Assembly (NCBI RefSeq): GCF_000759025.1
Contig: NZ_JPOS01000090.1
Location: forward strand, 62,001 to 126,000
DNA: 64,000 nt
Direction of reading: 5' to 3'
Source: Phaeodactylibacter xiamenensis
GTDB lineage: Bacteria; Bacteroidota; Bacteroidia; Chitinophagales; Saprospiraceae
A program made the translations under genes and the position numbers. Positions 1 through 64,000 of the stretch are shown here, in pieces. The stretch's first letter is position 1, and every line of letters starts with the position of its first letter. Below the pieces are notes generated by a model. It did not search any database and was not told where the DNA came from. It was given only the letters and a program-made list of their open reading frames with translations.

Positions 1-121
1 AGTCGCCCTCAAACTCTTTGCGTGTCGGAGACAAGGTCACGGAATCAGCGGTAACGTCAGCATCATAAAGGCTTTTAACAGCCTGTACTACGCCAGATTG
101 AATCGTTTCTATAATATTCAT
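1..121 (-). CDS. argS: Arginyl-tRNA synthetase, N-terminal fragment (cut by window edge)
   Basis: Only the first 40 codons are inside the window. They read MNIIETIQSGVVQAVKSLY and continue to a TRKEFEGD motif, which matches the N-terminal additional domain of Bacteroidota ArgS, where the conserved phrase is followed by a YTVVVFPF-like strand. ArgS charges tRNA-Arg in the cytoplasm. A Bacteroidota-type -7 box on the minus strand lies 27 bases upstream of the start, so the gene probably has its own promoter although it follows other minus-strand genes. Identification rests on a short N-terminus but the motif is distinctive. Confidence 0.82.
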   Translation of the reverse strand, partial: MNIIETIQSGVVQAVKSLYDADVTADSVTLSPTRKEFEGD

Positions 122-147
122 CTAATAAGGGTATTGCGGCAAAGCGC

Positions 148-155
148 CAAAAGTA
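148..155 (-). promoter_or_regulatory. Putative -7 box of the argS promoter
   Basis: Minus-strand TACTTTTG matches the Bacteroidota sigma-ABfr -7 consensus TAnnTTTG exactly and sits 27 bases before the argS ATG. A clear -33 TTTG was not found at the usual distance. Confidence 0.5.
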
Positions 156-208
156 TCAATTTTTGAGGAGTTTCGTGCAGCTTTCTGCAGCCCATTTGCA
201 TAACCGTA

Positions 209-643
209 TCAGGCGCGGGGAGAAGTACGCCTGAGTATGATTTTGCCGGGGATGCACTCTGAATCGCCGGTATTGCCGCTCCAGGGGCCTTCGAGCTTAT
301 CCTCCTTACCCTGAGATACGATGAAAAGAGTGGCTTGCTTAAAGCACCACTCCATGTTTTCGTGCTTCCAGTGATCAATGATCTTACTTTCCTCCCAGTG
401 AATGGCTTTATCGCCAACCAACTGCCCTTCCAGCTTCATTTCCGCAAAAATATCTCCATATTTAACGTAGGAACGACCGGTGATTTTATTCCCTTCCTGT
501 TGCAGGTAAAGCGTAAAATCATACTCCGGGGCGTACCCTCCTGTATTTTGAGTGAGAGTGCCTGTCCAGGTACCCGTGAAGTCATATTGGGCTTGAGTAA
601 GCGCCGGAAAGACCAGGATCAGTAGTAGATAAGACCATTTCAT
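209..643 (-). CDS. Secreted small beta-rich protein, function unknown
   Basis: 144 residues starting at MKWSYLLLILVFPALTQAQ, a clear Sec signal peptide with cleavage probable after AQA/Q. I chose this ATG because the one four codons upstream only adds residues before the signal. The mature part has alternating polar/hydrophobic strands, a repeated FTGTWTG / LEGPWSGNTG theme and two cysteines, resembling the small lipocalin- or avidin-like barrels common in Bacteroidota, but I do not recognise the family. It follows rsmD by 98 bases on the same strand and precedes argS, so it may be co-transcribed with rsmD. Confidence 0.75.
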   Translation of the reverse strand: MKWSYLLLILVFPALTQAQYDFTGTWTGTLTQNTGGYAPEYDFTLYLQQEGNKITGRSYVKYGDIFAEMKLEGQLVGDKAIHWEESKIIDHWKHENMEWCFKQATLFIVSQGKEDKLEGPWSGNTGDSECIPGKIILRRTSPRA

Positions 644-741
644 AGCAGCATGCAAATTAGATTTCTTACATTTTCAGGAACCGGGCTGACTGGACAACAC
701 CTCAGTCTGGTGGGTAGTTCCCTTCAAGCTAAAAACGAAGA

Positions 742-1299
742 TCAGGCTTGTTCATCCGCAGTATGGCCAAAGAAGCTGAAAATGGTTTTCCCGTAATGCC
801 GCTCCTGCTCGTAGTTAGGGTGATCCTGATAACTATGGTTGGGGTTGTGCTCCATCACAAACAAGCCATCAGCTGCTAACAGGCCATGCTCAAATACCAG
901 ATCAGGGATGCTGTCAGTAACGGGCAAACCATAAGGCGGGCCGGCAAAGATGTAATCGTACTGCTGGCCGTCCAGCGGCATAAATTTAAATACGTCACTA
1001 TGCACGATCCGGAGTTGGTCTTCGATTCCCAGCTCCTGTGCCGTTTTTTTAACAAACTTGACACATCCTGGAAACTTATCCACATACGTAACATCACGGC
1101 AGCCCCGGGAAATAAACTCATAGCTATGATTGCCCGTGCCACCAAAAAGGTCAAGAACCCTCAGAGATTCAAAGTCAAACGTGTTGTAAAGGATATTAAA
1201 CAACCCCTCTTTGGCAAAGTCAGTGGTAGGCCGGGTGGGCCAGTTCTTCGCTGGCGGGTTAAAGCGCCGTCCTTTAAAGGCTCCTCCTATAATGCGCAT
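742..1299 (-). CDS. rsmD: 16S rRNA (guanine-N2)-methyltransferase RsmD-like, with altered catalytic motif
   Basis: 185 residues. RsmD methylates G966 of 16S rRNA in the assembled 30S subunit using SAM. Visible: the family N-terminus MRIIGGAFKGRRF, RPTTDFAKEGLFNIL, and SAM motif I DLFGGTG. Motif IV is normally (D/N)PP(Y/F), whose first residue contacts the target amino group; here it reads FAGPPYG with Gly (codon GGC) in that place. Length is normal and the frame is intact, so the gene is not obviously dead, but its activity on G966 is uncertain. It lies 10 bases after the DUF3822 gene, a pairing common in Bacteroidota. Confidence 0.9.
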   Translation of the reverse strand: MRIIGGAFKGRRFNPPAKNWPTRPTTDFAKEGLFNILYNTFDFESLRVLDLFGGTGNHSYEFISRGCRDVTYVDKFPGCVKFVKKTAQELGIEDQLRIVHSDVFKFMPLDGQQYDYIFAGPPYGLPVTDSIPDLVFEHGLLAADGLFVMEHNPNHSYQDHPNYEQERHYGKTIFSFFGHTADEQA

Positions 1300-1309
1300 A
1301 GACAGATTA

Positions 1310-2146
1310 TTATAGCAAGCTCAGGCTGAGCAAATCAAAGTATTGGTAAGCCACCTCGCGGTCGTTTTCCAAATCAAACTTGAAAATGGCCCGGGTGTCC
1401 ATAAACTCCATGAGGGGAAGATAACGGGCAAGCAAGCGATAGATTTCGGAGGCCTCGACCAATTGGCCACTTAGATACACCCGCGTGGATTCTGCGCTAA
1501 GCCCGGCCTGTTCGAAGACCAGCATAGCGTAATAGACAAAATCTTTGGCGCTCCGGTAACGGTAGGCATTGAAAAAAGCCAGAGCCCCATTCTGCAGCAC
1601 GCTGGCAAAAAGATGCCCATCCAACAGGTGAAAATAGGCTCCATCTTTATAATTGACCAACCGGCGCTGTCCTTCCAGAAGCACATGGCCCAGATGGAAA
1701 ATCCTGCAACCCGAAAAGAGGCGGCGGGCAGCCGCTTCGAGCGAATCTTCCACCGCATAAACAAAACAGGTATGGAGTGATGCCACCTGATCGGCAAGAA
1801 CGGTATCCCGATCCGAAAGCCGGGTAGTACCTTCCAGATAAGTGAGGTGGTCATCCGGGTTGTAAAGCCGGTCCGGAACAATGACCTGCCTCGGGGTAGC
1901 AAAAGCCAGGCGGATGTTCCGAAAGGAGGCAGATAAGAGCTCATCCTTTCGGTGAAGCTGCTCCAGCATATCCGCATCTAAGGGCGTATCTTCAAGGCTA
2001 TACTGCCGAAGCGCCAGAAGCCGCTGCTGATCGCTAAGTATGGCAAAACCAAAACTGTCCACCCCCACAAGGATGGACAGTTCATAGGTCTTCGTATGAC
2101 TTGCTTCAAAAGTTGGCGATATGAGCTGTTGGATTATCTTTCCCAA
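1310..2146 (-). CDS. DUF3822 family protein
   Basis: 278 residues, resembling the DUF3822 family, which is Bacteroidota-specific, has a predicted actin-like ATPase-type fold and is regularly found next to rsmD. Visible: a compact beta-rich start (KTYELSILVGVDSFGFAIL) and a second half with IFHLGHVLLEG and a YLSGQL strand, consistent with a two-lobed fold. No signal peptide or membrane segment, so cytoplasmic. Its first codons overlap the end of the upstream membrane-protein gene by 13 bases, and rsmD follows 10 bases later, indicating one transcript. Biological role unknown. Confidence 0.8.
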   Translation of the reverse strand: MGKIIQQLISPTFEASHTKTYELSILVGVDSFGFAILSDQQRLLALRQYSLEDTPLDADMLEQLHRKDELLSASFRNIRLAFATPRQVIVPDRLYNPDDHLTYLEGTTRLSDRDTVLADQVASLHTCFVYAVEDSLEAAARRLFSGCRIFHLGHVLLEGQRRLVNYKDGAYFHLLDGHLFASVLQNGALAFFNAYRYRSAKDFVYYAMLVFEQAGLSAESTRVYLSGQLVEASEIYRLLARYLPLMEFMDTRAIFKFDLENDREVAYQYFDLLSLSLL

Positions 2147-2721
2147 TTGCCGGAGAGGTTTGGTGCATTCATGTTACCAAACTTCAGTACGCTATTGGGG
2201 TCATAGCCGCTGTCATAACGAGCAAAGCGGGGGTCCTTAAAGGCACCCATAAACTCTTTGCGGCGCACGCCCACTTCAACAACAGGTACCGTTGTGCTTT
2301 GGTAGGTAATGGTATCCGCTTTGATATCAAAGGATTGACCACGACCGTAAGGGACATAACGCAGAGAATCTAATGACATTCCCATCACCGCACGAATGGA
2401 ATCATAGGCAGGGAGATAAGTCGTGTCATAAATGATTTTACCGGTAAAGTTCGGATCATCAGGGTCACCAATCACTTTAACAATGGCAAAGCTGTCGTTC
2501 TTCAAGACATAAGATAAAGAATCAAAGGATGGTGCAAACCCGCCTTTGATATTCCGGAAGGCTTCCTGAGCCGTACGAATCTTCATCAGTTTGTCAATCA
2601 CAGCATTTTCCCGCTTTTCTTTCTCGGCTTTAAAAGCGATAGGCTCCTGAATACTGCTGATCAGTACCCAGACCAAACCTACTACGATGGCGGCTAGAAT
2701 CAGGTTAATGACTATTCTCAT
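2134..2721 (-). CDS. Conserved single-pass membrane protein, function unknown
   Basis: 195 residues. An N-terminal membrane anchor (NLILAAIVVGLVWVLIS) is followed by a charged helix (EKEKRENAVIDKLMKIRTAQEAFRNIKGGFAPSFDSL) that resembles the pilin-like helix-plus-loop start of many Bacteroidota hypothetical proteins, then a globular extracytoplasmic part ending in NLSGNWER. First gene of the minus-strand group with DUF3822 and rsmD; it overlaps DUF3822 by 13 bases. A near-consensus -7 box (TATACTTG on the minus strand, about 18 bases upstream) probably drives the group. Family recognised only as a conserved unknown. Confidence 0.78.
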   Translation of the reverse strand: MRIVINLILAAIVVGLVWVLISSIQEPIAFKAEKEKRENAVIDKLMKIRTAQEAFRNIKGGFAPSFDSLSYVLKNDSFAIVKVIGDPDDPNFTGKIIYDTTYLPAYDSIRAVMGMSLDSLRYVPYGRGQSFDIKADTITYQSTTVPVVEVGVRRKEFMGAFKDPRFARYDSGYDPNSVLKFGNMNAPNLSGNWER

Positions 2722-2947
2722 TTTTCGGTTTGTTTTGACGCAAGTATAAATAATTTCCCCCGAAAAACTGGTATCAGCCCGCGAGCAATTTTACCCTATC
2801 GTGGCAGAAAGGCACCGGCTCAGACCTTCCCGGAACAAATCTTGCTGACCTTCAGCCTGCTAGCTAATGACAGGCCAACCCTGCTTATGCTCCAATTCGG
2901 CAGCTCCCGTTGTAGGCATAATCTATACTGATTTTGGGATTGTTACT

Positions 2948-2955
2948 TATGTTTG
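2948..2955 (+). promoter_or_regulatory. Putative -7 box of the tsaD promoter
   Basis: TATGTTTG is a perfect match to TAnnTTTG and ends 25 bases before the tsaD ATG, a normal distance for a short leader. The -33 element is not convincing. Confidence 0.5.
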
Positions 2956-2980
2956 CAGTCAATAAAATAAATTCAGCAAT

Positions 2981-3976
2981 ATGCCTACCACCATACTGGC
3001 GATAGAGTCCTCCTGCGATGATACTTCTGCTTCTGTGCTTATGGATGGGAAAATCCTGAGCAATTGTGTTGCCAGTCAGGATGCGCATCGTTTATACGGA
3101 GGGGTCGTGCCCGAGGTTGCATCCCGCGCTCACCAAATTAATATTATTCCGGTTGTGGACCTGGCCATCAGGCAGGCAGGGATCAAAAAAACCGACCTTG
3201 ATGCAGTAGCCTTCACCCGGGGCCCGGGCCTGATGGGCTCCCTCATTGTAGGGGTCGCTTTCGCTAAATCGCTGGCCCTCAGCCTTGACATTCCGCTTAT
3301 TGAGGTCAACCATATGGATGCGCATGTGCTGGCGCATTTTGCAGAGGATCCCAAACCCCGATTTCCTTTCCTCTGCCTGACTGTTTCCGGTGGACATACC
3401 CAAATCGTTAAAGTGGATGCGCCTGACCAAATGGAAGTACTCGGACAAACGCTGGACGATGCCGCGGGGGAAGCCTTTGATAAAACCGGCAAATTACTTG
3501 GACTGGAATACCCTGCCGGGCCGATTATCGACAAGCTGGCGCAACAGGGCAAACCCGTTTACGACTTTCCGGAACCGAGAATACCGGACCTTGATTTCAG
3601 CTTCAGCGGGCTGAAAACCTCCATCCTTTATTTTCTTAAAGAACAAATTAAAGAGGATCCGGACTTCATTCAGCATCACCTGAATGACATCTGTGCTTCC
3701 GTACAGGACCGGATCGTAAGCATTCTGCTTAAGCGGCTCCGCAAGGCAGCCCGGCGCACCGGCATAAAAGAAATCGCTATTGCCGGCGGCGTATCCGCCA
3801 ACTCGGCCTTACGCAGTGGGCTGGCCGAGATGGGCCAAAAAGAAGGCTGGCAAACTTGTATTCCCAAATTTGAATACTGTACCGATAATGCCGCTATGAT
3901 TGCCGTAGCGGGCTACTTTAAGTACCAGGCCGGGCAATTCACAGATCAGTCAGTGCAGCCGGCAGCCCGGTTTTGA
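2981..3976 (+). CDS. tsaD: tRNA N6-adenosine threonylcarbamoyltransferase TsaD
   Basis: 331 residues, normal length. TsaD transfers the threonylcarbamoyl group from TC-AMP to A37 of ANN-decoding tRNAs together with TsaB and TsaE. Visible: N-terminal LAIESSCDDTSASVL, metal-binding HMDAHVLAH (two His), VSGGHTQIV, the FSFSGLKT signature and IAGGVSANSALR, with CTDNAAMIA near the end. Monocistronic by layout: divergent from the DUF3822 group and convergent with the DUF697 gene. Confidence 0.97.
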   Translation: MPTTILAIESSCDDTSASVLMDGKILSNCVASQDAHRLYGGVVPEVASRAHQINIIPVVDLAIRQAGIKKTDLDAVAFTRGPGLMGSLIVGVAFAKSLALSLDIPLIEVNHMDAHVLAHFAEDPKPRFPFLCLTVSGGHTQIVKVDAPDQMEVLGQTLDDAAGEAFDKTGKLLGLEYPAGPIIDKLAQQGKPVYDFPEPRIPDLDFSFSGLKTSILYFLKEQIKEDPDFIQHHLNDICASVQDRIVSILLKRLRKAARRTGIKEIAIAGGVSANSALRSGLAEMGQKEGWQTCIPKFEYCTDNAAMIAVAGYFKYQAGQFTDQSVQPAARF

Positions 3977-3997
3977 TGGATTCGTGAAAATCTTTTG

Positions 3998-4723
3998 CTA
4001 AAATGCCGCAATCAGCTTCGCCTTCATCGACTGGAACTCCTCCTCGGAGATGATGCCTTCGTCCCGCAATTTGCCCAGCTCCCGCAGGCGGTCAAGCACG
4101 TCCTCTTTGCTTTTTGGAGGCTCAGTGGCAGTGGGGTCAGTAGCTCCCGGCTGAGCGTAATCTGCCTGATTGCCTTCAGCAGCAGATTCGGCCGCTTGTT
4201 TGGCGGCTTTGTCTTTGCGCAGCTGCTCTGCCACTTTTTTGCCTTTCTCAAACTGTTCTTTGTACATCTTCTTCAGGCGGGCGGGGTCAAAATCTAAAAT
4301 AGTGCCTCCTGACTCGTAGTGGCGCTTGAAGACCTGCCCAAGGGCATAAGTCGAAGCACCGGCAAATACCGATACCGTAATGCCGCCAACTACAGAACCG
4401 ACCACGGGAATCATTTTCGCCAGGCTGCCCGCACCAATCCGGGCCAGCGTGGAGCTCGTCAGGGAAGTAACGATGGCCTTTCCCTGCGTTTCTGAGAAAT
4501 CCACATCGTACACCTTGCTCATTTGCCGGATCATGTCCAGCTGTACCGCACTGACTGCAAAAATATCGGCAATCAACACCGGAATTAAACCTGACCCCAT
4601 AGACCAGACCACGTGGTTGCGGATAATTGTATCGACGTGCTTACTACGCTCGCTTGTTGATTCGCTCATAAACTGCGATTTTACTTTTTTGATACCGTAA
4701 TCGAAGAAATCTTTCGGTTCCAT
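3998..4723 (-). CDS. DUF697-type membrane-associated protein with C-terminal SHOCT motif
   Basis: 241 residues. I take the ATG at MEPKDFFDYG; the frame is open 23 codons further upstream but that stretch looks unlike family N-termini. The core (ADIFAVSAVQLDMIRQMSKVYD, then two hydrophobic Gly/Ala-rich helices around IGAGSLAKMIPVVGSVVGG) matches the DUF697 / YcjF-like domain often paired with small GTPases. A lysine-rich linker leads to a C-terminal SHOCT helix pair (DVLDRLRELGKLRDEGIISEEEF). Probably an inner-membrane or membrane-associated oligomeric protein. Convergent with tsaD, 21 bases apart. Confidence 0.75.
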   Translation of the reverse strand: MEPKDFFDYGIKKVKSQFMSESTSERSKHVDTIIRNHVVWSMGSGLIPVLIADIFAVSAVQLDMIRQMSKVYDVDFSETQGKAIVTSLTSSTLARIGAGSLAKMIPVVGSVVGGITVSVFAGASTYALGQVFKRHYESGGTILDFDPARLKKMYKEQFEKGKKVAEQLRKDKAAKQAAESAAEGNQADYAQPGATDPTATEPPKSKEDVLDRLRELGKLRDEGIISEEEFQSMKAKLIAAF

Positions 4724-5060
4724 AGACTGAATTGATTCAGATTCAATGATAAGCGCTTTTGCCCGAAGCTGCCACTTTTTTTCGACCATCATCCGAAAAA
4801 CGGCGATTGGCTGGCGGGGAAGGGATCACCCTTGTCTTTATTGTAAACAAAAGGAATCCCCCCTGGTTCTGCCCTCCATATTATACAAAACCCGGACCAT
4901 AATCAACCCAAAATTCAGCGGTTCATCTGATAATCGCTGGCGTTCGTCCATCCGCCGGCAATGGAAGCCTTTGACCGGCGTTTTGCTTATGCTAATCCTC
5001 CGGAACAGCCTTTCCCGGCTTTGACAAGCACCTCCGTAACGGCTGCTGTCAACGCGACAA

Positions 5061-5091
5061 ACGGCCGAAAGTGCGGCCGTATATTTTTTTT
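5061..5091 (+). terminator. Rho-independent terminator with no plus-strand gene upstream
   Basis: Perfect 7-bp stem ACGGCCG / CGGCCGT around a 6-base loop, followed by an eight-T run. It stands 15 bases before the lepB -7 box, so it could end an unseen small transcript from the 4.7-5.06 kb gap or insulate lepB. Confidence 0.6.
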
Positions 5092-5105
5092 CCGTCCCGA
5101 AGGAG

Positions 5106-5113
5106 TATATTTG
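5106..5113 (+). promoter_or_regulatory. Putative -7 box of the lepB promoter
   Basis: TATATTTG, perfect TAnnTTTG, 28 bases before the lepB ATG. Confidence 0.55.
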
Positions 5114-5141
5114 CGCGTTACTAATAGTAAATCAACACCGC

Positions 5142-6752
5142 ATGGGTTTCTTTCTCTTTTTATTGATCAGCTATATCCTGCTCAGCATCAGCCTTTTCTT
5201 TTTGTTCCCGAAAGCGGGTGTGGACGGGTGGAAAGGCCTGGTCCCTGGCCTGAATTTCGTGGAATGGTGCAAACTCATCGGCCGTAAAGGCACGCATGCG
5301 GCCTGGCTGCTGTTCCCCATTGTCAATATTTTCATTTATGCCGGCATGGCTATTGATATGGTGCGCTCGTTCCGGCACTATGGCTTTCTGGACAGTGTGC
5401 TGGCGGTGCTTTTCGCGCCTTTTTACTTTTTTTATCTAGCCTTCAAGCCGGAGGAACAGTACGATGGCCCCACACTGATCAAAGAGGCGGAGTACAAACA
5501 ACAGCTCCTGGAGGCACAAGAGGAGAACCAAACCCGCAAGCTAAAGAAACTACAGAGCAGCAACCCTTACCATAAGTCTCAGGTCAGGGAATGGGCGGAG
5601 GCGGTGATTTTTGCTGTATTTGCAGCCGCTTTCATCCGGATGTTCCTGATTGAAGCCTATGTGATCCCAACTTCTTCTATGGAAGGCTCACTGCTGGTTG
5701 GCGATTTTCTGTTTGTCAGCAAGGCCCATTATGGCATCCGTACGCCGGAAACGGTGGCCATGATCCCGCTACTCCATAACCGTGCGCCGGTTATCGACGC
5801 AGAGTCGTACCTGAAGAAGCCCAAGCTGCCTTACTACCGCCTGCCTGCCCTCGAAAGCATTGACCGCAACGATCCCATTGTTTTCAACTATCCGGAGGGA
5901 GACAGCGTCTACATTTTCCCCGGCCGGACCTGGAGTATACACGATTACAATCGGGGTGCTATCCCGCCACAGTACGCCCGGCAGATCAAGACGGGCAATA
6001 AGAAACTCGTTGTACGCCCAATGGACAAAAAGGACCACTACATCAAGCGGGCAATTGCCGTAGGTGGCGACAGCCTGGAAATCCGCGACCGGCAGGTGTA
6101 CATCAATGGGCAACCGGCAGATAACCCGGAGCACCTGCAGTATATGTATCAGGTGACTTTCCCGAATACCGCTATCAATACCCGTCAGTTTTCGGACTGG
6201 GGCATCTCTTCGGAGGACATCATCGCTCAGCAGGGCAATACCACTTTCATTATCGTTCTTTCCAATGAACAAAAAGCCAAAATCCAGGGCCTCGACGAAG
6301 GCATCACCATGGAGCCTATGAACATTGGTGAACTGGATACCAACCCGGAGAAGCTCTTCCCGCACGACCCGAAAAACTTCCCCGGCTGGACAGTGGACAA
6401 CTACGGGCCGGTTTATGTGCCTGAAAAAGGGGCCACAATAAAGGTCAGCCCTGAAAACATTAGCCTCTACAAACGCATTATTGGAGTGTACGAAGGCAAT
6501 GAGCTGGCCATCCGGGACGGAAAGATTTTCATCAACGGGGAAGAAACGGACGAGTATACCTTCAAAATGAATTATTACTGGGCTATGGGCGATAACCGGC
6601 ACAACTCTGAAGACAGCCGGGTTTGGGGCTTCGTCCCCGAAGACCACATCGTCGGAAAGCCTATCATCATTTGGTTCTCTACCAAGGAAGGGTCGATTGG
6701 CAACGGTATTAACTGGAGCCGCCTCTTCAAGTATGTAGGTAACCTGAAATAA
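5142..6752 (+). CDS. lepB: Signal peptidase I, enlarged Bacteroidota form
   Basis: 536 residues, roughly twice the enterobacterial core because of an N-terminal membrane module and a large insertion. Cleaves signal peptides of Sec/Tat exports at the periplasmic face. Order: hydrophobic segments at about 1-22, 53-75 and 84-106; a charged linker; a further transmembrane helix at about 152-170; catalytic Ser179 in TSSMEGS; catalytic Lys in HYIKRAIAVGGDS; a long insert; then a second copy-like YKRIIGVYEG segment and the MGDNRHNSEDSR box. Begins a tightly packed set with the next two genes (9- and 13-base gaps). Confidence 0.94.
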   Translation: MGFFLFLLISYILLSISLFFLFPKAGVDGWKGLVPGLNFVEWCKLIGRKGTHAAWLLFPIVNIFIYAGMAIDMVRSFRHYGFLDSVLAVLFAPFYFFYLAFKPEEQYDGPTLIKEAEYKQQLLEAQEENQTRKLKKLQSSNPYHKSQVREWAEAVIFAVFAAAFIRMFLIEAYVIPTSSMEGSLLVGDFLFVSKAHYGIRTPETVAMIPLLHNRAPVIDAESYLKKPKLPYYRLPALESIDRNDPIVFNYPEGDSVYIFPGRTWSIHDYNRGAIPPQYARQIKTGNKKLVVRPMDKKDHYIKRAIAVGGDSLEIRDRQVYINGQPADNPEHLQYMYQVTFPNTAINTRQFSDWGISSEDIIAQQGNTTFIIVLSNEQKAKIQGLDEGITMEPMNIGELDTNPEKLFPHDPKNFPGWTVDNYGPVYVPEKGATIKVSPENISLYKRIIGVYEGNELAIRDGKIFINGEETDEYTFKMNYYWAMGDNRHNSEDSRVWGFVPEDHIVGKPIIIWFSTKEGSIGNGINWSRLFKYVGNLK

Positions 6753-6761
6753 AACAGCTGC

Positions 6762-8396
6762 ATGGTTGACGCCTTCATCGAAAACCCTCTATTGCTATTA
6801 TTCGTAGTAGCTGGCCTGGGCTACGGTGTGGGCAGTATCCGGATACGCGGCAGCAACCTCGGTGTAGCCGCGGTACTGTTCGTCGGGCTTGGCGTTGGCG
6901 GGCTCAGCCCGGAGCTCCATATTCCGGATATTATCATCTTTCTGGGGCTGGCCATGTTTGTCTACACGATTGGGCTGAGCAGTGGGCCCAGTTTCTTCGC
7001 CACTTTCCGGCAACGGGGATCGAGGGACATTATCTTTGTGATTGTTATGCTCACCCTGTCGGCCTCCATTGCCTTTGGGCTGCATTTCCTTTTCCATTTT
7101 GATGCCAGCACCACCTCCGGGCTGTACGCCGGCAGCACCACCAATACGCCGGCCCTGGCGGGCTTGCTGGATGCCATCAGTAATGCCAATCTGGGCAATA
7201 CCGCCGCAAAGTCCATGAGCGAACGAGCGGTAATTGGCTACTCCCTCTCCTACCCCATGGGCGTCATCGGGGTGATGATCGCGATCAATGTCATGCACCG
7301 CCTCCTGAAAATCGACTATCTGGCCGAAGAGCGGGAGCTAAAACAGAAATACCCGGTACGGCAGACGGTAACCAGCAAGACCGTTGAGGTTACTCAGCCC
7401 GATGTTACCGGCATCCCCCTACGCGATTTGAAGCGGCAGCTCCAGGCAAATGTTGTATTTGGCCGCTTAGTCAGAGGAGATGAAACCCTGCTGACCAATT
7501 ACGATACGACCTTGCAGGTAGGCGATCAGGTAGCACTGGTAGCTGATGAAGAGGAAATTGAGCGGGTCACTCCGCTACTGGGCAAAAATATGCCCTTCCG
7601 CCTGTCCTCCGACCGGTCGGAATATGACACCCGCCGGATATTTGTCTCCAATCCGGATATTGCCGGGGAGCGCCTGTCTACCCTCAATCTTAACGAGCGT
7701 TTTGCCGCCATCATCACCCGCGTAAGAAGAGGCGATATTGACCTGCTGGCCAACTCTAAGCTTGTGCTGGAGCTGGGCGACCGGGTCCGCTTTGTAGCCC
7801 GCCGGCAGGACATCCCCAAGATTTCCAAACTCTTCGGGGACTCCTACGATGCCCTCAGCCGCATCAACCTGCTAAGTTTTGGGCTGGGCATGGCCCTTGG
7901 CCTGCTGTTGGGCATGATTACCTTTCAATTGCCCGGCGATGCTTCCTTTAAGCTGGGGTTTGCTGGTGGGCCTATCATCGTGGCGCTAATCCTTGGAGCG
8001 CTGAGGCGTACGGGCCCAATTGTCTGGACGTTGCCCTATAGCGCTAACCTGACGCTCCGGCAGATTGGCCTGATCCTGCTCCTGGCAGGAGTGGGCGTGA
8101 ATTCCGGGCACACCTTCGTGGATACCGTTGCGCAGGGCAGCGGCGGTATTATTTTCCTGGCTGGTACGATCATCAGTTTTATCACGGCTATTGCGACCCT
8201 GTTCATCGGTTACAAACTACTGAAGATCCCCTTCAGCTTCCTGACCGGCATGGTGGCCAGTCAGCCGGCGGTACTCGATTTTGCCCTGGAGAAAGCAGGT
8301 AATAAACTGCCCAATATTGGCTTCACGTTGATGTTGCCCGTATCTTTAATTACCAAAATCGTCTACGTTCAATTCCTATTCGCTTTATTGCGATAA
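6762..8396 (+). CDS. AspT/YidE-family membrane transporter with two RCK_C domains
   Basis: 544 residues. Two membrane halves of about five helices each (residues about 5-190 and 365-544) flank a cytoplasmic middle with two TrkA_C/RCK_C-like domains (around GIPLRDLKRQLQANVVFGRLVRG and ERLSTLNLNERFAAIITRVRRG), each ending in a GD-V-V/R-F strand. The halves carry the Asp-Ala exchanger duplication features, including YAGSTTNTPALAG and a matching VASQPAVLDFA. Such proteins are antiporters; the substrate cannot be read from sequence, so aspartate:alanine exchange is only the family label. Nine bases after lepB. Confidence 0.88.
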   Translation: MVDAFIENPLLLLFVVAGLGYGVGSIRIRGSNLGVAAVLFVGLGVGGLSPELHIPDIIIFLGLAMFVYTIGLSSGPSFFATFRQRGSRDIIFVIVMLTLSASIAFGLHFLFHFDASTTSGLYAGSTTNTPALAGLLDAISNANLGNTAAKSMSERAVIGYSLSYPMGVIGVMIAINVMHRLLKIDYLAEERELKQKYPVRQTVTSKTVEVTQPDVTGIPLRDLKRQLQANVVFGRLVRGDETLLTNYDTTLQVGDQVALVADEEEIERVTPLLGKNMPFRLSSDRSEYDTRRIFVSNPDIAGERLSTLNLNERFAAIITRVRRGDIDLLANSKLVLELGDRVRFVARRQDIPKISKLFGDSYDALSRINLLSFGLGMALGLLLGMITFQLPGDASFKLGFAGGPIIVALILGALRRTGPIVWTLPYSANLTLRQIGLILLLAGVGVNSGHTFVDTVAQGSGGIIFLAGTIISFITAIATLFIGYKLLKIPFSFLTGMVASQPAVLDFALEKAGNKLPNIGFTLMLPVSLITKIVYVQFLFALLR

Positions 8397-8409
8397 ACCC
8401 TGCAAGTCT

Positions 8410-9165
8410 ATGAATTTTACAGGCAAACGAGTTCTGATTACGGGCGGCTCCCGTGGCATCGGCAAAGCTACGGCTCAGGCTTTTGCGGAAGCAGGTGCAC
8501 GCGTGGCCATCAATTTCAACAGCAATAAAGTTGCTGCGACCGATGCCATCAACAGCCTTACTGGCGAAGGCCACTTTGCGGTCCGGGCCAATATCAGCCA
8601 TCCGGAAGCGGTGGAACGCATGGTGGAAGCAGTAGCTGGAGAAATGGGCGGTATCGATATCCTGGTCAATAACGCGGGGGTTTTCATACCTCACCCGATT
8701 GCGGAAGTGAGTTATCAGGCATGGCAGGAAGCCTGGCAACAGACCCTGGACACCAATCTGACGGGGGCCGCGAATGTCACCTACTGCGTTGCGCAACAGA
8801 TGATTGAGCAGGGCGGCGGGCGTATCGTTTTCGTATCCTCCCGTGGCGCATTCCGCGGAGAGCCTACGCACCCGGCCTATGGGGCATCAAAAGCCGGCAT
8901 GAATGCTTTGGCACAGTCCCTGGCTCAGGCCCTGGCCCCTCACAACATTTTCATTGGTACGCTGGCTCCAGGTTTTGTGGAAACAGACATGACAACGGAG
9001 CACCTGCAGGGCGAAAGCGGGGATGCCATCCGCAGTCAAATTCCAAATGGCAAAGTCGCCCAACCTAAAGAAATGGCGCATTGTATCCTTTTTTTGGCAT
9101 CGGAGCAGGCAGCGTATACGACTGGATGTGTGCTGGATGCCAATGGGGGGTCTTATCTGCGGTAG
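8410..9165 (+). CDS. Short-chain dehydrogenase/reductase (SDR)
   Basis: 251 residues, classical SDR. Visible: cofactor motif TGGSRGIGKATA near residue 11, NNAGVF, active-site Ser in VSSRGAF and the YGASKAG Tyr-Lys pair, then LAPGFVETDM and a C-terminal TTGCVLDANGGSYLR. Residues after the second strand (NFNSNKVAA) suggest NADP preference, as in FabG-like members, but the substrate is unknown. Follows the transporter by 13 bases and is convergent with the AlkD-like gene. Confidence 0.9.
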   Translation: MNFTGKRVLITGGSRGIGKATAQAFAEAGARVAINFNSNKVAATDAINSLTGEGHFAVRANISHPEAVERMVEAVAGEMGGIDILVNNAGVFIPHPIAEVSYQAWQEAWQQTLDTNLTGAANVTYCVAQQMIEQGGGRIVFVSSRGAFRGEPTHPAYGASKAGMNALAQSLAQALAPHNIFIGTLAPGFVETDMTTEHLQGESGDAIRSQIPNGKVAQPKEMAHCILFLASEQAAYTTGCVLDANGGSYLR

Positions 9166-9176
9166 GAGTGAGCGGG

Positions 9177-9857
9177 CTACAGATGCTTGATGGCTTCCCG
9201 GACGGTAAGTTTGGGCAGGTGAGGGTTCTGGCGGACAAAACCACGGACGCTTTCGGGTGCCGTTCGGGCATACTGCCGGAGCGCCCAGCCTGCACCTTTC
9301 TGCACAAAAAACTCCGTGCTGTCCGCCCGGCGGAGGATGTAGCGGAAAAGGCGATCGGTGTCTGTCTTTTCTTTATACCCCAACTGGAAAATGATTGCGG
9401 CACGTTGAAACCAAAAGTCGTCAGATTCTATCCACCGGTCAGGGTAATCTTTTTGGTGCTCCGGGAAGCGCAATAAGAGCCCACCGGCAATTTTGGGAGA
9501 AAGGAAATCGACGGTATCCCACCAACAATTCCGGGGAATTAGTTCTTCCACGAGATCCAGAAAATCAGGGGTAAGCCTTCGGAGTGACTTTTGTAGCAAA
9601 TCGTTGACGGCATATTGCAGCTCCCGGCGGGCATCAGGTTTGAAACACAACCGGCATACAGCTTTTAGCTCCGCTCCTTCCGGCATGCCCACAGAAGCGA
9701 TATGGTTTTTGACGATAGCTTTGCGCTCCGGAGTTTTGATCCCATAAAACCGGGCGCTGTGTTTCATATAGGCCTCCATCTGAGCGGCTTGCCCGGGGTT
9801 AGCGTTGGCTTGAAAGGCATCCTTTAGCAGGCTTACATAGGCTTCGGGGGTGGTCAT
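9177..9857 (-). CDS. DNA alkylation repair protein (AlkD-like HEAT-repeat glycosylase family)
   Basis: 226 residues, all helical. Motifs typical of AlkD/AlkC-like proteins: YMKHSARFYGIKTPERKAI, RNCWWDTVDFLS, FWFQRAAIIFQL and FVQKGAGWALRQYART. The family removes bulky or positively charged N3/N7-alkyl purines by backbone capture rather than base flipping. Overlaps the upstream gene by 4 bases (ATGA-type), suggesting translational coupling with the unknown protein at 9854-10783. Confidence 0.92.
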   Translation of the reverse strand: MTTPEAYVSLLKDAFQANANPGQAAQMEAYMKHSARFYGIKTPERKAIVKNHIASVGMPEGAELKAVCRLCFKPDARRELQYAVNDLLQKSLRRLTPDFLDLVEELIPRNCWWDTVDFLSPKIAGGLLLRFPEHQKDYPDRWIESDDFWFQRAAIIFQLGYKEKTDTDRLFRYILRRADSTEFFVQKGAGWALRQYARTAPESVRGFVRQNPHLPKLTVREAIKHL

Positions 9858-10783
9858 AAATGCTGTATAGCTTCGATAATTTCGGCTTCCGCCATGGGTC
9901 GCATATAAACATTCAGCAATTTGTCCGCAGCTTTTTTCAGGCGGGCAGCACCAAAATGCATTTGCCCTTTCGACATCCCATAAGCGATGACCTGCCCGGA
10001 GGCCCGCCGCGGAATATTCAACCCACTGAAGTGGCGGTCACTGGAGTACAATTTAGTGATTACATTGGAACCATCCAGCCAGAGGAAGGCCTCCTGGCTT
10101 TCGAAACTATCGGTATTGGCAATAATTTTGGCGGTCACCATGACCTTAGCATCTCTTCGGGCGTAAAAATGACCACACTGATACCAGGAGCAGCGCTGCA
10201 CCGCAAAGCCAAAGTAACGCCGGTTTCCTACCTTGCGTACTTCCACCTGGGTTTTGACCGGGCGCCAGTCGAGTAAAGTATTACTCTTTACAGAACGTAT
10301 CGTAGGCAGGCTGCGGGCGAATAGTTTAGCGCTGCCCGGAGGATGAACGCTGTGCGGGCTTACCGGAATTTCCATCATAACCGGCTCGCTGAGTTGCAAA
10401 GGGGCGCCGTCCTTAAATATGTTGAACTGTACCTGGCTGACCGCATCCACAACGCGATCTTCCGAAGCGGTGGGCCGTGCAGCAAGCAGATGCTCAAGCG
10501 GGCTGCTGATTTCTGTAAGCCGGACCTGAATCTGTCCATCAATCCGATGACCGGTGGTAGTGGAAAGCGAATGCGCAGGGAAAGTAAGGCGGGTCCCTTT
10601 TTCCCCAACGATAGTGCTGTTGCGGGCAGCATTGATCAGAAAGACCTGCTCAGGCGGGCGGTGTTTCAAGAAAAACTCCTCCAATGTCCGATAGGGGCTG
10701 CCTGAATAGGTCAGCACCCTGGGTACGTGGCCAGGTATCATACTTTTTTGTTTTCTCATAGTTGGACTTGTACGGTTAGCCAT
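9854..10783 (-). CDS. Unknown protein with ZU5-like autoprocessing-type domain
   Basis: 309 residues, with a second possible ATG at residue 9 (10759). A central block (AARNSTIVGEKGTRLTFPAHSL, G-IDGQIQVRLTEISSP, DGAPLQLSEPVMMEIPV) is the ZU5/GAIN-like beta sandwich recurrent in Bacteroidota surface or regulatory proteins. Unusually there is no signal peptide; the start is basic (MRKQKSMIPGH), so it may be cytoplasmic. The C-terminus (RPMAEAEIIEAIQHL) is helical. Coupled by a 4-base overlap to the AlkD-like gene; role unknown. Confidence 0.72.
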   Translation of the reverse strand: MANRTSPTMRKQKSMIPGHVPRVLTYSGSPYRTLEEFFLKHRPPEQVFLINAARNSTIVGEKGTRLTFPAHSLSTTTGHRIDGQIQVRLTEISSPLEHLLAARPTASEDRVVDAVSQVQFNIFKDGAPLQLSEPVMMEIPVSPHSVHPPGSAKLFARSLPTIRSVKSNTLLDWRPVKTQVEVRKVGNRRYFGFAVQRCSWYQCGHFYARRDAKVMVTAKIIANTDSFESQEAFLWLDGSNVITKLYSSDRHFSGLNIPRRASGQVIAYGMSKGQMHFGAARLKKAADKLLNVYMRPMAEAEIIEAIQHL

Positions 10784-11171
10784 ACATGCCCGGTAAATTA
10801 GACCGTAACAGTTAACAGTGCGCTGCCTGTAGCCAACGCAGGGACATATTCAGGGAGGTAAATGCCAAAGCAGCTAAACTAAATGACTATTGATGCACAA
10901 CCGGCATGCAAGACGCAACCGTAGCCTGCTGCTTGTTCAATCTGGAATAGGAATGTATGCTTGAACGGGGAGTATATGGAGGGTATAGCAGCTTTTACGG
11001 CACTGCAATAGCAAAGGTTGCAAAAAAGTCACCATTTTTCTCCCTACGCCAAAGCAATAGGGTTTGATTCATAGTGCCTTTCAAAGATACTAAGATTAGA
11101 GGGGTTATTCAAGGAATAATTTTCTCCTTCTGCAGGTAAGTTATAAAGGCCGTAACAGCCATTAATTCGCA
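10784..11171. other. Gene-free interval
   Basis: 388 bases between two minus-strand genes. I see no credible reading frame, strong hairpin or repeat here. It should contain the promoter of the 10783 gene, but no exact TAnnTTTG box stands out on the minus strand. Confidence 0.5.
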
Positions 11172-12308
11172 TTAGTCAGGAATAGCTACGGCGATGGTAC
11201 CTGTTGCTTCGGCTGTTTTCCAGGGCGCACCGGCCTCATCGTATAGCTGGCACTGAAAACGGATGCCCAACTGAAGGGTTGGCTGTCCGAGGCTGTTGTT
11301 TTCGTAAGGCCCGGCACTTTCAATACTGAAACTGAACGACGGAGCCTGGCTACCTGCTGCGGTGGAATAGAGCTTGCCTTGCTCATCCTGATACCGGATA
11401 ACTACCCCACTGGAGGGCCCCGGGATCACTACTGTATTTATTTCAGTTTCTATGCCGCCGTCTATGTGGTTACGGCAAACTGAAGCTTGCTGTAAAAGAA
11501 TGGTCTGGCAGGAGGCGGCATTGCAACCATCCGGAAACAGCCCCTCTAAACAAAGCGTAAACTGACCGGTACCCTGTGGCGGGAAAAAGCTATAAATAGC
11601 GCCGGGTTGACTAATAATAGAGTCTTGCCATATAAGTTGTTCAGGGTTCCCTAACTGATCATAAGTCGCCACGATAAGCGAATCGGAAAGAATCGTCGTA
11701 TCTATCGTAAAGCCCACCTCGCACTCCTGCTGAACGGTGTTAAAAGAGAAACTTTTTCTGGTATAGCTCTGGCAGTCCCCTTCTGTAATAGTGGTAAGCT
11801 CGACTTCATAGGTTCCGGGCCCCGGAATCTCTTTTTCCACGGTAGAGGTACCAGCTGTGGAACCATCATAAAAAGCCCATTCATGGCTGAGGGCTGGTGC
11901 GCCGGCAGAGTGGCTGGAGTTGGCAGTGAGATTAAGCGTGTAGGTCGTATCGGTAATAATAGTTCCGGGCTGTATGAATGGGATCTGCCCTACGCCCAGC
12001 AGGCTATCCAGGGCGGCAATGCTACCACTGAATTCGAACTGCCAGCCGGGAGCGCAGTCCGTGGAGCAATCTAATTCTTCCAGGCGGCTTAAGGAGGTTA
12101 AATTTCCATCATTGGCCGGTGACAATTCTGTGAACATGAAGAAATTATCTGCTCCGGCGGCCAGCTCAAATGCGGCACTGCCTAGGTTACCCTCCAACCG
12201 AAATACAGGATCTCCATCGGTAGGCTCCGGCAGCTCCGTCGGATCGCATGCCATAAAGGCAAGCACCATACTCCCAAAAAGTACCACTGCCCATTTGTAA
12301 TTTACCAT
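11172..12308 (-). CDS. Lipoprotein-like secreted protein with PKD-type domain, third gene of the sigma operon
   Basis: 378 residues. N-terminus MVNYKWAVVLFGSMVLAFMAC is a lipoprotein-type signal with Cys21 as probable lipid site (the lipobox FMAC is not ideal). A PKD/Ig-like segment follows (LSHEWAFYDGSTAG ... GPGTYEVELTTITEGDC), then beta-rich repeats with paired cysteines. No T9SS tail, so it is probably tethered to a membrane. Its ATG overlaps the end of the barrel gene by 7 bases, so it is co-expressed with the ECF sigma and its regulator and may be the ligand-sensing or structural partner of that pair. Confidence 0.8.
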   Translation of the reverse strand: MVNYKWAVVLFGSMVLAFMACDPTELPEPTDGDPVFRLEGNLGSAAFELAAGADNFFMFTELSPANDGNLTSLSRLEELDCSTDCAPGWQFEFSGSIAALDSLLGVGQIPFIQPGTIITDTTYTLNLTANSSHSAGAPALSHEWAFYDGSTAGTSTVEKEIPGPGTYEVELTTITEGDCQSYTRKSFSFNTVQQECEVGFTIDTTILSDSLIVATYDQLGNPEQLIWQDSIISQPGAIYSFFPPQGTGQFTLCLEGLFPDGCNAASCQTILLQQASVCRNHIDGGIETEINTVVIPGPSSGVVIRYQDEQGKLYSTAAGSQAPSFSFSIESAGPYENNSLGQPTLQLGIRFQCQLYDEAGAPWKTAEATGTIAVAIPD

Positions 12309-13588
12309 AGTTTATATTTAAGCATCAGATCAAATGAAACCGGGGATAACCGGGGCTGTTCAGGAGCCGTAGCCGAAAGGATTGGGGTAATGCTAAACTG
12401 CACGCGCCCTGCCAGCTGTAGATTGGGATAGACTTCAAATGCATACCCCGCCTGCGCCCGGAACAGCCATTGGGAAAGCCCCTCTGTTATCATCCATCCT
12501 TCTGAAATAGCAGAAACCGGCCCGTAATCCACCTCTGCTTCGGCCTTTTGCGCCTGCTCCAGCTGCCCCCTTGCACCAACCAGATACGTAGCACCAGCAC
12601 CAGCGTGCAACTGATGACGGGCAAGCGTATAGGTTGCCCCCAAATTGACATCAACGTAGTTCAGGCTGTTGGCCCTCAGTTCAAACGCATTTTCTGTAAC
12701 GCCAAATCCGTAGGTACGCTGCAGGGAGGCTTGCGTTGGCAGGCCAGACAATGGCCTGATCCTGTATAAACCCTCGGCGTAAAGCCCAAAGCCATCACGC
12801 CCCGGCCAGCTTGCGCCCAACCCCAACAGTGCACCAGCCTGATTGCCCTGAGCAGGCAGGCTGCCTCCCAATATCGTTTGTACAGACCAGCGCTTGCGGA
12901 CCGGCCAGCAAGGATCCGGTAATTCGCCCACATCCCTGCGACTACCTCCTTCCACCGCAAATGAGAGCACAGGCATTGGATCAAAAACGGCGACCATTTG
13001 CCTTTCCGGCTGTTCCTCTTCCTGACTTTCCATCGCTACAGGAGGGGCAGTGGACTCAGCGGCAGGTGCTTTTTCCGATGAGATTAGCGTTTTAAAGATA
13101 TCATTTTCGAGTTTAAAAGCTTCAGCCTGAACACTGCGTTCGACCGGCTTTGGAGCGCTATTTGCGGGTTGGGCTATCTGTGGCGATTTTACACTGCCAG
13201 TGGATGCAGCCGATAAGACAGGCTCTTTTTTATCGCCAGCGGCAGCGGCCTCTGCTGAATCAACAAGCTTTTCAAGACCGGCAGCCTGATCAGGCTCTGC
13301 AGAGACATCAGTTGATAGCAAGCGCTCCACCGCCTTTTCTTCTGCAACCGGTTTTTCTGATAATGTCGCAGAAGCAGTGGATCCTGGCTTCGATGTAGAA
13401 GGCCATAGGGCAACGACCACTACCGCTAGTGCAATGGCCAATAACCCGGACCGCCACCACCAGATCGCCCCGCGGCGGGCATCGCGGTCATCCAGTAATT
13501 GCTGAGCGGCAGCCCAGTGCGCTTCGTTAAAGGGCAAATCCCACCCTTCCATTTTCTTCCTGAAAAATTCGTCCATTGGTTCCATCAT
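12302..13588 (-). CDS. Envelope-spanning anti-sigma-like protein with C-terminal outer-membrane barrel
   Basis: 428 residues. Order: a cytoplasmic segment of about 45 residues (DEFFRKKMEGWDLPFNEAHWAAAQQLLDD, the short helix pair usual at the start of Bacteroidota sigma-linked barrels), one transmembrane helix (GLLAIALAVVVVALW), about 140 residues of low-complexity Ala/Pro/Glu linker, then about 210 residues of alternating strands (GLYAEGLYRIRPL, NYVDVNLGATYTLA, LQLAGRVQFSITPIL) ending in an aromatic residue (KYKLW), as in OmpA/PorT-type barrels. It starts on the TGATG overlap with the sigma stop. Inference: it holds the sigma factor at the inner membrane and reports on the outer membrane. Confidence 0.78.
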   Translation of the reverse strand: MMEPMDEFFRKKMEGWDLPFNEAHWAAAQQLLDDRDARRGAIWWWRSGLLAIALAVVVVALWPSTSKPGSTASATLSEKPVAEEKAVERLLSTDVSAEPDQAAGLEKLVDSAEAAAAGDKKEPVLSAASTGSVKSPQIAQPANSAPKPVERSVQAEAFKLENDIFKTLISSEKAPAAESTAPPVAMESQEEEQPERQMVAVFDPMPVLSFAVEGGSRRDVGELPDPCWPVRKRWSVQTILGGSLPAQGNQAGALLGLGASWPGRDGFGLYAEGLYRIRPLSGLPTQASLQRTYGFGVTENAFELRANSLNYVDVNLGATYTLARHQLHAGAGATYLVGARGQLEQAQKAEAEVDYGPVSAISEGWMITEGLSQWLFRAQAGYAFEVYPNLQLAGRVQFSITPILSATAPEQPRLSPVSFDLMLKYKLW

Positions 13589-14187
13589 CACACGATCTTT
13601 GAAGCATTCATAGCGTTGCGTATCATTTCCTGTAGTTTTTTGCGGGCTGAAGCCAAATGCCAGCGGGAAGTCCCCTCACTGATGTCCAGCATCTTACTAA
13701 TTTCCGTATGCGGATAACCATCTATTGCAAATAAGTTGAACACCTTGGAACTCATTGGGGGCAATTGGCGGATAAAGCCTTCCAGTTGCTCCGCGTCAAA
13801 CTGTTTGTCTGCCTCATTGTAATCCACCCCGCCCTGCGCTTCCGGCAGGTCTTGGATAGAAGTGGAGGCAATAAGCTCTTTGACCTTCCGGTTCTTGCGG
13901 AAGTCGTCAATCAGGGTATTAATGGTGATCCGCTTAGCCCATGCCGCAAAGGGCACATGCCCGGGTAGCCGGTCCAGGTTGTCCAGAATTTTCAGGAAAG
14001 CCTGATTGAGCATGGCTGCTGCATCCGGTTCGTTTTTTCGGTAGCGGAGGCAAACCCCCATGAGCAAAGGATAGCAGAGCCGGTAAAGGGCAAACTGTGC
14101 CTTCCGGTTTCCATTCTGGCAATCCTTGATCAGCTTCGGGTCTATTTCCAAGCTACAATAGTGGGTTGTTCTGGTGTAAAATAGCAA
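13588..14187 (-). CDS. ECF-type RNA polymerase sigma-70 factor
   Basis: 199 residues. Region 2 reads NGNRKAQFALYRLCYPLLMGVCLRY ... AAMLNQAFLKILDNLDRLPG ... FAAWAKRITINTLIDDFRKNRK, and region 4 is LPPMSSKVFNLFAIDGYPHTEISKMLDISEGTSRWHLASARKKL. This is the Bacteroidota ECF group usually encoded with a barrel protein, exactly as here. The start is uncertain: a TTG codon in front of EIDPKLIKDC is possible. First gene of a three-gene operon with overlapping junctions; a terminator of the preceding T9SS gene lies just upstream. Confidence 0.93.
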   Translation of the reverse strand: MLFYTRTTHYCSLEIDPKLIKDCQNGNRKAQFALYRLCYPLLMGVCLRYRKNEPDAAAMLNQAFLKILDNLDRLPGHVPFAAWAKRITINTLIDDFRKNRKVKELIASTSIQDLPEAQGGVDYNEADKQFDAEQLEGFIRQLPPMSSKVFNLFAIDGYPHTEISKMLDISEGTSRWHLASARKKLQEMIRNAMNASKIV

Positions 14188-14191
14188 AAAC

Positions 14192-14228
14192 CGGGCTCAA
14201 CCGGGTATTCCCTGATTGAGCCCGTATC
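14192..14228 (-). terminator. Terminator of the 14239-16362 gene
   Basis: Nine-base arms CGGGCTCAA (14192-14200) and TTGAGCCCG (14216-14224), followed on the minus strand by GG and a T-run. It separates the T9SS gene from the sigma operon. Confidence 0.65.
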
Positions 14229-14238
14229 GTAAAGGGTG

Positions 14239-16362
14239 TTATTGCTTCATCCACTTTCGGGTCAACAGCTGGCCTTCTGCGGTGACTTGCAGGTAGTACA
14301 TTCCTGCAGGCAGTGTGCTCACGTCAAGCGTAGTAGTGGTGCCGCTCATGTCTACATTCGTGCGGCTGAGGACCATCTGCCCTTGCGCATTCCACACTTG
14401 TATAGCGCCCTGCCCCTGCATTTCGGAAGCAACCACCTGTAGCGTGGAGGTTGCCGGGTTAGGGAAAACAGACAGTACAGCTTCCGCAGCCAGCTCGTCC
14501 GTATCGGTGATGCTTTCTTCTCCGATTTCAAAATAAAGGCCTTCCGCACCTGGGTTATCCTCGCTCAGGGTGACCCAATAGTACTGCTGCTCGTATCCGA
14601 TGTGCTCAATGACCACTTTGTAAGTACCGTATGCTAAGCTTGGGAACATAAATTCACCATTGGCATCCGTATAGGTATAGCTTACCGGGTTTTCTTCTTC
14701 GTCCAGCAGAATAATAGAAACACCTTCCATGGGCCCACTTCCGCGGACTTCGATCTCGCCGGACTGTAAATTGGCGCCATCTGCAACGTAGCCACCGATA
14801 AATCCGGGACCGCCGGGATTGGTGCCAGGTATCAGGGTGAAGTTGAAAGAACCCCAACCGTTGAAGGGTAGGGTGACCGTATTGGCTTCGTCCCACCAAA
14901 GGACATGGCTGTAGTAAGTTGGCAAATGGTTTTCATACCCATTCGTACCGGGTGCCAGCGCAGCCTTGATCAGATACTCACCGGCAGGCTGCGCATCAAA
15001 CTTGTAGTACGCTGCGCCCTCAAAGCCCAGGCTCTCCATTTCCGTAGTGTCTACGGCCGTAAGGGTGCCTTCTTCCTCATCGTACACAATCAGATAAACC
15101 CAACCTTCCATCTCACCACCGTTAATACTGTCGGGCAGGTAAACATACCCGTCAATGATGAAGGGTGCTGAGGGGTTAATGATAAAAATACAATCCGTGG
15201 AAGTACAACCATCGTCGGTCGTTATGGTCACACAGTAGTTGCCAGGCTCTACGTCCTGAATGGTTGCTGTAGTCGCTCCGGTACTCCAGTTATAGGTAAC
15301 TGCACCGGTCGCCCCGAAAACAACGGCTTCCAACATCGTCCCATTCTGAACTGTGATAATCTCAACAGAGCAGGAGTCTGTCCCGCCCTGATACCAGTAA
15401 GTAGCCGTGGCCGTGCAACCTGCAGCATCAGTAACGGTAACAGAATAGAAATTCACATTCGGGTCTATATCTGTTGAAGAAAAGGTGGATCCCGTATTCC
15501 AGTTGTACGCAAAGGGCGCAACGCCTTCCGGAAATGCCTGTAGTTCCATGCCCCATGCACCTATCTCGATACTAACGCCACATGGGGTCGGGAAGTAATC
15601 TGTGCAGGCCGTAGCTTCGCAGCCTTCTGCATCCGTAGTGGTCACACAGTAGGTCCCTGCTTCTGTTACTTCGATAGAGGAAGTCGCCTCACCTGTACTC
15701 CAGGAGTAATCAATCGCGCCCAACCCGTAAGCGAAGGCTTCGATTTCCAACCCGGCAGCGGTTGAGGTAGAAACCAGATTTACTACGCAGGTAGAGTCTG
15801 AACCGTTGCCTCCGGTTGCATCATAACATGCAGTGGACGTACACCCTATGGCATCGGTTACTGTAGCGCAGTACAACCCACTGCCATCCGGGACAACACT
15901 CTGAGTCGTTGCTCCCGTATTCCATTCGTAGCTAAATGGCGGCGTTCCGATCATTGTGGCAGCCACTACATTATCCTGCCAGTCCGGATAAACATAGGCC
16001 TGACAGGTAATCTCAACATCACAGTAAGTGAAGTCAATAACCACCTCACTATTCCCCGGGAACCAAGTCCCGTCACCAAAGAGGAAGTTTTGATCACAGT
16101 TGGTTATCCTGGCGTATGCCCATCCCTGCGTATCCGCATCATCGAGGGTGAACTCAACCGAGTAGGCGCCGTTTTCATCGGTAAGGGCAACAGCAGATAA
16201 AAAGCCGCCGCTTATCAGAGAGTCGGTAAAGACTTCAACGACCAGTGCTTCGACCGGCGTGCCATCTGTATTGGCAACCGTCCCACTGACGGTCACCTGA
16301 TTCTGAGCAAAAACAAAAACGCTTAGGAAAAGCGCGGTTGTCATTGTAATAATCTTCTTCAT
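14239..16362 (-). CDS. T9SS-secreted surface protein with SprB-type repeats
   Basis: 707 residues from MKKIITMTTALFLSVFVFAQ, a clear signal peptide; the open frame upstream of it is antisense to rarA and not coding. After a carboxypeptidase-regulatory-like domain (VTVSGTVANTDGTPVEALVVEV) come about five SprB/PKD-like repeats of about 75 residues, each with Y-WNTGATTQS and a GLYCATVTDAIGCTST closing strand with two cysteines. Then a second regulatory-like domain (GVSIILLDEEENPVSYTYTDANGEF) and a T9SS type A sorting tail (SVFPNPATSTLQV ... LLTRKWMKQ). Likely a cell-surface or released adhesin; no enzyme domain seen. Confidence 0.9.
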   Translation of the reverse strand: MKKIITMTTALFLSVFVFAQNQVTVSGTVANTDGTPVEALVVEVFTDSLISGGFLSAVALTDENGAYSVEFTLDDADTQGWAYARITNCDQNFLFGDGTWFPGNSEVVIDFTYCDVEITCQAYVYPDWQDNVVAATMIGTPPFSYEWNTGATTQSVVPDGSGLYCATVTDAIGCTSTACYDATGGNGSDSTCVVNLVSTSTAAGLEIEAFAYGLGAIDYSWSTGEATSSIEVTEAGTYCVTTTDAEGCEATACTDYFPTPCGVSIEIGAWGMELQAFPEGVAPFAYNWNTGSTFSSTDIDPNVNFYSVTVTDAAGCTATATYWYQGGTDSCSVEIITVQNGTMLEAVVFGATGAVTYNWSTGATTATIQDVEPGNYCVTITTDDGCTSTDCIFIINPSAPFIIDGYVYLPDSINGGEMEGWVYLIVYDEEEGTLTAVDTTEMESLGFEGAAYYKFDAQPAGEYLIKAALAPGTNGYENHLPTYYSHVLWWDEANTVTLPFNGWGSFNFTLIPGTNPGGPGFIGGYVADGANLQSGEIEVRGSGPMEGVSIILLDEEENPVSYTYTDANGEFMFPSLAYGTYKVVIEHIGYEQQYYWVTLSEDNPGAEGLYFEIGEESITDTDELAAEAVLSVFPNPATSTLQVVASEMQGQGAIQVWNAQGQMVLSRTNVDMSGTTTTLDVSTLPAGMYYLQVTAEGQLLTRKWMKQ

Positions 16363-16479
16363 GTTCGTTTTTTGTACTACAGTTGTTGATAATTCATTCA
16401 GCTTTGCAAAGCTTTCAGTTACCTTCACGGACAATTTGGGTGAAGCGTTGGGTGAGAAAAGAAAAAAAGTTATTTTTTT

Positions 16480-17754
16480 ATGAGACCACTGGCAGAACGG
16501 ATGCGCCCCCGGCAATTGGCAGATTACGTAGGGCAGCAACATTTGGTAGGAACGGGCGCGGTATTGCGGCAGGCTATTGAGTCTGGCCAAATCCCCTCCT
16601 TTATTCTTTGGGGGCAGCCGGGCATCGGCAAGACCACCCTGGCGAAAATCATCGCCAATGAGCTTGACCGGCCCTTTCACACCTTGTCGGCTATCAACTC
16701 CGGCGTGAAGGATGTGCGGGAAACCATTCAGCGGGCCAAAAGCCAGCGCTTTTTCGATAGCCCCAACCCGATCCTGTTCATCGATGAGATCCACCGCTTT
16801 AGTAAATCCCAGCAGGATTCCCTGCTCGGGGCAGTGGAGGAGGGCGTAATCACGCTTATTGGAGCCACTACGGAAAACCCTTCCTTTGAGGTCATCCCGG
16901 CCCTCCTCTCCCGCTGCCAGGTGTATGTGCTGGAACCGCTTAGCAAGGAAGAACTGATCGGGCTTATTGAGCGGGCCCTCAAAGAAGATGAGTTTTTGAA
17001 AGGGCAGAAAATCAACATAGAGGACTACGATGCCATACTCCTCCACTCCGGTGGGGATGCCCGGAAGCTTTACAACATCCTGGAATTGGTGACGAATTAC
17101 GGCAAGGCGTCCGAGCCCATCACCGTGACCAATGAAATGGTGACCCAAAAGCTACAGCAAAACATCAGCCGGTACGATAAAGGCGGAGAGCAGCACTACG
17201 ATATCATATCGGCCTTTATCAAATCCATCCGGGGCAGCGATCCGAATGGGGCCGTCTATTGGCTTGCCCGCATGATCGAAGGAGGGGAAGATGTGAAGTT
17301 TATTGCCCGCCGGCTGCTGATTTCAGCGGCAGAAGATATTGGTCTGGCCAACCCCAATGCCTTACTGATGGCGACCACCACTTTCCAGGCGGTGCAGGCG
17401 GTCGGACTGCCCGAAAGCCGGATTATTTTATCTCAGGCGGCCATCTACCTGGCCAGTTCCCCAAAAAGCAACTCGGCATATATGGCTATCAATCAGGCCC
17501 AGCAGCTCGTCCGGCAGACCGGCAGCCTACCAGTGCCCCTGCACCTGCGCAATGCCCCTACTAAACTGATGAAAGACCTGGACTATGGCAAAGACTATAA
17601 GTACAGCCACGACTTCCCGGGCAACTTTGTGCAGCAGGATTTCCTCCCGGATCAGCTAAAGGGGCAAAAGCTTTTCGAGCCACAGGATAATGCCGCAGAG
17701 CAGAAGTTGAAGCGGCAGCTGAAAGAATGGTGGGACGACTGGTACGGGTATTAA
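16480..17754 (+). CDS. rarA: Replication-associated recombination protein A (RarA/MgsA AAA+ ATPase)
   Basis: 424 residues, full length. RarA/MgsA/WRNIP1 acts at stalled forks and single-strand gaps. Visible: [22 protein letters not shown], Walker [14 protein letters not shown], Walker [17 protein letters not shown], sensor 1 [19 protein letters not shown], sensor 2 [10 protein letters not shown], and the tetramerisation domain [31 protein letters not shown] ... FIARRLLI. Stands alone between two minus-strand T9SS genes. Its stop codon touches the T-run of a minus-strand terminator. Confidence 0.97.
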
Positions 17755-17828
17755 AAAAGGCTGTGCGAAAAGCACAGCCTTAGCTTATAATCCCATGAAC
17801 ATATCTAAAAAAATCTCACGAATAGTAC
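17753..17828 (-). ncRNA. Candidate small RNA, module A of three
   Basis: Minus-strand module: a perfect -7 box TACGTTTG (17841-17834), about 30 bases of leader, the shared 20-base box (plus-strand TTATAATCCCATGAACATAT at 17785-17804), 5 bases, then a perfect hairpin GGCTGTGC/GCACAGCC (17759-17779) with a six-T run into the rarA stop. The box is identical in module B. It contains the mini-frame ATG TTC ATG GGA TTA TAA, so a five-codon leader peptide is an alternative to a pure sRNA. The 5' end is estimated from the -7 box. Confidence 0.5.
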
Positions 17829-17898
17829 GTATCCAAACGTAAACGACCTTTGTTTAACCTAGTTGGAATCGTACTCTTGTATTTTAATCGGAGATTAT

Positions 17899-18035
17899 AA
17901 AAAATAGTAAGCCGTTCAGCCATTGTAGCGAACGGCTCACTACTAACAAATTATAATCCCATGAACATATTCAATTCTTAATGGTGAAAGGCGCTTTACG
18001 GTCCGTTGACAACGTTTCTTCTCTCTCACAGTACA
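17899..18035 (-). ncRNA. Candidate small RNA, module B of three
   Basis: Same plan as module A. The 20-base box at 17951-17970 is 20/20 identical. Hairpin arms AGTAAGCCGTTC (17906-17917) and GAACGGCTCACT (17930-17941) pair at 11 of 12 positions and are followed by a six-T run on the minus strand. The stem sequence differs completely from module A, so structure is kept while sequence is not. A near-consensus -7 box (AATATTTG) lies at about 18042-18049. 5' end estimated. Confidence 0.5.
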
Positions 18036-18169
18036 AATATTCAACATTATCCAGGGAAGAACAAAGACAAAAATAAGGGTTTGTGAAAAACAAAAAGGGA
18101 AATCTGTAGCAGAAGCCCATTAATAAAGAGGAAAAAGAAGCATTCTTGTGAAAAAAAATTGAGATCTCG

Positions 18170-18285
18170 AAAAAAAAAGTCGCACATTTCTGTGCGACTC
18201 AATAGCAATGATTATAATTCCACGAATGTATATACAATGAATGTATTACCAAGTTTGATGCGTTATTAACGCTTTGCAGGTACAA
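18170..18285 (-). ncRNA. Candidate small RNA, module C of three (diverged)
   Basis: Box at 18212-18231 matches A and B at 16 of 20 positions. Perfect hairpin GTCGCACA/TGTGCGAC (18179-18198), then a nine-T run on the minus strand. Upstream on that strand lies a GCGTTAATAACGC palindrome and a TTTTGTAC sequence similar to one before module B. It could alternatively be the 3' UTR and terminator of the T9SS gene at 18385-20898. 5' end estimated. Confidence 0.42.
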
Positions 18286-18384
18286 AATAGTATATATTTT
18301 TCCTGCATACTTCCCGATACACCCTCTTTTTTCGATGATTTACGAAATGAAGGGCTTAACGGGGAAAGGACAATCCGGCATGCT

Positions 18385-20898
18385 TTACCGGATCACCTGG
18401 AATTTTTTGTTGACCACGCCTCGTTCAGTATAGGCAGATAAAACGTAGATACCATTGGCAAAGGCCCCTACTGATATCTGCATGCGGTTAGTCAATACAT
18501 TATCGGAGTCGAACATTGGGCGACCGGTCAGGTCATGCACCACGATGCGTTCGAAATCCTGCTGTCCGTTCAGGTGGACATTGATGAAGTCCCGGTTGGT
18601 CGGGTTAGGATAAAGCTTCAGCTGATTGGCATCAAGCGGCTCGTCTTTTGCTTCCTCGTCCAAGCGGATGTGTATCGTTGCTCCACCTATATTAATGCCG
18701 TAAGAACTGCCACCACCATTCATCACGGTAGAGGAACCACCACCTACCTGCAGGGCTAGTGCGCCATCGTCGTCGCGGAAACCGTCTATATCATCATTAA
18801 TAACGAAGCTAACTGATCCTACCACCCCATAACCATTTGCAGCAATGGCATTCGTACGTGTAAAGCCAGCATTAAGCGTTCCCTCCTGATCATCCCGCTG
18901 CATATACAAAATGGGCGAGTTGTAAGTCAGCCAGCTGTTGGATTCAAAATCAACAAATACAGAGCCTGGTACTACCAAGTCTGAGTTATAAGAGAATGGG
19001 AAAGTGAATCCATAGACATTCTCTGCCGGATTACCGGGTGTTCCCATCTTCATTTTCAGCTCCACCAAATCGCCAGGGCTGACATAAAGGTCACCCTCCA
19101 GCACGATCTCATCTTCATAAAACGGGATAACGGAAGCCGTCATAGAGTGGGCATTACCATAGAAGTTGCTAATGGCCGTCGTATCCGCAGCAGTGATTAG
19201 GCTATCCCCATCCGTATCGAGGTGTTTCAGGTCAATAGGCAGGCTTTGGAATGGATCATTCCAGTCATCACCATACTTACCATACCAAAGATCAGGGTTA
19301 GCATCTGCACGTGGGACACCTACCTCACCGATCGCCCAGCCAATTGTCAGCAGGTCCTCCATATCTACAATGCCATCAAAGTTGGCATCACCAGACCAGA
19401 TACAATCATCAAAGCACATGGGTTCGGAGCCGTCTCCTATATCCAGGATATCAATATCAATTTTTACTGTCTTTAGGTAAGCGCAGCTGCCATTAATTTT
19501 AACGCAGTATTCCAGTTCAATTTCATCCAGTCCGCTGTCTATGCCATCATTAGGGGTATAGATGATGAGGTTATGGCCGGTAATTGGTTGACCCAAGATG
19601 GTCGTATCCACGTCACCCTCAAGGAAAATAGTAGATCCCAGGTTACCGCTCTCAATAATATCAAAGGAATAGGACTGAATAGGCACGCTGTAGCCCACCA
19701 CAAGCGGGGTCAGCTTGGGCGTACTCATCCGGAAGTTGGTAGCAGAAGGCTCATATTTGCTTACAAAGACGTAAACGGTTGCTGTTTCGGACTGACTGCC
19801 GGTACCGCCCGGAGGACAGGAAGTGTAAGTAAACCAATCTACGCCGGTAAAGCCTGCCGGCGGTGTGTAGCGGAATACGCCCCGCCCGTCAGCCTGAGGA
19901 TTGTAAGACGCGGTCCCATACTCTGGCTGAGCCTGCAACTGCACACAGCTGGCATCTGAACCAAAGAAGTCATTCTCCAAAGCATCAATTTCCACCTGCC
20001 CTTCAAAAGGCGTCATGTGGAACTCGTCATCAACCGCGAAGGAATTGTCCTCCAGGTCCATCACGTCAATTTCAATAACCTTATCGGCGCCCTGATAATC
20101 AAAGGCGAGGTAATCAATACCGACAAAGTCGGTGTTCGGCTCGTAATATGGAATAAACCCATCATTCGTATAGGTACCTTCAGCAGGTGACTGAGTCAGT
20201 GTATACTCCTGAGGGATAAAAACCGGGAGCGTGGTATTCTTTTTCGTAAAAAGTCTTGTTGTGTCTGATTGCCCTGCATTCTGCCCCAATACGCTGATGC
20301 TTACAGTGCCATTATCGCAGGTTCCTGTGCTGTCGCAGGCGACATAGTTAAGGTAAGCCGTACCTTCAAAATCTGTACTTGGGGTAAAGGTAATTGTACC
20401 ATCCGTTGCTGAATAAGTGGCGAAGCCGTTGTTGGCCAGCGGAATATTCTTGAGGTAAATAATTCCGGTGGTCGTCAGGTCATTCTGCAGCACATCGATA
20501 CTAACCGGTGTATTGACGTTGGTAGTCGCGTGATCGTGAAGGCACTCCACTGCTGAAGCCTTAACGACAATGTGAAAATTAACTTGCTCGTAAGAAAAGA
20601 CATTGGTCCAGACCAGCATCGTGAAATCATCTGCCCCCATCTGCCCATCCGTACGCGTGTAGGTCAACTCGTAGTTGAAAGGAGAAACTTCCGTCCAGCT
20701 TACAGAGCCATACTCAGGTGCAGAAACCAATGCCGGGTCGTTTGGCTCGGAGGTAAAGGAAAGTGTGGTGCTGATCTGATGGTACCCCTGGGACTCGTAA
20801 ATCGTGTCCCTCACCGTAGTCTGACTAAGCCCCAACGCAGGGAGCCCCAGCAGAACGAGGAGCAGGATTAGATTTTGCTTTCGTAAAAATACATTCAT
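18385..20898 (-). CDS. T9SS-secreted protein with Ig/cadherin-like repeats and dockerin-like motif
   Basis: 837 residues. Signal peptide MNVFLRKQNLILLLVLLGLPALGLSQ. About three Ig-like tandem domains of the VDDEF / IDVLQNDL / GFTGVDWFTYTSC type (bacterial 'Ig_3/cadherin-like' surface repeats), then two calcium-type dockerin-like loops (GDANFDGIVDMEDLLTIG and DTDGDSLITAADTTAISNFYG), a cohesin-like beta domain (GDLVELKMKMGTPGNPAENVYGFTFPFSYN), and the T9SS type A tail (KLYPNPTNRDFINVHL ... KKFQVIR). Dockerin plus cohesin-like pieces suggest a scaffold or self-assembly role on the surface, which is inference. Confidence 0.88.
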   Translation of the reverse strand: MNVFLRKQNLILLLVLLGLPALGLSQTTVRDTIYESQGYHQISTTLSFTSEPNDPALVSAPEYGSVSWTEVSPFNYELTYTRTDGQMGADDFTMLVWTNVFSYEQVNFHIVVKASAVECLHDHATTNVNTPVSIDVLQNDLTTTGIIYLKNIPLANNGFATYSATDGTITFTPSTDFEGTAYLNYVACDSTGTCDNGTVSISVLGQNAGQSDTTRLFTKKNTTLPVFIPQEYTLTQSPAEGTYTNDGFIPYYEPNTDFVGIDYLAFDYQGADKVIEIDVMDLEDNSFAVDDEFHMTPFEGQVEIDALENDFFGSDASCVQLQAQPEYGTASYNPQADGRGVFRYTPPAGFTGVDWFTYTSCPPGGTGSQSETATVYVFVSKYEPSATNFRMSTPKLTPLVVGYSVPIQSYSFDIIESGNLGSTIFLEGDVDTTILGQPITGHNLIIYTPNDGIDSGLDEIELEYCVKINGSCAYLKTVKIDIDILDIGDGSEPMCFDDCIWSGDANFDGIVDMEDLLTIGWAIGEVGVPRADANPDLWYGKYGDDWNDPFQSLPIDLKHLDTDGDSLITAADTTAISNFYGNAHSMTASVIPFYEDEIVLEGDLYVSPGDLVELKMKMGTPGNPAENVYGFTFPFSYNSDLVVPGSVFVDFESNSWLTYNSPILYMQRDDQEGTLNAGFTRTNAIAANGYGVVGSVSFVINDDIDGFRDDDGALALQVGGGSSTVMNGGGSSYGINIGGATIHIRLDEEAKDEPLDANQLKLYPNPTNRDFINVHLNGQQDFERIVVHDLTGRPMFDSDNVLTNRMQISVGAFANGIYVLSAYTERGVVNKKFQVIR

Positions 20899-21199
20899 GG
20901 ATTGTGAATTTGTTCTCTTTGCCGTGGACTCAAAGAGACGTGCATTGCTATTGTAAGACTAAAATACAACAATTCTGATAATTCTACGCTATTTAGGAGG
21001 CTCTGTTTCGAAATTAGGTCCTGAATTTTTTCTCCCCTAACCCTAAAATCAAACCTCCTAAATGGCATTTGATGCCAAAAAAGGTATCAGTTGTGAAAAA
21101 AATATCGTTACTTTTGTAAGGCTCAGACTTCGGAGGGTGCGCCTGAGTAGATTTGATGTAGTTTCCTATTCGTTGCTACCGACAAATATATACAATCTG
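20899..21199. other. Divergent intergenic region with a long-spaced inverted repeat and promoter
   Basis: Between the T9SS gene (minus) and the 21200 gene (plus). Contains a perfect 9-bp inverted repeat TTTAGGAGG (20992-21000) / CCTCCTAAA (21054-21062) spaced by 53 bases, and a plus-strand -7 box TACTTTTG at 21109-21116. The frame is open from 21062 but the promoter lies after that point, so the extension is not translated. Confidence 0.55.
21109..21116 (+). promoter_or_regulatory. Putative -7 box for the 21200 gene
   Basis: TACTTTTG, exact TAnnTTTG; a TTGTG lies about 15 bases upstream as a weak -33. Its position fixes the start at the ATG of MDMYNSK (21200) rather than at 21062. Confidence 0.5.
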
Positions 21200-22630
21200 A
21201 TGGACATGTACAATAGTAAGCTGTTTGCAATTTTACAGCACTTCGATAAGTACGAACAGAACCGGTGCCGGAAGTACATTCAGTCGCCCTATTTCAACAG
21301 AAGCGAGGAACTACTTACCCTGTACGAGGCCTTTCTCAAGGCCATCAACAGCAGCAAAAAGAACGGCGGGCTGGATAAAACCTATTTGTGGTCATTGCTC
21401 CAGCCGGATAAGCCCTACGATGATGTGCGGTTTCGGAAGTACTGCTCGGACTTGCTAAAATTAGTGGAAGGATACCTTGGGCAGGAAATTTACGAAAAAC
21501 GCGACCTCCAAAAGACAGTAAACAGGATGGAAGCCATTGAAAAAAGACGAGCAAAAGTCCTGACTCCAACTGTCATAAGAGAAGCCGGGCGGCACTTAAA
21601 AAATTACCCCAATAAATCTGCTCAATTCTACCTCAACAATTATCTGGTTGAAAAAGCCCTTTATGAGCTTAAAGACTCTGACATTAAACGTACTGAACGG
21701 AACAATGTTGAGAAAATTTCGATCAACTTAGACTATTTCTACGTTGCAGAAAAGCTCAAATACTACTGCTTGGTACTCATGCAAAAGTCTATTGTTGAGG
21801 AGGACTATGATATCAAAATGATTGATGAGATCACTTCTAGCGTAACCAAATACAATCTATCAAGGTCTCCTGCTATAGCTGTTTATTTCCAGATTTTCCT
21901 CCTGTTAAACGACAAAGAAAACGAGGATTATTTTTATGAGCTTATCAAAATCCTGAAGGAAAACAACATGGAGTTCTCCCGTGAGGAGGCTTACAATATG
22001 TATAGTTATGCTATCAACTTTTGTATTGGCCGGATCAATCAGGGCCAATCCAAATATGTCGAGGAATGTTTTAAAATATTCAAGGAACTCATTGATACAA
22101 AAATTCTTTTCCGGGAGGACCGGCTCAGGGCCTGGGACTTTAAAAATATCGTCGTTCTGGCCCTCAGGCTAGGTAATTACTCATGGGCAGAGCACTTTAT
22201 TAACAAGTACTCAGAAAAACTTCCTCTTGCCTTCCGCCAAAACGCCATCTCTTACAACCTGGCTCAGGTCTATTTCTATCAAAAAAAGCACGAGAAGGTG
22301 ATCGAGCTCCTGAGGGAGGTAGAATACGAAGACGTTGCCTACAACCTCGGCTCCAAAGCCATGCTCCTGGCCACCTACTACGAAACAGATGAAATGGAGC
22401 CGCTGTACAGCCTTTTCGAAAGTTTCCGCGCCTACCTCAACCGGCATAAAGACATACCGGTCAACCGCCGAAAAAACTATGGCAACCTCATCCGCTTCAC
22501 CCGGAAACTTACCCGGATTATGCCTGGCGATCAGTCTGCTGTCGACAAATTCAAGAAGGAACTGAAAGAGACAAAAAACGTTGCCAGCCTCAACTGGCTC
22601 AAAGAAAAGCTTGCCGAGCTGGAAGACTAA
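21200..22630 (+). CDS. Large helical protein, function unknown
   Basis: 476 residues starting MDMYNSKLFAILQHFDKYEQNRCRKY. No signal peptide or membrane helix. Entirely helical, with aromatic-rich helix pairs (LYEAFLKAIN, YVEECFKIFKELID, AISYNLAQVYFYQKKHEKVIELL) like divergent TPR/HEAT-type repeats; the last example is a recognisable TPR motif. I believe this type is a conserved unknown in Saprospiria, but cannot name a family. The last four bases overlap the end of the convergent deiminase gene. Confidence 0.75.
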   Translation: MDMYNSKLFAILQHFDKYEQNRCRKYIQSPYFNRSEELLTLYEAFLKAINSSKKNGGLDKTYLWSLLQPDKPYDDVRFRKYCSDLLKLVEGYLGQEIYEKRDLQKTVNRMEAIEKRRAKVLTPTVIREAGRHLKNYPNKSAQFYLNNYLVEKALYELKDSDIKRTERNNVEKISINLDYFYVAEKLKYYCLVLMQKSIVEEDYDIKMIDEITSSVTKYNLSRSPAIAVYFQIFLLLNDKENEDYFYELIKILKENNMEFSREEAYNMYSYAINFCIGRINQGQSKYVEECFKIFKELIDTKILFREDRLRAWDFKNIVVLALRLGNYSWAEHFINKYSEKLPLAFRQNAISYNLAQVYFYQKKHEKVIELLREVEYEDVAYNLGSKAMLLATYYETDEMEPLYSLFESFRAYLNRHKDIPVNRRKNYGNLIRFTRKLTRIMPGDQSAVDKFKKELKETKNVASLNWLKEKLAELED

Positions 22631-23517
22631 CCCCCTCCTCCCCGCACCAACGGCAAAGAGCAACACCGAAAGGAACCGCCCGTAGCCGGCGCCCCGTCAA
22701 AAGGAATGCGGATAACCCGCAGCCCGATACGCTCCATTTCCTGATTGACCCGCTCGCAGGCCGGATGGTCGCGGCTGATGACCGCCTCGGGGCTAATGCT
22801 GAGGACGTTGGTCGCCAGGGCCGCCTGCTCTTCTTTTCGGACCTCAATCCATTGGTAATATTCTCGTATCACCTCAGGCACTTCGCGGAACCCATCCGGG
22901 TAGATCAGGCAGTGGTTTTGGCCTACCGGGTTGAAGGTGCAATCAAGGTGCAACACGTTTTCGCCTTCAGAAAGAGGCTTGCAATGCACCGGAACGACTT
23001 CAAATTCCTGCCCGAAGGTGACCTGCAGGAAAGCCAGGCCGGCCTCATTTGTACGCTGGGAAATGCCCACCAGCAAGCGGCCTTTGTCTACCACGAGGTC
23101 TCCGCCTTCCATCAGGGCGGCGGGGTCATCGGGAATGATCAGATTAGGCTCCTCTCCTCCCCGACTGAGAATGAATGGGAATACACCGGCAATTTCGTAC
23201 CGCCGGCTACGGCGCGCCATGTTACACATCAAAAACCGCTGCCCTATGGTCACGCCGATATCGCGGGGCGTCAGCTGATCGTAGACCATTTTGCCCACGT
23301 AGGCCGGTTCGTAAACCGTAACCCCTTCTGCCTCAAGGGCCGAGCGGAAAGCCTGGAATTCAGACCGCAGGGTGGCTTCATCGGGCAGCCCTTTTTTCTG
23401 GTCTTCATTCACAATTTCCTCATAGGCTGAATGCGCCCGGTAGCCTTCGTAACGGCCAATAATCACTTCTCTTAATGGTGCGGTCTCTGCGTATTGCTGG
23501 AAAGCGTTCTGTATCAT
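22627..23517 (-). CDS. Arginine deiminase / amidinotransferase superfamily enzyme (DDAH-like)
   Basis: 296 residues. The guanidine-modifying superfamily hydrolyses or transfers amidino groups from arginine-like substrates through a Cys-His-Glu/Asp set. Visible: MEGGDLVVDKGRLLVGISQRT (substrate-binding acidic residues), HLDCTFNPV with the catalytic His, and a C-terminal GGSFRCCSLPLVRG with the nucleophile Cys. Substrate cannot be assigned: arginine, methylarginine or agmatine are all possible. Lies 47 bases after the PLP enzyme on the same strand, so the two probably work on a common nitrogen-rich substrate. Confidence 0.87.
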   Translation of the reverse strand: MIQNAFQQYAETAPLREVIIGRYEGYRAHSAYEEIVNEDQKKGLPDEATLRSEFQAFRSALEAEGVTVYEPAYVGKMVYDQLTPRDIGVTIGQRFLMCNMARRSRRYEIAGVFPFILSRGGEEPNLIIPDDPAALMEGGDLVVDKGRLLVGISQRTNEAGLAFLQVTFGQEFEVVPVHCKPLSEGENVLHLDCTFNPVGQNHCLIYPDGFREVPEVIREYYQWIEVRKEEQAALATNVLSISPEAVISRDHPACERVNQEMERIGLRVIRIPFDGAPATGGSFRCCSLPLVRGGGG

Positions 23518-23564
23518 GTGGTAAAAAAGCTATTCATTTGATAAGGTGCCAAAGCATGGGCGGT

Positions 23565-24980
23565 CTATGCCAGATCATAGAATGCCTGCTGTACGGCGGA
23601 TAAATTGGCGGCAACCACACGGCGCTGCCCGGTCCGGGCTTTCCCGCTGAGCACCGGGCTTTCGCGGCGTTTCCGCCCAATGATTTGCTGTGTGGTACGG
23701 AGCAGCCCCGGGTATCCTTTTAGCAGTCTTCGGGTAGTGCCCTGCGCCTTAATGCCATGCCCGGTCACAATAGCTACGGCGGATTCCCCGAAGCGTAATT
23801 TCCGGCGGCTCCTCAACTGTTCCACCGCGGCCATAGCGATATAGGAGGCCGGCTCCGGCAATACCCCATGCTTTAGCGCCAATCTGCGCTCCCGGTGCAA
23901 AAAGCGGACCATCACCTTGCGGATACTGTGCGTCCCTACTTCCACCGCAGTACCCCCGGATTCAAGTACGGCTTTAGCGGCTTCCACCGAGTCGTACCCT
24001 TCTTCGGCTACAATAATGCTGCCAATTTTTGCATCCTGTTCCTGCAAGCCTGAAAGATCGCACGCAACCGGTACTTCCTGTTCCTGCATCCGGACCGCTT
24101 TGCAAATGGGATTGGCATTAGCGATGCCTGCTACCACCATTCGGGGCAGTTTATCTGTTATCCCAAGGTGCTTAAGCTCTTTGAAGCCTTCCCATATGCC
24201 CGCCAGATTGCTGCCATTGGCGGAGGGCACAATGACGACATCGGGGATCGGTTCATGCATCTGTGATTCCAGCTGCCGGGCGATTTCCACCGCTGTGGTT
24301 TTGTCGCCCTGTACCCGGTAGGGGTTGCGGACCGCCCAGTTGTCAAAGCCGGCTTCTTCGAAGACATTGGCTTCGTTCAGGCCTACAAACAGCCGGAAGC
24401 CCTCCTCAAAGGACGTGCTTGCTTTGCCCAGCACCACCACGTCGGAGCCGCATTTCTGAATGTAGGTGATCTTTTCTGCGTAGGTGTCCCCCGGCACGAA
24501 GGTGATGAGCTGCAACCCTTGCTGCCGGGCAAACAATGCCGCGCTGGCTGCCGCGTTCCCCGAAGAGTAAATTACCGCTTTTCTTCGCTTGCGCCGCCGG
24601 GTATTGAGCAGGCAGGACAAGGTCTCCCGGTCCTTAAAGCAGCCACTTGGGTTTTGCCCCTCATCCTTGATAAACACCTGTACTCCAGACTTTTTGCTAA
24701 AGGATTTCAGGAGATGAAGGGGCGTTAGACCGACTTTCAGGTTGATGCCCCCGGCGTATTCCCGGTTGGGCAATAGCGGGTACTGCAACATCCCCCGCTC
24801 ATCCTCAAAGCAATAATTCTGAAAAGCTGCTTTCACTTCCGCTATTTCCTGCCGGTTAAGCTGGAAGCGAAGCCCAAGGGCGCGGTAGGCATGCGCCGGC
24901 TCCTCTGCAATGCAGGAGCAGGTGTAGTTGGCTATGTTGTTTTCTGCCCCACAGTACAGGCACCGTTTCCACTGGTCCAA
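23565..24980 (-). CDS. Threonine-synthase-like PLP-dependent enzyme (fold type II)
   Basis: 471 residues. N-terminal zinc-ribbon-like CLYCGAENNIANYTCSC as in threonine synthase and related PALP enzymes; phosphate/substrate loop GLTPLHLLKSF; PLP lysine in PSGCFKDRETLS; SSGNAAASAALFA pyridoxal phosphate loop; PSANGSNLAGIWEGF. True threonine synthases usually show TGNHG-type or SSGNTG-type loops; this SGNAAAS loop and the deiminase neighbour leave the substrate open (threonine, diaminopropionate-type or beta-elimination). Upstream lies a perfect AAAATTGG/CCAATTTT palindrome. Confidence 0.83.
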   Translation of the reverse strand: MDQWKRCLYCGAENNIANYTCSCIAEEPAHAYRALGLRFQLNRQEIAEVKAAFQNYCFEDERGMLQYPLLPNREYAGGINLKVGLTPLHLLKSFSKKSGVQVFIKDEGQNPSGCFKDRETLSCLLNTRRRKRRKAVIYSSGNAAASAALFARQQGLQLITFVPGDTYAEKITYIQKCGSDVVVLGKASTSFEEGFRLFVGLNEANVFEEAGFDNWAVRNPYRVQGDKTTAVEIARQLESQMHEPIPDVVIVPSANGSNLAGIWEGFKELKHLGITDKLPRMVVAGIANANPICKAVRMQEQEVPVACDLSGLQEQDAKIGSIIVAEEGYDSVEAAKAVLESGGTAVEVGTHSIRKVMVRFLHRERRLALKHGVLPEPASYIAMAAVEQLRSRRKLRFGESAVAIVTGHGIKAQGTTRRLLKGYPGLLRTTQQIIGRKRRESPVLSGKARTGQRRVVAANLSAVQQAFYDLA

Positions 24981-25027
24981 AAGGCTGGATTTGGTTAAGA
25001 ATCTTTGGTTGCCTTTAATTTAGCAGA

Positions 25028-25048
25028 AAAATTGGATTTTCCAATTTT
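25028..25048. promoter_or_regulatory. Perfect 8-bp inverted repeat upstream of the PLP enzyme
   Basis: AAAATTGG (25028-25035), five-base spacer, CCAATTTT (25041-25048), 47 bases upstream of the ATG at 24980. It could be an operator for a dimeric repressor, or a weak hairpin in the leader. Confidence 0.35.
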
Positions 25049-25060
25049 GAGGTGGGCAGG

Positions 25061-25201
25061 GTGTGCATAACACATTGCACTACTTGAATAGCCTGGCAGC
25101 ATTCATGGATAAGCTGGAGCAGAGCGGGAAGCTCTACCCCAGCAGCTATCGCACTTTGATAGCCGGTGGGCACTTTCTGTTTTGTGCAATTTGTTATACG
25201 C
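25061..25201. repeat. Dispersed inverted-repeat element, copy A
   Basis: About 141 bases bounded by imperfect terminal inverted repeats: GCATAACACATTGCAC (25065-25080) and GTGCAATTTGTTATAC (25184-25199), 14 of 16 paired. The interior contains a hairpin around GCTGG-AGAGC / GCTCT-CCAGC. A second copy lies at 57133-57302. Both are intergenic. The layout fits a MITE, or an integron-type attC site with a GTTATAC-like core. A frame shared with copy B (HYLNSLAAF ... KLEQSGKLYPSSYR) is open, but I do not consider it a gene. Confidence 0.65.
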
Positions 25202-25252
25202 CCGTGAGCAGGTATAGCAGGCTTATAAACCCCTCAGGAGGATAAGGGGCAC

Positions 25253-25290
25253 AAAAAAAGCGCAACAATCAGTACGACTGTTACGCTTTT
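25253..25290 (-). terminator. Original terminator of tRNA-fMet, now 9.9 kb away from it
   Basis: Minus-strand hairpin AGCG-TAACA ... TGTTGCGCT with seven T residues. It lies 3 bases beyond the attL core, where the tRNA 3' end stood before integration, so it is probably the ancestral tRNA terminator displaced by the element. Confidence 0.5.
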
Positions 25291-25292
25291 AC

Positions 25293-25308
25293 TTAGTAGC
25301 GGGAGCAG
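25293..25308. repeat. attL: left attachment-site repeat of the integrative element
   Basis: TTAGTAGCGGGAGCAG is repeated exactly at 35147-35162, where it is the 3' end of tRNA-fMet. The following element bases TTTTTGAACCC imitate the tRNA T-arm less exactly. Confidence 0.85.
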
Positions 25309-25439
25309 TTTTTGAACCCTTAGCGCGTAAGAAAATCCCAAACACCAATATTTGCCACAAATAACCTGTATTACAATTTAATACAGTTGCCATATATTTA
25401 TATTTAAAAATAGATATTTCCATATCTTTAATAAAACGG

Positions 25440-25447
25440 TATATTTG
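25440..25447 (+). promoter_or_regulatory. Putative -7 box of the integrase promoter
   Basis: TATATTTG, exact TAnnTTTG, in a very AT-rich stretch 22 bases before the integrase ATG. Confidence 0.5.
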
Positions 25448-25469
25448 GGGGGACAAACAAGTAAAGCAG

Positions 25470-26762
25470 ATGAAACCATACAGGCGAAAAATACCCACCC
25501 CCCGCTTTCTATTGGTAAGCCCCAACAACGAAGGGCGAATGATTCTTTTACGAATGACCATAGCAAAGAAAAAACGGGTAAGCTTTTCCACCGGGATAAG
25601 GGTAAACCCAAAGCACTGGAACACCAAAGCCGCCCGCTTAAAAATGGTAAGGGGTAAGGAAAAGGAATATAGGGATATAAACAAGCGCCTGGCAGCGTTC
25701 TCCGAGATCGCCCAGGATATTTATATCGAATATGACAACGGCAAACGCCTTGATAGAAATACCTTCCTGGAACAACTTGCCTACCGCAGTGGAAGAAAAG
25801 ACCCGCCCAGATCCGCAGCCACTACCCTATTTGGATTTATAGAGCAATTTATTGAGACCGAACAAAGCAAGCCCACCGCAAAGCGGGGCACCTGGAAAAA
25901 GTACATTACTGTATTTAACCACCTACGGGAATTTGCAGCCGACCAGGGCAAAGAAAGCCTGGACTTTTCAGATATAAATTGGGAGTTCCGAAGCCAGTTT
26001 ATCAATTGGCTGTATTCCCCGCCCCGGAGCCATTCCCAAAACAACGCTGCAAAGATTATTACCGTGACCAAACAGTTTATGAGCGAAGCCGGGAAAAGGG
26101 GGCTGCACTCAAATACCATCTACAACCAAACGGGCTTTGGGCTTCGCCGTACAAAGGTGAAAAACAAAGTACGGCTGACCTTTGCCGAGCTGGAAGACCT
26201 GGCAGCCGTTGACCTTTCCGATACGCCCCGCCTGGAACGGGTAAGGGACTTGTTTTTGGTGGGCTGTTTCACAGGCGCCCGCTTTTCTGACTGGCACAAG
26301 GTGAGCCGGGAACACATCCTAAAGGAGCCGGAAGGGGAATTACTCCAGATCGTCACAAAGAAGGTAGGAAATAGGGTTGTAATTCCCGTCTTCCCCATCC
26401 TCAAAGGAATTTTGGACAAATACGAGTACCAATTGCCAGACATTTCAATCCAGAAGTTTAACGCCTATATCAAAGAAGTATGCCAGTTGGTATTGAAAGA
26501 CAGCCAGTTCCAAAGGATATACTCCAAAGGCGGACAGACAAAAACGGAAATAGTGGAGAAATGGGAACGGGTGAGCAGCCACGCCGCCCGCCGGAGCTTT
26601 GCCAGTAATTTTTGGGAAGCTGGAATACCCGCCGCCCTGCTTATGCAGATCACCGGGCACGCCACCGAAAAGCAGTTTTTTGAATACATCGACATAAGCC
26701 AGGAACAAGCCGCCAGGCAATTTGCCAAAATGGCTTTGGAAGTGCTGAAAAAGCGCGAATAA
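25470..26762 (+). CDS. Tyrosine recombinase / integrase
   Basis: 430 residues. Bacteroidota-type integrase: arm-binding N-terminus (PTPRFLLVSPNNEGRMILLRMTI ... GIRVNPKHWN), SAM-like core-binding domain (LFGFIEQFIETEQSKPTAKRGTWKKYITVFNHL), and catalytic domain with Arg in GCFTGARFSDW, Lys in IVTKKVGN, HAARRS (His-x-x-Arg), His in QITGHATEKQF and the nucleophile Tyr in FEYIDIS. Located 160 bases inside attL and read into the element. It is expected to recombine the 16-bp core at the tRNA-fMet 3' end. Confidence 0.95.
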   Translation: MKPYRRKIPTPRFLLVSPNNEGRMILLRMTIAKKKRVSFSTGIRVNPKHWNTKAARLKMVRGKEKEYRDINKRLAAFSEIAQDIYIEYDNGKRLDRNTFLEQLAYRSGRKDPPRSAATTLFGFIEQFIETEQSKPTAKRGTWKKYITVFNHLREFAADQGKESLDFSDINWEFRSQFINWLYSPPRSHSQNNAAKIITVTKQFMSEAGKRGLHSNTIYNQTGFGLRRTKVKNKVRLTFAELEDLAAVDLSDTPRLERVRDLFLVGCFTGARFSDWHKVSREHILKEPEGELLQIVTKKVGNRVVIPVFPILKGILDKYEYQLPDISIQKFNAYIKEVCQLVLKDSQFQRIYSKGGQTKTEIVEKWERVSSHAARRSFASNFWEAGIPAALLMQITGHATEKQFFEYIDISQEQAARQFAKMALEVLKKRE

Positions 26763-26852
26763 ATGAGGAAGTAAAAACCCGCACCGCTGGAACGTACTTT
26801 GGCGAGTGACACCAGCGGGCGGGTATTGTTAATAAAAACAACCGTTAAAGTT

Positions 26853-28379
26853 ATGAAATCCTTACAGAGCGCGCCAAAGGAGCGCGCATTTTTCGACGTG
26901 TACGCACGTTTAGCCAGATCAATCAAGGCAAGCGGGCTATTTGCCCAGATCGTTTCAGGTCTTACGGAAGTTGGCGGAATATACGCCGCCGCTTATACTG
27001 CCCTGCTGCCTGTCTTCCCTACCCTTGCCCTTTACTTTGCCGCCGCCGTTGCCATTATCGGCACCGCTATCATTGAGCTAGGTTTGCGAGTGCTGGCACC
27101 ACAGACCGTTGACGCGATACTTTACTGCAGGTACAAAGGGCTTCATTTGGCAATGACCATCAGTATTTGGGTACTGACCGCCGTATTATTTACCGCTTCC
27201 GGTCTGCTTTCCTTCCGTAACTCAAAGACGATAGTAAACGAGTTCACCCCGGAAGCTACGGAACAGACCACCGCCCAGGCTGACAGTATTTACCAAGCTG
27301 AAGCCGCCCGCCTGGCTTCCGCCTGGGCAAATGATAGCGCCCGTATTGTGGAACAGTACGCCGCCCAGATCACCGCCGCCCAGACCGCCGGAGCCGGGAA
27401 GGTCAACGCCGCCAAACGGGAGCTGTCCAACTGGTACAACCGGGAGCGCCGCACGGGTGACAGCTACGGCACCCAGAAAGACCGCGCCCGCCAACTGATA
27501 GCAGACCGGGAAGCGGAAGCCGCCGCCGCACTGGCAGGACTCAAAGCACAGGAAGCGGAAGCCCTTAGCACTGCCCGCAATGACTACAAAGCCGCACTGG
27601 GCACCGCCCAGGCTGACCGCCGCACCGCAGCGGGCGAAGTGAAGGCAGCAAATGAAGCCGCAGCGGGCGAACGTGCCGCCACCGTTGCCGCCTATGGGGG
27701 CGGGCTGGGCTGGTTTACTGTGGTTGCATTAATGGTATTTGCCGCTTCCGTTGTCCTGGAACGCATACACCGCAAGGGCAGCGGGATAACGGAAACAGTG
27801 GAGCTTTCCCAATACGATGTTAACCCGCCCGCATTGGTGGAAGCCTGGGAAGCCCTCCGGGAACGGGTGCAATACGCCCTCCGGTCAAAGATCACCGCCT
27901 TTGCCGAAAAGACCCCCGCCGCACCACTGCCCGCCCGCCCTGCTGAATTGTACGACCCTACGCAATTGGCAAACATCGTTATCAATTTGCAGGTGGAAGG
28001 GGAAGACGATGACAACACAATTTACATACAGCCAAAGCGCCGGCAGATAGGATTTAAGACCGCCGGCACAGACCCGGAAGCCGCCAATACTTCCCGTGCC
28101 CTTTATAACGCACGAACACCACACACGAAACACGAACCGGAAGCACCGGAGCAACACACGAAAAGCAGTTATGAAACGCCCGACCTCCGGCACCTCAAAC
28201 AACGCCTGAAAGAGTACAAAAAGCGCCTGGGCAAACATCAGCAAAAAGCCCTCCGGTATGAGAAGGAAGGCAAGCCCGTACCAAAGCGCACCGCCGCCGC
28301 CCTGGACAACAACGCCCAGTGGGTGGAACACTACGCCAATTTGATAAACCAGGCGGAAGCCACAAAGCGGAAGGCATGA
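26853..28379 (+). CDS. Element-encoded membrane protein with long Ala-rich coiled coil, function unknown
   Basis: 508 residues; I place the start at the ATG before KSLQSAPKERAFF, since the upstream in-frame extension begins at TTG. Two membrane helices at about 45-80 and 100-125, a roughly 150-residue Ala/Arg/Glu coiled coil (EAEALSTARNDYKAALGTAQADRRTAAGE), a third membrane helix (GLGWFTVVALMVFAASVVL), then about 190 polar residues ending in a basic coiled coil. No catalytic motif recognised. Its stop overlaps the ATG of a 39-residue membrane peptide. Topology places the coiled coil between the second and third helices, probably outside the cytoplasm. Confidence 0.8.
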   Translation: MKSLQSAPKERAFFDVYARLARSIKASGLFAQIVSGLTEVGGIYAAAYTALLPVFPTLALYFAAAVAIIGTAIIELGLRVLAPQTVDAILYCRYKGLHLAMTISIWVLTAVLFTASGLLSFRNSKTIVNEFTPEATEQTTAQADSIYQAEAARLASAWANDSARIVEQYAAQITAAQTAGAGKVNAAKRELSNWYNRERRTGDSYGTQKDRARQLIADREAEAAAALAGLKAQEAEALSTARNDYKAALGTAQADRRTAAGEVKAANEAAAGERAATVAAYGGGLGWFTVVALMVFAASVVLERIHRKGSGITETVELSQYDVNPPALVEAWEALRERVQYALRSKITAFAEKTPAAPLPARPAELYDPTQLANIVINLQVEGEDDDNTIYIQPKRRQIGFKTAGTDPEAANTSRALYNARTPHTKHEPEAPEQHTKSSYETPDLRHLKQRLKEYKKRLGKHQQKALRYEKEGKPVPKRTAAALDNNAQWVEHYANLINQAEATKRKA

Positions 28380-28495
28380 AAGTGAAAATACAGACCGACC
28401 GTAAAGAGCTGAAGCGCGAAGGGCGGAACATCTTACGCGATATTCTGATAGGTTCCGCCGTGCTGCTTATTCTATTCATCCTCAAAACAGTATAA
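28376..28495 (+). CDS. 39-residue single-pass membrane peptide
   Basis: Begins on an ATGA overlap with the preceding stop. Reads MKVKIQTDRKELKREGRNI then a hydrophobic helix ILIGSAVLLILFILK and a short tail: basic cytoplasmic N-terminus, one membrane pass. Translational coupling and membrane character suggest it is a subunit or regulator of the coiled-coil protein. Confidence 0.6.
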   Translation: MKVKIQTDRKELKREGRNILRDILIGSAVLLILFILKTV

Positions 28496-28497
28496 CG

Positions 28498-28878
28498 ATG
28501 TATGTATATATCCAGACCGAACCCACCCTTTTCACCGTTGGCTTTCATTCCCCCAATGGAGAATGGCACCCAGATAGCGACCACGCCACCAGGAAGGAAG
28601 CCGCCCAGCAAGTGGCGAAGCTGAACGGGAGCCACCAAGCCCCAACAATAAGTAAAGAGTTGTTACCGCCTTCCCTGTTGGTCCTCAATATTGACATTTG
28701 CGAAGATGAAAATTTCCAATGGTTGCGGGGAATTGTCGAAGCCACCAACGGAGACCTGAAGACCGTGGACCACCTCCGAAGGAAAGCCAAGACCGCCCGC
28801 AATACAAAGCAACTGATCGAAGCGGAAAAAGAGCTGAAGACCTTTATCAAAGATCATTTTACCAACCTAAAAAAATAG
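28498..28878 (+). CDS. Small soluble protein, function unknown
   Basis: 126 residues, two bases after the 39-residue peptide. N-terminal beta hairpin (YVYIQTEPTLFTVGFHSPNGEWHPDSDHATRKEAAQQVAKLNG), similar to short Bacteroidota element proteins, and a helical, Lys-rich C-terminus (KAKTARNTKQLIEAEKELKTF). No family recognised. Probably co-transcribed with its neighbours. Confidence 0.65.
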   Translation: MYVYIQTEPTLFTVGFHSPNGEWHPDSDHATRKEAAQQVAKLNGSHQAPTISKELLPPSLLVLNIDICEDENFQWLRGIVEATNGDLKTVDHLRRKAKTARNTKQLIEAEKELKTFIKDHFTNLKK

Positions 28879-28885
28879 CTGACCA

Positions 28886-29167
28886 ATGACAGAACTAAAT
28901 TCACTACTCCGGGCAGAACTTGACAAAGCCAATTTGATAGATGAGCTGCAAAAGCTGTTAGGGGCAGAGCTGAATAAATCCGGGAAACGGACTAAAGAAG
29001 CTTTTGCAGGCGATGACAAAGACGAGCAGATAAAGCGGGCAGCCTACCACAGTGGCATTACCAAAGCTTTTGACATGCTGCTGACCCTAAAACGTGACCA
29101 TTTTTACAAAGCAGGGCAGCAACTGAAACAGTCAACTACCCGCACTGACCAACACAGCAAGCTTTAA
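28886..29167 (+). CDS. Small helical protein, function unknown
   Basis: 93 residues, eight bases after the previous gene. Helical throughout (LLRAELDKANLIDELQKLLGAELNKSG ... ITKAFDMLLTLKRDHFYKAGQQLK) and slightly basic at the end. Last gene before the tandem repeats. No family recognised. Confidence 0.62.
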   Translation: MTELNSLLRAELDKANLIDELQKLLGAELNKSGKRTKEAFAGDDKDEQIKRAAYHSGITKAFDMLLTLKRDHFYKAGQQLKQSTTRTDQHSKL

Positions 29168-29185
29168 ACCTCTTTTTTTTACCTC

Positions 29186-29460
29186 AAATGTCTTTGGAGC
29201 TGGAACGCCCGCCAATACTGGGCTGAAGGGCGAAAAGTGCAAAAACACCCTGTCCTGTGGCAAGTTTTTCGCATACGGAAATGTCTTTGAGGCTGGAACG
29301 CCCGCCAATACTGGGCTGAAGGGCAAAAAATGCAAATACCCCCTGTCCTGTGGCAAATTTTCTTTGACCAGAAATGTCTTTGGGGCTGGAACGCCCGCCA
29401 ATACTGAGCTGAAGGGCTAAAAGGGCAAAAACACCCTGTCCTGTGGTAAAAACCGCATTT
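29186..29460. repeat. Three tandem direct repeats of 93 bp
   Basis: Units start at 29186, 29279 and 29372, each with AAATGTCTTTG, GGCTGGAACGCCCGCCAATA (exact in units 2 and 3), GCTGAAGGGC and CCCTGTCCTGTGG. The core two-thirds is nearly identical; the last 25 bases vary. Because 93 is divisible by three, repeated frames stay open on the minus strand, but they have no start context or family features. Position between the cargo and an RHH gene fits a partition, relaxosome or replication site. Confidence 0.85.
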
Positions 29461-29540
29461 TTTAGCCCTCTATTGATTGACAACGTTTTACAAATTCAAA
29501 AAATACAGCATACATGGCATTTTTAGGGCTTTAGCTGTCC

Positions 29541-29571
29541 TTTGTCCTGTCCTGCTGTCCCCACATCTTTG
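29541..29571 (+). promoter_or_regulatory. Putative promoter of the first RHH gene
   Basis: TTTG (29541-29544), 19-base spacer, CATCTTTG (29564-29571): a good -33/-7 pair for Bacteroidota with one mismatch, 25 bases before the ATG at 29596. Confidence 0.55.
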
Positions 29572-29595
29572 TACCAACATTAAAAAATACCACCA

Positions 29596-29790
29596 ATGAA
29601 AAAGAGAACACAACCAACAATCCCCCGCGATGCCTACATAGGGCTAAACACAAACAGCCACATCAAAGACGCTTTGGTGGAGCTGGCAGAGCAGGAAGGA
29701 ATGACCCTTACCGCCTATATGCAGGAAGTCTTTAAAGACCACCTCCGCCGGAAGGGTATTGTAATTGAGCTGAACCTAAAAATTGTGTGA
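29596..29790 (+). CDS. Ribbon-helix-helix DNA-binding protein 1
   Basis: 64 residues. A basic start (KKRTQPTIPRDAYIG), beta strand LNTNSHI, and two helices (KDALVELAEQEGMTLTAYMQEVFKDHLRRKG) give the Arc/CopG plan with the Gly-Met-Thr turn. Located directly after the 93-bp repeats and a good promoter, so it probably binds those repeats, like ParG, CopG or relaxosome accessory proteins. Confidence 0.75.
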   Translation: MKKRTQPTIPRDAYIGLNTNSHIKDALVELAEQEGMTLTAYMQEVFKDHLRRKGIVIELNLKIV

Positions 29791-29791
29791 T

Positions 29792-30112
29792 ATGTCAGAA
29801 GCTACTTTGAAAACGACCACCGTACCCGTTGTAAACCTGCTGGTTTTGACAGAAAGTGAGTACAAAGCCGCCCTGGAAGATGCCGCCCGCAAAGGTGCCG
29901 CCCTCGCGATTGAGCAAGCCCAGGCGAAAGCAGCACCCGAAGCCAGGGAAAAGTTTCACACCAGGAAGGAAGCCGCCCAGTTTATGGGAGTTTCCATTGC
30001 CACCGTTGACAAGCTAAGACGGGAAGAATATTTGAAACCCTCCTACATCAAAGGCAGTGTGAGATACAAGGAAAGCGACCTTTTGCGCATCCTTGAGGAA
30101 GGCACGGAATAA
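29792..30112 (+). CDS. Excisionase-like helix-turn-helix protein
   Basis: 106 residues from the ATG one base after the RHH stop. The N-terminal half is a helix rich in Ala/Glu; the C-terminal half is a winged HTH_17-type domain (FHTRKEAAQFMGVSIATVDKLRREEYLKPSYIKGSVRYKESDLLRILEE) as in Bacteroidota Xis/BldC-like proteins next to integrases. Likely a directionality factor for excision or a regulator of the replication genes that follow. Confidence 0.85.
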   Translation: MSEATLKTTTVPVVNLLVLTESEYKAALEDAARKGAALAIEQAQAKAAPEAREKFHTRKEAAQFMGVSIATVDKLRREEYLKPSYIKGSVRYKESDLLRILEEGTE

Positions 30113-30175
30113 GGCGGAAAGCAGGGGCACAAACGCCCCTGCACCCCTGTCCTTTCGCTTGCCTGGGCACCTGCT

Positions 30176-30183
30176 TAACTTTG
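30176..30183 (+). promoter_or_regulatory. Putative -7 box for the second RHH gene
   Basis: TAACTTTG, exact TAnnTTTG; TTTC stands 19 bases upstream at the -33 position. Preceded by a strong GCAGGGGC/GCCCCTGC hairpin (30121-30142). Confidence 0.5.
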
Positions 30184-30201
30184 ATGAAAAATTAAACGAC
30201 T

Positions 30202-30480
30202 ATGTACAATATCACAACTGTAATACGGCAAGATACAGACCTGAACGTAAGACTAAACAGCGGTCTGAAAGAAGCTTTCTCCCGTGTTGCAAAACGCAAC
30301 AATACCACGATGGCGGACTTAATCCGTGCCTTTATGGAATCAGTGGTGAAAGCCGATGAGGAGCAAGAACGGAAAGCCCGCAAAGCCAGTCTGGCAAAAT
30401 TGCCGCGAGACGAACGCCGCATAATTGAAGATGCCAACAAGGCTATGGAGAAAGCATGGAAGCAGGCACAAGGCAGGTAA
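30202..30480 (+). CDS. Ribbon-helix-helix DNA-binding protein 2
   Basis: 92 residues. Strand DLNVRLNSG, helices KEAFSRVAKRNNTTMADLIRAFMESVVK, then a long charged C-terminal helix (EEQERKARKASLAKLPRDERR). Typical RHH with helical tail, as in plasmid copy-control or relaxase-accessory proteins. Own promoter and a downstream hairpin at 30510-30541 suggest a separate transcription unit. Confidence 0.7.
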   Translation: MYNITTVIRQDTDLNVRLNSGLKEAFSRVAKRNNTTMADLIRAFMESVVKADEEQERKARKASLAKLPRDERRIIEDANKAMEKAWKQAQGR

Positions 30481-30509
30481 GACACTCTCGTTTCATGTGG
30501 TTTGGAATT

Positions 30510-30544
30510 CCCTGGGCTTTGTGCCAAAGCCTGGGGCTTTTCCC
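30510..30544 (+). terminator. Hairpin terminator after the second RHH gene
   Basis: CCCTGGGCTTTG / CAAAGCCTGGGG with a three-base loop, followed by CTTTT. The stem is long but the T-run short. Confidence 0.45.
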
Positions 30545-30614
30545 AACCTCTTTTCAAACAAAAAAAGCCCAAACGGATAGAGCCGAACGAGCTTTTTGAT
30601 AAATCAATAACGTG

Positions 30615-32033
30615 ATGGCAAGATACGCTAATTATACCGACAAAACAAGGGGCGAACAGCCTAAAGGCAACATATCACCGGAAGGGCTGGGCGAAGATAT
30701 AAAGCGCCACACCAATGGAAGCAAGGGCAAGACCACCCGCCCAAAATCCAACCAACCCCAATTCCCATATTCGGAAGTCTTCCCCCCATTCTTTCAAAAA
30801 TTCATATCTGAAGCCCAGGAAAGTTGGGGTATGCACCCGGACTATTTAGCCCCTGCAATCCTTTGTGGCGCTTCCGCTGCTATCGGAAAGACGCGCGCCT
30901 TTGAGATCAAGCGGGGCACCGTTCAATATGGGAATTTATACTTTGCTGCCATTGGCAACCCCAACAGCAATAAAAGCGCGCCCTTTAAATTTGCCCTTTC
31001 CCCAGTGGAGCAGCGGGACAATGAGAATTACCAAAACTACCGCCGGGAATTAGGCAACCACGATGACGAAAGCGGAGAACCAAAGCCCACCTGGAAACGA
31101 AGCCTGGTTAATGATATTACTGTGGAAGCTTTGGGAGTTGTCCACCAAGACAACCCCAGGGGGGTAACTGCCTTCCGTGATGAGATCAGCGGGTTTATTG
31201 AATCTTTCAACCGATACAACAAAGGCGGAGACCAGGAAAAGTTTTTGGAGTGGTGGAGTTATGCCCCTATGAAGGTAGATCGATTGAACCGCCCGCCTGT
31301 CTATGTTCGAAGCCCCTATATTTCAGTTGTGGGGACTATTCAGCCGGGAGTATTGGAAAAGATGACCAAAGGAGACGGGGACAAAAACGGGTTTATTGAC
31401 CGCTTTCTGTTCACATGGCCCCAGGGTATCAAAAAGCCCACCTGGACAGATAGCGAGTTTCCCGAAAGCCTATTGAACCAATACCGGGAAGGCATAGAAA
31501 ACCTATTGAATTTGGAAATGGAAGAACAGGAAGGGCGGATACAAAAAAAGCCCCTGAAGCTTCGCCCCACACTGGAAGCCAAAAAGCGTTTATTCGAGTT
31601 CTACAACGATGTAAACAATAAGATTTGCAACACGGCAGAGAATGACCAATTAGCAGGAATCCACGGTAAATTTGATACACATACCGCCCGCCTGGCTTTG
31701 CTGCTGCAAATGATTTGGTTTGCCTTTGAAGGGCACAGCCACGACAAAATTGAGCTGGACACCGTAGAGCGCGCAATACTGACCGCTGAATACTTCCGGG
31801 AACAATCCGTAAAGGTTTACGACCGTATCAACCGAGAAACACCCGTAGACCGATTGCCAGCGGATAAACAAGCTGTTTACCTTGCCTTACCTGAAAACAA
31901 AATATTCAAAACAGGAGAAGCCGTTAAAATCGCAAAGAACAATGGAATGCCCGATAGAACCTTTAGGAAATGGCTGAATGACCCAACCTATTTTGAGAAA
32001 ATCAGCTACGGCAATTACGCTAGGATATACTAA
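30615..32033 (+). CDS. DUF3987 domain protein, replication-associated
   Basis: 472 residues. DUF3987 proteins occur on Bacteroidota plasmids, phages and integrative elements beside primases and are thought to be replicative helicase-like proteins. Visible: an N-terminal polar region; FPPFFQKFISEAQESWGMHPDYLAPAILCGASAAIGKTR; a P-loop-like IGNPNSNKSAPFKF in which the usual GKT/S is NKS; RGVTAFRDEISGFIESFNRY (Walker B-like DE); SVVGTIQPGVLEKMTKGD; and a C-terminal winged-helix-like segment. Followed directly by the iteron field. Confidence 0.87.
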   Translation: MARYANYTDKTRGEQPKGNISPEGLGEDIKRHTNGSKGKTTRPKSNQPQFPYSEVFPPFFQKFISEAQESWGMHPDYLAPAILCGASAAIGKTRAFEIKRGTVQYGNLYFAAIGNPNSNKSAPFKFALSPVEQRDNENYQNYRRELGNHDDESGEPKPTWKRSLVNDITVEALGVVHQDNPRGVTAFRDEISGFIESFNRYNKGGDQEKFLEWWSYAPMKVDRLNRPPVYVRSPYISVVGTIQPGVLEKMTKGDGDKNGFIDRFLFTWPQGIKKPTWTDSEFPESLLNQYREGIENLLNLEMEEQEGRIQKKPLKLRPTLEAKKRLFEFYNDVNNKICNTAENDQLAGIHGKFDTHTARLALLLQMIWFAFEGHSHDKIELDTVERAILTAEYFREQSVKVYDRINRETPVDRLPADKQAVYLALPENKIFKTGEAVKIAKNNGMPDRTFRKWLNDPTYFEKISYGNYARIY

Positions 32034-32036
32034 ACC

Positions 32037-32275
32037 TTGCCAACCTTGCCAACTCTGCCAAGTGTACAAAGTGAATTTTGCTAATATATTGAAAACCAAT
32101 TTTTTAATTGTTTCGAAAGTTGGCAAAAAGTTGGCAAAAGTTGGCAAGACCCGCAAAAGTACTTGCAATCCCATACATATCTAAGTTGGCAAAAGTTGGC
32201 AATCAGGTTTGCCAACTTTAGCAACTGAAAACCAATGACTTATAAAGAAGTTGGCAAAGTTGGCAAAGTTGGCAA
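32037..32275. repeat. Iteron field: 11 copies of GTTGGCAA
   Basis: The octamer GTTGGCAA or its complement TTGCCAAC occurs at 32037, 32046, 32119, 32130, 32140, 32185, 32195, 32209, 32250, 32259 and 32268. Clusters show 9-11 base spacing, i.e. about one helical turn. Three copies are inverted (first two and the eighth). An AT-rich stretch (32085-32115) lies between the first clusters. This is the layout of an iteron origin, located between two replication genes. Confidence 0.88.
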
Positions 32276-32300
32276 CCTGTTTTGCATAAACCTTTGAGCA

Positions 32301-33497
32301 ATGACCACCACACAGCACCGTCCCATACTAGAACCGTACAAAGGGCCAAGCACCCGGCACCGCTGCCCAGGCTGTGGCAAGCCCAGGGAGTTCACCCGGT
32401 ATATTGATACCCAGACCGGGCAACACATAGCCGCGCACGTTGGTAGATGCAACCGGGAAAACAAATGTGGCTATAATTACACGCCCCGCCAATACTTCCT
32501 GGACAATCCCACGGAAGAAACCCGCGCCTGGCTGCAATCAGATCAGCACCTGAAGACCTACACCCCACCACTGCCACCACCCCCAGTGGATTACATACCG
32601 CCCCAGTATTTGGAGCGCACCCGGCAACAATTGGCGCGCAACAACTTTTACCGCTTCCTGGTCAAGCTGTTTGGCGAAGCCGAAGCCGCCCGCCTGGCTG
32701 ACCTTTACAAGCTGGGCACCTCAAAGAAGTGGGAAGACTTTGGGGGGCTTCCTGTGGCGTTCTGGCAGATCGACCAAGCCGGGAACCTCCGGCAGGTCAA
32801 AATAATGGCGTACCACCCAGATACCGGGCGGAGAATCAAAGGTAAAACCCGCATTATAGGCAAACAGCTAAAGCCAGGGGGGAACCTTATGCAATGCCTT
32901 TTCGGGGAGCACCTATTGAGCGCCGCCCCTTCCGCCCCTGTGGCAATCGTTGAGAGCGAAAAGACCGCCGTAATTATGGCAGGGGTTTACCCAGATTGCC
33001 TTTGGCTGGCTACGGGCGGGAAGAACGGGGCAAGGTGGACAGCGCAGGAAGTTTACCAAGCCCTGGAAGGGCGGAACGTTGTACTTTACCCAGACCTGGA
33101 CAGTACGGAAGATTGGGCAGAACGGGCGAAGATATTAGCCGCCGCCTGTGAATCTGTGGAAGTGTCCACCTATTTGAGAGACAACACCCCACCGGAAGAC
33201 CACCGGGAAGGCTACGACCTTGCCGACTACTTTATAAAGCGCCTGCTTTCCCCAGACCAGGAACAGACCACCGCCCAGGCAGATCAGGAAGACCAGGAAG
33301 GCTTTGCCCTTCCGCCTGGCTGGCAGTGGGAAGAACTCAACCTAAAGCACGGCACACACCGCGTACTTATCGACCATGACGGTTTGCCCGCTTCCTGGAA
33401 CTACAACCCCAGGACAAAGCGGGAAACGCTGGCTGTAATGATAGCGGAACAGCCATTGGTCAATTCATTAATTCAAACATTCGATTTACAGTTATGA
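32301..33497 (+). CDS. Zinc-ribbon / Toprim primase-like protein (DUF6371-like)
   Basis: 398 residues. N-terminal zinc finger with CPGCGKPREFTRYID ... VGRCNRENKCGY, as in CHC2-type primases, then YTPRQYFLDNP and a Toprim core with VAIVESEKTAVIMAGVYP, ATGGKNG and NVVLYPDLDST (metal-binding acidic residues). This combination is usual for Bacteroidota mobile-element primases. Starts 25 bases after the last iteron, and is coupled to the next peptide by an ATGA overlap. Confidence 0.88.
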   Translation: MTTTQHRPILEPYKGPSTRHRCPGCGKPREFTRYIDTQTGQHIAAHVGRCNRENKCGYNYTPRQYFLDNPTEETRAWLQSDQHLKTYTPPLPPPPVDYIPPQYLERTRQQLARNNFYRFLVKLFGEAEAARLADLYKLGTSKKWEDFGGLPVAFWQIDQAGNLRQVKIMAYHPDTGRRIKGKTRIIGKQLKPGGNLMQCLFGEHLLSAAPSAPVAIVESEKTAVIMAGVYPDCLWLATGGKNGARWTAQEVYQALEGRNVVLYPDLDSTEDWAERAKILAAACESVEVSTYLRDNTPPEDHREGYDLADYFIKRLLSPDQEQTTAQADQEDQEGFALPPGWQWEELNLKHGTHRVLIDHDGLPASWNYNPRTKRETLAVMIAEQPLVNSLIQTFDLQL

Positions 33498-33745
33498 AAC
33501 TAAGATTAGGCATAGGACTAAAATACGGAAGGCGACCACGCCCCCAGGCGAAAGCACCGCTGGAAATGAGATCAGCCGCCCCCATACCGGAGCCACCGGA
33601 GCCGGAGCCGGAGCCGGAAGCCCAGGCGATGAGCGCCGCCGCACCCGCACCAAACGAGCCACCGAAGCGTAAAGGCTTCCTGGCTGGGATATGTGCCCGC
33701 ATGAAAGCAGGGGCAAAGGCTGTCCTTTCATTCTGGAAACAATAG
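33494..33745 (+). CDS. Small Pro/Glu-rich peptide, function unknown
   Basis: 83 residues overlapping the primase stop by 4 bases. Basic ends (MKLRLGIGLKYGRRPRP and KRKGFLAGICARMKAGAK) flank a PEPPEPEPEPE low-complexity core. The C-terminal amphipathic helix could be membrane-active. No family recognised; kept because of the ATGA overlap and matching codon style. Confidence 0.55.
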   Translation: MKLRLGIGLKYGRRPRPQAKAPLEMRSAAPIPEPPEPEPEPEAQAMSAAAPAPNEPPKRKGFLAGICARMKAGAKAVLSFWKQ

Positions 33746-33777
33746 TATCACCTTTGAGTAATTCAAAAGCGCATCAC

Positions 33778-33969
33778 ATGAAGAAACAAGATGTAAAGGT
33801 GCTGAAAGATAGCGCCGTATGTATGAGGCTAAACAACCGTATCAAAGAAGCCGCGCGAGAGCTGGCAAACCGGGAAGGCATTACCCTTTCCCAGTTTATT
33901 GAGCGCGCACTAAGGAAGGAAATAAGCGAAGCAGGGAAGCAAATACAGGTAGTAAAAGACCTGACGTGA
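33778..33969 (+). CDS. Ribbon-helix-helix DNA-binding protein 3
   Basis: 63 residues from MKKQDVKVLKDS. Strand AVCMRLNNRI, helices KEAARELANREGITLSQFIERALRKEI, standard RHH. I chose this ATG over the longer open frame because the strand follows at the usual distance. Third RHH of the element. Confidence 0.72.
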   Translation: MKKQDVKVLKDSAVCMRLNNRIKEAARELANREGITLSQFIERALRKEISEAGKQIQVVKDLT

Positions 33970-34208
33970 GCGCCCGCCCTGCATATTTCCCCCTAAAAAG
34001 GTGGATTTAATTCATTTTACCATCAGGCGCAGGCGGGGTACAGAAGCGTTTGGAGGCACTTTCAGCGATAAAAAACGGCTGGAACCCCTGTAAATGCTCA
34101 GTTTTGATTTTCTATTTTGAACAGCCCAAAACCCCCTAAATGCCCAAAACGCATTTAAAAAACTTTTAATGTGTATAGCGATTTTCAAACATCAAATAAA
34201 TATGTAAT

Positions 34209-34901
34209 ATGAGCGCACTAGTATTTGACCGCTGCGAAGCACAGACCGCCCAGGATATTCAATACCTGGAAGAACGCCGGAACACTATTTTTGACAATCT
34301 CCAACCGATTTACGAGAGCGTGAAACAGCTACTCAGGAAGGAACCCCTATTTGAAGACCTGGAACCGTTTTTGGACTGTGAAGCAGACCGGGCGGATATT
34401 CAGGAACGGGCTTTTGAACGGTTCCTAAAGCGGATAGATGACAAATTGGGCATCCTTCCGCGCCACGCCGCCGCCGCCCTGGGGAAGATACCGGATGACG
34501 TTTTGGAAGTGGTGGGAGCCTGGGAGCAATACTATAATGGCCCGACCTCGAAAGACCCAAAGAAATACTGGAGTGACACAAAGCAAAAGTTCCGCCCCCT
34601 TCCTGTGACCGAAAAGGAAAAGGAAGGGATTGCCGCCAGGAACATTATTTACGTGAAAGATCAGGAGCGCGCCCAGTTGCTGGACTATGCCCGTTTGGTC
34701 TCCAATGCTTTGAATTATGCCAGTGAGCACCACCACATCAAAACCTATCCGGGAAGTTTCTTTGAAGACAACCCCCATTTGCAGCCGTTGATGACCTGGG
34801 AGCAAACAGAAGCCGTATACGGGAAGCGGTTTGTTTTTAAGCCTAAAGTACAGGGGTTGACCTTCCGGGATTCTGCATACACTGCATTTGACGAAGGGTA
34901 A
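34209..34901 (+). CDS. Unknown protein, last gene of the element
   Basis: 230 residues, soluble, helical N-terminus (DIQYLEERRNTIFDNLQPIYESVKQLL) and a C-terminal mixed region with YPGSFFEDNPHLQPLMTWEQTEAVYGKRF. No recognised motif. It is followed by two strong plus-strand terminators, and preceded by a gene-free 239-base AT-rich interval. Confidence 0.65.
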   Translation: MSALVFDRCEAQTAQDIQYLEERRNTIFDNLQPIYESVKQLLRKEPLFEDLEPFLDCEADRADIQERAFERFLKRIDDKLGILPRHAAAALGKIPDDVLEVVGAWEQYYNGPTSKDPKKYWSDTKQKFRPLPVTEKEKEGIAARNIIYVKDQERAQLLDYARLVSNALNYASEHHHIKTYPGSFFEDNPHLQPLMTWEQTEAVYGKRFVFKPKVQGLTFRDSAYTAFDEG

Positions 34902-34931
34902 AGATTTTGCTTGTATTTATCCATTTTCAAG

Positions 34932-34967
34932 CCGTGCCCCTGCTATCTGTGGGGAGCACGGTTTTTT
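34932..34967 (+). terminator. Rho-independent terminator after the last element gene
   Basis: CCGTGCCCC / GGGGAGCACGG with a 10-base loop, then six T. Confidence 0.8.
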
Positions 34968-35037
34968 ATTATCTTGCGTTTGATGTTTATTTCTTAACCC
35001 CATAGGTTGAGTTATACGTCACTCGCAATCAATTATC

Positions 35038-35066
35038 AGCCCTGTCAAGCCGCAGGGCTTTTTTTA
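35038..35066 (+). terminator. Second plus-strand terminator at the element end
   Basis: AGCCCTG / CAGGGCT with an 8-base loop and a seven-T run. Confidence 0.78.
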
Positions 35067-35111
35067 TTGCTCAAAAGTAGGAACGGAACACAAAACGGTA
35101 TATCGAAAAAC

Positions 35112-35142
35112 AAAAAACCCTGTAAACCAATGGCTTACAGGG
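35112..35142 (-). terminator. Element-supplied terminator for tRNA-fMet
   Basis: CCCTGTAA (35118-35125) / TTACAGGG (35135-35142) with a 9-base loop; minus-strand T-run of six at 35117-35112. It begins 8 bases after the tRNA 3' end and lies inside the element, thereby replacing the displaced original terminator at 25253-25290. Confidence 0.78.
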
Positions 35143-35150
35143 CTAATTAG

Positions 35151-35223
<73 letters not shown>

Positions 35224-35386
35224 ATTTTATTTTAACGCGCCACATCTTTCGTAGCGGACTGCAAATATAGGGGAGATTTTTTTTCCATGCAAGCTTAGAG
35301 TCAAAAAAATCGTGCGCCTTTTGTTAGCCCCTTGATAATCAAGACAGAGCGCCCCAAAAAAGGCTTTTGTCGGACATACATTTATA

Positions 35387-36720
35387 ACTGACCTTTCGCA
35401 CGCGAAATATTTGGAAAATTGATTAATAATGTCAGGGCAGTTATCTTGCAGCTCAAAGGAGCGAAAGATGAAAGACCCAAAGTTACTAGACTTGTATTCG
35501 GACTACCTGCTGGCATCGTTTCGCATGGCGACAGCCACCGGCTTGTCCGAGCTGACCGATCAGGCACTGAGCCATGACAAGATCAGCCGTTTTTTAGGGC
35601 AGGAAGCCTTCACGGCAAAGGACTATTGGCGTTGCATAAAGCCTTTGGTACGTAAAGTGGAGCACCCGGACGCGGTCATCAAGATAGATGACACGATCGA
35701 GGAGAAGCCGCACTCTACGGAGAATGAAGTGGTCACTTGGCACTGGGACCACTCCAAGAAGCCGAAAGCGGGGCACACCAAAGGGATCAACATCCTGAAT
35801 TTCCTTTACCAGAGCCCACAGGGCATAGAGCTGCCTGTTGCTTTTGAGATCGTGCGCAAGTCGCAAGAATACGTGGATACCAAAAGCGGGCAGGTAAAGA
35901 AGCGCAGCCCCCGCAGCAAGAACGAGATGCTGCGCGACCAGCTTTTTGCACTTGTCAAATACAACCGCGTGCCCTTCCGCTATGTGGTCTGGGACACTTG
36001 GTTTGCTGCCAAGGAGAACTTTGAGTTCGTGCACTATGAGCTGGGCAAGCATTTTATCAGTGCCTTAAAGAGCAACCGCAAGGCTGCCCTTACCATGGAA
36101 GACAAACTGGAAGGCAAGTTCCACCGAGTCGACGGGCTAGAACTGCAAGCAGGCCAGGCCATTACTGTTTACCTTAAAGGGCTGGACTTCCAAGTCCAGC
36201 TGGTCAAACAGGTCTTTATAAACCAAGACGGCTCAACTGGAGACTTGTACCTGGTCACCAACGATCTGGAGCTAAGCGGCCCAGCTATCTGCACAACCTA
36301 CGGGACACGCTGGGGAGTGGAGGTATTCCACAAATCGCTCAAACAAAACGTGGGGCTGGAAAAGTCCCCCACCAAGCACGAGACATCCCAGTGCAACCAT
36401 GTTTTTGCTGCCATGATTGCCTGGACTAAACTCGAACTGCTGTCTGCAAAAGAGCAGACCAACCACTTTGCCCTAAAAACCAAAATTTATGTCAATGCCC
36501 TCAGGGCGGCTTTTCAAGAGGTGCAAAGGCTCAAAGCCTATGTCCCTGCAATTGGGCCGCCAAACGGGCTAGCCACCCCTCTTTTGGGGTAAGGCTTTGA
36601 TTAACTTGTTCATGCGAGTGCTTTTTCAGTGCCATGCACTGAGTGGGATTGCTGTGCCAAGCACCCTGAATACTGCTAATTTTTTCAATTATCATAACCT
36701 TTCGCGTGCGAAAGGTCAGT
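35387..36720 (+). mobile_element. IS701-like insertion sequence (1334 bp)
   Basis: Terminal inverted repeats ACTGACCTTTCGCACGCG and its complement at the right end (about 21 of 21 bases through GAAA). Direct repeats TTATA flank it at 35382-35386 and 36721-36725, a target duplication. Each terminus has an internal palindrome TTTCGC-GCGAAA. One transposase gene inside. Apparently complete. Confidence 0.85.
35468..36592 (+). CDS. DDE transposase, IS701-like
   Basis: 374 residues from MKDPKLLDLYSDYL, preferred because AAAGGAGCG stands just upstream; the frame opens 13 codons earlier. Visible DDE features: Asp in VIKIDDTIEEKPHS, Asp in RYVVWDTWFAAKENF, and Glu in YGTRWGVEVFHKSLKQNVGLEKSP (Y-R-E-K-like). 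Ends 128 bases before the right terminus, with no frameshift or truncation. Confidence 0.9.
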   Translation: MKDPKLLDLYSDYLLASFRMATATGLSELTDQALSHDKISRFLGQEAFTAKDYWRCIKPLVRKVEHPDAVIKIDDTIEEKPHSTENEVVTWHWDHSKKPKAGHTKGINILNFLYQSPQGIELPVAFEIVRKSQEYVDTKSGQVKKRSPRSKNEMLRDQLFALVKYNRVPFRYVVWDTWFAAKENFEFVHYELGKHFISALKSNRKAALTMEDKLEGKFHRVDGLELQAGQAITVYLKGLDFQVQLVKQVFINQDGSTGDLYLVTNDLELSGPAICTTYGTRWGVEVFHKSLKQNVGLEKSPTKHETSQCNHVFAAMIAWTKLELLSAKEQTNHFALKTKIYVNALRAAFQEVQRLKAYVPAIGPPNGLATPLLG

Positions 36721-36753
36721 TTATAATTGTGTTTCTAAACCGGGATGAAACCT

Positions 36754-36761
36754 TACTTTTG
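36754..36761 (+). promoter_or_regulatory. Putative -7 box of the lysyl-oxidase-like gene
   Basis: TACTTTTG, exact TAnnTTTG, 17 bases before the ATG. The -33 region falls on the junction with the IS701-like element, so the insertion may have changed promoter strength. Confidence 0.55.
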
Positions 36762-36778
36762 TCAAAACACCCACAAAT

Positions 36779-39163
36779 ATGAAGCGACGAATACTCTATC
36801 CCCTGCTACTGCTACTTTTACAAACTGCTGCCTTTGGGCAAGACCCTTGTGCCGAAGGGCAAATTTCGGTCACGGTTGAAGTGCAAACCGACAGCTATGG
36901 TTATGAAACGGCATGGACGGTATCCGATCAAGCGGGTACCGTGTACGGATCCGCCAGCTTTTTTGATTACGCCAACCACAGTTTTTATCAGTCTACTTTT
37001 TGTGTACCCGACTCTACCTGCCTTCGGTTCCGGATTCAGGACAGCTTTGGGGACGGCATTTTTGCCCCTGGCTTCTACCGGTTGATTGGTGAGCAGGATA
37101 CCCTTGCCGAGGGCGGGCAGAACTTTACAGAAGAAGCTGCCCACAGTTTCAACTGCGCGCCCGGGGAAGAATGTGATTCTGCCGTGCCCGTCTCTGAAGG
37201 GTTTTATACCGCTCATTATGACGACAGCTGGTATGCCTTCACCCCGGATTCGGTGGGTACGTACCTCATTTCCACCTGTGGCCTGAATGACTGTGATACC
37301 AAGATTTGGATTTATGATGGCTGTGGGGGGGAGATAGCCGAGGATAACCAAGGCACCATATTTTATAATAACGATGAGGGAGATTGTGCGCCCGCAGCTA
37401 CGGTAGAAGCTTTTTTTGACCCGGCATTCACCTATTACATCCGGATCGGAGACCACGAAAACGCCTGTGCAGACAGCATCAACTGGGAATTGACCTACCT
37501 TGGTCCGGTGGTAGGCTGTACGGATCCTAACTCCTGCAACTTCAACCCACTGGCCACCATTGACGATGGCTCCTGCCTGCCACAGGGCGACCCGGACTGC
37601 CCGGCTGCGCCTGACCTCGTTGTCGATCAGGGCATACTGGCTTCCAGTATTTATCTGTCCACCATCAACTCCACCGACCCCTGCCTGATCGAAGAGGGCT
37701 GCCTGCATGGCTATGGGCAGCGCGATATTGTCCGCTTTACCACCTGGATTGCCAATGAAGGGGAGCTCGACTACTTTATTGGGCAACCCAGTACAGACAA
37801 TACACAGTTCACTTACGACAACTGCCATGAACACTTCCACTACGATGGCTACGCCGAGTACGTACTCTACCAGGAAGATGGCACGGAAATCCCAATTGGC
37901 TTCAAAAACGGATTCTGCGTCATTGACCTCGGCTGCACCACCGGCTCCCCGCAGTATGGCTGCAACAACATGGGTATCACAGCTGGTTGTCATGACATAT
38001 ACAGTTCCGCTCTGGAGTGCCAGTGGATAGATGTGACCGATGTACCAGACGGGCGCTACACCTTCGTCACCCGTGTCAACTGGGATAATGCCCCCGACAA
38101 GCTGGGCCGCATTGAAAAAGATACCCTCAATAACTGGGCACAGGTTTGCATCCTTTTAGACCGTTCTTCCGGCAGCCTGGAAATGAGCCTCGATGAGGAA
38201 TGCGATCCCTACATCGACTGCGAAGGCACCCCTTATGGCAATGCTGTAATTGACTGTGAAGGCAACTGTGGCGGCACTGCCCTGCGCGGCGACCTCGATC
38301 AAAACGGCAATCAGGAAACGGCCGATGCCTACGCCTACGTTGGGCATGCGCTGGATGGTGACCTGACTCCCACGCCATGTAATGACCTCAACGAAGATGG
38401 CCGCATCACCGTTTACGATGCCAGTCTGTTATCCAACTGCTATCTGTATGGCACGCTGCACCCGCATACCGGAGGAGGCGCGCATGACCATTGCAACTTC
38501 CCGGCGGGCGTACTGAACACCACGGACACCACCCTGCTCACCATTCTTGATACCAATTTCGAGGAAGGCTACGTGGATATCGGGCTTCACAATTCCTCTG
38601 CCCGGATCAATGCTTACCAATTTACGATGGAGGGCGTGGTCGTACAGCAGGTCGAAAACCTGGTGGATGATACTATTTATCCGATCTCACCCTATGGTGC
38701 CGGGCAAACCGTAATCGGTATTTCCTACCAGGATTCAACCATTAACAAAAGTAATGCTTTCCAGCCCCTCTGCCGGGTGCATTTCAGTGAAGTCACGGAG
38801 GATTTCATTTGCATATCTGTTATTGATGAGATCATCAACCTCGATCAGGAGCAGACCGTCACTTACCTGCTGGACCCTTGTGTGGAATACGAGGCCCCTA
38901 CCGGCACCCGGGATCTGATTCAACAATTAGAGGCAAAGGTCGTTCCCAACCCCGCTTCCGGGCCAGCTTCGCTTCAGTTTAAGAATCCTGCCGGAGATGT
39001 TTACCAACTGGAGGTGCGGAACGCCAACGGGCAGTTGCTCTATGCTCAGTCCATCGCTGGCAACTCCGTTGAATTACCCACTGCACAATGGCCCGCCGGA
39101 TTGTACTTTTACCGCCTGAGCAGCCATCAACGGCAAGGCAGCGGCCGGTTTAGCATACAATGA
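36779..39163 (+). CDS. T9SS-exported lysyl-oxidase-like protein
   Basis: 794 residues. Signal peptide MKRRILYPLLLLLLQTAAFG. Two beta domains, a GCTDPNSCNFNPLATIDDGSC calcium-type repeat, then a lysyl oxidase domain (about 278-460): copper ligands CHEHFHYDGYAEYVLY (His350, 352, 354), Lys376 in GFKNGFCVID and Tyr427 in CQWIDVTDVPDGRYTF, which match the residues that form the lysine-tyrosylquinone cofactor in animal LOX. After it come dockerin-like loops (GDLDQNGNQETADAYAYVG, DLNEDGRITVYDASLLS) and a T9SS tail (KVVPNPASGPASLQF ... GSGRFSIQ). It could oxidise peptidyl lysine or amines at the surface; activity is inferred. Confidence 0.88.
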   Translation: MKRRILYPLLLLLLQTAAFGQDPCAEGQISVTVEVQTDSYGYETAWTVSDQAGTVYGSASFFDYANHSFYQSTFCVPDSTCLRFRIQDSFGDGIFAPGFYRLIGEQDTLAEGGQNFTEEAAHSFNCAPGEECDSAVPVSEGFYTAHYDDSWYAFTPDSVGTYLISTCGLNDCDTKIWIYDGCGGEIAEDNQGTIFYNNDEGDCAPAATVEAFFDPAFTYYIRIGDHENACADSINWELTYLGPVVGCTDPNSCNFNPLATIDDGSCLPQGDPDCPAAPDLVVDQGILASSIYLSTINSTDPCLIEEGCLHGYGQRDIVRFTTWIANEGELDYFIGQPSTDNTQFTYDNCHEHFHYDGYAEYVLYQEDGTEIPIGFKNGFCVIDLGCTTGSPQYGCNNMGITAGCHDIYSSALECQWIDVTDVPDGRYTFVTRVNWDNAPDKLGRIEKDTLNNWAQVCILLDRSSGSLEMSLDEECDPYIDCEGTPYGNAVIDCEGNCGGTALRGDLDQNGNQETADAYAYVGHALDGDLTPTPCNDLNEDGRITVYDASLLSNCYLYGTLHPHTGGGAHDHCNFPAGVLNTTDTTLLTILDTNFEEGYVDIGLHNSSARINAYQFTMEGVVVQQVENLVDDTIYPISPYGAGQTVIGISYQDSTINKSNAFQPLCRVHFSEVTEDFICISVIDEIINLDQEQTVTYLLDPCVEYEAPTGTRDLIQQLEAKVVPNPASGPASLQFKNPAGDVYQLEVRNANGQLLYAQSIAGNSVELPTAQWPAGLYFYRLSSHQRQGSGRFSIQ

Positions 39164-39183
39164 TTACTTGCCTTAAAAACACG

Positions 39184-39220
39184 AAACCGCCTGGCGCGCA
39201 ATGCACCAGGCGGTTTTGTT
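39184..39220 (+). terminator. Bidirectional-looking terminator between the LOX and protease genes
   Basis: AAACCGCCTGG / CCAGGCGGTTT with an 11-base loop; T-rich on both sides. Serves the convergent gene pair. Confidence 0.75.
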
Positions 39221-39244
39221 ATTTTGATCCTTCACCAAAAGGGA

Positions 39245-42200
39245 TTAGAGCTTTACCCACTTTTGGACGATACGGTAGCTTTCACCATTCAGCACTACCT
39301 GATAAACACCGGCTGCCCAGCTTTCCGTATTCAGGTTCAGTAGTTGGGTACCAGGGCTCAACACCACTTCCTGCCGCAGCACTTCCTGTCCGGTAAGAGC
39401 CGTTACGCTAATGGCTGCCAGCCCGGCCGTCGCTACAGCTACTTCAAGCGTGACCGCCTCCCTTCCTGGGTTGGGATAAACCTTGAGTTGATTTCCAAGG
39501 CTAACAGGAGCTGATGTATTCACCAGCGCCTCCCCAATTATGATATTGTCCAGATGGATTTTATCGCCACGGTTAAAAGGGTCGGCTTCCTGGCTTATCC
39601 CGGTACGGGTCTCAAAACAAACCTCTACCTTTTGGCCAGCGTAGGGTAAGAGGCTTACCTGCCGTGTCTCAAAGGGGCCAGGTACTATGGTCTCCGGCTT
39701 GAGCGTGAGAGAAGCCGAATCGCCATTCACCAGCACCCGGAGCGCGGAAGCGAATGGGGTACTCCCCTGCACCCCATTCGCCAGGAATACCGGCGACCAG
39801 CTTTGCTGCAAGTCAAATTGTAGCAGCGGGTCCTCCACATTAGTCAGATCCGCACAGAAGCAGACCCGTGCCCCATAATCAGGATTCACTTTCCAAACGT
39901 TGCTGCCTATTGGCAGGGTGTAGGCCCCCTGCTGATAGGCTTCAAAACTGTTTGTACCGGTTATCAGCAGTCCGAACCCACCTGTGAAGGCGGCACTTTC
40001 TGAGAAGCTGATCTGAACATAAGGGCCCGCATCGACAAAGAAAGAATCCTGTGATGCTGCTCCTGCTTCAAAGGTGAGTACGCCGTAGTCGACCACCGGG
40101 ACCGGATTGGAGGCCGGCGCTAATGCAAGCGTGTCGTTCTGATTGAGAAAGTCAGAAGGGTAAGCCACCCAGGCATCAATCGTATTAGCATTCTGTATGG
40201 GAATATCAACCGGAGTCTGGAAGGTGTAGAAAAAGCTTTCTCCCCGATAAGTCGTCACCGGTACCATGCCTTCTTCAGCAACGACGGCCCCATCATTCAG
40301 CTGATAATGCAAGGTGATGGGCGTGCCCGCCGCTATAGAATCGCAGCCATTAAACCGCACCTCCACTTCGACAGTCTCTGCTCCCATAAAGCAGGCGGAA
40401 ACCGGGTGGCGGACGGACTCCACACTGAGGTCGGAGTTCTGAGCCAGGATATTCTCGATCACAACAGTGAGCGTATCATTCGCGGCAATATTGTCTGGCC
40501 CATAGGCGGCCCATACCTTAATTTCATGCGTTGCCGGCTCGGCAAGTGCGGCGGCTGGCATACTAAACGTAAAACTCAGGATGTCCTGATGCACCAAAGC
40601 TTCTTCCAGGACCAAAGTATCCTCTAAAACAGCGCCATCGTTGACCTGAAAGGCCAGTGGAATTGCCGTTCCTACGCCCGCATCCGTGAAGCAGCTGGTG
40701 TAGGCCAGTTCGACGGTTAAGAAAGTTTCTTCCAGCAAGCCACAGGACAGGGAGTCAAGATTGGATATGGACAGCGGCTGCAGGTCCGAATCGGCAAAAG
40801 GCGTGCCCACTCCTACAGCATACCAGGCATTGGTAACCTGAACCACAGGGTCTGAGCAAGGCCCAAACAGGTCCTCCGCCGACTGAATGGCCCCAAGGCG
40901 GGCATCATAATGGTTGGAAGACTCTGTGAGGTAGTACCGTAGGTTGTGGAAAGCAATCAGGGCTGCTGTATCCATGCCCAGACCAGCCACATTGAAGGTA
41001 TCTAAACGGTCATTGACTCCGTTGCCGCCCTCGGTCAGGAGGTAAAACCAGTGGTTTTGCACGCCGCTGTTGGTGTGCACCCCGCCGTTATCGCCCGAGC
41101 TGGTAAACCAGTGCTGCCCCAGGTAGGTATCGGGATGGCCATCTTCTTTGGTGTCCTGCATATTCCGGAAGCCGTTGCCTTGCTGATCCGCATCCTCCGC
41201 AATGGTCCAGTCTGCCAGCTCCGGGGAGGCATAGAATTCGATGACGGTGCCAAAAATGTCACTGTAAGACTCGTTCAGTGCACCGCTCTCGTCCTGATAA
41301 ATCAGGTTGGCGTTGCTTTGGGTAATGCCGTGCATGAATTCATGGGCAACCACATCGGTAGTGGCCAGAGAAGTGAAGCTTGTGCCATTGCCATCGCCAA
41401 AAAGTGCCCAGTCGCCATTCCAAAAGGCATTAATCACATCCCGCTCGTAATGCACGTAGCTGATCAGCGCCATGCTATCGCCATCCACCCCGATATAACC
41501 GAAGTGCTCGGCAAAGTAGTCAAAGGTGGCAGCGGCGGCCCAGTGCGCGTCGGTTGCTACTTCATCCTGATTGGCGTTAAAATTATCCCAGAAGTTATCA
41601 TCGTCCAGAAAATCTTCGGCTTGTTCAGCATCATCACCGCGCAGCATGTTGTAGGTTTCAATACCATGCCCGCGGGTGGTTTCCACCAACCGGAACTGCC
41701 CATTGTCCATAGAGTCGGTCATAATGGTGCGCTGCCCGCTGTATTTGGTTTCGGCTGTGCCCGGTGTATTATGGGTATGCAATAGGTTGATGCGGTTGAG
41801 TACCGTACCGTCTTTGGCATTGATAAAAACCAGCTCCCGTTGCAGCGGTCGCTGAGCGTTTATGGTCATCCGGTAAGCCAATGTTAATCCGCTACGGGCA
41901 CTCGCACGTGTGCCCGCCCATACCAGTTCAGGCTTTGGCAGGTAGGTAGCGTTGGGATCGCGGCGCACCTTTCTAAGCATTCCCTCCAGCCCTTCGTTTT
42001 CCCAGGCGTACACTTCAGCCGGGACAACCGACAGCGCCTGATCCAATGCTTCTTCCGGCGACAAAACCGGCACCCCCTGAACGGAAGGCCAATCTTTAGG
42101 CCATTGACCATTAATCAGAGTAGCCTGGCCCTGCCTCGTGTGCACGTACAACTGACTGCTCTGAACGGGAAAGCCCTGGTAGAACAACTGGTAAAGATGG

Positions 42201-42454
42201 TGGCTTCTCTCCCCTTCTTCACGGATTTTCATCTTTTGCCAAACCGCACCCTGTGGCCAGTTTTGCATGTTTTGAAAATGCCGCAAGGCCTCTTCTGCTC
42301 CAAGTGAAAAACCAGGCCTGACCCGCAGCCAGTTTTGGTGGCCTTCAACCGGTACGAACGGGTTATCTGCCAGAGCCGGGCCGGAAGGCAGCTGCCGGAA
42401 CCCCAATCCCATAACTACGGCTACACTTAAAAGGAATAATAGTTGCTTTTTCAT
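39245..42454 (-). CDS. M4-family (thermolysin-like) metalloprotease with T9SS sorting domain
   Basis: 1069 residues from MKKQLLFLLSVAVVMGLGF. Order: signal; FTP/PepSY-type propeptide (about 30-200); M4 catalytic domain with zinc site VVAHEFMHGITQ and the third ligand in ESGALNESYSDIFG, and the proton-donor His in GGVHTNSGVQNHWFYLLTEGGNGVND; two CARDB-like beta domains; a jelly-roll-like domain with ISFSESAAFTGGF; T9SS tail (KVYPNPGREAVTLEV ... RIVQKWVKL). Secreted via T9SS, activated by prodomain removal. All catalytic residues present. Confidence 0.94.
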   Translation of the reverse strand: MKKQLLFLLSVAVVMGLGFRQLPSGPALADNPFVPVEGHQNWLRVRPGFSLGAEEALRHFQNMQNWPQGAVWQKMKIREEGERSHHLYQLFYQGFPVQSSQLYVHTRQGQATLINGQWPKDWPSVQGVPVLSPEEALDQALSVVPAEVYAWENEGLEGMLRKVRRDPNATYLPKPELVWAGTRASARSGLTLAYRMTINAQRPLQRELVFINAKDGTVLNRINLLHTHNTPGTAETKYSGQRTIMTDSMDNGQFRLVETTRGHGIETYNMLRGDDAEQAEDFLDDDNFWDNFNANQDEVATDAHWAAAATFDYFAEHFGYIGVDGDSMALISYVHYERDVINAFWNGDWALFGDGNGTSFTSLATTDVVAHEFMHGITQSNANLIYQDESGALNESYSDIFGTVIEFYASPELADWTIAEDADQQGNGFRNMQDTKEDGHPDTYLGQHWFTSSGDNGGVHTNSGVQNHWFYLLTEGGNGVNDRLDTFNVAGLGMDTAALIAFHNLRYYLTESSNHYDARLGAIQSAEDLFGPCSDPVVQVTNAWYAVGVGTPFADSDLQPLSISNLDSLSCGLLEETFLTVELAYTSCFTDAGVGTAIPLAFQVNDGAVLEDTLVLEEALVHQDILSFTFSMPAAALAEPATHEIKVWAAYGPDNIAANDTLTVVIENILAQNSDLSVESVRHPVSACFMGAETVEVEVRFNGCDSIAAGTPITLHYQLNDGAVVAEEGMVPVTTYRGESFFYTFQTPVDIPIQNANTIDAWVAYPSDFLNQNDTLALAPASNPVPVVDYGVLTFEAGAASQDSFFVDAGPYVQISFSESAAFTGGFGLLITGTNSFEAYQQGAYTLPIGSNVWKVNPDYGARVCFCADLTNVEDPLLQFDLQQSWSPVFLANGVQGSTPFASALRVLVNGDSASLTLKPETIVPGPFETRQVSLLPYAGQKVEVCFETRTGISQEADPFNRGDKIHLDNIIIGEALVNTSAPVSLGNQLKVYPNPGREAVTLEVAVATAGLAAISVTALTGQEVLRQEVVLSPGTQLLNLNTESWAAGVYQVVLNGESYRIVQKWVKL

Positions 42455-42640
42455 ACTATAGTTTACAATCACAGAAATGATTCAGAGACAACCTAAAGTT
42501 GCAACATTAAACCCTGACTTTTGTCAATTTTCCGGAAAAAATCAAGCGCTTCTTTTAAGTCGGGGCTTTACTCTTCTGCAAAAAAAGCCTATTTTACGGC
42601 TCTAAAGGAGTTTCCCTACTCCCCCAAACGAATATGCACA

Positions 42641-45600
42641 ATGGATTCCAGGAAGTACCGCTTAACCTTCTTTGTCTCTGTCTCCTTTATTGGGGCCATG
42701 TTCATTTTCTATTTCCTGTCCCTCCAAAATGCCCTCAAACAGAACAAGGACAGCGCTGCTCTCATCAATCTGGCCGGGCGGCAAAGGACGCATTCTCAGA
42801 AAATTGCGCTTCAATCCCTTCGTTTCTTCTATGAAATCCCCCAGGAAGACCAGGAGATCATCCGGCAGAATTTAAGAGAGAGTATTTCCCGCTTTACCGA
42901 TGCCCACCTTTACCTGTTTGATGCCAGCCCAGGCAACAATTTCCACAATCCGCTGAATGATTCCCTGACCCTTGCCATTAACAACGGTATAGAGGATGCC
43001 CGAATGCGCCTGATCAGCAATGCCTATGCTATTGGTTTTGAGGGAGAGAAGGAGCCTTCCAGATTGAAGATGCTCTTTGAGGACCAACAGACTTTTTTAT
43101 CAGGGATGGAGCAAATTGTCAACCGCTACGAATACAACAGCAGTGCTCAGAATGACCGGCTGATTGTGCTCAACCGTACGCTGCTGGTTCTGAGCTTGTG
43201 CCTGGTGGGGTTCATCGCCACCTTTATCATGTACCCGCTGTTGGGACAAATTGCTTCGTACACTAAAAAATTAAGAAGCCTGAATGACCACCTCCGGAAC
43301 AGCAATGAAGAACTGGCTAAAGCACAGAGCGAACTGGTTGTCCAGGTCAATGCCATGAAGTCTATCAACTCTGCTCTGAATTTGAATGCGTTGGTGTCCG
43401 CAACGGACAAAAACGGCAAAATCATTGAGGTCAACTCCAAATTTTCAGAAATTTCCGGTTATTCAGAAGCAGAACTGCTAGGCAATGACCACCGGATGAT
43501 TAACTCGGGCTACCACAATAAAGCTTTTTGGAAAGACATGTGGGATACCATTGATCAGGGCGAAATCTGGCGGGGTATTGTCAGGAACAAAGCCAAAGAT
43601 GGATCATTTTACTGGGTGGACTCCACCATCACGCCGATTAAGGGAAAAGACGGACAGATCGAAAAATACCTGTCTATCCGGCAGGATGTCACGCAGCGCA
43701 TTCAGTATGAGGAAGAGCTCAAAGCCTCTAAGGAACGGGCCGAGGCTGCTAATATCGCCAAGTCTTCTTTTCTGGCGAATATGAGCCATGAAATCCGTAC
43801 GCCACTCAACAGCGTTATCGGCTTCACAGACCTGCTGCTGAAGACCAGGCTCAACGAAACCCAACAGCAGTATATGAGCCTCATCCATCAGTCGGGCAAC
43901 ATTCTGCTGGACCTGATCAACGACATCCTGGATTTCTCAAAAATCGAAGCAGGCAAGCTGGAGCTTTCCTACGAACGAACCGACCTCTGGGAGCTGGTCA
44001 GTCAGGTGGGCGATATCGTCAAGTATAAAGTCAATGAGAAGGGTATCGAACTGCTGCTCAACCTCTCTCCCAACCTGCCCCGCTATGCATGGGTAGACCC
44101 GGTACGCATCCGGCAAATCCTGGTCAATCTGGTTGGGAATGCTGTCAAGTTCACGGAAGAGGGCGAAATAGAAATCGGTATTTCTGCCCTGCCGGGCAAA
44201 GATGAAAATGGTTATCAGGGGCTTCGGTTTGTAGTCCGTGACACTGGTATTGGCATCGCCGAAGAACGAAAAGATAAAATCCTGGAAGCTTTTACTCAGG
44301 AAGACAACTCCACCACCCGTAAGTATGGGGGCACAGGGCTCGGGCTCACGATCTCCAACAAACTCCTGCACCTGATGGGGTCTCAGCTTGAAATCCAAAG
44401 CCGATTGAACCTGGGGAGTACCTTTTCCTTTGTGGTTTACTTACAAACTGAAGAAGGAGACTGCAATCAATGGGATGGGCTTTCAGATATCGAACATGTG
44501 CTTATTGTTGATGACAACCCCAACAACCTCCATATTCTCAGGGAAATGCTGCACCTGCAACAGGTTTATACTTCCTCGGCATCAAATGGGATCGCTGCGC
44601 TTGAAAAACTGAAGCAGGATAGTAGCATTGACGTCCTGATCACCGATTACCATATGCCCTACATGGATGGCATTGAGGTCATAAGGAGAATCAGGGAAGA
44701 ACTGGAGCTTACAGCCGATGACCTTAAAATCATTCTGTTGCATAGTGCTTCAGATGACCGCTTAATCAACAAAGCCTGCAAAAAACATAAGGTCTTGCAG
44801 CAAATCAATAAGCCAATTACTATTCGATGCCTGTTTGATGCCTTATCGCTAGTCAACCGGCAGGAAGAGGCGATGCCGGCAGTCATCGCGAGTGCTCCGG
44901 CACCTCCTGTAACGGTAAAGAGCCAATCACTTACCATACTGATCGTTGATGACAACCACGTCAACGTCATCCTGGCTCGTGAACTCATCAACAATATCCT
45001 CGATCAGGTAACAATCCATACGGCGGGTAATGGTAAATCTGCTATTGATAAATTCCATGAGGTTCAGCCCGACCTTGTACTGATGGATGTCCAAATGCCT
45101 ATACTCAACGGTTATCAGGCAACGCAGGCTATACGGGAATCCGAACGAAATGGCCGCACCCCGATTATCGCGCTGACTGCCGGCACTATCAAAGGAGAAC
45201 GGGAACGTTGCCTGAAGGCAGGTATGGATGACTACCTGAGCAAACCGATAACCGCCAGTCAGCTTCAGCAAATGCTGGAAAAATGGCTGGAAACACAACA
45301 AGGAAGAGATGCCGAAGAACCGGGTGAAGCTGCTTCGGCTACAACACCAAAATCTTCAACGCCGGTTTTCAACCGAAGTACTCTATTGGAACGATTTGGT
45401 GGGAATGAAGCCATTTTAGAGGAAGTCATTGAGGAAATTTGGAGCATTGTACGGTCCGGCGAACTCCGGAAAGACGCAGAAGCGCTTCAATTGGCTATCC
45501 AAAACCAAGCTCCTGAGCAAGAGGTCAAAAGGCACGCCCACAAAATTAAGGGTACGGGGCTGACCGCTTCCTTCGACCGGTTGGCAAAATACGCCATTGA

Positions 45601-45706
45601 CCTGGAGGACCTTTCTCCCTACGAGACAGGAACAGCGCAAATGCTTTCTAACCGCATCGCAAATGAAGTGGAAGTACTGGAGGAGATGGCCAGTAAACCG
45701 GCCTAA
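42641..45706 (+). CDS. Hybrid sensor histidine kinase with two receiver domains and HPt
   Basis: 1021 residues; start at MDSRKYRLTFF, since the 40 open codons upstream precede the natural N-terminal helix. Two transmembrane helices (about 7-27, 188-210) enclose a PilJ/type IV-pili-like sensor (INLAGRQRTHSQKIALQSLRFF). Then PAS (245-360), HisKA with MSHEIRTPLNSVIGF (His about 384), HATPase (VNLVGNAVKFTEEGEI, DTGIGIAEE, TGLGLTISNKL), REC1 (phospho-Asp in ITDYHMPYMDG), REC2 (VLMDVQMPILNGY) and HPt (KRHAHKIKGTGL). A complete phosphorelay in one chain; output presumably a separate regulator not in the window. Confidence 0.93.
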   Translation: MDSRKYRLTFFVSVSFIGAMFIFYFLSLQNALKQNKDSAALINLAGRQRTHSQKIALQSLRFFYEIPQEDQEIIRQNLRESISRFTDAHLYLFDASPGNNFHNPLNDSLTLAINNGIEDARMRLISNAYAIGFEGEKEPSRLKMLFEDQQTFLSGMEQIVNRYEYNSSAQNDRLIVLNRTLLVLSLCLVGFIATFIMYPLLGQIASYTKKLRSLNDHLRNSNEELAKAQSELVVQVNAMKSINSALNLNALVSATDKNGKIIEVNSKFSEISGYSEAELLGNDHRMINSGYHNKAFWKDMWDTIDQGEIWRGIVRNKAKDGSFYWVDSTITPIKGKDGQIEKYLSIRQDVTQRIQYEEELKASKERAEAANIAKSSFLANMSHEIRTPLNSVIGFTDLLLKTRLNETQQQYMSLIHQSGNILLDLINDILDFSKIEAGKLELSYERTDLWELVSQVGDIVKYKVNEKGIELLLNLSPNLPRYAWVDPVRIRQILVNLVGNAVKFTEEGEIEIGISALPGKDENGYQGLRFVVRDTGIGIAEERKDKILEAFTQEDNSTTRKYGGTGLGLTISNKLLHLMGSQLEIQSRLNLGSTFSFVVYLQTEEGDCNQWDGLSDIEHVLIVDDNPNNLHILREMLHLQQVYTSSASNGIAALEKLKQDSSIDVLITDYHMPYMDGIEVIRRIREELELTADDLKIILLHSASDDRLINKACKKHKVLQQINKPITIRCLFDALSLVNRQEEAMPAVIASAPAPPVTVKSQSLTILIVDDNHVNVILARELINNILDQVTIHTAGNGKSAIDKFHEVQPDLVLMDVQMPILNGYQATQAIRESERNGRTPIIALTAGTIKGERERCLKAGMDDYLSKPITASQLQQMLEKWLETQQGRDAEEPGEAASATTPKSSTPVFNRSTLLERFGGNEAILEEVIEEIWSIVRSGELRKDAEALQLAIQNQAPEQEVKRHAHKIKGTGLTASFDRLAKYAIDLEDLSPYETGTAQMLSNRIANEVEVLEEMASKPA

Positions 45707-45836
45707 GCCAGGAGAGTGCATTAATGGCAGTGAACAACACGGGCTTATCTTTCGTGACGATGAGCGTGTGCCCGTACTGAGCTGCCCCTCCCCCCCATCT
45801 GCCCTCTGACTCATGTACGTACTTTTCAGCAGCTGA

Positions 45837-45874
45837 AAAAAAGAGGCACTATCCGAAGTTATCAGATAGTGCCT
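45837..45874 (-). terminator. Terminator of nrdJ
   Basis: AGGCACTATC (45844-45853) / GATAGTGCCT (45865-45874), perfect 10-bp arms; minus-strand T-run at 45842-45837. Confidence 0.82.
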
Positions 45875-45959
45875 GCAGATTTATTTCATTAACCAGGAAT
45901 GGTATATCAAGGCCAGCATAAGGTGCTATAAACCATACGCTTTTAATACCTCACCTGAT

Positions 45960-48527
45960 TTAGCCACATTCAGAGTATCCGCAGCTCTTGCAGATGAGAC
46001 AGCCTTCCTTGTAAATCAGCCCGTCGGCATCATTGCAACTAGGGCAGGCACTTTCAGCAGCTTTGGTGCCATCGGGTACGAACTGCTTTAGCGCACGCAC
46101 CACGCCATTTTTCCAGGTATTGATGTAGTCTTCCTCAACATTGAGCCCTTCAACCAAATCCACCACATACGGGATAGGCATGCCATGACGAAGCACTCCG
46201 GAAATCAGCTTGGCGTAGTTCCAGTATTCTTTGTCAAAGGAGCGGGACAGCCCCTCTATCGTCACCCGGTAGCCCTGCTTGTCTTCAAACTGCAGATCGT
46301 AGCGGTTGTGGCCCTCATCATCTGTATTTTTCATCACCCAACCTTTTGTCACGTAGCCTGGAATAATGAAAATATCCTCCGACTTGCCGGTAAAGATCTC
46401 GTAAGGGCGGTTGGCATACAATCCAATTACCGCAATCCAATCCTCGGCATTGTTCTTGAACCGGACCACAGCTGCTTCGAGGACCTCAGGGCGCTTAGGC
46501 GGCATAGTTTCCTGAAACTCATTAGCGGCACCTGTTTTCTTTTCCTTATCGGATACCAACACGCCAGAGCGGGAGCCGTCACGGTAGATGGTGCAGCCCT
46601 TGCACCCTTCTTTCCATGCTGTTTCGTAGATTTTCTGCACCATTTCCACAGAAGTTTCTTCCGGTATATTGACCGTTACGCTAATCGAATGGTCTACCCA
46701 CTTCTGAATTGCCCCCTGCATTTTCACCTTTTGCACCCAGTCCACATCGTTGGCTGTAGCCAAATGGTAAGGGGACTGCTCGATGATCGGGTCCAGTTCT
46801 TCCGAAGGCATCCGGCGGACCTTCTCCACATCGTAGCCATTAGCTTCCAGCCAAACCAGGAATTTATGGTGGAAAACATTATATTCTTCCCAGTGGTCGC
46901 CTACTTCATCGATAAAGGTTACGTTGGCTTCCTTATCGTTCGGATTGACCTTGCGGCGGCGCTTGTACGTGATCAGGAAGGCCGGTTCAATGCCGCTCGC
47001 CGTTTGCGTCATCAGGCTGGTCGTGCCCGTTGGTGCGATGGTCAGCAAAGCAATATTGCGGCGGCCGTGGGCCAGCATCTCTTCATAGAGCGCAGGATCT
47101 GCTTCGCGCAAACGATTGATGAAAGGATTGTCAGATTCGCGTTCCGCATCGAAAACAGGGAATGCGCCCCGCTCTTTTGCCATAATTGCAGAGGAGCGGT
47201 AAGCATTGACGGCCAGCGTACGGTGAACGTCAACGGAGAAGCTGATCGCTTCATCACTGCCATAGCGTAGACCCAGCGAAGCCAGCATATCGCCTTCTGC
47301 GGTGATGCCTACGCCGGTACGACGGCCCTGCACACAGGTTTTGCGGATCTTTTTCCACAGCTCGTATTCGGTCGCTTTGATGTCTTCTGCTTCCGGGTCC
47401 TTCTCTATTTTCTCCAGAATCCGGTCAATTTTTTCAATTTCCAGATCAATGATATCATCCATGATCCGCTGAGCCATCTGTACGTGCTGCCCGAATTTTT
47501 CAAAATCGAACTTAGCCTCAGGCGTGAAAGGGTTTTCCACGTAACTGTACAGGTTGATAGCCAACAGGCGGCAGCTATCGTAGGGGCAAAGGGGAATTTC
47601 CCCGCAAGGGTTTGTTGATATGGTACGGTAGCCCAGATCGGCATAGCAGTCCGGCACCGACTCCCGAATAATCGTATCCCAGAAAAGGACTCCGGGCTCA
47701 GCCGACTTCCAGGCGTTCTGAATGATTTTCTTCCAGAGCTTCTGAGCGTCAACGTCTTTCCTGAAATCCGGGTTTGGCGAATCCACCGGGTACTGCTGTT
47801 GATAAGGCTTGCCTTCGATAGCTGCTTTCATAAAGGCATCGTCGATCCGGACCGAAACATTAGCCCCGGTCACTTTGCCCTGCTCCAGCTTGGCATCAAT
47901 AAAGCCTTCTGCATCCGGATGGCGGCTGGAAACTGTCAGCATCAATGCCCCCCGGCGGCCGTCCTGCGCCACCTCGCGGGTGGAGTTGGAGTAGCGCTCC
48001 ATGAATGGCACAATACCTGTGGAAGAAAGGGCACTGTTCATAACCGGCGAGCCTTTAGGGCGCAGGTGGGAAAGATCCTGCCCCACACCGCCCCGGCGCT
48101 TCATCAGCTGCACCTGCTCTTCATCCGCCTTGGCAATACCGCCGTAGGAATCTGCGCCGCTGCCAATAACGAAGCAATTGGACAAAGAGGAAATCTGGAA
48201 TGGGTTGCCAATGCCAGCCATTGGGCTACCCTGTGGAACGATGTACTTGAAATCCTTTAAAACAGCGTAGACTTCTTCCTCACTAAGGGGCTCGGGGTAA
48301 CGGGTCTCAACACGGGCTATTTCAGCAGCGATACGGCGGTGCATATCATCTGGTGTGCGCTCGTAAATATTACCGTAGGAATCTTTCAGGGCGTATTTAT
48401 TTACCCATACATTGGCGGCGAGGTCATCGCCATTGAAGTACTCCACTGAAGCCTTCAGAGCTTCTTCGAAGGTGTACTTCTTAGTGTAAGACTTAACTTT
48501 TGGGGTCGTAACTGCTGGCGTCTCCAT
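45960..48527 (-). CDS. nrdJ: Adenosylcobalamin-dependent (class II) ribonucleotide reductase
   Basis: 855 residues from METPAVTTPKVKSYTKKYTF. Reduces ribonucleotides for DNA synthesis using B12 radical chemistry. Visible: PQGSPMAGIGNPFQISSLSNCFVIG, KRRGGVGQDLSHLRPKG, the NPCGEIPLC active-site loop with radical Cys and Glu, the second substrate-binding piece PTGTTSLMTQTASGIEP, and the C-terminal zinc-type CPSCNDADGL ... CKSCGYSECG shared with Bacteroidota/Cytophaga NrdJ. I looked for a cobalamin riboswitch upstream (48528-48846) and saw none. Confidence 0.95.
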   Translation of the reverse strand: METPAVTTPKVKSYTKKYTFEEALKASVEYFNGDDLAANVWVNKYALKDSYGNIYERTPDDMHRRIAAEIARVETRYPEPLSEEEVYAVLKDFKYIVPQGSPMAGIGNPFQISSLSNCFVIGSGADSYGGIAKADEEQVQLMKRRGGVGQDLSHLRPKGSPVMNSALSSTGIVPFMERYSNSTREVAQDGRRGALMLTVSSRHPDAEGFIDAKLEQGKVTGANVSVRIDDAFMKAAIEGKPYQQQYPVDSPNPDFRKDVDAQKLWKKIIQNAWKSAEPGVLFWDTIIRESVPDCYADLGYRTISTNPCGEIPLCPYDSCRLLAINLYSYVENPFTPEAKFDFEKFGQHVQMAQRIMDDIIDLEIEKIDRILEKIEKDPEAEDIKATEYELWKKIRKTCVQGRRTGVGITAEGDMLASLGLRYGSDEAISFSVDVHRTLAVNAYRSSAIMAKERGAFPVFDAERESDNPFINRLREADPALYEEMLAHGRRNIALLTIAPTGTTSLMTQTASGIEPAFLITYKRRRKVNPNDKEANVTFIDEVGDHWEEYNVFHHKFLVWLEANGYDVEKVRRMPSEELDPIIEQSPYHLATANDVDWVQKVKMQGAIQKWVDHSISVTVNIPEETSVEMVQKIYETAWKEGCKGCTIYRDGSRSGVLVSDKEKKTGAANEFQETMPPKRPEVLEAAVVRFKNNAEDWIAVIGLYANRPYEIFTGKSEDIFIIPGYVTKGWVMKNTDDEGHNRYDLQFEDKQGYRVTIEGLSRSFDKEYWNYAKLISGVLRHGMPIPYVVDLVEGLNVEEDYINTWKNGVVRALKQFVPDGTKAAESACPSCNDADGLIYKEGCLICKSCGYSECG

Positions 48528-48846
48528 TTTAATATCTGTTTGGCTGGTTTTGGTAATACTATTTTGGCAATCCACAGGCTTAATTCGCCTGGAATTGTGT
48601 TAGCAATGATTATTTAAATTGGTGACCGTTTTGGCCATTTTAAGGCGGAAACCCAGACCGTACCCAAGCGTAAGCCTGACATCAGGCGACACACAGGGCT
48701 CAGGCCCTCTCTCATTTAGGGTGGTTATTCTTGCTTGAAGTTGGGAAGCTCTTTTATCTACGATAAATGTAAGGGTCTTATTTTAAAAATGCGTGCAAGA
48801 AGTGGTAGTAGTTTTCCACAAAATGTTGATAACTTAACCTGTTGAT
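48528..48846. other. Leader region of nrdJ without recognisable riboswitch
   Basis: 319 bases. The only structure is a pair of small palindromes on either side of 48680-48705 (GCCTGACATCAGGC and GGGCTCAGGCCC). The conserved B12-box sequences of cobalamin riboswitches are not present as far as I can see. Confidence 0.45.
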
Positions 48847-49068
48847 CTACAAACCCCGCTGTATCAAACGGATGAGCAGAGAAAGCAAAACGCTGATCAG
48901 GATCATCGTTGTGACGGGAAAATAGAACCAACCATTTTCCCCTTCCACCCGAATATCGCCGGGTAAGCGGCCCAGCCAACTCAGTTTGTCGCCAAAGAAG
49001 TAAACAATTACGCCTGCCAAAACGATGAAAAGACCAAAGTAGATAATTAATTTCCCGGTTGAAGGCAT
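48847..49068 (-). CDS. DUF2905 family small membrane protein
   Basis: 73 residues. Family signature: N-terminal helix GKLIIYFGLFIVLAGVIVYFFGDKLSWLGRLPGDIRVEGEN, then a second membrane helix TTMILISVLLSLLIRLIQRG. Inner membrane, function unknown in all organisms. Follows tRNA-Val by 57 bases with a terminator between. Confidence 0.9.
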   Translation of the reverse strand: MPSTGKLIIYFGLFIVLAGVIVYFFGDKLSWLGRLPGDIRVEGENGWFYFPVTTMILISVLLSLLIRLIQRGL

Positions 49069-49095
49069 AAGGAAGCGTGAAGGAGCTTAATAAAA

Positions 49096-49120
49096 CAGGG
49101 TCCGGCAAAACCGGACCCCG
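49096..49120 (-). terminator. Terminator of tRNA-Val
   Basis: GGGTCCGG (49098-49105) / CCGGACCC (49111-49118) with a 5-base loop, followed on the minus strand by TGTTTTATT. Confidence 0.68.
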
Positions 49121-49125
49121 TGCAG

Positions 49126-49200
49126 TGGGCATTACTGGATTCGAACCAGTGACCTCTGCCCTGTCAAGGCAGCGCTCTAAACCAACTGAGCTAAATGCCC
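49126..49200 (-). tRNA. tRNA-Val (GAC)
   Basis: 75 bases without CCA. Acceptor GGGCATT/AATGCCC, D-arm GCTC...GAGC, anticodon arm CTGCC-TTGACAG-GGCAG with anticodon GAC, T-arm ACTGG-TTCGAAT-CCAGT, discriminator A. An IS4-like element is inserted 50 bases upstream of it. Confidence 0.95.
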
Positions 49201-49250
49201 TAATTTTGAATTGGTTGGCAAAGATAAATAACCTCCCCGCTAATATGCAA

Positions 49251-50575
49251 CAATAGTTCGGTAATTTTTTAAGCGGCAATCTTGCCGAAATTCAATAGCC
49301 TTTGCAAGGCAGATTTATTTTTTTCCAGTTCTGGGTCGATTTCGAAGTTGGATAAAAATAAATCCAGTATCAGTTCATTGAAATACGAGGTCTTTACGTT
49401 AGCTAAAGAAAATCCATTTCTTAGTTCTACATCCTGGTCCAGGTAGTGGGCGGCCTTGGCTACTCCAACCGCCGTCAAGGAGGTGTTGAAATGGAAATGC
49501 ATCTTCTTTTCATCTCTGGATTGACAGTGAGTCAAACCAGTGTATTGCTTGGCATCTCTGAATAAGAACTCAATCTGGTAACGAGCCTTATAATAAGCGT
49601 AGATCAACTGGCCATCCAGTTCCAGATCCGTTGAAAAGTATACGGCATACCGGCCTGTAGGCTGACCTTCGTCAAGGAACTCAACATAGGCTAAATTGAC
49701 CTTTCTTTTCAAACGGACTGCCCAACAGATCAATCCCCATATTTTCACCTCCTGATCTTCGTGGAGCAGTTGGAATTGGTCTTTGTCAATTTTCTTCAGC
49801 TTGATTTTACCGTTATACTTCTTGGGCCGGCCACGCCCTTTTTCTCTGGGACCGGCGTAGAGATATTTCAAATCAGCGTCTTTACGAAATTTAGAAACAA
49901 CTTCTAGATCGGTCTGCTTGCAAACCGGGCCGATAAAGGAAATCTTTGAGAAATAGCCATCTACGACCACATACTTAGATACCTGGCGAAGCTGCTCTTT
50001 CCTTTCGATGATCAACTGGGCATAGTGATCTACCAGGGATTGTCCTTTTTCTTTGAGTTCTTTTTGACCAGGCGTCTGGATAGCTTCCAATGGCATAGCC
50101 GTATGATCATCTATGCCGACTACGCCCAAACCACCTATTTCAAGGCCTTTGACGGATTTACCCAAACAACCACTCCAGAATTTGTCAAGCTGTGGGGTGT
50201 GCTTCCCACTTTTGGGAAGATAACTTGGGTCAAAGGCGATAATCCGGTGAGCACCTAAATGTTCTTTACTTAACTCAATATTGAATTGGAGAAAATCGAA
50301 TGACTTTTCAAATTGGAGTCGGTAGGTCTTTTCACAGTAAGTGCCATATCGCTCCATGCCTTTGAACGTGTATCGACCTCGTAGAGATAAATACAGTACA
50401 ATGATCGAAATGATAAAATTTCGTCTCGGCTTGTTTAAGCCATCAATTTTGCTTAGTATCGTTTCCACAAGAGCCTGGCTCTTGCTGGAAGCATCATTAG
50501 TAGATAGTCGCATATCACTAAAATGATGCTTCCTTTCGTTTTATCCAAATGCTTCAAAAAATTACCGAACTATTG
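49251..50575 (-). mobile_element. IS4-like insertion sequence (1325 bp)
   Basis: Terminal repeats CAATAGTTCGGTAATTTTTT (20 of 20) at both ends in inverted orientation, continuing into AAGC with a one-base gap. One intact transposase; the stop codon lies inside the left repeat. Exact target duplication suggests a recent insertion. Confidence 0.9.
49269..50513 (-). CDS. DDE transposase, IS4-like superfamily
   Basis: 414 residues. First Asp in HRIIAFDPSYLPKSGKHTP, second in YVVVDGYFSKISF, Glu in the YREK-type YYKARYQIEFLFRDAKQYTGL. N-terminal helical DNA-binding region; a basic insert (GPREKGRGRPKKYNGKIK) carries an AT-hook-like GRGRPKK motif. Full length and in frame. Confidence 0.92.
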   Translation of the reverse strand: MRLSTNDASSKSQALVETILSKIDGLNKPRRNFIISIIVLYLSLRGRYTFKGMERYGTYCEKTYRLQFEKSFDFLQFNIELSKEHLGAHRIIAFDPSYLPKSGKHTPQLDKFWSGCLGKSVKGLEIGGLGVVGIDDHTAMPLEAIQTPGQKELKEKGQSLVDHYAQLIIERKEQLRQVSKYVVVDGYFSKISFIGPVCKQTDLEVVSKFRKDADLKYLYAGPREKGRGRPKKYNGKIKLKKIDKDQFQLLHEDQEVKIWGLICWAVRLKRKVNLAYVEFLDEGQPTGRYAVYFSTDLELDGQLIYAYYKARYQIEFLFRDAKQYTGLTHCQSRDEKKMHFHFNTSLTAVGVAKAAHYLDQDVELRNGFSLANVKTSYFNELILDLFLSNFEIDPELEKNKSALQRLLNFGKIAA

Positions 50576-50649
50576 ATGCAAGATTTACCCTAAAAATTTA
50601 CCCGTGGGAAAATCGAAAAATCTTGCCTAGTTTAGTGGGCCAAACATCA

Positions 50650-51210
50650 ATGAAAATTAATATGAAGATTAAACTGTCTCTTTTTGCTCTTAGCCTTGGC
50701 TTTTTTACTTTCTCCTGCAAGTCATCGGCTGAGCTGGCACAGAAGTACGAAACCGCACAGCAGGAACTGGACAACTGCCGCGAAAAATCACAACACTACG
50801 CTGCCAAGGCCGAAGATATGAGCCGGGAAGCCAACAGCTATCAGGAAAAAATGGCCGAAATGCAGCAGGAGTACGGAAATATGCGTAACGAACTCGCAGA
50901 AGCACAGGCTGCCCTGGAATCCGTTACCCGCGAACTGCAGGCTACCTCCGATGACTACGGCACGTGGTTCCGCGTGCAGATTGGTGCTTATCAGGACCCA
51001 AAGATCGACTCTGATTTACAGACCAACGAGGATGGTTTGGGCGTCAAGACTATGGATGGTCTCCAGAAAATCGTCCTTGGGCGCTTCCGGGATTACCAGA
51101 AAGCCAAGCAGCTGCAATCTCAAATCCAAAACCTTGGCATCAAGGATGCCTGGATCGCCTCCTATGAAGATGGTGTACGGGTACCTATCGAGCAGGTTAT
51201 CGGCAACTAA
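50650..51210 (+). CDS. Lipoprotein with coiled coil and SPOR domain
   Basis: 186 residues from MKINMKIKLSLFALSLGFFTFSC (an ATG four codons later is equally possible). Cys23 is the likely lipid site. A coiled coil (AELAQKYETAQQELDNCREKSQHYAAKAEDM) is followed by a C-terminal SPOR-type peptidoglycan-binding domain (TWFRVQIGAYQDPKIDSDL ... KIVLGRFRDYQKAKQLQSQIQNLGIKDAWIASYEDG), which binds denuded glycan at division sites. Only 75 bases right of the IS4-like element, so the IS may have removed the original promoter region. Confidence 0.86.
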   Translation: MKINMKIKLSLFALSLGFFTFSCKSSAELAQKYETAQQELDNCREKSQHYAAKAEDMSREANSYQEKMAEMQQEYGNMRNELAEAQAALESVTRELQATSDDYGTWFRVQIGAYQDPKIDSDLQTNEDGLGVKTMDGLQKIVLGRFRDYQKAKQLQSQIQNLGIKDAWIASYEDGVRVPIEQVIGN

Positions 51211-51232
51211 ACCCAACAGAAATCATGCACTT

Positions 51233-51270
51233 AAACAGGCTGTCCGGACCACTCCGGATGGCCTGTTGCA
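51233..51270 (+). terminator. Hairpin after the SPOR lipoprotein gene
   Basis: AACAGGC-TGTCCGG / CCGGATGG-CCTGTT with a six-base loop, followed by GCACTTTT; between convergent genes. Confidence 0.5.
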
Positions 51271-51273
51271 CTT

Positions 51274-52416
51274 TTAGCCAGCTACCCCAACCGGCAGGAT
51301 TTCCTTGAGCTTTGCCACGACCTGATCCACTTCAGCCCTGGTATTCAGGTGAGAAAAGCTGAACCGCATGGTCTTACGGGGCGAATCTCCGTGCAGGGCA
51401 CTGACCACATGAGAGCCCGCATCGGCTCCTGAGCTGCACGCACTGCCCCCGGAAACACTAATGCCGGCAATATCAAGGCTAAGCAACAACAGCTCCGCTT
51501 TAGGCGAGGGTGGAAAACTAACGCTCAGTAGCTTGTAATGACCGTTTTGGGCATCCCCATTAAACTCCAGGTCATCGAAATTGGCTTCCAGCTGTTCGCG
51601 CAGATAATCGCGCAGTTCGGTTATTTTGGCACGGCGCTCCGGCAATTCCGCGTAGGCCAGCTGCAGGGCTTTTGCCATGCCCAAAATACCATAGATATTT
51701 TCGGTGCCCCCCCGCATGTTGCGTTCCTGTGCCCCCCCGTCAATGAAAGGCTTCACAGTATTATCGCCATTGATGTATACAAAGCCTGCGCCTTTCGGGC
51801 CATGGAACTTGTGAGCCGCCCCGGTCAAAAAAGCTATTGGCGTTTTGGATACATTGATCGGGTAATAGCCGATCGCCTGTACGGTATCAGAATGAAAGAG
51901 CGCACCATGCTCCTGGCATAAGGCAGCTATGCCTTCCATATCAATCAGGGTGCCAATTTCGTTATTGGCGTACATGAGGGAAACCAGGGTCTTCTGATCA
52001 CTATCAGACAAAAGTGCTTTAAGGTGTGCCATATCTATCCGGCCCGCCTGATCGGTATTCACCTCAACGCGCTCTATTTGGTGCTCCCGCTGCAGCGCAT
52101 CAATAGAATGGAGCACGCAGTGGTGCTCTAGTGGACTGCTGATGATACGGGTAACGCCAAGGTCCCTAACCGCACATTTCAAAGCCATATTATTCGACTC
52201 TGAGCCGCCGGAGGTGAAGAAGATTTCACCAATCGAAGCGCCCAGCTGCTCCGCAATCGTCCGCCGGGCCTGCTCAATCACCGACCGGGCTGTACGCCCT
52301 TCGTTGTGGATGGAGGAAGGATTGCCATAGTAAGTCCCCATCGCTTCGGTCATTGCCTGTATGACCTCCGGGAGTAGCGGAGTGGTCGCAGCGTTGTCAA
52401 AATAAATACGGTCCAT
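51274..52416 (-). CDS. Cysteine desulfurase (IscS/NifS-like, class V)
   Basis: 380 residues from MDRIYFDNAATTPLLPEV; the 57 open codons upstream overlap the preceding gene out of frame. Releases sulfur from cysteine for Fe-S clusters and thiolation. Visible: GNPSSIHNEGR, SGGSESNNMALK, SPLEHHCVLH, PLP lysine in TGAAHKFHGPKGAGF, RGGTENI, and the catalytic Cys loop GGSACSSGADAGSHV. Downstream partner of another class-V enzyme with a one-base gap, suggesting a joint unit. Confidence 0.94.
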   Translation of the reverse strand: MDRIYFDNAATTPLLPEVIQAMTEAMGTYYGNPSSIHNEGRTARSVIEQARRTIAEQLGASIGEIFFTSGGSESNNMALKCAVRDLGVTRIISSPLEHHCVLHSIDALQREHQIERVEVNTDQAGRIDMAHLKALLSDSDQKTLVSLMYANNEIGTLIDMEGIAALCQEHGALFHSDTVQAIGYYPINVSKTPIAFLTGAAHKFHGPKGAGFVYINGDNTVKPFIDGGAQERNMRGGTENIYGILGMAKALQLAYAELPERRAKITELRDYLREQLEANFDDLEFNGDAQNGHYKLLSVSFPPSPKAELLLLSLDIAGISVSGGSACSSGADAGSHVVSALHGDSPRKTMRFSFSHLNTRAEVDQVVAKLKEILPVGVAG

Positions 52417-52417
52417 G

Positions 52418-53911
52418 TTATGCCATTTTTGCACTAAACCAGCGAGCGACCCGTTCGGTTTCATCGCCTGTAAAGTCTTTATGCTGATACTCGTTTGTCG
52501 TGGGGTTGTACGCATAGTCCTTCGCCCACTCCTCATGATGATTATGCACCGCCTCAATGGCATCAAGAATGGCATCCATCTCCGCATCGGTCATGACCGG
52601 GTGAATGGACATCCGTATCCAACCGGGTTTGTGGGTCAGCACACCCTGACTGATTTCATCGGTGATAGACTTGGAATACTGCTGATCCACATTGAGGAGG
52701 TAGTGCCCGTAGGTGCCGGCACAGGAGCAACCACCCCGGGTTTGTACCCCAAATTTATCATTGAGCAGCTTGACGCCCAGGTTATAGTGCAGCCCGTCAA
52801 TATAAAAGGAGACCACGCCGAGGCGGTCTCGCAGGTGAGGCGCGAGGATATGTAGGTTGGGTAGTTGATCCAGGCGTTTCCAAACCCGGTCGAGCAGCTC
52901 ATGCTCCCGGGCAAGGATGTTATCCACGCCCATTTCCTCTTTGAGCCGGACGCAATAGGCGACCTTGATGGTTTGCAGAAAAGGCGGTGTGCCGCCGTCT
53001 TCCCGCGCTTCAATTTCGTCGATATACTTATGCCCGCCCCAGGGGTTGGTCCAGTCTACCGTGCCGCCGCCGGGGTTGTCGGGCACCCGGTTGGTGTACA
53101 GCTTGGGATCAAAGACCAGGATACCCGTTGAGCCGGGCCCGCCCAGGAATTTATGGGGAGAGAAGTAGATGGCATCGAGGTGCTGCATTGGCTCCGCCGG
53201 CCGCATATTGATATCAATATAAGGTGCAGAACAGGCAAAATCCACAAAACACAGCCCACCCTGTTCGTGCATCAGCCCGGCAATCTCGTGGTAAGGCGTC
53301 TTCAGCCCTGTCACATTGGAACAGGATGTGATGGCCGCGATCTTTGTCTTCCGGTTTTGGTACTGCTGCAGCAGCGTTTTCAGGTGCTCCAGGTCCACCA
53401 AACCTTCCGGCGTAGGCCTGATGACCTCTACGTCCGCCAGCGTCTCCAGCCATGAGGTCTGATTGGAATGGTGCTCCATGTGAGTACAAAAGATGATCGC
53501 CCGTTCTTCCTCCGGCACCTCTACCCGGTCGCGGAACTTCTCATGCACCTTCAGCCCGAGGATACGCTGAAACTTATTGACCACTCCGGTCATACCAGAG
53601 TTGGAGGAAATCAGCACGTCCTTTGGCCTGGCCCCCACATGCGCCTTGATGATCTCCTTGGCTTTATGGTAAGCCATCGTCATGGAAGTCCCTGTGACGG
53701 AGGTTTCCGTATGCGTATTGGCTACGAACGGCCCAATTTCCTGCATCAGCCATTCTTCGATGGGCTTGTACAGGCGGCCGCTTGCCGTCCAGTCTGCATA
53801 GAGGATACGCCTGGGGCCATCGGGGGTATCGAAGACAAAGTCCTGCCCGATGACATTTTTGCGGTACGGCGCGAAGTAAGTTTCTAAAGAGGTAGTGGTT
53901 AGGGCTTCCAT
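52418..53911 (-). CDS. Class-V aminotransferase-fold PLP enzyme (SufS/selenocysteine-lyase-like)
   Basis: 497 residues, longer than typical SufS (about 410) with N- and C-terminal additions. Visible: YADWTASGRLYKPIEEW, VANTHTETSVTGTSMTMAYHKAKEII, SSNSGMTGVVNKFQRILG, CTHMEHHSNQTSWLE, PLP Lys in IYFSPHKFLGGPGSTGILVF, GGTVDWTNPW, and a Cys-rich loop TRGGCSCAGTYGHYLL at the site of the desulfurase nucleophile. Exact substrate is unknown; sulfur or selenium transfer is the family expectation. Operon with the IscS-like gene and 11 bases after glmM. Confidence 0.86.
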   Translation of the reverse strand: MEALTTTSLETYFAPYRKNVIGQDFVFDTPDGPRRILYADWTASGRLYKPIEEWLMQEIGPFVANTHTETSVTGTSMTMAYHKAKEIIKAHVGARPKDVLISSNSGMTGVVNKFQRILGLKVHEKFRDRVEVPEEERAIIFCTHMEHHSNQTSWLETLADVEVIRPTPEGLVDLEHLKTLLQQYQNRKTKIAAITSCSNVTGLKTPYHEIAGLMHEQGGLCFVDFACSAPYIDINMRPAEPMQHLDAIYFSPHKFLGGPGSTGILVFDPKLYTNRVPDNPGGGTVDWTNPWGGHKYIDEIEAREDGGTPPFLQTIKVAYCVRLKEEMGVDNILAREHELLDRVWKRLDQLPNLHILAPHLRDRLGVVSFYIDGLHYNLGVKLLNDKFGVQTRGGCSCAGTYGHYLLNVDQQYSKSITDEISQGVLTHKPGWIRMSIHPVMTDAEMDAILDAIEAVHNHHEEWAKDYAYNPTTNEYQHKDFTGDETERVARWFSAKMA

Positions 53912-53922
53912 AACTAAAGGTT

Positions 53923-55302
53923 TTATCCGATCAATTCGAGGGCAGCTGATTTCATACGGTCCGCAAAAGCCTGGGCAGCTTCCGGGCTTTGCCCTTCGGC
54001 ATAAACACGGATGATAGGCTCAGTATTCGACTTGCGCAAGTGTACCCATCCATCGGCAAAATCAATTTTCAGGCCATCGATCGTACTGTAATCTTCTGAC
54101 TTAAACCTGTTTTCCAGGTCCTTCAGCAGGCCGTCCACGTCAATCTGTGGCGTTAGCTCAATGCGGTCTTTGACCATATGGTATTCCGGGTAGCTGGCTT
54201 TTAGGGCGCTTGCCGTTTGGCCAGACTTTGCCAGGAGGGTCAGGAAGATCGCCACGCCGGCCATCGCATCCCGGCCGTAGTGCAGGCCCGGCACAATGAC
54301 CCCGCCGTTGCCTTCCCCACCGATAACGGCATTGCGGTTTTTCATTTCCGTGACCACATTCACTTCGCCCACTGCACTGGCAAAGTATTGCCCGCCGTGG
54401 CGCTCCGTGATGTCACGAAGGGCACGGGTGGAAGACAGGTTGGAAACGGTATTCCCCGGTTGCTGCTGCAGGATGTAATCCGCTACGGCTACCAGAGTAT
54501 ATTCTTCGCCAAACATGCTGCCATCTTCGCAGACAAAAGCAAGGCGGTCCACATCCGGGTCTACTGCGACCCCAAGGTCCGCCTTTAGTTCGACCACCTC
54601 CCGGCTCAGATCCTTGAGGTGCTTGGGCAGCGGCTCCGGGTTGTGTGCAAAGCGGCCGTTAGGCTTTTTGTTAAGCAACTCCACTTCGCAGCCCAGGGCT
54701 TTGAGCAATGGCGGCATTGCTACCGAGCCGGAACTATTGATGCAGTCGACCACCACCCTGTACTTTTTGCTTTTAACCAGCGCTGCGTCCACATAAGGCA
54801 AATCAAGGATTGCTTTTACGTGCCGCTTGATGTAGCGGTCATCGTGCAGGACTTTCCCAAGCTCTTCCACCCCGGCATATTCTATATCACCACTATCGAT
54901 GATTTCCAGCAAGGCTTCCCCATCTGCTTTTGAGATAAATTCGCCTTTGTCGTTGAGGAACTTGAGTGCATTCCATTCGCGTGGGTTGTGGCTGGCTGTA
55001 ATGACGATACCAGCCCCGGCTTCTTCCATCGTCACGGCCATTTCCACAGTGGGGGTGGTGGAAAGGCCCAGGTCGACCACATCAATGCCCATAGCACGCA
55101 GGGTAGCGCTGGCCAGTTCATTAACGATAGAGCCTGAGATACGCCCATCCCGGCCAATAACCACTTTAGGCTTTGCCCCTTTACTGAGCAGCCAATGCCC
55201 GAAGGCGGCTGTGGATTCCACTATATCCTGAGGGGTCAGGTTGTTGCCAGCTTTGCCGCCAATGGTGCCCCGGATTCCTGAGATTGATTTGATAAGTGCC
55301 AA
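53923..55302 (-). CDS. glmM: Phosphoglucosamine mutase-like alpha-D-phosphohexomutase
   Basis: 459 residues, read from a TTG start (LALIKSISGIRGTIGG); the in-frame ATG 17 codons upstream would add an unrelated leader. Interconverts glucosamine-6-P and glucosamine-1-P for cell-wall and LPS synthesis. Visible: phosphoserine loop VITASHNPREWNALK, metal loop VDPDVDRLAFV, sugar-binding GGEGNGGVIVPGLHYGRDA and phosphate loop SNTEPIIRVYAEG. Some Bacteroidota relatives are annotated phosphomannomutase; the IRGTIGG start favours GlmM. Confidence 0.88.
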   Translation of the reverse strand: MALIKSISGIRGTIGGKAGNNLTPQDIVESTAAFGHWLLSKGAKPKVVIGRDGRISGSIVNELASATLRAMGIDVVDLGLSTTPTVEMAVTMEEAGAGIVITASHNPREWNALKFLNDKGEFISKADGEALLEIIDSGDIEYAGVEELGKVLHDDRYIKRHVKAILDLPYVDAALVKSKKYRVVVDCINSSGSVAMPPLLKALGCEVELLNKKPNGRFAHNPEPLPKHLKDLSREVVELKADLGVAVDPDVDRLAFVCEDGSMFGEEYTLVAVADYILQQQPGNTVSNLSSTRALRDITERHGGQYFASAVGEVNVVTEMKNRNAVIGGEGNGGVIVPGLHYGRDAMAGVAIFLTLLAKSGQTASALKASYPEYHMVKDRIELTPQIDVDGLLKDLENRFKSEDYSTIDGLKIDFADGWVHLRKSNTEPIIRVYAEGQSPEAAQAFADRMKSAALELIG

Positions 55303-55461
55303 GAGATAGATGTAGTTTGATTTGCGGGTAAAAATAGAAAAATTAGCGTGCAAATCGCAGCGGTCATAAACGGCTTGACTCTGGAAAATTTGCGAAGTTT
55401 CGGTATAAACCTTATTTTACCAAACCCAATTCTTCATTCTGCTAACCAAAACCAAGATACT

Positions 55462-55593
55462 ATGGCACGTTCAAGAAGACAACAAAAAATTGCAACTAAG
55501 GACAAACGGGAAGGCAAGCGTATTCTGAATATTTTTCTGATTTCGACGCTGGCTTTATTAGCCCTGATGTACGTTATTTTCCAGACAGCTTAG
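55462..55593 (+). CDS. 43-residue basic single-pass membrane protein
   Basis: Reads MARSRRQQKIATKDKREGKR then a membrane helix ILNIFLISTLALLALMYVIF. Basic cytoplasmic N-terminus and one pass. Its 3' end overlaps the convergent membrane-protein gene by 20 bases. No family recognised, but the sequence composition is clearly protein-like. Confidence 0.6.
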   Translation: MARSRRQQKIATKDKREGKRILNIFLISTLALLALMYVIFQTA

Positions 55594-57064
55594 GTTTCAC
55601 TTCACAGCGGACCCATACTGCAGGTTGCAGGGGCGCATTCCAGCCTTTGTAGACTGTGGTATCGGTCTGCATGGTATCCAGTTGCGGCGGGAGCCAGCTC
55701 TGAGGCACCAGGATCACGGTTCCGGCCTGCTGCGCGCTGACTGCCTGCTGCAGGGAAGCGGCATTGCTCAAAACTGCCGTATTGGAATTTGCGGCATGGG
55801 CGTAGGCTGCTACTCCCGGGAAAGCCCCTTCTCCCCTGCCAACGATAAACTGATCTGCCGGCTTGGGGAAAGGCCCTTCCGGCTCTATGATTTCCTGTGC
55901 CCAGTTGCGCTGCACTTCCAGCAACGGGCTAAATTGGATCCAGAAGAAGGTGGTCAGCAGTACGCCGCTCATGATAGTCCCAAGGCGGGCATAAGAAGCA
56001 CGTGCGCCTACGAACCCCACCACCGCGACAAAACTCCACACCCAATACAGTCCACCCGTAGCCAGCCCGGCCTGAAAGCCCAGCCCGCGAAACTGCACAA
56101 AGCTTCCAATCATAAACAGGATCAGGAAACAAGCTGCAGCAACGAGGTGCAGCACCGCCCCCGCTTTGACCACCCCCCGGTGCGGGTAGCCTTTATGGAA
56201 GTAGTTCCGCATCTGCCGGGCGGCAACCATGGCCAGCAACGGCTGCAGCGCCAGACTATGCCCCAGCAAGGCGAAAATCAATGCCCCCATGTAGAGTACC
56301 GCTTGCTCATCCCGTTTGCCCAACCGTTGGCTATGCTCCACGATGCCGCCCATCACAAGCCCCAGAAAAGGGAGTATGCCTACGGCATTCACCCAAAGGA
56401 ATCTTCCTGTGCGGAAACCTATATAAAAGGTATCTCCCGTAGTATCCAGCCATTGCAAGGCATAAAGCCCGCCTGCCGTCAGCAGGCCCATTGCCCAGGG
56501 ATTGAGGCGAAGGAGCCGACGCCCATCCGCATGCACAAAATAAAGGAAGGCTCCTGTACCCAGCAGGAAGATCAGCGACTGCAAAGGCTGTACCCATATA
56601 GCCAGTGCAGCAAGGGCATAGAAACTCAACTGCCAGCTCAGCTGCGGCTGCTTTAGATAACGGATCATAGCCGCATACGCCAGCCACTGCAACATCATAG
56701 CCCAGATATCACTGGAAGCGACTTTGCCCAGATTTGCCATAAGCAAAGAAGAGGCAGCCAGCGCCAGCGTATTTAGTACAATCTCTGTACCCACCATGCG
56801 GCGGGCAAAGATATAGTAAGCGGTCAATCCAAGGATCACCGCTATAGCTCCGGAAAACCTGAGAAAGAAAGGGTCAAGTGTATCGCCCATCAGCAAAGCA
56901 GCCAGCTGCTCGTGAAAGGTGAAGCCTGCTGCATCATGCTGAATTTGCCAGGCCAGCATGGCTTCCACGCCATCCCAGATGGTGGTCATCCCATTGCCAA
57001 CCAGCAGGTTGACGACCAGCAAAAGTAAAGCGATAGCGTACAAATAAGAAGTCTTGGCTGTCAT
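55574..57064 (-). CDS. Polytopic membrane protein, glycosyltransferase-C-like
   Basis: 496 residues from MTAKTSYLYAIALLLLVVNLLVG. About ten hydrophobic segments, with an acidic loop near the first helix (TIWDGVEAMLAWQ) where PMT/ArnT-type glycosyltransferases keep a catalytic Asp, and LGKVASSDIWAMMLQWLAY further on. C-terminal soluble part of about 90 residues. It fits a divergent member of the GT-C membrane transferases (lipid-linked donors), but the acceptor is unknown and the assignment is tentative. The repeat element copy B lies just upstream. Confidence 0.7.
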   Translation of the reverse strand: MTAKTSYLYAIALLLLVVNLLVGNGMTTIWDGVEAMLAWQIQHDAAGFTFHEQLAALLMGDTLDPFFLRFSGAIAVILGLTAYYIFARRMVGTEIVLNTLALAASSLLMANLGKVASSDIWAMMLQWLAYAAMIRYLKQPQLSWQLSFYALAALAIWVQPLQSLIFLLGTGAFLYFVHADGRRLLRLNPWAMGLLTAGGLYALQWLDTTGDTFYIGFRTGRFLWVNAVGILPFLGLVMGGIVEHSQRLGKRDEQAVLYMGALIFALLGHSLALQPLLAMVAARQMRNYFHKGYPHRGVVKAGAVLHLVAAACFLILFMIGSFVQFRGLGFQAGLATGGLYWVWSFVAVVGFVGARASYARLGTIMSGVLLTTFFWIQFSPLLEVQRNWAQEIIEPEGPFPKPADQFIVGRGEGAFPGVAAYAHAANSNTAVLSNAASLQQAVSAQQAGTVILVPQSWLPPQLDTMQTDTTVYKGWNAPLQPAVWVRCEVKPKLSGK

Positions 57065-57132
57065 GTAGATGTGAGTTTGCAGGTGCAAAGAAAACCATCA
57101 TTTGCCAAACGCGGGAATGGATAACTGGTTTA

Positions 57133-57302
57133 GTATACATAACAAATTGCACTACTTGAATAGCCTGGCAGCATTCGTGGGGAAGCTGGAGCAGAGCGGG
57201 AAGCTCTACCCCAGCAGCTATCGCGCTTAAATACAGAGGGTTGCCCCCATGGTGTTGATAACCGGTGGTCACTTTCTGCTTTGTGCAATTTACGATACAC
57301 GC
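57133..57302. repeat. Dispersed inverted-repeat element, copy B
   Basis: About 170 bases with left end ACATAACAAATTGCAC (57137-57152) and right end GTGCAATTTACGATAC (57283-57298). Aligns with copy A from TTGCACTACTTGAATAGCC through AGCAGCTATCGC and again through CACTTTCTG; a block of about 27 bases (AAATACAGAGGG ... GGTGT) is present only here. The rest of 57065-57409 has no gene. Confidence 0.65.
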
Positions 57303-57409
57303 TGGTTTAAGTGTTGAATTGAATTTCTAGTTCCGGGTGGTTTCTTCACATCGTCTAAAATTCCATACTTTGTGGCCGACAGCCGCAGCCAGCGTCTAAA
57401 CAGCGAACG

Positions 57410-58051
57410 ATGACCAACTTATCCGTACTTATCGAAGCGCAATACCTGCCGCCTGTACAGTACTTTTCGGTACTGGCACAAGTGAAAACGGTTTATCTCG
57501 AAGCGCAGGAGCACTATCAAAAACGCAGCTACCGAAACCGGGCACATCTGGCTGGCGCTAACGGGCAGATGCTGCTTTCTGTCCCCCTCAAAAAGGGCAA
57601 GCACCAGCAGATGCCCATTCATCAGGTGAAGGTGGACTATAAAAAGCCCTGGTTTGGCGAACACTGGCACAGTATTAAATCTGCTTACGGGAAATCCCCG
57701 TTCTTCGAATTTTACGCCGAGCCCATAGAGGCCATCCTGCGCAGTAAACCAGATAAGCTCTTTGACCTCAACCGGGCGTTGCTTCTGCAGCTGCTCCGGA
57801 CGCTGCAGTTGGAGGTGGACATCCGGGAGACGGCCGATTACGGAGCCGTACCGGAAGGCACCCTCGACTTGCGCCAAGCCATCCACCCCAAACACCCAAA
57901 GCTGGATTTCGCCCCCCTGCCCTACCCGCAGGTATTTCAGGAACGGCATGGGTTTATCCCGAATTTGAGTATTTTAGACCTGCTTTTCTGTACCGGGCCT
58001 CAGGCGCCGCTGCTGCTAAAGCAATTTGCTGATCAAAACCCCATCGTGTGA
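57410..58051 (+). CDS. WbqC-like family protein
   Basis: 213 residues. The WbqC family occurs in polysaccharide and glycan-modification clusters and beside signal peptidase genes in Bacteroidota; biochemistry is largely unknown. Visible family features: IEAQYLPPVQYFSVL, EAQEHYQKRSYRNRAHLAGANG, LLSVPLKKGKHQQMPIHQVKVDYKKPWFGEHWHSIKSAYGKSPFFEFY. Ends on a GTGA overlap with the dynamin gene, so the two are coupled. Confidence 0.92.
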   Translation: MTNLSVLIEAQYLPPVQYFSVLAQVKTVYLEAQEHYQKRSYRNRAHLAGANGQMLLSVPLKKGKHQQMPIHQVKVDYKKPWFGEHWHSIKSAYGKSPFFEFYAEPIEAILRSKPDKLFDLNRALLLQLLRTLQLEVDIRETADYGAVPEGTLDLRQAIHPKHPKLDFAPLPYPQVFQERHGFIPNLSILDLLFCTGPQAPLLLKQFADQNPIV

Positions 58052-59802
58052 CACCACTGATCAATAAACATTTACAGGCCTACCGGGCACAGGTTGATGA
58101 AATTGTCAAAGACCTGCACGAACTGGCCATACGTATAGACAGCGAGGAGCTAACGCAGACCGTTAGTGACCTCCGAAGCCGCATTCACGAACCCTTTATG
58201 TTTGTGATAGTCGGGGAAGTGAAAGCCGGAAAAAGCAGTTTCATCAACGCCCTGCTCGATACCGGCAAGGAGGTAACCAAAGTCGCCCCTCAGCCGATGA
58301 CCGATACCATTCAGCAGATTCTCTACGGGGAGGAAGCCGAACAGGTGCAGATCAACCCTTACCTAAAGAAAATCCTGTTGCCCGTTGAGATCCTAAAGGA
58401 AATTGCCATCGTGGACACCCCGGGCACCAATACTATCGTGGAGCACCATCAGGAGATCACCGAGAGCTTTATCCCGGCTTCCGACCTGATCGTCTTCGTA
58501 TTTGAAGCCAAAAACCCCTACCGGCAGTCCGCCTGGCAGTTTTTTGACTACATCCACAGCGACTGGCGCAAGAAAATCATTTTTGTGCTGCAGCAAAAAG
58601 ACCTCATGCCTGCCGAAGACCTCGAAGTTAACCGCAACGGGGTCATGGAATATGCAAAAAAGCAGGGTATTAAAGACCCGGTCGTATTCACCGTTTCCGC
58701 CAAACAGGAGCAGGAAGGGCAAAAGGAAGAAAGTGGCTTTGCACCAGTACGTTCCTACATCAATCAGCACATCACCGGAGGCAGAGCGCCCATCCTAAAG
58801 CTCAACAACAACATCGACACCGCTGCGAATATCAACGACCGGATTTCGGCAGGGGTCGCCCTTCGTCAGAAACAGTATGAGGCCGACACTGAATTCCGCA
58901 ACGACATCCGGCAGACGTTGGTCAAGCAGGAAGCCAAAAGCCTGAAACAGGTAGACGTGCTGGTAGAGAATATGATTGCCGGTTACGAGCGCATCACCCG
59001 CAGCAAAAAACAGGAGCTGAGCGACGGGCTTTCGTTCTTCCCCTTACTCCGGCGATCGGTTGTATCCATTTTCAGCAAAAAAGCATCCCTGAAGGAATGG
59101 CTGGAAGACCTGGCCCGGGAGCTCGAAACCGACCTGAATAAAGAGCTCAAAGCGAAACTCAATGACGGCGTGGTGGATCTGGCCGACAGCATTCAGCAAA
59201 TGGCTAAGATGATCGACCTGAAAATCAGAAGCAGCGAGACCATCCTTCGGGATGACCATGAGCTGTTTAGCGATATCGCCGAGAAACGCAATAATGTCCT
59301 CCGGGAACTGCAGGAACAGTTTACCCGATTCGTGAGCCGGACAGAGAATTTCACAGACGAGAGCCTTTTCCCGGACAAAAGCTCCGTTTCACCAAGCCTG
59401 GCGGCAAGCAGTGGCCTGGCGGTAATTGGTATTGTGCTGGCGGCGGTGACGCAAGGGGCTGTTTTTGACATCACCGGGGGCATTCTCACCACAGTAGGCC
59501 TGATTTTCGCAGGCTTTACCACCTCCTCCAAACGCAAACAAGTACTGCGTGAATTCAGTAAGGAAATTGACAAGGGTGGCACCCGGCTGGAAGAGGAAGT
59601 CAGCACTAACCTCAAGACCTATATTACGAATCTGCGCAGCCGTATTGATGAGAACTTCGTCAAATTCGACCTTCTGCTGGAAAAGGAAGGGGAGCAGATT
59701 GAAAAACTCACCGCCCGAAGTACAAATATTACAGGCAGGCTGGAAGCCCTTCAGTCCTCCGTTGCAAGCGATTCGGCACCCCCGCAGATGGAAGAGGAAT
59801 AA
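58048..59802 (+). CDS. Bacterial dynamin-like GTPase
   Basis: 584 residues with GTG start overlapping the WbqC stop by 4 bases. GTPase: G1 VIVGEVKAGKSSFINALL, G2 region QPMTDTIQQI, G3 IVDTPGTNTIVEHHQ, G4-like VLQQKDLM. A long helical stalk follows, with two adjacent hydrophobic segments (SGLAVIGIVLAAVTQGAVF and GGILTTVGLIFAGFTT) forming a membrane-inserting paddle, then a returning helix (SKRKQVLREFSKEIDK). Bacterial dynamins remodel or protect membranes. Single gene, not a tandem pair. Confidence 0.9.
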   Translation: MTPLINKHLQAYRAQVDEIVKDLHELAIRIDSEELTQTVSDLRSRIHEPFMFVIVGEVKAGKSSFINALLDTGKEVTKVAPQPMTDTIQQILYGEEAEQVQINPYLKKILLPVEILKEIAIVDTPGTNTIVEHHQEITESFIPASDLIVFVFEAKNPYRQSAWQFFDYIHSDWRKKIIFVLQQKDLMPAEDLEVNRNGVMEYAKKQGIKDPVVFTVSAKQEQEGQKEESGFAPVRSYINQHITGGRAPILKLNNNIDTAANINDRISAGVALRQKQYEADTEFRNDIRQTLVKQEAKSLKQVDVLVENMIAGYERITRSKKQELSDGLSFFPLLRRSVVSIFSKKASLKEWLEDLARELETDLNKELKAKLNDGVVDLADSIQQMAKMIDLKIRSSETILRDDHELFSDIAEKRNNVLRELQEQFTRFVSRTENFTDESLFPDKSSVSPSLAASSGLAVIGIVLAAVTQGAVFDITGGILTTVGLIFAGFTTSSKRKQVLREFSKEIDKGGTRLEEEVSTNLKTYITNLRSRIDENFVKFDLLLEKEGEQIEKLTARSTNITGRLEALQSSVASDSAPPQMEEE

Positions 59803-59806
59803 AGCC

Positions 59807-60382
59807 CTACAGGAAATACTGCAGCTCCTGGTACACCAAGTCTACCGGCAGCCCCATAATATTGGCGTAAGTGCCTTCAATTTTGTTGATTTTGCAAAGC
59901 CCGATCCATTCCTGAATGGCGTAAGCTCCTGCCTTATCGTAAGGTTGATATTTGTCGATGTAAAAATCGATTTCCTCATCCGAAAGCTTATCAAAATGGA
60001 CGCGGGAGATGCCGGAGAAGACCCGCTCCTGTCTCTCATTCGCCAGACAAACCCCCGTAATGACGGTATGTTTACGCCCTGACAATTCCCGCAGGATACG
60101 CTGTGCATCGGAACGGTCTTTAGGCTTTTCGTAGATCACGCCATCAAGAATCACCACGGAATCGGCGCCCAGCAGCACCCCATTGCCTTGCAGCGCATGC
60201 ATTGATGCCCGGACCTTTTTCTGAGCCAGAAAGGGAGCGACTTCCTCTACCGGCATATCATCCGGATAATCTTCAGGCACATCCTGTGGCTTGATGGTAA
60301 ATTGAAAGCCCGCCTGCTCCAGCAGTTGGCGGCGGCGGGGAGATTTGGACACCAGAATGATCGGGAGTTCCAATGTTTGCAT
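59807..60382 (-). CDS. Maf-like nucleoside triphosphate pyrophosphatase
   Basis: 191 residues, typical. Hydrolyses non-canonical or dTTP/UTP nucleotides. Visible: LVSKSPRRRQLLEQAGF (substrate loop), LGADSVVILDG with metal Asp, and EKPKDRSDAQRILRELSGRKHTVITGVCL. The later YQPYDKAGAYAIQEWIG matches the dTTP/UTPase (YhdE) branch. Third gene of a minus group with UbiA and KdsC-like genes. Confidence 0.92.
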   Translation of the reverse strand: MQTLELPIILVSKSPRRRQLLEQAGFQFTIKPQDVPEDYPDDMPVEEVAPFLAQKKVRASMHALQGNGVLLGADSVVILDGVIYEKPKDRSDAQRILRELSGRKHTVITGVCLANERQERVFSGISRVHFDKLSDEEIDFYIDKYQPYDKAGAYAIQEWIGLCKINKIEGTYANIMGLPVDLVYQELQYFL

Positions 60383-60396
60383 AGGTCAGTTAAAAT

Positions 60397-61338
60397 TTAA
60401 GTTACAGCAAAAAACAGCAGCAAAATCAGCCCACTGAGCATGATCAGTTTGGCCATTGTGCTCACCCGGTGGTAATCGGAAGGTACCTTTGCCCGGAACA
60501 ACCAAAACAGACTCAGCCCAAGCGGGGCGATCAACGCTACAGTCACATATAGATGGCTTAAAAGCGTAAAAAGTTCGCCCTGATGCACCACCATCGCCAC
60601 AATCAAGGCCAGCAACCCCACGCCAATGGCTGCCGCCAGTCCTTTAGCGGTATTCATGCCCCATAGCACCGGTACAGTGCGGCATTGTGCACTCCGGTCT
60701 CCTTCCACGTCTTCCATATCCTTGATCAGCTCCCGGTACAGGTTGGACCCGAACGCAAAAACCAGGTACCACACCATGATCACGGCCAGCTGAGCGGCCA
60801 GCTTCGGATCGAAGGCAGCCAGCTCGGCAAACCCCTCACGCTCGGCAAACCAGACTACGCCAGGCACCCCTGCACAAAACAGCGAAACCAGCAGGTTGCC
60901 CCATAATGGCATCCTTTTGAGCTGGAAGGAATACCAAAACAACAGTCCCGCCCCTGCCGGATAAATGGCAACGAGCGGCATATTTTGTACGCTCAGCGCC
61001 AGGTAAAACGCCAGAAAAAAACCCAGCAAAATGGTGGAAAAATAAAGCCAATAGGCCGTTTGCTTCCGGATGTACCGCCCAAGCACTACTTTTTCGGGAC
61101 GGTTTTGCAGGTCAATGCGAAAATCGATAACGTCATTAATGATGTAGCCCGCTGAGGTGATCAGGAGGGTGTCGAGCACAAACAACCAGAATGTTTGAGG
61201 TGGCAGTGTTAGCCCAATGCCATACTGCTCAAATGCCGGTTGCAGTAGTGCTCCGTAAATCAGATATTGGGTTAACCCCACGATAAACAGGTTAGGCAGG
61301 CGGATCAGGCGCAGGAAGGCATAAAATACATTCATCAT
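60397..61338 (-). CDS. UbiA-family prenyltransferase (geranylgeranylglycerol-phosphate type in Bacteroidota)
   Basis: 313 residues, eight to nine membrane helices. First Asp-rich motif YIINDVIDFRIDLQNRPEK and second DMEDVEGDRSAQCRTVP, both needed for Mg-prenyl diphosphate binding. Bacteroidota annotations often call this protein geranylgeranylglycerol-phosphate geranylgeranyltransferase; the acceptor cannot be proven here. Begins immediately after the KdsC-like stop. Confidence 0.88.
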   Translation of the reverse strand: MMNVFYAFLRLIRLPNLFIVGLTQYLIYGALLQPAFEQYGIGLTLPPQTFWLFVLDTLLITSAGYIINDVIDFRIDLQNRPEKVVLGRYIRKQTAYWLYFSTILLGFFLAFYLALSVQNMPLVAIYPAGAGLLFWYSFQLKRMPLWGNLLVSLFCAGVPGVVWFAEREGFAELAAFDPKLAAQLAVIMVWYLVFAFGSNLYRELIKDMEDVEGDRSAQCRTVPVLWGMNTAKGLAAAIGVGLLALIVAMVVHQGELFTLLSHLYVTVALIAPLGLSLFWLFRAKVPSDYHRVSTMAKLIMLSGLILLLFFAVT

Positions 61339-61842
61339 TTACTCTTCTGGCCATTCCTGATTGAGGCGGAGGACTTTCTCGATCACATCACGTGCACAGC
61401 CAGCTCCTCCCTTCAGGGGGGAAATGTAGGTCGCTACTTCGAAAAGCTCCGGCTGAGCATCGATGGGGCAGGTAGGCACCCACACCCGCCGCATTACCGG
61501 CAGGTCGGGCAGGTCGTCTCCCATATACAGGATTTTTCGCTCATCCAGCCCGTATTTATCGATGTAGTCTTCGTATGCTGATAGTTTGTCGCTTATCCCG
61601 GTGTAAATATCCTTGATCCCCAGGCCTTCCAGCCGCAGGCGGACGCCTTCTGACCGCCCTCCGGTAATCACCGCCACGTTAAAGCCCTGCCGGACGGCTG
61701 TTTTGAGCGCGTAGCCGTCCCGGATGCTCATGCTGCGGAGGAGTTGCCCTTCTTCAGTGACCAGGACCTGACTGTTGGTTAGCACTCCATCGACATCGAA
61801 AATAAAGGTCTCAATGTCCTTGAATTGTTCCAGTTGATTCAT
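61339..61842 (-). CDS. HAD phosphatase, KdsC-like (KDO 8-P phosphatase)
   Basis: 167 residues from MNQLEQFKDIETFIFDVDGVLTNSQVLVT. HAD motif I FDVDGVLT, motif II VITGGRS, motif III with Lys in SDKLSAYEDY and motif IV YMGDDLPDLPVM: the C0-type small tetrameric phosphatase KdsC, acting in lipopolysaccharide KDO synthesis. A -7 box lies 23 bases upstream, which fixes this start over the longer open frame. Confidence 0.9.
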   Translation of the reverse strand: MNQLEQFKDIETFIFDVDGVLTNSQVLVTEEGQLLRSMSIRDGYALKTAVRQGFNVAVITGGRSEGVRLRLEGLGIKDIYTGISDKLSAYEDYIDKYGLDERKILYMGDDLPDLPVMRRVWVPTCPIDAQPELFEVATYISPLKGGAGCARDVIEKVLRLNQEWPEE

Positions 61843-61865
61843 TTTGGCTTTTCGATTTACTTCAA

Positions 61866-61873
61866 CAAATGTA
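61866..61873 (-). promoter_or_regulatory. Putative -7 box of the kdsC-like/UbiA/maf operon
   Basis: Minus-strand TACATTTG, exact TAnnTTTG, just upstream of the ATG at 61842. Confidence 0.5.
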
Positions 61874-61989
61874 CAGGAATAGGGTAAGAACTTGGCGAAT
61901 AAATGAGGAGGATTCAATATATTCCCATCCGCGGAATTTTCTCAACAAAGCAGGCCGGCGGTTATGGCCTGCTTCAAAATACAGTCAAC

Positions 61990-63375
61990 ATGTTCAAAGC
62001 CAGCATTTATCAGGATCGCCGAAAGCGATTGCAAGCCTCTGTTCCCGGCGGCCTTATTTTACTCCCCGGCAACAACGAAAGCCCGATGAATTGCGCAGAC
62101 AACGTCTATCGCTTCCGGCAGGATAGCAGCTTCCTGTATTACTTTGGGATCAATCAGCCGGGAGTAGCCGGAGTATTAGATGCCGATTCCGGAGAAGCCC
62201 TTTTGTTCGCTCCTGAAATGACTGTGGAGCACGTGGTATGGATGGGACCGCAGCCCGGGCTGAGTGATCTCAAAACCCTGTCAGGCACAGAACAGGCACT
62301 GCCCGTTGAGCAATTGGAGGAATTGCTGAAAAAAGCCAAGGCAGACGGGCGCACTATTCACTTCCTCCCCCCCTACCGGGCTGACCGCAGCCTGCAATTA
62401 AGCCGGTGGCTGAGCACGCCCGTTGAGGCATTGCAACCTTCTGAAGCATTGATCAAAGCCATCGTTGCGCAGCGGTCCGTCAAGTCGGCAGAGGAAATTG
62501 CCGAAATCGAATCCGCACTGGCGATCACCCGCCAAATGCACGTTCAGGCGACCAAAACCGCCCAACCTGGTATGAAGGAAGCCCAACTGGCGGGCATGGT
62601 GGAAGGCATTGCGCTGGCCACAGAAGGCGCCCTTGCCTACCCCGCTATTCTTACGGTTAATGGCCAGACCCTTCACAACCACTACCACGGGGATATCATG
62701 AAAGAAGGCGACCTTGTCCTCTGCGACTTCGGGGCGGCGGCTCCCAGGACCGACTACGCCAGTGACATCACCCGGACCTTCCCGGTGAGCCCCAACTTTA
62801 CGGACCGGCAGAAAGCGATTTACCAGATTGTTCTGGATGCGGAGGAACAAGCCATTCAGGCCATCCAACCCGGCGTTCCATATAAAGACATCCACTTGCT
62901 GGCGGCGAAGATCATCACTACCGGACTAACCCAACTGGGGCTTATGAAAGGTGATGCCGATGCTGCCGTGGAAGCCGGCGCGCACGCCCTGTTTTTCCCC
63001 CATGGCCTGGGCCACATGATGGGGCTGGATGTGCATGATATGGAAGATTTGGGCGAAGATTATATAGGCTATACCGATGATCTCAAACGCAGTCCACAGT
63101 TCGGTTTAAAATCCCTGCGCCTGGCCCGTGCCCTGCAACCTGGCTTTGTCCTCACAGTAGAGCCTGGCATTTACTTTATTCCGGAGCTCATCGCCCAATG
63201 GAAAGCAGAAGGCAAACACGCTGAATTTATCGACTATGAAAAGGTCGAAACCTACCTTGGCTTTGGCGGCATCCGGATCGAAGACAACGTACTGGTTACC
63301 GAAGAGGGCCACCGGGTGCTGGGCCCGCCCATTCCGAAGACCATCGAGGAAATTGAGGCGCTGCGGAAGGGTTAA
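61990..63375 (+). CDS. Xaa-Pro aminopeptidase P family metallopeptidase
   Basis: 461 residues from MFKASIYQDRRKRL. Cleaves N-terminal X-Pro bonds with two Mn ions. Visible: AMP_N domain (GGLILLPGNNESPMNCADNVYRFRQDSSFLYYFG), then the M24 fold with metal ligands in CDFGAAAPRTDYASDITRTF, HGLGHMMGLDVHD, TVEPGIYFIP and GGIRIEDNVLVTEEG. Complete. The first 29 open codons upstream lack family similarity. Confidence 0.93.
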   Translation: MFKASIYQDRRKRLQASVPGGLILLPGNNESPMNCADNVYRFRQDSSFLYYFGINQPGVAGVLDADSGEALLFAPEMTVEHVVWMGPQPGLSDLKTLSGTEQALPVEQLEELLKKAKADGRTIHFLPPYRADRSLQLSRWLSTPVEALQPSEALIKAIVAQRSVKSAEEIAEIESALAITRQMHVQATKTAQPGMKEAQLAGMVEGIALATEGALAYPAILTVNGQTLHNHYHGDIMKEGDLVLCDFGAAAPRTDYASDITRTFPVSPNFTDRQKAIYQIVLDAEEQAIQAIQPGVPYKDIHLLAAKIITTGLTQLGLMKGDADAAVEAGAHALFFPHGLGHMMGLDVHDMEDLGEDYIGYTDDLKRSPQFGLKSLRLARALQPGFVLTVEPGIYFIPELIAQWKAEGKHAEFIDYEKVETYLGFGGIRIEDNVLVTEEGHRVLGPPIPKTIEEIEALRKG

Positions 63376-63776
63376 TCATTTTTGAATATCCGCTCAAAAA
63401 AGGACTCGTGCTCCCCGGCTACCTGTTGCTGTGCATTTTCCGCTTTATCGGTCTTTTTCATGGCGCGTTTTTCGGCACGGGTGGCACGGCGTTCAGCTTT
63501 AATGGCTTCCTTGCGCAATCTTGCTGCCCGTTCTCTGGCTTCGGCAGCCTTTCGGTCTTTTCTGGCGGCGCGGTGGTCATCTTTTGCTTCCCGGTGATCC
63601 GACTTGAGGTCCTGTTGCCTGGCTTTATTGCCGAAGAGTCGCTCTTTCAGGCTTACCGGTTCAGCTTCCGCTGCTTGTTCCGTGGTGTCCTTTTTACCTT
63701 TAAACAGCTGGGCATGAGCGGCTGGCATAGACAGCAAAAAGGCGAAAACGGTAAGTAAGAGGATGGGATAGCGCAT
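63372..63776 (-). CDS. Secreted, highly charged helical protein, function unknown
   Basis: 134 residues. Signal peptide MRYPILLLTVFAFLLSMPAAHAQ, then a short region (LFKGKKDTTEQAAEAEPVSLKERLFGNKARQQ) and a long Arg/Lys/Glu/Ala helix (EARERAARLRKEAIKAERRATRAEKRAM). Convergent with the aminopeptidase, overlapping by 4 bases. Periplasmic, probably a coiled-coil structural protein. Confidence 0.72.
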   Translation of the reverse strand: MRYPILLLTVFAFLLSMPAAHAQLFKGKKDTTEQAAEAEPVSLKERLFGNKARQQDLKSDHREAKDDHRAARKDRKAAEARERAARLRKEAIKAERRATRAEKRAMKKTDKAENAQQQVAGEHESFFERIFKND

Positions 63777-63881
63777 GTACTCGTTTTTTGATTTCCTTCA
63801 TAACGAGCCTTGTAGGCGGAATCTTATCCTGGATGGGCTTAATTTTTTTATGGATGGTTATTGGTCTGGTGGTGGCAGGCT

Positions 63882-64000
63882 TTAATGGAAGTCATGGGTA
63901 GGGTGATGATCTTGCGCGATATTTGGTACATTGATGACGCTGATCTGACTGACCTGCCCAACGAGACCCGCCCCGCTGGAGGACCTCCCGGAAATCAGTG
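63882..64000 (-). CDS. C-terminal fragment of an unidentified gene (cut by window edge)
   Basis: The last 39 codons of an open minus-strand frame end at a TAA at 63884-63882. The text (SGAGLVGQVSQISVINVP) looks like a protein tail, but I cannot assign a family. A plus-strand frame is also open to the edge, so the call is tentative. Confidence 0.35.
   Translation of the reverse strand, partial: LISGRSSSGAGLVGQVSQISVINVPNIAQDHHPTHDFH

Follow-up and report, generated by a model that had tools for sequence, protein, structure and literature searches.

Repeated motifs within a single RNA are known from CsrB and RsmZ, where they bind CsrA. To our knowledge, small-RNA control in Bacteroidota beyond Bacteroides has been little studied. 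The FopS RNAs of Bacteroides thetaiotaomicron are described as a paralogous sRNA family that has a shared seed and a variable remainder and pairs near the start codons of surface-protein mRNAs, and the main text of that report uses neither the word sponge nor the word decoy (PMC11697453). In Campylobacter jejuni, the available text on CJnc190 describes a translation-repressing sRNA whose antagonist, CJnc180, is encoded in cis on the opposite strand (PMC8687705). Here we analyse a locus of Phaeodactylibacter xiamenensis that is best explained as a member of a multicopy small-RNA family of Saprospiraceae not described before.

The locus lies on the minus strand of a 64,000-nucleotide stretch of DNA, all of which was analysed (the window). 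The preliminary description of this DNA reported two identical 20-base boxes and a divergent third copy, each ahead of a terminator-like hairpin, with no sequence common to the three stems, and the window sequence and a pattern count bear out all of this: ATATGTTCATGGGATTATAA has exact minus-strand matches at 17785-17804 (box A; model R1, below, E 3.0e-6) and 17951-17970 (box B; E 4.2e-8), a search allowing up to three mismatches gives 2 matches in the window versus 0.01 expected from shuffles, and box C (ATACATTCGTGGAATTATAA, 18212-18231) is identical to boxes A and B at 16 of 20 positions (own count) and is like the C boxes of loci L065, L066, L074, L123 and L159. Of these, L066 is a contig of Phaeodactylibacter luteus, a relative in culture, and has a pair of boxes. 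By reading, the hairpins begin about 4 nt past box A, 5 nt past box B and 12 nt past box C and are located at 17753-17780 (AGGCTGTGC/GCACAGCCT), 17899-17945 (with its T-run) and 18170-18199 (AGTCGCACA/TGTGCGACT), with T-runs of 6, 6 and 9, respectively. A putative promoter of module B, with a motif common to other loci, occupies 18034-18065 on the same strand (TTTG at 18062-18065, 20 nt, then AATATTTG at 18034-18041) and would place the transcript start near 18027. The TAnnTTTG sequence claimed for module A is present as TACGTTTG at 17834-17841, a consensus match that may be a second promoter. The array sits between the 3' ends of a minus-strand ORF of 837 aa (18385-20898) and a convergent plus-strand ORF (16480-17754), which from reading we take to encode a RarA/MgsA-like ATPase and whose 3' end is touched by the module A hairpin. 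The modules had also been taken for three independent sRNAs; each window module does have its own terminator-like hairpin, but in related loci the first hairpin is often without a T-run and not terminator-like, and a tandem arrangement thus does not by itself imply separate sRNAs.

How widespread is the box? A search of relatives had been suggested, and it was productive: model R1, built from 92 sequences (2 from the window and 90 hand-picked out of 191, with variants favoured), has matches with E <= 5e-4 in 101 of the 120 Saprospiraceae genomes, 1-9 per positive genome, and hairpins follow the boxes while their stems differ. At least two matches are found in 83 of the genomes and none in 19 of the 120 (own count). 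The P. xiamenensis genome itself has five boxes with E < 1e-4, distributed over three loci: two in the window, another two on C38 and a single box on C83. With up to three mismatches allowed, the box is found in 81 of 89 genomes of the same family versus 19 of 58 others, chance matches included (own count). Across a phylum sample of 296 genomes, 67 have some R1 match at E <= 0.1, and matches below 1e-4 fall, among those listed, in five Saprospiraceae (of six identified) and one other genome. We rejected as a true box the candidate in genome G203 (L167:1500-1530), where 24 box-like bases lie in a frame reading MPNHVHGIIII, presumably a transposase-like motif, and took the likeness to be coincidence. 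In public genome contigs, at least 118 stretches contain the exact 17-mer of the box; 61 of the 80 named stretches among the matches listed are Saprospiraceae, Saprospirales, Phaeodactylibacter or Lewinella/Lewinellaceae (own count), and at 78 of the 118 loci listed two or more box cores are neighbours, grouped as lying within 500 bases of the exact box. Box loci were picked by this 17-mer, and conservation inside it is partly a matter of choice.

The family had been put forward as unfamiliar, and Rfam 15 indeed has no match to it at gathering score. The window gives only two tRNAs at that score (all weak matches being below cut-off), and 12 loci of both RNA families treated here give only a group II intron. 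Such an intron (D1-D4-3, 59.9 bits) is matched at L216:2361-2526, downstream of the box array on C38. Four spellings in all, covering the box and the tail described below, match no paper text in a literature search, and of the papers listed for Saprospiraceae together with small RNA none concerns these RNAs by its title.

Several conventions define the locus counts that follow. Five loci of other lineages (L063, L085, L089, L094 and L122) were excluded from the counts of neighbouring ORFs, hairpins, near-locus starts and opposite-strand terminators; L149 and L157 were excluded from the same four counts because their boxes showed no following hairpin, which is a choice on outcome; and all seven were kept in the promoter-motif and box-grouping counts. 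Alignment A2 comprises 10 of 21 loci. The box core is GTTCATGGGATTA, commonly ATATGTTCATGGGATTATAATTTGTT, and varies little in 92 aligned boxes, sequences that were partly chosen. Folding 3' of the box is strong, with mean z between -4.4 and -5.8 for each of the four position classes (160 distinct exact modules, among the loci listed) compared to -0.28 for 188 random control windows, and the stem sequences differ from locus to locus; the box itself is predicted to be only 42-48% unpaired. T-runs of at least 5 follow 61-68% of last and single boxes versus 24-25% of first and middle ones (the same 160 modules), and an extended promoter, TTTG...CAT[AC]TTTGTATCGTGA, is present 5' of the first box at 42 of 110 loci, among those listed, versus 0-2 in controls. 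Since the promoter is at the first box and the T-runs are mainly at last and single boxes, many loci may yield a single transcript that bears several boxes. At L070, L076, L147 and L103 the multiple boxes lie within near-identical repeats, and at L147 and L103 the promoter-like sequence is, by reading, also part of the repeats. A function linked by synteny was rejected: neighbours differ among loci, and the commonest neighbour family, putatively cytochrome-peroxidase-like by reading, is present at 20 loci.

The preliminary description missed RNAs that bear the complement of the box. In three-box loci the middle copy is often split and preceded by an A-run with a GC hairpin, and the opposite strand of such a copy reads as a pair of anti-box segments with an intrinsic terminator after them. 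Among the loci listed, a terminator is present exclusively on the opposite strand at 14 of 32 middle boxes, versus at 6 of 180 other boxes (3/77 first, 2/75 last and 1/28 single); 12 of the 32 middle boxes have one on the box strand. An element on the minus strand of L092 (4550-4640; a Phaeodactylibacter MAG) combines a terminator-like hairpin with several segments of anti-box type; the tail described below was not seen in it, and it is perhaps a third type of decoy.

Separate anti-box elements were found through the box pattern in the P. xiamenensis genome at C20:254080-254173 (minus strand) and C37:50145-50236 (plus strand), both being, by reading, anti-box RNAs that have Bacteroidetes-type promoter sequences and terminators. 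Their tail, TGGTATGTAGATAGCCTCTCAAAG, defines a second RNA family (further loci L227-L256). The 24 nt tail is invariant across 28 aligned sequences (alignment A3, 28 of 32 sequences) and lies between a covarying hairpin on its 5' side and a terminator on its 3' side; the family was picked by a 32-mer with up to three mismatches, and conservation inside that 32-mer is partly by choice. In the flanking hairpins one or more double changes are seen at 15 of 24 predicted pairs, and five predicted pairs within the tail show no variation at all. By pattern and covariance model alike, the second family is present in 25 of 120 Saprospiraceae genomes, model R2 having been built from the very genomes in which it then finds matches, and all 25 are among the 101 box-positive ones (p 0.0077, phylogeny ignored); it was not found in the other 76. 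A phylum sample of 198 genomes, including at least six Saprospiraceae, has it in P. xiamenensis only, and Rfam 15 has no match at gathering score. Anti-box segments occur 5' of the tail in 28 of 33 arrays (five have none), versus 1/33 for the sense box and 2/33 for the reversed sequence. The box/array duplex energy is -20.4 kcal/mol versus -13.6 for shuffled arrays, with 21 of 33 arrays at p <= 0.02.

These elements have the potential to pair with the box. For example, the C37 RNA has, by reading, six anti-box-like segments, one of which could engage window module B in 29 base pairs, with one bulge and then a further short helix, for a total of -47.3 kcal/mol from which the cost of opening the hairpin of module B is not subtracted; another segment fits window module C (by reading). 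That the complements reside in separate, structured, terminator-bearing elements is, as judged from sequence, best explained by RNA-RNA pairing, and the conserved box, which had been proposed as a seed, probably does act through base pairing. An anti-box RNA is no better partner for the boxes of its own genome than are those of other genomes (cognate pairing test, p=0.34, with G053 left out as it has no exact box), and wobble-type changes in anti-boxes show no convincing excess (27/8 sites vs 11/4; 23/10 vs 12/4).

What might the box regulate? Seed targets around start codons had been suggested, and a scan of 866 starts (simple ORF calls in a 1.26-Mb sample of the 7.87-Mb genome) gave two candidates but no general excess over shuffles that keep the CAT. 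One candidate is the gene adjacent to the window array on its upstream side (the 837-aa ORF), whose product has Big_9, Cadherin_5 and Por_Secre_tail domains by domain search and whose start codon carries ATCCATGAATGTA (20890-20902, minus strand), at which boxes C and B might pair. Its start ranks 1 of 866 with a 25-nt box C and 2 with a 25-nt main box, a rank that is partly post hoc since the gene was spotted in a ranked list before testing, and its pair count with box C is matched by 2728 of 3000 shuffles. The other is the top start for the main box, that of a protein of 2450 aa, where a 21-nt box could pair without gaps at 20 of 21 positions spanning the AUG; this is equalled by 26 of 3000 shuffled boxes, and the 21-nt length was set post hoc. 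The sampled 1.26 Mb has two matches to the pattern AACAAAT[TC][AG]T[AG]ATC, one of them 16 nt 5' of the ATG of this protein and the other being, of necessity, the complement of window box B itself. The protein scores 25.5 bits for Por_Secre_tail, slightly under the curated cut-off of 27. With a longer segment of module B, both genes fall outside the six best starts. The leading candidates for targets are large proteins bearing sorting tails of the T9SS type.

Over all 866 starts, main-box pairing below -13 is found at 58, versus 42 for control sites inside genes and 38 for those upstream; 9 of 40 CAT-keeping shuffled boxes reach the real level; box C pairs at fewer starts (10) than sites inside genes (14) or upstream (20). 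For 444 starts near loci, the real count is reached by 11 of 60 shuffles that keep the CAT and by 2 of 60 full ones. In the genome, the box complement written as a wobble pattern has 10 non-box matches, none of which opens a convincing gene, and its reversed control likewise has 10. Near starts, the wobble 3' half with one mismatch occurs 2 times versus 1.9 expected, and the 5' half 23 times versus 9.8, an excess we do not count as this half contains ATG and ordinary start context. ATCC-N0/1-ATGAATRTA is present in 60 of 100 genomes, but the pattern was derived from the adjacent gene and is not independent of it. Given the null results for cognate pairing and for start-codon pairing, our claims on co-evolution and targets are limited.

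We propose that each module displays a conserved core ahead of a hairpin, the last hairpin usually being terminator-like, and that the core would act by base pairing, most probably with mRNAs that bear its complement across the start codon, where pairing would block translation initiation. Anti-box RNAs, encoded opposite to some box loci and at the separate tail loci, would imitate such targets and titrate the box RNAs; the pairing potential is present in the sequences, and expression and direction of control are inferred. To this model as a whole, multicopy box sRNAs that pair at start codons and are titrated by anti-box RNAs, we assign a probability of about 0.6. Its more specific form, a three-part Saprospiraceae circuit that works without Hfq or CsrA, in which box sRNAs repress giant surface proteins, antisense and tail RNAs titrate them and the tail relays a signal, is tentative and in our judgment possible rather than probable.

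Might the box instead act as DNA, or within its own transcript? A repetitive DNA element without an RNA role (a terminator repeat or a protein-binding DNA site) would account for multiple copies per genome with variable flanks, but it does not predict a promoter motif common to first boxes, T-runs chiefly at last and single boxes, or an antisense class that is strand-specific, and we regard it as very improbable. The box can also be read as ATG TTC ATG GGA TTA TAA, from which a five-residue leader peptide had been suggested; the stop codon is retained in only 6 of 38 variant boxes and the core is conserved, so the box is non-coding. At 53 of 93 loci, as in the window, the closest ORF downstream is moreover convergent, and the likelihood that a leader-peptide attenuator or other cis element governs the downstream gene is, we believe, close to nil.

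Protein partners bear on two further readings. Hfq and CsrA were each not found in 39 genomes (0/39), where control genomes were positive in 5 of 14 and 3 of 14 cases, respectively, and we therefore rejected an Hfq-type sRNA and a CsrA sponge. Several identical boxes per locus, strongly conserved over the family, would nevertheless suit a protein-binding site, multi-box RNAs then being protein sponges of the CsrB/RsmZ kind; this leaves the box complements in other RNAs unexplained, and together with the result for CsrA and Hfq it makes the idea unlikely, though protein binding could coexist with pairing. The pairing data themselves give no direction, and the invariance of the tail and its location between hairpins would suit tail-bearing anti-box RNAs as effectors with box RNAs as their sponges. 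We think this reversal unlikely: the tail has no start-codon partner beyond shuffles (minimum -25.8 versus -26.4 for the lowest of 25 shuffles), and boxes are in 101 of 120 genomes versus 25 for the second family. We favour the box RNAs as effectors because they are more widespread and because anti-box segments contain AUG and resemble start regions.

Two strongly conserved RNA families, one of which carries the complement of the other, would amount to a system for pairing and decoys without Hfq or CsrA, and raise the question of what such RNAs control across the large environmental family Saprospiraceae. Compared with CsrB/RsmZ, the likeness is in the repeated motifs within one RNA and the difference in CsrA, which was found in none of the 39 genomes searched. 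Compared by description rather than by seed letters with what is reported of FopS (PMC11697453), both are multicopy Bacteroidota sRNAs with a common conserved stretch and a variable rest, and the several paralogues per genome of FopS have their counterpart in the multiple boxes of P. xiamenensis and its relatives; the lineage is another one, the Saprospiraceae boxes are often in tandem and their complement is carried by other RNAs. As expected of an sRNA/decoy pair, the complement of the conserved stretch is found in most tail arrays and in many middle elements. The opposite-strand antagonist CJnc180 resembles the convergent anti-box elements, which we know as sequences, but CJnc190/CJnc180 is one pair at one locus, and the available text of that report makes no mention of tandem boxes or separate multi-site decoys (PMC8687705). 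By analogy, then, the mode of action proposed here resembles that of FopS and its antisense part resembles CJnc190/CJnc180, and we do not claim membership in either.
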